Origin: Candidatus Aenigmatarchaeota archaeon
GTDB lineage: Archaea; Aenigmatarchaeota; Aenigmatarchaeia; QMZS01
DNA: 5,853 nt
Assembly: GCA_030620695.1 (NCBI GenBank)
Contig: JAUXEA010000030.1
Span: forward strand, 1 to 5,853
Reading direction: 5' to 3'
The notes under the pieces were generated by a model. That model had not been told where the DNA came from. It did not search any database and saw only the letters and a list, made by a program, of their open reading frames with translations. The position numbers and the translations under genes are program-made. Shown in pieces: positions 1 to 5,853 of this stretch; the first letter of the stretch is position 1, and every line of letters starts with the position of its first letter.

Positions 1-3
1 TAA

Positions 4-12
4 TTATAAAAA
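4..12 (+). promoter_or_regulatory. Candidate TATA box for the RNA at 30-228
   Basis: TTATAAAAA resembles an archaeal box A. If used, transcription would start about 25-28 bases downstream, near position 30-36, just before the structured stretch. The region is AT-rich, so chance occurrence is possible. Confidence 0.35.
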
Positions 13-29
13 CCTTTCTTGAATGGCCA

Positions 30-228
30 AAGGAGCAGGACTTAAGAAATTAAGTTATGAGGTCTTTTTTGACTGATGATTTTCCTGAGAAATCCTGTGT
101 GTTAGTCGCTACGAGGGTACGTGTGTCCTTTAGATATAAATATGGACAACGCCTCAATCGAATCTGGTAAATCGAAGATTTACAACTTTTCAACTTACCA
201 GTTGAAAATCCCTTCCCCCGCATTTTTT
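30..228 (+). ncRNA. Candidate structured non-coding RNA of unknown family
   Basis: No credible protein is seen here, but the stretch is dense in stems. GACTTAA at 39-45 pairs with 50-56 around a GAAA tetraloop, with one G-U pair. GACT 71-74 pairs with 104-107, enclosing a stem of 78-84 with 89-94. A long arm joins 113-128 to 144-155: GAGG/CCTC, then CGT/ACG, then TGTCC/GGACA, with small bulges. A perfect 7-bp hairpin with a GAA loop spans 167-183, and a perfect 8-bp hairpin spans 187-208. A pyrimidine tail and T6 follow. The plus strand is preferred because of the TATA-like box before it, the T-run after it, and the G39-U56 pair that would be C-A on the other strand. I could not match it to RNase P RNA, SRP RNA, 5S rRNA or a tRNA. 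The ends are estimates. Confidence 0.4.
223..228 (+). terminator. T6 tract, candidate terminator of the structured RNA
   Basis: A run of six T follows the C-rich segment 210-221 and the 187-208 hairpin. Archaeal RNA polymerase commonly stops at such T-runs. It lies just before the 3' end of the convergent small gene at 253-453. Confidence 0.4.
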
Positions 229-252
229 CTTTAGAAATTTTTATCAAATAAT

Positions 253-453
253 TTACTCAAAGAGAATGCTTTTATCTGTAGGTATTTTTCCCTGGTCCGG
301 ACCTAAATACACAGGACAATATTTACATAATACTGCATGACAAAATGCACGCTCACCCTCATTCAAATTTGGATAACTATCACAGGATATATCTTCCTCT
401 GGATATTTTTTCTGTCGTTCATCAAGAATTTCTTTCTTTTTACACCTATACAT
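253..453 (-). CDS. Small Cys-rich hypothetical protein (66 aa)
   Basis: I do not recognise a family. From the ATG at 453 the product is 66 residues and charged, with cysteines at 4, 24, 38, 43 and 46. The last three form C-x4-C-x2-C beside a histidine (H39). This could bind a metal or an Fe-S cluster, but that is inference from spacing only. The frame could start four codons upstream at a TTG (465). The ATG is preferred because a TATA-like element lies about 27 bases before it, the spacing of a leaderless archaeal transcript. It lies 58 bases downstream of gatA on the same strand. The non-repetitive, turn-rich C-terminal half reads like a real protein. Confidence 0.6.
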   Translation of the reverse strand: MYRCKKKEILDERQKKYPEEDISCDSYPNLNEGERAFCHAVLCKYCPVYLGPDQGKIPTDKSILFE

Positions 454-476
454 AAAATTGTTCAAAAATAAATAAC

Positions 477-486
477 TATATTTTTC
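477..486 (-). promoter_or_regulatory. TATA-like element for the 66-aa gene
   Basis: Read on the minus strand this is GAAAAATATA, centred about 27-28 bases before the ATG at 453. The spacing suits a leaderless start and favours that ATG over the upstream TTG. It sits in the short gap after the gatA stop, so the small gene may have its own transcript. Confidence 0.4.
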
Positions 487-511
487 TATCTGAGTTCAAA
501 TCTAATCATTA

Positions 512-1876
512 TCAAACCCAACTCCCTAACTGCAAAATCTTCCCTTCCTGTAAATGGTCCCCTATTAAATGCAATCCAACAGGCATTCCATTTGATTTTC
601 CGCAGGGGACTGACAAGTGTGGAAATCCGCATAAATTTGGGGCAACAGTTAAAATATCCATTGCATATTGCTGTGCAGGGGAAAGTAATGCAATGTCAGT
701 AAACTTCGGGGCAATAATTGGCATTGTTGGTGCCAGAATACAATCAAATTTTTTAAATTCATTCTTAAATTCTTTTATGATGTGTCCCCTGACTTTTAGA
801 GCCTTCAGATAATATTTATCCCTGTACCCCGCTTTCCTGTAAAAGGTTCCCATCAAAATTCTCCTTTTTACTTCCTCACCAAAATATTCTCCCCTGACTT
901 CTGAAAAGAATTCATTGTAACTTCCTTTAATCTCTTTTGTCATTCCATATCTGATTCCGCAGTATCTTGCCAAGTTTGTGCTTGCCTCGCTCATTGCAAT
1001 TATATAATAACTTGGCAAAGCGAATTTTGTTGATGGCAATGAAATTTCCTCATATTTTGCTCCTTCTCCTTCCAGTTTTTTTATTGCTCTCCAGACTTCT
1101 TTTTTAACTTCTTCGTCAATATTATCAAAATATTCTTTTGGAACACCAATCCTGAATTTTGAAATATCTTTTTTCAGATATTTTGTGTAATCTTCCGACT
1201 TGCGGTTTATTGAAGTTGAGTCCTTACTATCATAGCCTGCAATTTTTGTTAAACCGTGAGCAACTTCAAAACAGGTTTTTGCGATTACTCCTATTTTATC
1301 AAGGGAAGATGCATAATCCACCAGCCCATATCTACTCACCAGCCCATAAGTCGGAGTCAATCCAACAACCCCGCAAAAACTTGCTGGGCAGGAAATAGAA
1401 CCACCTGTTGATTCAGCAATTGCAATATGTGGTAATTTTAAAGCAGATGTTAAACAGGCTGCTCCTCCACTGGAACCACCACAACTTCTTCCTACATCAT
1501 AAGGGTTCTTTGGAATTCCATAAGCGCAGTTTAAACAAAATGTTCCAAAACCAAATTCATCCATTTTTGTTTTCCCGATTATGTACCCAACTTCTTTTAT
1601 TTTTTTTATTGCAGTTGCATCAAAAGGAGGAATATAATTTTCCAGAATTTTTGAGCCTGCAGTTGTTTTTATTCCTTTTGTGCAAATATTATCTTTTACA
1701 GAAATCGGGAGTAGGAAATCTTTATCCCCTTTTTCTTCTTCCAAATATTTTCTTGCGTGCTCTTCAGAAATTGTTATAAAAGGTTTGTATTTCTCCTGAA
1801 TTTTCTTTATCTCACTAAAAGTATTCTCAAAGAGTTTTTCCTTGTCTGGATTCTTTAAATATTCCTTCAAGTCCAT
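512..1876 (-). CDS. gatA: Asp/Glu-tRNA amidotransferase subunit A (GatA)
   Basis: GatA is the glutaminase subunit of GatCAB. It releases ammonia from glutamine, which is passed to GatB to convert Asp-tRNA(Asn), and in some organisms Glu-tRNA(Gln), to the amide form. The 454-residue product carries the amidase-signature triad at the family spacing: Lys61 (PISVKDN), Ser136 (GGSSGG) and nucleophile Ser160 (TGGS). The hallmark stretches CGVVGL-TPTYG (169-178) and SRYGLVDYASSLD (181-193) follow. The C-terminus keeps PHLSVPCG and GLHLIG. The family is usually about 470-490 residues. This copy is shortened before the catalytic core, the usual N-terminal helices being reduced to about 40 residues, and it ends soon after GLHLIG. 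The frame closes with tandem stops TGA-TAA-TGA. The ATG at 1876 follows a TATA-like element at leaderless spacing. No gatC is seen nearby. Confidence 0.96.
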   Translation of the reverse strand: MDLKEYLKNPDKEKLFENTFSEIKKIQEKYKPFITISEEHARKYLEEEKGDKDFLLPISVKDNICTKGIKTTAGSKILENYIPPFDATAIKKIKEVGYIIGKTKMDEFGFGTFCLNCAYGIPKNPYDVGRSCGGSSGGAACLTSALKLPHIAIAESTGGSISCPASFCGVVGLTPTYGLVSRYGLVDYASSLDKIGVIAKTCFEVAHGLTKIAGYDSKDSTSINRKSEDYTKYLKKDISKFRIGVPKEYFDNIDEEVKKEVWRAIKKLEGEGAKYEEISLPSTKFALPSYYIIAMSEASTNLARYCGIRYGMTKEIKGSYNEFFSEVRGEYFGEEVKRRILMGTFYRKAGYRDKYYLKALKVRGHIIKEFKNEFKKFDCILAPTMPIIAPKFTDIALLSPAQQYAMDILTVAPNLCGFPHLSVPCGKSNGMPVGLHLIGDHLQEGKILQLGSWV

Positions 1877-1894
1877 AATTAATTTAAAAACAAA

Positions 1895-1904
1895 CTAAAT
1901 TTAG
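1895..1904 (-). promoter_or_regulatory. Candidate TATA box of gatA
   Basis: The palindrome CTAAATTTAG sits 19-28 bases before the gatA ATG, roughly where box A of a leaderless archaeal gene lies. No Shine-Dalgarno-like purine tract precedes the ATG. It abuts the C-box-like motif of the plus-strand RNA candidate, so divergent transcription from this gap is plausible. Confidence 0.4.
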
Positions 1905-1956
1905 ATGATGATGCCTCCTCTGAGCCTTTGGCTATGATTACTGATGGGCAATCTGA
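1905..1956 (+). ncRNA. Candidate C/D-box guide sRNA
   Basis: Four motifs occur in the archaeal order over 52 nt, the usual length of the class: C box ATGATGA (1905-1911), D' CTGA (1920-1923), C'-like ATGATTA (1934-1940) and D CTGA (1953-1956). The C'-to-D guide is 12 nt (1941-1952), as expected. The C-to-D' guide is only 8 nt, which is short. The D'-C' spacer can form a small hairpin, AGCC-TTT-GGCT (1923-1933). A TATA-like AATTTAAAAA at 1881-1890 lies upstream at workable spacing. Members of the class direct 2'-O-methylation of rRNA or tRNA with L7Ae, Nop5 and fibrillarin. No target was identified. CTGA and TGATG motifs are common, so chance is a real alternative. It could instead be the 5' part of a longer RNA running to about 2054. 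Confidence 0.35.
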
Positions 1957-1959
1957 TGT

Positions 1960-2027
1960 CAGCCTTTATTGGTTAAATCTATCAAAAGGCCGACACCCCA
2001 AACAGGGTTGTTGGCCAATAAAGGTTG
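1960..2027 (+). ncRNA. Structured RNA element: long stem with inner hairpin
   Basis: CCTTTATTGG (1963-1972) and CCAATAAAGG (2015-2024) are perfect inverted repeats. With flanking pairs the stem is 17 bp (1960-1976 with 2011-2027), including G1962-U2025, U1973-G2014 and U1974-G2013. A competing inner hairpin pairs 1988-1995 with 2009-2016 (one G-U) and 1997-1999 with 2005-2007 around an AAACA loop. Those G-U pairs would be C-A or A-C on the minus strand, so the RNA, if made, is plus-strand. It lies between the C/D-like motifs and the tRNA gene and is more GC-rich than its surroundings. I do not recognise a family. Confidence 0.45.
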
Positions 2028-2030
2028 TTT

Positions 2031-2054
2031 CCAAAAGGGATTTTTCCTTTTTGG
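2031..2054 (+). repeat. 10-bp hairpin with TTTT loop upstream of tRNA-Cys
   Basis: CCAAAAGGGA (2031-2040) pairs with TCCTTTTTGG (2045-2054) over ten pairs, one of them G2037-U2048, around a UUUU loop. The 3' arm can instead pair with CCAAAAGGAA at 2066-2075. The T-rich stretch 2041-2052 might end a plus-strand RNA begun near 1905, or the hairpin may be part of the tRNA leader. Confidence 0.5.
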
Positions 2055-2055
2055 C

Positions 2056-2065
2056 TAAAAAAATA
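2056..2065 (+). promoter_or_regulatory. Possible TATA element for tRNA-Cys
   Basis: TAAAAAAATA is centred about 22 bases before the tRNA 5' end. That would put transcription start at or just inside mature base 1, so spacing is slightly tight. The alternative is co-transcription with the structured RNA upstream. Confidence 0.25.
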
Positions 2066-2081
2066 CCAAAAGGAATCTTAT

Positions 2082-2181
2082 GCGGAGGTGGCAGAATAGC
2101 TATGCGTCCGGCTGCAGTTAAAGAAAAATAATTCAAAATAGCAGGAACCGGTTCACGGGGGTGCAAATCCCTCCCTCCGCT
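2082..2181 (+). tRNA. tRNA-Cys (anticodon GCA), intron-containing
   Basis: The acceptor stem GCGGAGG (2082-2088) pairs perfectly with CCTCCGC (2174-2180). The discriminator is T2181, the U73 typical of tRNA-Cys, and CCA is not encoded. The T stem pairs 2157-2161 with 2169-2173, with one G-U. After removal of the intron at 2118-2146 the anticodon loop is CTGCAGA, with GCA at 2114-2116, and the stem is CCGG/CCGG with a T-T mismatch at 27-43. The mature length is 71 nt with a 4-nt variable loop, so it is class I. Oddities: the short D loop (about 2095-2101) lacks the usual GG pair, and the T loop reads TGCAAAT, not TTCAAAT. A first-glance tRNA-Leu reading fails because there is no long variable arm. 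Confidence 0.85.
2118..2146 (+). other. tRNA-Cys intron (29 nt, canonical 37/38 position)
   Basis: The exon-intron borders form a bulge-helix-bulge. The central 4-bp helix CTGC/GCAG (2112-2115 with 2141-2144) is flanked by 3-nt bulges AGT (2116-2118) and GAA (2145-2147), and the outer helix is CCGG/CCGG. Cutting after the second base of each bulge, as the archaeal splicing endonuclease does, removes 2118-2146 and restores a normal Cys anticodon loop. The intron is very AT-rich and its inner helix is only about 2 bp, a relaxed form of the motif. Confidence 0.8.
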
Positions 2182-2182
2182 G

Positions 2183-2209
2183 TTTTTTACTTTTCCCTCT
2201 AAAGTAAAA
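2183..2209 (+). terminator. T-run and 9-bp inverted repeat after tRNA-Cys
   Basis: T6 at 2183-2188 starts two bases after the tRNA and is a likely archaeal terminator. It overlaps a perfect inverted repeat, TTTTACTTT (2185-2193) and AAAGTAAAA (2201-2209), with a TCCCTCT loop. The repeat is AT-rich and weak as a hairpin, so the T-run is probably the working part. Confidence 0.5.
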
Positions 2210-2228
2210 TTTTCATATAAGCATAAAC

Positions 2229-2243
2229 CCGGAAATTTATATA
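2229..2243 (+). promoter_or_regulatory. BRE and TATA box of the nuclease-like gene
   Basis: A purine-rich CCGGAAA (2229-2235), like the archaeal TFB recognition element, runs into TTTATATA (2236-2243). The box is centred about 29 bases before the ATG at 2269, so the transcript should be leaderless or nearly so. This is the clearest promoter in the window. Confidence 0.65.
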
Positions 2244-2268
2244 TTACTATTTAATAACCTTAATAATT

Positions 2269-2904
2269 ATGAATAATTACGAACAGAGTATTATTAAACT
2301 TGGAGATTTTAAATGTCCTACTGATTATTCCAAACAAGGTGGGGTTCATGATAACATAATTGATGTTTATTGTGCTCATTTATTAGATGTTGCCAGAAAC
2401 CTGTCAGAAAAAAAAGAACAAAAATCAATAATTCCTGAAAACACCTGGGTAGATGAAGAAGAAATAAGCAGATTATCAAAAGAATATTATAATACTCTTA
2501 AAGAGAATAAACTTCCAATAATACTTGCAAAGAAAATTGGATATACTGCAGAATTTTCAGGTGAGTTTCTGGAGGATATTTCTGAAAATGGATATAAAAA
2601 GATAGTTGGTAGAAAATCAGGTGAGATAGATGTTATGTGTATAATACCTATGGAATTGGTTTGCGGACAGCAAAATGGATTAACACAGGAAGATACCTAT
2701 TGTTTATTGGGAGAAATAAAGTCAGTTTACCAACCAGGAACCAGACCTTTTGAACAGGTTTTATCTGCAACTTATGGTTGTATGTACCCACATTTTAAAG
2801 ATCCCTTTAATATAAAAATTATTGATGGTTTTTTAGTTACACCAAACTTAACTGAACGTATACATTCACACCAGACTGACCAGTATACAAAGTATACCAA
2901 ATGA
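2269..2904 (+). CDS. Hypothetical protein with PD-(D/E)XK nuclease-like motifs
   Basis: The product is 211 residues with no signal peptide or membrane segment. I do not recognise the exact family. Residues 118-151 read like the core of a PD-(D/E)XK fold: GEIDVMC with Asp121, a hydrophobic strand, then LLGEIKS with Glu149 and Lys151 (E-x-K). PFEQVLSATYGC (Gln163, Tyr169) follows, resembling the helix after the active site in many such nucleases. The gap from Asp121 to Glu149 is long, about 28 residues, with a Gln-rich insertion. The N-terminal 90 residues are mostly helical and charged. The C-terminus, after a strand at 183-190, ends in a repetitive QYTKYTK. Start ATG 2269 fits the promoter 29 bases upstream. 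It is flanked by tRNA-Cys and faces gatB tail to tail with a 35-base gap. A defence, repair or RNA-processing role is possible but not shown. Confidence 0.8.
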   Translation: MNNYEQSIIKLGDFKCPTDYSKQGGVHDNIIDVYCAHLLDVARNLSEKKEQKSIIPENTWVDEEEISRLSKEYYNTLKENKLPIILAKKIGYTAEFSGEFLEDISENGYKKIVGRKSGEIDVMCIIPMELVCGQQNGLTQEDTYCLLGEIKSVYQPGTRPFEQVLSATYGCMYPHFKDPFNIKIIDGFLVTPNLTERIHSHQTDQYTKYTK

Positions 2905-2939
2905 AATTAATAGATTAAATAATTTGTCTCATTGGATTA

Positions 2940-4373
2940 TTAACCCACCTCTCTCTTCAGCAATTCCTTAATTCTCTTTGCACTTGCTCTTCTTCCTGTT
3001 TTCTTCATTACCTGCCCAATAAGATAATCAAATGATTCTTTCTTCCCGATTTTATAATCTTTAACTGCTTTTGTATTTTCTCGGACAACATCCAAGACAA
3101 ATTTTCTTATTCTTTCCTCTTCTAAAGGTTTTTCATATTTCAAATCTCTCAAAACCTGTTCAGGTTCTCTAACCTTTTTTCCTTTTACATGGTCACCAAC
3201 CATTTCTCTTATAATTATTTCTGCAACATCATCTGTAATCAAATATTTTTGGAGAAGGTCAATAATCCTTCTCAAGTGTCTTACATCAATATCAACATCT
3301 TTTAATTTGAGATTATGATAATTTAGGGTTCTCTTCAAATATTTTGCAAGTAAAACCGCAGATGCTTTCTCATTATGTGTCTCGCACAGATATTCAAAGT
3401 AATGAGTTAATTCAGGTTCTGTCAACAGAGTATCAATAATTTCAGGTGAAATCTTATATTTCAAAAACCTCCTCTTTTTTGACTCCGGTAACTCCGGCAG
3501 GTTTGACTGAATCTCATTTAATATTTTATCTGAGAGTTCAATAACAGGCAAATCAGGCTCAAAAATATACCCATATTCATCCTCTTCCTCTTTCTCTCTT
3601 GCACTAATTGTTATTTTTGTTTTTTCATTCCACAATCTCGTTTCCCTCTTTACTTCAAGTAAATTTTTTTGTCTCAGCATTTCATAGTTTAAAGCTTTCT
3701 CAACTTCTTTTGCTCCGGAAATGTTTTTTATTTCCACTCTCACCCCGCCTTTTTTTTCTTCTACCAGACCTTCTTCGTATCCATATTTACTTTCATATTT
3801 CGTCATAGAAATATTTGCATCAACCCTTATACCCCCCTCCTTACTAAAATCACCAACATAGATAAACTCAAGAATCTGCTGAAGTTTCTGCAAAAAAATT
3901 CTGGCTTCTCTTGGACTTTTTAAATCAGGTTCTGTTACAATTTCAACCAGAGGAATCCCGCTCCTGTTGTAATCAAGCAAAACATGGTCTTCTTCCCTGA
4001 TTATTTTTGCGGGGTCTTCTTCCAGGTGAACTCTCCTGATTCTTATTTTATTGTCTTTAATATTTAATTTTCCACCAGAAGAAACTGGGGTTTCCAATTG
4101 TGTGATTTGAAAATTTTTACTCAAGTCAGGATAAAAATAAGTTTTTCTTGAAAACAGGAATTTCTTGTTTATCCTGCAATCCAGAGCATACCCGATCTTT
4201 AGAGCGAGTTCTATTGCTTTCTCATTTAAAACCGGTTTTGTTCCCGGGAAACCCAGACAAACATCGCAAACATTCCTGTTTGGTTCCGCCTGTGAAGTTG
4301 GGCAGGAACAGAATAATTTTGATTCTGTATTTAACTGAACATGGACTTCCAGACCGATTTTTATCTCCTGCAT
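2940..4373 (-). CDS. gatB: Asp/Glu-tRNA amidotransferase subunit B (GatB)
   Basis: GatB binds the mischarged Asp-tRNA(Asn) or Glu-tRNA(Gln), activates the side-chain carboxylate with ATP, and amidates it with ammonia from GatA. The 477-residue length is normal for the family. The N-terminus has KIGLEVHVQL (5-14) and a four-Cys zinc site at C22, C24, C36 and C39. Diagnostic stretches follow: TYFYPDLSKNFQITQ (78-92), RVHLEEDPAK (114-123), DYNRSGIPLVEIVTEPDL (134-151), GGIRVDANIS (180-189), VEIKNISG (213-220) and a FEPDLP motif (271-276). Residues from about 330 on are the helical GatB/YqeY tail, ending in GRRASAKRIKELLK. It lacks the AspRS-like insertion of archaeal GatE, so it belongs to GatCAB, not GatDE. 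The KIGLEVH motif begins at residue 5, which supports the ATG at 4373. Confidence 0.97.
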   Translation of the reverse strand: MQEIKIGLEVHVQLNTESKLFCSCPTSQAEPNRNVCDVCLGFPGTKPVLNEKAIELALKIGYALDCRINKKFLFSRKTYFYPDLSKNFQITQLETPVSSGGKLNIKDNKIRIRRVHLEEDPAKIIREEDHVLLDYNRSGIPLVEIVTEPDLKSPREARIFLQKLQQILEFIYVGDFSKEGGIRVDANISMTKYESKYGYEEGLVEEKKGGVRVEIKNISGAKEVEKALNYEMLRQKNLLEVKRETRLWNEKTKITISAREKEEEDEYGYIFEPDLPVIELSDKILNEIQSNLPELPESKKRRFLKYKISPEIIDTLLTEPELTHYFEYLCETHNEKASAVLLAKYLKRTLNYHNLKLKDVDIDVRHLRRIIDLLQKYLITDDVAEIIIREMVGDHVKGKKVREPEQVLRDLKYEKPLEEERIRKFVLDVVRENTKAVKDYKIGKKESFDYLIGQVMKKTGRRASAKRIKELLKREVG

Positions 4374-4387
4374 AAATTAAGATTTAG

Positions 4388-4397
4388 TAAATATTTA
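4388..4397 (-). promoter_or_regulatory. Possible TATA box of gatB
   Basis: The palindrome TAAATATTTA is centred about 20 bases before the gatB ATG, somewhat closer than expected for a leaderless start. CCC lies just upstream on the minus strand. Its use is uncertain. Confidence 0.3.
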
Positions 4398-4492
4398 GGG
4401 TTCACCAATTGCTTTTTCTATCAAGAATAGTCTTTGTTACAACAGATTCCCACAAAAAAAGATATTATTGTATCTTCAAGAGCAGAAATTTT
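4398..4492. other. Intergenic stretch without a recognised feature
   Basis: Between the gatB promoter region and the T-run behind the 49-residue gene I see no protein gene and no RNA with a convincing fold. The only structure noted is a weak inverted repeat, AGATA/TATCT, near 4460-4475. Confidence 0.4.
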
Positions 4493-4504
4493 AAAAAATA
4501 AAAA
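4493..4504 (-). terminator. T-rich tract after the 49-aa gene
   Basis: Read on the minus strand, TTTTT-A-TTTTTT starts 8 bases after the TAA of the 49-residue gene. It is a typical archaeal T-run terminator and would separate that gene from gatB on the same strand. Confidence 0.45.
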
Positions 4505-4512
4505 TTTTTGCA

Positions 4513-4662
4513 TTATAGTTTTTTTATATCTTTCACATTTCTTCTTTGGACACAATCACAATTTGAACCCTTTTCTATACAATAAGTTCCAAGTCGCTCT
4601 TTTAATATCCCCTCATATACCTTTGTAGATCCGTCTTTCATTTCTACTCTATACTTCACCAT
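4513..4662 (-). CDS. Small hypothetical protein (49 aa)
   Basis: The frame runs from ATG at 4662 to TAA at 4513-4515. The product starts MVKYRVEMKDG, contains STKVYEGILKERLGTYCIEKG, then a C-D-C motif (Cys35, Cys37), and ends RRNVKDIKKL. The pattern of two or three alternating hydrophobic strands with a Gly turn suggests a small beta-rich domain, but I recognise no family. It is supported as real by three things: a TATA element centred about 24 bases before the ATG, a T-run terminator just after the stop, and a soluble, non-repetitive composition. It is divergent from the metalloprotease gene and shares its promoter region. Confidence 0.6.
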   Translation of the reverse strand: MVKYRVEMKDGSTKVYEGILKERLGTYCIEKGSNCDCVQRRNVKDIKKL

Positions 4663-4681
4663 CAATAAGCAACTATTTAAA

Positions 4682-4691
4682 CTATATATAG
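4682..4691. promoter_or_regulatory. Palindromic TATA region between divergent genes
   Basis: CTATATATAG is a perfect palindrome, so it can serve as box A in either direction. On the minus strand it is about 24 bases before the 49-residue gene's ATG, ideal for a leaderless start. On the plus strand transcription would begin near 4712, giving the metalloprotease gene a leader of about 40 bases. No other TATA element lies closer to that gene. Confidence 0.55.
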
Positions 4692-4696
4692 TTCAT

Positions 4697-4713
4697 TCGT
4701 TGCGAAGCAACGA
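4697..4713. repeat. 7-bp perfect hairpin with GAA loop
   Basis: TCGTTGC and GCAACGA flank a GAA triloop, just downstream of the shared TATA palindrome and in the gap before the metalloprotease start. It may be an operator-like palindrome or sit at the 5' end of that transcript. The GAA-loop design also occurs at 167-183, which may be chance. Confidence 0.5.
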
Positions 4714-4753
4714 TGCATCATTCATTCACTTTTCATCAAATTCAATAATATTT

Positions 4754-5410
4754 ATGCTCCTGAAAATAGGAAACAAAGAAATAACTTGTAAAATAGAATA
4801 CAAAAAAATCAGGCATGCTTATCTGAGAATAACCCCTGATTATCACCTTGATATTATATTACCAGACAGCAGGAGGGTAAACGCAGAAACTCTGCTAAAG
4901 GAAAAACAAAACTGGTTAAGGAGAAGAGTCAGGGAACTTGAAAACTCTATAAATCTTTTTGAAGGAAATACAGTTTATTATAAAGGAAGAAAATATGAGG
5001 TGCAGGAAATAAAAGCCAAAAATCCAAGAATAGAACTTTCTGAATATTTTATAAAAATTTATAAATTCGGGAAAAGGAAAACCGAAAATATATTACGGGA
5101 ATTTCTTGCAGATGAAACTTTGGAATATGTTTCAAAAAAAGCTGAAGAATTTTCAGAGAGATTAAATCTATTTCCAAAATTGGTTTCAGTAAAAAACTTA
5201 AAAAGTTTTGGACATTGCACCAGAGATAAAAAAATCTTCTTTAACTCAAAATTAATCTGCCTTCCAATCAGATTAGTTGATTATGTTGTCTGTCACGAGT
5301 TGGTTCATCTTAGACATTTCAACCACTCAAAGGAGTTCAAACTTGAATTAGCAAAAATACTTCCAAATTATAAAGAATTTGAGAGAGAATTGAAAAGGTA
5401 TTACTGGTAG
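4754..5410 (+). CDS. YgjP/SprT-type metallopeptidase-like protein (DUF45)
   Basis: The product is 218 residues, close to family length. The C-terminal half holds the zinc metallopeptidase motif HELVH (181-185) followed by FNHSKEF, whose His191 is the likely third ligand. The two His of the HExxH bind zinc and Glu182 would be the catalytic base. Just before it lie KSFGHCTRDKKIFFNSKL (150-167), matching the family's SRWGSC...NxxL segment in altered form, and a YVVCHE strand. The N-terminal half is the usual strand-rich part, KIEYKKIRHAYLRI then LDIILPDSR. The frame is open further upstream to a TTG (4700), but those 18 residues read through a hairpin and look non-coding, so ATG 4754 is chosen. 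YgjP-like proteins are described as zinc proteases or nucleotide hydrolases, so the substrate is uncertain. It ends 5 bases from the alaS stop. Confidence 0.85.
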   Translation: MLLKIGNKEITCKIEYKKIRHAYLRITPDYHLDIILPDSRRVNAETLLKEKQNWLRRRVRELENSINLFEGNTVYYKGRKYEVQEIKAKNPRIELSEYFIKIYKFGKRKTENILREFLADETLEYVSKKAEEFSERLNLFPKLVSVKNLKSFGHCTRDKKIFFNSKLICLPIRLVDYVVCHELVHLRHFNHSKEFKLELAKILPNYKEFERELKRYYW

Positions 5411-5415
5411 CAATT

Positions 5416-5853
5416 TTATCTTCTTTTTTTCTTCCACTCCTCAAACAATTCTTCTGTTTTCTCAAAAACCTGTCTTTCTTCACACCCAAGAATTTCAGCA
5501 CATTCTTTTGAGATTTCTTCCATTTTTTTCAGATAATTTCTTGCTGCCATTCCTGCCAAAAATTCTATTCTTAAAACAGAATCCTGAATTTTTTTTATTC
5601 CTGTTATTACAATAATATCTGCTTCTGTTGTATTTTTTAAGTGTAAACCCCCGCAGGCTTCAATATCCCAATTGAAAGAGGGGGCACATCCCCCCCTTTC
5701 AATGCATTTCCCCCCTGAATTTTTGCCAATTTTTACAATTCTTATTTCTTTCCCGGGGACTGCTCCGCCCTGGTAAATTTCAAAACCGTATTTCTGCTCT
5801 GCTTCTGTCCTGTTCAACCAGTTAACTGAAACTTCTCTTCCTTCTTTAATGCA
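5416..5853 (-). CDS. alaS: Alanyl-tRNA synthetase, C-terminal part (5' end outside window)
   Basis: The frame is open from the window edge, so the start is not seen; 145 residues are present. NRTEAEQKYGFEIYQGGAVPG (14-34) and the IRIVKI strand are typical of archaeal-type AlaRS. They are followed by the editing-domain zinc motif CGGLH (67-71, usually CGGTH) and KIQDSVLRIEFLAG (88-101). AlaRS charges tRNA-Ala and its editing domain clears Ser- and Gly-tRNA-Ala; the HxxxH half of that zinc site lies outside the window. The protein ends after a helical segment at FEEWKKKRR, where most AlaRS continue for well over 100 residues into the C-Ala domain. Residues 43-61 look like an insertion between IRIVKI and the WDIEACGG segment, with two extra Cys and G/C homopolymers. 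A stand-alone AlaX editing protein is less likely given the archaeal AlaRS-specific segment. Confidence 0.9.
   Translation of the reverse strand, partial: CIKEGREVSVNWLNRTEAEQKYGFEIYQGGAVPGKEIRIVKIGKNSGGKCIERGGCAPSFNWDIEACGGLHLKNTTEADIIVITGIKKIQDSVLRIEFLAGMAARNYLKKMEEISKECAEILGCEERQVFEKTEELFEEWKKKRR
5424..5430 (+). terminator. T7 run, candidate terminator of the metalloprotease gene
   Basis: A seven-T tract begins 13 bases after the metalloprotease stop. It lies inside the convergent alaS gene, where the opposite strand encodes its Lys-rich last codons, so terminator and coding sequence would overlap. Confidence 0.4.
5671..5703. repeat. 33-bp palindrome inside alaS
   Basis: ATTGAAAG (5671-5678) and CTTTCAAT (5696-5703) are perfect inverted arms. 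Inside them GGGGG (5680-5684) pairs with CCCCC (5690-5694), leaving one A-C mismatch and a 5-base CACAT loop. In all it makes 13 pairs. It encodes the centre of the apparent insertion before the CGGLH motif. C-runs of 6 and 7 lie in or beside it. Confidence 0.7.

Follow-up and report, generated by a model that had tools for sequence, protein, structure and literature searches.

Transposition of tRNA introns has been described for the Thermoproteales, where its mechanism is called unknown in the available portions of the reports (PMC4090602, PMC4033280). Snapshots of archaeal tRNA intron insertion events have been asked for (available portion of PMC4033280), and the 48 introns in 46 tRNAs of T. 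tenax were called a record number (available portion of PMC4731332). It is still an open question by what route introns enter archaeal tRNA genes. Here, we describe a small hairpin repeat from a Candidatus Aenigmatarchaeota archaeon. As far as the accessible accounts of the Thermoproteales go, the two systems are alike in that similar introns occupy canonical and non-canonical sites of different tRNA genes, in that several introns can interrupt one tRNA, and in that the junctions have bulge-helix-bulge (BHB) form. They differ in that the Thermoproteales are Crenarchaeota whereas the organism studied here belongs to the DPANN archaea, and in that the same sequence is also found outside tRNAs, including in frame within a protein gene.

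Four further systems, each considered from partial sources, share individual features with the repeat. Rickettsial palindromic elements are likewise small palindromic repeats lying in frame in coding genes; they are bacterial, and the likeness noted here is one of description (PMC3733652). REP/RAYT and GTAG/CGTC-tagged palindromes are also 20 to 40 bp long and occur in many copies, whereas no GTAG or CGTC tag was apparent by eye in our repeat and no linked Y1 transposase was found (PMC3733652). In the tRNA-Thr of Caldiarchaeum, gain of an intron was ascribed to a mobile element, but that element measures 1.8 kb and codes for a recombinase, unlike the gene-free hairpin of approximately 30 to 70 nt described here (PMC3293823). 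The omega-RNAs of archaeal IS200/IS605 elements are again short structured RNAs of archaeal mobile elements; no Y1 gene was found in the genome under study, referred to as G000 (PMC12558985). Among open-licence papers, we found no account of the repeat or of tRNA introns in Aenigmarchaeota, and no report joining tRNA intron transposition with palindromic repeats in coding genes. A hairpin repeat that occurs within tRNA introns as well as at sites outside tRNA genes appears to be new. To our knowledge, Rickettsial palindromic elements do not occur as tRNA introns.

The DNA analyzed (5,853 nt from the G000 genome, which is 65.6% complete; hereafter, the window) contains between gatA and tRNA-Cys a folded stretch that had been interpreted as an RNA with two competing conformations. 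We find this stretch to be a copy of a hairpin repeat that is dispersed and apparently mobile. It sits between a C/D-box-like small RNA (sRNA) and tRNA-Cys, in the same orientation as both and not inside the tRNA. The locus comprises the following features.

512 to 1876, minus strand: gatA, the left neighbour (TIGR00132, above cut-off)
1883 to 1891, plus strand: TATA-like TTTAAAAAC, a possible promoter of the C/D sRNA and what lies downstream, proposed from sequence inspection only
1903 to 1957, plus strand: C/D-box-like sRNA with C box GATGATGAT (1904-1912), D' box CTGA (1920-1923), C' box TATGATT (1933-1939) and D box CTGA (1953-1956)
1958 to 2025, plus strand: hairpin-repeat copy, long-loop form of the GTCAG subfamily (65.9 bits and E 7.1e-15 with covariance model R1, this copy being in the training set; BLAST copies elsewhere)
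2041 to 2052, plus strand: T-runs TTTTTCCTTTTT, a possible transcript end, likewise proposed from inspection
2082 to 2117, plus strand: tRNA-Cys(GCA), 5' exon
2118 to 2146, plus strand: tRNA-Cys intron of 29 nt at position 37/38, BHB CTGC-AG^T ... GCAG-GA^A, absent from relatives G006 and G010
2147 to 2181, plus strand: tRNA-Cys(GCA), 3' exon

An open reading frame of 211 amino acids between tRNA-Cys and gatB (window 2269-2904) had no Pfam or NCBIfam match.

With a probability of roughly 0.78, we read the stretch as a copy of a hairpin repeat, dispersed in two related archaeal genera, which likely propagates as DNA and whose copies in tRNA loops are predicted to be excised from precursor tRNA by the tRNA-splicing endonuclease. 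The parts of the window copy are given below together with the pairs proposed earlier.

1958 to 1967, plus strand: 5' arm GTCAGCCTTT of the repeat hairpin, identical in 15 of 15 aligned copies
1985 to 1994, plus strand: 3' arm AAAGGCCGAC, pairing with 1958-1967 except for one A-C mismatch (1961/1991)
1995 to 2002, plus strand: tail ACCCCAAA after the hairpin, ending a core of about 30 nt that is also found in a coding gene of relatives
1988 to 1993, plus strand: GGCCGA, 5' half of the six inner pairs of the 3' hairpin, pairing with 2011-2016
2011 to 2016, plus strand: TTGGCC, the partner of 1988-1993 (87 of 89 cells paired in 15 copies)
1960 to 2027, plus strand: region of the 17-bp stem of the original prediction, whose pairs can form here and whose loop half is missing in 12 of 15 copies

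The common unit consists of GTCAGCCTTT-loop-AAAGGCCGAC followed by ACCCCAAA, mostly with a AGGAAATTGGTTAATAAAG-like stretch behind. The window copy has a loop of 17 nt; in 12 of the 15 copies the loop measures 3 to 4 nt. Because 1988-1993 overlaps the 3' arm, the repeat hairpin and the 3' hairpin are mutually exclusive. Related subfamilies have the arms TGAGCC/GGCTCA, TAAGCC/GGCTTA, or CGAGCC/GGCTCG and the tail AGCCAAA, and between subfamilies the hairpin arms covary at two outer pairs. In 28 distinct copies, picked by inner arm and tail with the outer arm uninspected, pairing at the second outer position holds in 22 (on average 9.7 and at most 19 in shuffles), with C-G, G-C, and A-T all represented, and at the third position it holds in all 28 (at most 26 in shuffles); since these copies are related, the shuffles overstate the significance of the covariation. 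The first outer pair, A-T in 16 copies and A-C in 12, was no better than shuffles, and within the GTCAG subfamily the arms are near-invariant and do not covary. As in REP sequences, a short imperfect palindrome is present in many copies (29 model matches; hairpin with a conserved mismatch). With regard to MITEs, the arms are the inverted repeats of a single hairpin, and no clear target-site duplication was seen in an inspection by eye of the protein-gene and tRNA sites described below.

A DNA search of G000 with positions 1900-2200 returned eight BLAST matches including the query itself, and the seven further places in the genome all matched it within 1955-2025. Of 17 listed copies, 15 went into a covariance model; the other two were short coding copies. 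The model gave at least 29 matches at E<=0.01 in this genome, where 150 of 567 first-look candidates were scored and not all matches were read individually. With 150 candidates scored per genome, 10 of the 11 genomes in the order had matches; those of G005 were all weak, and G001 had none. Under stricter filters (E<=1e-4), matches were confined to 9 of 156 genomes of the phylum and 2 of 104 genera. A 62-nt copy used as BLAST query matched 8 of 11 family genomes, with no match in G004, G001, or G002. An exact 20-mer scan of a named genome collection recovered three Aenigmarchaeota/Aenigmatarchaeota records, which likely represent the same contigs as in G010, G008, and G007 and are not independent finds, and one match in Hoyosella (L046), which was dropped as due to chance. 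Rfam matched nothing in the three named records at E 0.05, so that the interrupted tRNA-Val in L045 was missed as well. The range of the repeat seen so far is limited to two genera of small-genome Aenigmarchaeota (DPANN) that are close relatives.

All pairs of the two conformations proposed originally, 17 between 1960-1976 and 2011-2027 and 11 between 1988-1999 and 2005-2016, can form. The proposed competition is uneven, however. With RNA energies the 17-bp state reaches -18.6 kcal/mol, whereas the 3' hairpin together with the outer 11 bp reaches -28.0 kcal/mol, close to the minimum of -28.6, so that the state containing the 3' hairpin should dominate. The plus-strand fold has a z score of -4.49, equalled by none of 200 shuffles (-2.80 with longer flanks), and the minus-strand fold one of -2.05, equalled by 6 of 200. 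Enrichment in GC was borne out (0.44 versus 0.33 and 0.28 in the flanks), and the downstream tRNA-Cys is real (2082-2181, Rfam 39.9 bits, with its 29-nt intron). The stretch also matches no known family, as had been stated: no Rfam family overlapped 1960-2027 at E values up to 5, and no gathering score was reached there. The placement of G-U pairs on the plus strand had been taken as a sign of a transcribed RNA. This holds for the pairs listed at the time, but the stem common to the repeat has a plus-strand A-C mismatch in 15 of 15 copies, equivalent to G-U on the minus strand. Polarity was rejected as proof of RNA, since over the 15 copies neither strand folds better than the other (mean z, -3.11 and -3.14).

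Among the 15 copies, the six inner pairs of the 3' hairpin (GGCC[G/A]A with TTGG[TC][TC]) show one-sided changes, G-C/G-U and G-U/A-U, and pairing of the whole 3' hairpin was not above shuffles. The persistence of these six pairs means that the repeat may have a role as plus-strand RNA; it exceeds the needs of a purely DNA-level element and counts against the mobile-DNA reading. It would also suit a regulatory or guide RNA of the locus with two conformations, as originally envisaged, and so would the strong plus-strand fold and the sense orientation. We nevertheless regard such an RNA as very improbable, given that the site is empty in G004 and holds different inserts in other relatives, that neither structure of the original prediction shows covariation above shuffles within the GTCAG subfamily, and that the loop half of the long stem is missing from 12 of the 15 copies. 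No compensatory changes were found in this stem across the 15 copies. A locus-specific RNA or riboswitch was likewise rejected in view of the empty site and the missing covariation. Thus, a structured stretch with no Rfam family and in sense orientation with the tRNA is retained from the original interpretation, and an RNA gene belonging to the locus is not.

The C/D-like sRNA followed by tRNA-Cys was found in five of eight relatives of the same genus. C, C', and D boxes are present in all six genomes compared and the D' box in four; it is missing in G006 and G010, where a hairpin interrupts the sRNA. Matches of the sRNA to Rfam are weak (sR18, 20.3 with a cut-off of 45; sR2, 18.5 with a cut-off of 42). 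A guide-like TGATGGGCAAT precedes the D box in the six genomes, with one base different in G004. The gap behind the sRNA is not conserved; this and the missing covariation are two outcomes that the original prediction had itself named as refuting it. The distance from D box to tRNA is 12 nt in G004, 65 nt in G006 and G010, 125 nt in the window, 131 nt in G007, and 253 nt in G005, with differing contents. The spacer of G004 is an empty site; that of G007 holds a GTCAGAC-type copy beginning at the same base after GGGCAATCTGAT; those of G006 and G010 contain a different hairpin; and the longer insert of G005 may, as judged by eye, be a decayed form of the G007 insert. This spacer is therefore an insertion site with fast turnover.

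The window copy begins 1 nt past the D box in sense orientation, as in G007. Together with the hairpin inside the sRNA of G006 and G010, this might point to an intron within a joint C/D sRNA-tRNA transcript that is spliced at a BHB. This explanation appears highly improbable, as inspection by eye revealed no convincing BHB with the flanks and a downstream sRNA exon is not apparent. In the reading preferred here, the window copy would be co-transcribed with the C/D sRNA and trimmed away, and it would have no local function.

All 20 tRNA genes mapped in the 65.6%-complete G000 genome are interrupted, by at least 32 introns (29 in 19 genes and 3 in tRNA-Leu(TAA)) located at 37/38, 59/60, 53/54, in the D loop, and elsewhere. 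Of the Rfam tRNA matches in this genome, the highest-scoring one is itself an interrupted gene; it is possible that intact tRNA genes lie in the missing part. The count of 20 leaves out a tRNA-like gene on L032, tRNA-Trp, whose boundaries are unsettled, and a match on L036. The L032 gene (111-217, reverse) has the anticodon GGC and unpaired acceptor arms and is perhaps split or decayed; the weak L036 match (1501-1580) has a fitting acceptor and T arm and an odd middle, and lies beside another structured stretch. TTAT or a similar sequence stands directly 5' of many of the G000 tRNA genes inspected and is perhaps an initiator giving very short leaders. One interrupted gene lies within the window.

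25 to 222, plus strand: tRNA-Leu(TAA), exons 25-46, 92-118, 158-162 and 209-222, introns 47-91, 119-157 and 163-208, boundaries set by hand

The 5' part of this gene is off the contig or beyond a further intron, and all three junctions have 4/4 BHB pairs. It was detected by neither ARAGORN nor Rfam, and ARAGORN reported zero tRNAs in the window. When exons were joined, ARAGORN recognized 18 of 19 genes as tRNA, the sole miss being a Pro gene that runs off its contig; unspliced, 1 of 18 (a Leu gene among the 19 being left out) was recognized at default settings and 4 of 18 with introns allowed. Since default ARAGORN misses 17 of 18 interrupted genes, such genomes would look tRNA-poor.

The central helix of the BHB, flanked by 3-nt bulges in the canonical motif, has 4/4 pairs in 14 of 29 introns and at least 3 pairs in 24, against at most 1 and 10, respectively, in registers slid by -8 to +2. 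All exon-intron boundaries were set by hand, and three D-loop boundaries were revised with the BHB in mind and are thus not independent; before revision of these and of Arg(CCT) and Ile(TAT), full BHBs numbered 11 of 29. The helix is incomplete in 15 introns, 5 of them with 2 pairs or fewer, which counts against the splicing reading. Copies of the repeat make up part or all of tRNA introns: six introns were flagged with a GTCAG-type copy and one with the related GCAACCC type, and most others have other hairpins or none that was classified. Among the seven repeat-bearing introns, five have a full BHB, one has 3 pairs, and one has 2, and a both-strand pattern search found all seven copies in sense to their tRNA. 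In the T arms of L015 and L041, mapping by hand placed two introns in one T loop; as the second BHB can form only after the first intron is removed, splicing there is possibly sequential.

To make proteins, cells would have to excise the repeat from each interrupted tRNA. We propose that the tRNA-splicing endonuclease would cut the tRNA-loop copies from precursor tRNA and that copies would persist in tRNA loops only where the junction can form a BHB. The tRNA-intron endonuclease domain PF01974 is present in 10 of 11 genomes, with one match each. In the G000 enzyme a charged N-terminal tail precedes the two Pfam domains, both of which are present. The nearest solved relative of this enzyme by sequence is chain 1a79, which we take to be M. 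jannaschii EndA; the second nearest is presumably a Nanoarchaeum enzyme. The M. jannaschii EndA type is credited with stricter substrates, which weighs against the splicing reading.

Several tRNA sites are occupied in one genome and uninterrupted in another. For this comparison clear rows were used, as low-score rows were often spurious or cross-isoacceptor (Glu of G010 reads CTC, and several Gly rows represent Asp). Uninterrupted genes were seen for Cys in G006 and G010 and for Ile(GAT) in G004, G005, and G010 (99% identical in G010). Gly(GCC), which carries an 85-nt intron in G000, is likewise uninterrupted in G004 and G005. The Gly(GCC) gene of G007 has a 32-nt insert at another site, beginning with GTCAGC; this insert and that in Cys of G007 start repeat-like without the full tail and were not counted as copies. 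G001 and G002, which represent sister genera, have long, probably interrupted tRNA matches, as judged by Rfam match length, and intron richness therefore seems older than the repeat. In this genus, insertions can be set beside empty sites in near relatives, one sequence occurs within tRNAs as well as elsewhere, and 20 tRNA genes hold at least 32 introns, so that gain, swap, and loss of introns are directly traceable.

It is conceivable that the intron itself spreads, either by reverse splicing of excised or circular RNA or by recombination from tRNA to tRNA, and that copies outside tRNAs are by-products. In tRNA-Asn and tRNA-Val(CAC) of G000 the GTCAG copy begins at the first intron base, as does a GTCAG copy in the Val(CAC) T loop of G010, where G000 has a TAAGCC one. 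In addition, Lys(CTT), Thr(CGT) (identity by ARAGORN), and Pro(TGG) share closely similar D-loop introns of 137 to 154 nt, and the tRNA-Asn genes of five relatives are interrupted at the matching position by introns that hold other hairpins. These observations agree with a mobile intron, which we still consider unlikely: a coding gene contains the 30-nt core without splice ends, copies that by eye seem nested inside one another need insertion at the DNA level, and the repeat in Arg(CCT) begins only at the second base of the intron, where three relatives have a 40-nt intron without repeat, as if it had entered an existing intron.

The coding copy is found in G007 and G008, where the 30-nt core lies in frame within a glycerol-1-phosphate dehydrogenase (G1PDH)-like gene and contributes QPLEKADTPK or QFLEKADTPK. 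The best NCBIfam match of this protein was below its cut-off. In an alignment of the G1PDH-like proteins of G000, G004, G005, G007, and G008, from which the orthologues found in G006, G009, and G010 were left out, the core is absent from the three remaining members. As an in-frame core is thus missing from three orthologues, the repeat appears to move as DNA. The inserts of G007 and G008 probably reflect one event, since these genomes are close relatives. A related stretch was noted within an open frame of 551 amino acids on L020.

This small hairpin element would be moved by a putative hairpin-recognizing transposase. Its conserved-mismatch hairpin and small size resemble REP and PATE ends, and Y1 transposase matches occur in 5 of 11 genomes, which together raise the possibility that a Y1 HUH transposase mobilizes the repeat as a non-autonomous element of the IS200/IS605 type (PATE or REP). 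We judge this distinctly unlikely, as G000, which is 65.6% complete and yields the most model matches, has no Y1 match, as none of the 6 Y1 loci read (of 15) carries or adjoins a copy by the patterns used, and as no fixed tetranucleotide was seen by eye before the hairpin. No link of Y1 transposase to the repeat being found, it was rejected as the mobilizer, and the lack of such a link also counts against the mobile-DNA reading. A more far-reaching version of the mobile-DNA reading, to which we give slightly less than an even chance, is that the hairpin repeat is at once a mobile DNA element and a ready-made tRNA intron, entering tRNA loops, spacers, and coding genes, with splicing neutralizing the insertions in tRNAs. 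If true, it would supply the missing vehicle for intron gain in archaeal tRNAs and would account for the interruption of all readable tRNA genes in one genome.

A second palindrome family was noticed by eye, of the form AAACACTC...hairpin...GGTGCATC. It occurs at 4690-4730 of the window and in L014, L016, L017, and L033, and it is often nested in the first.
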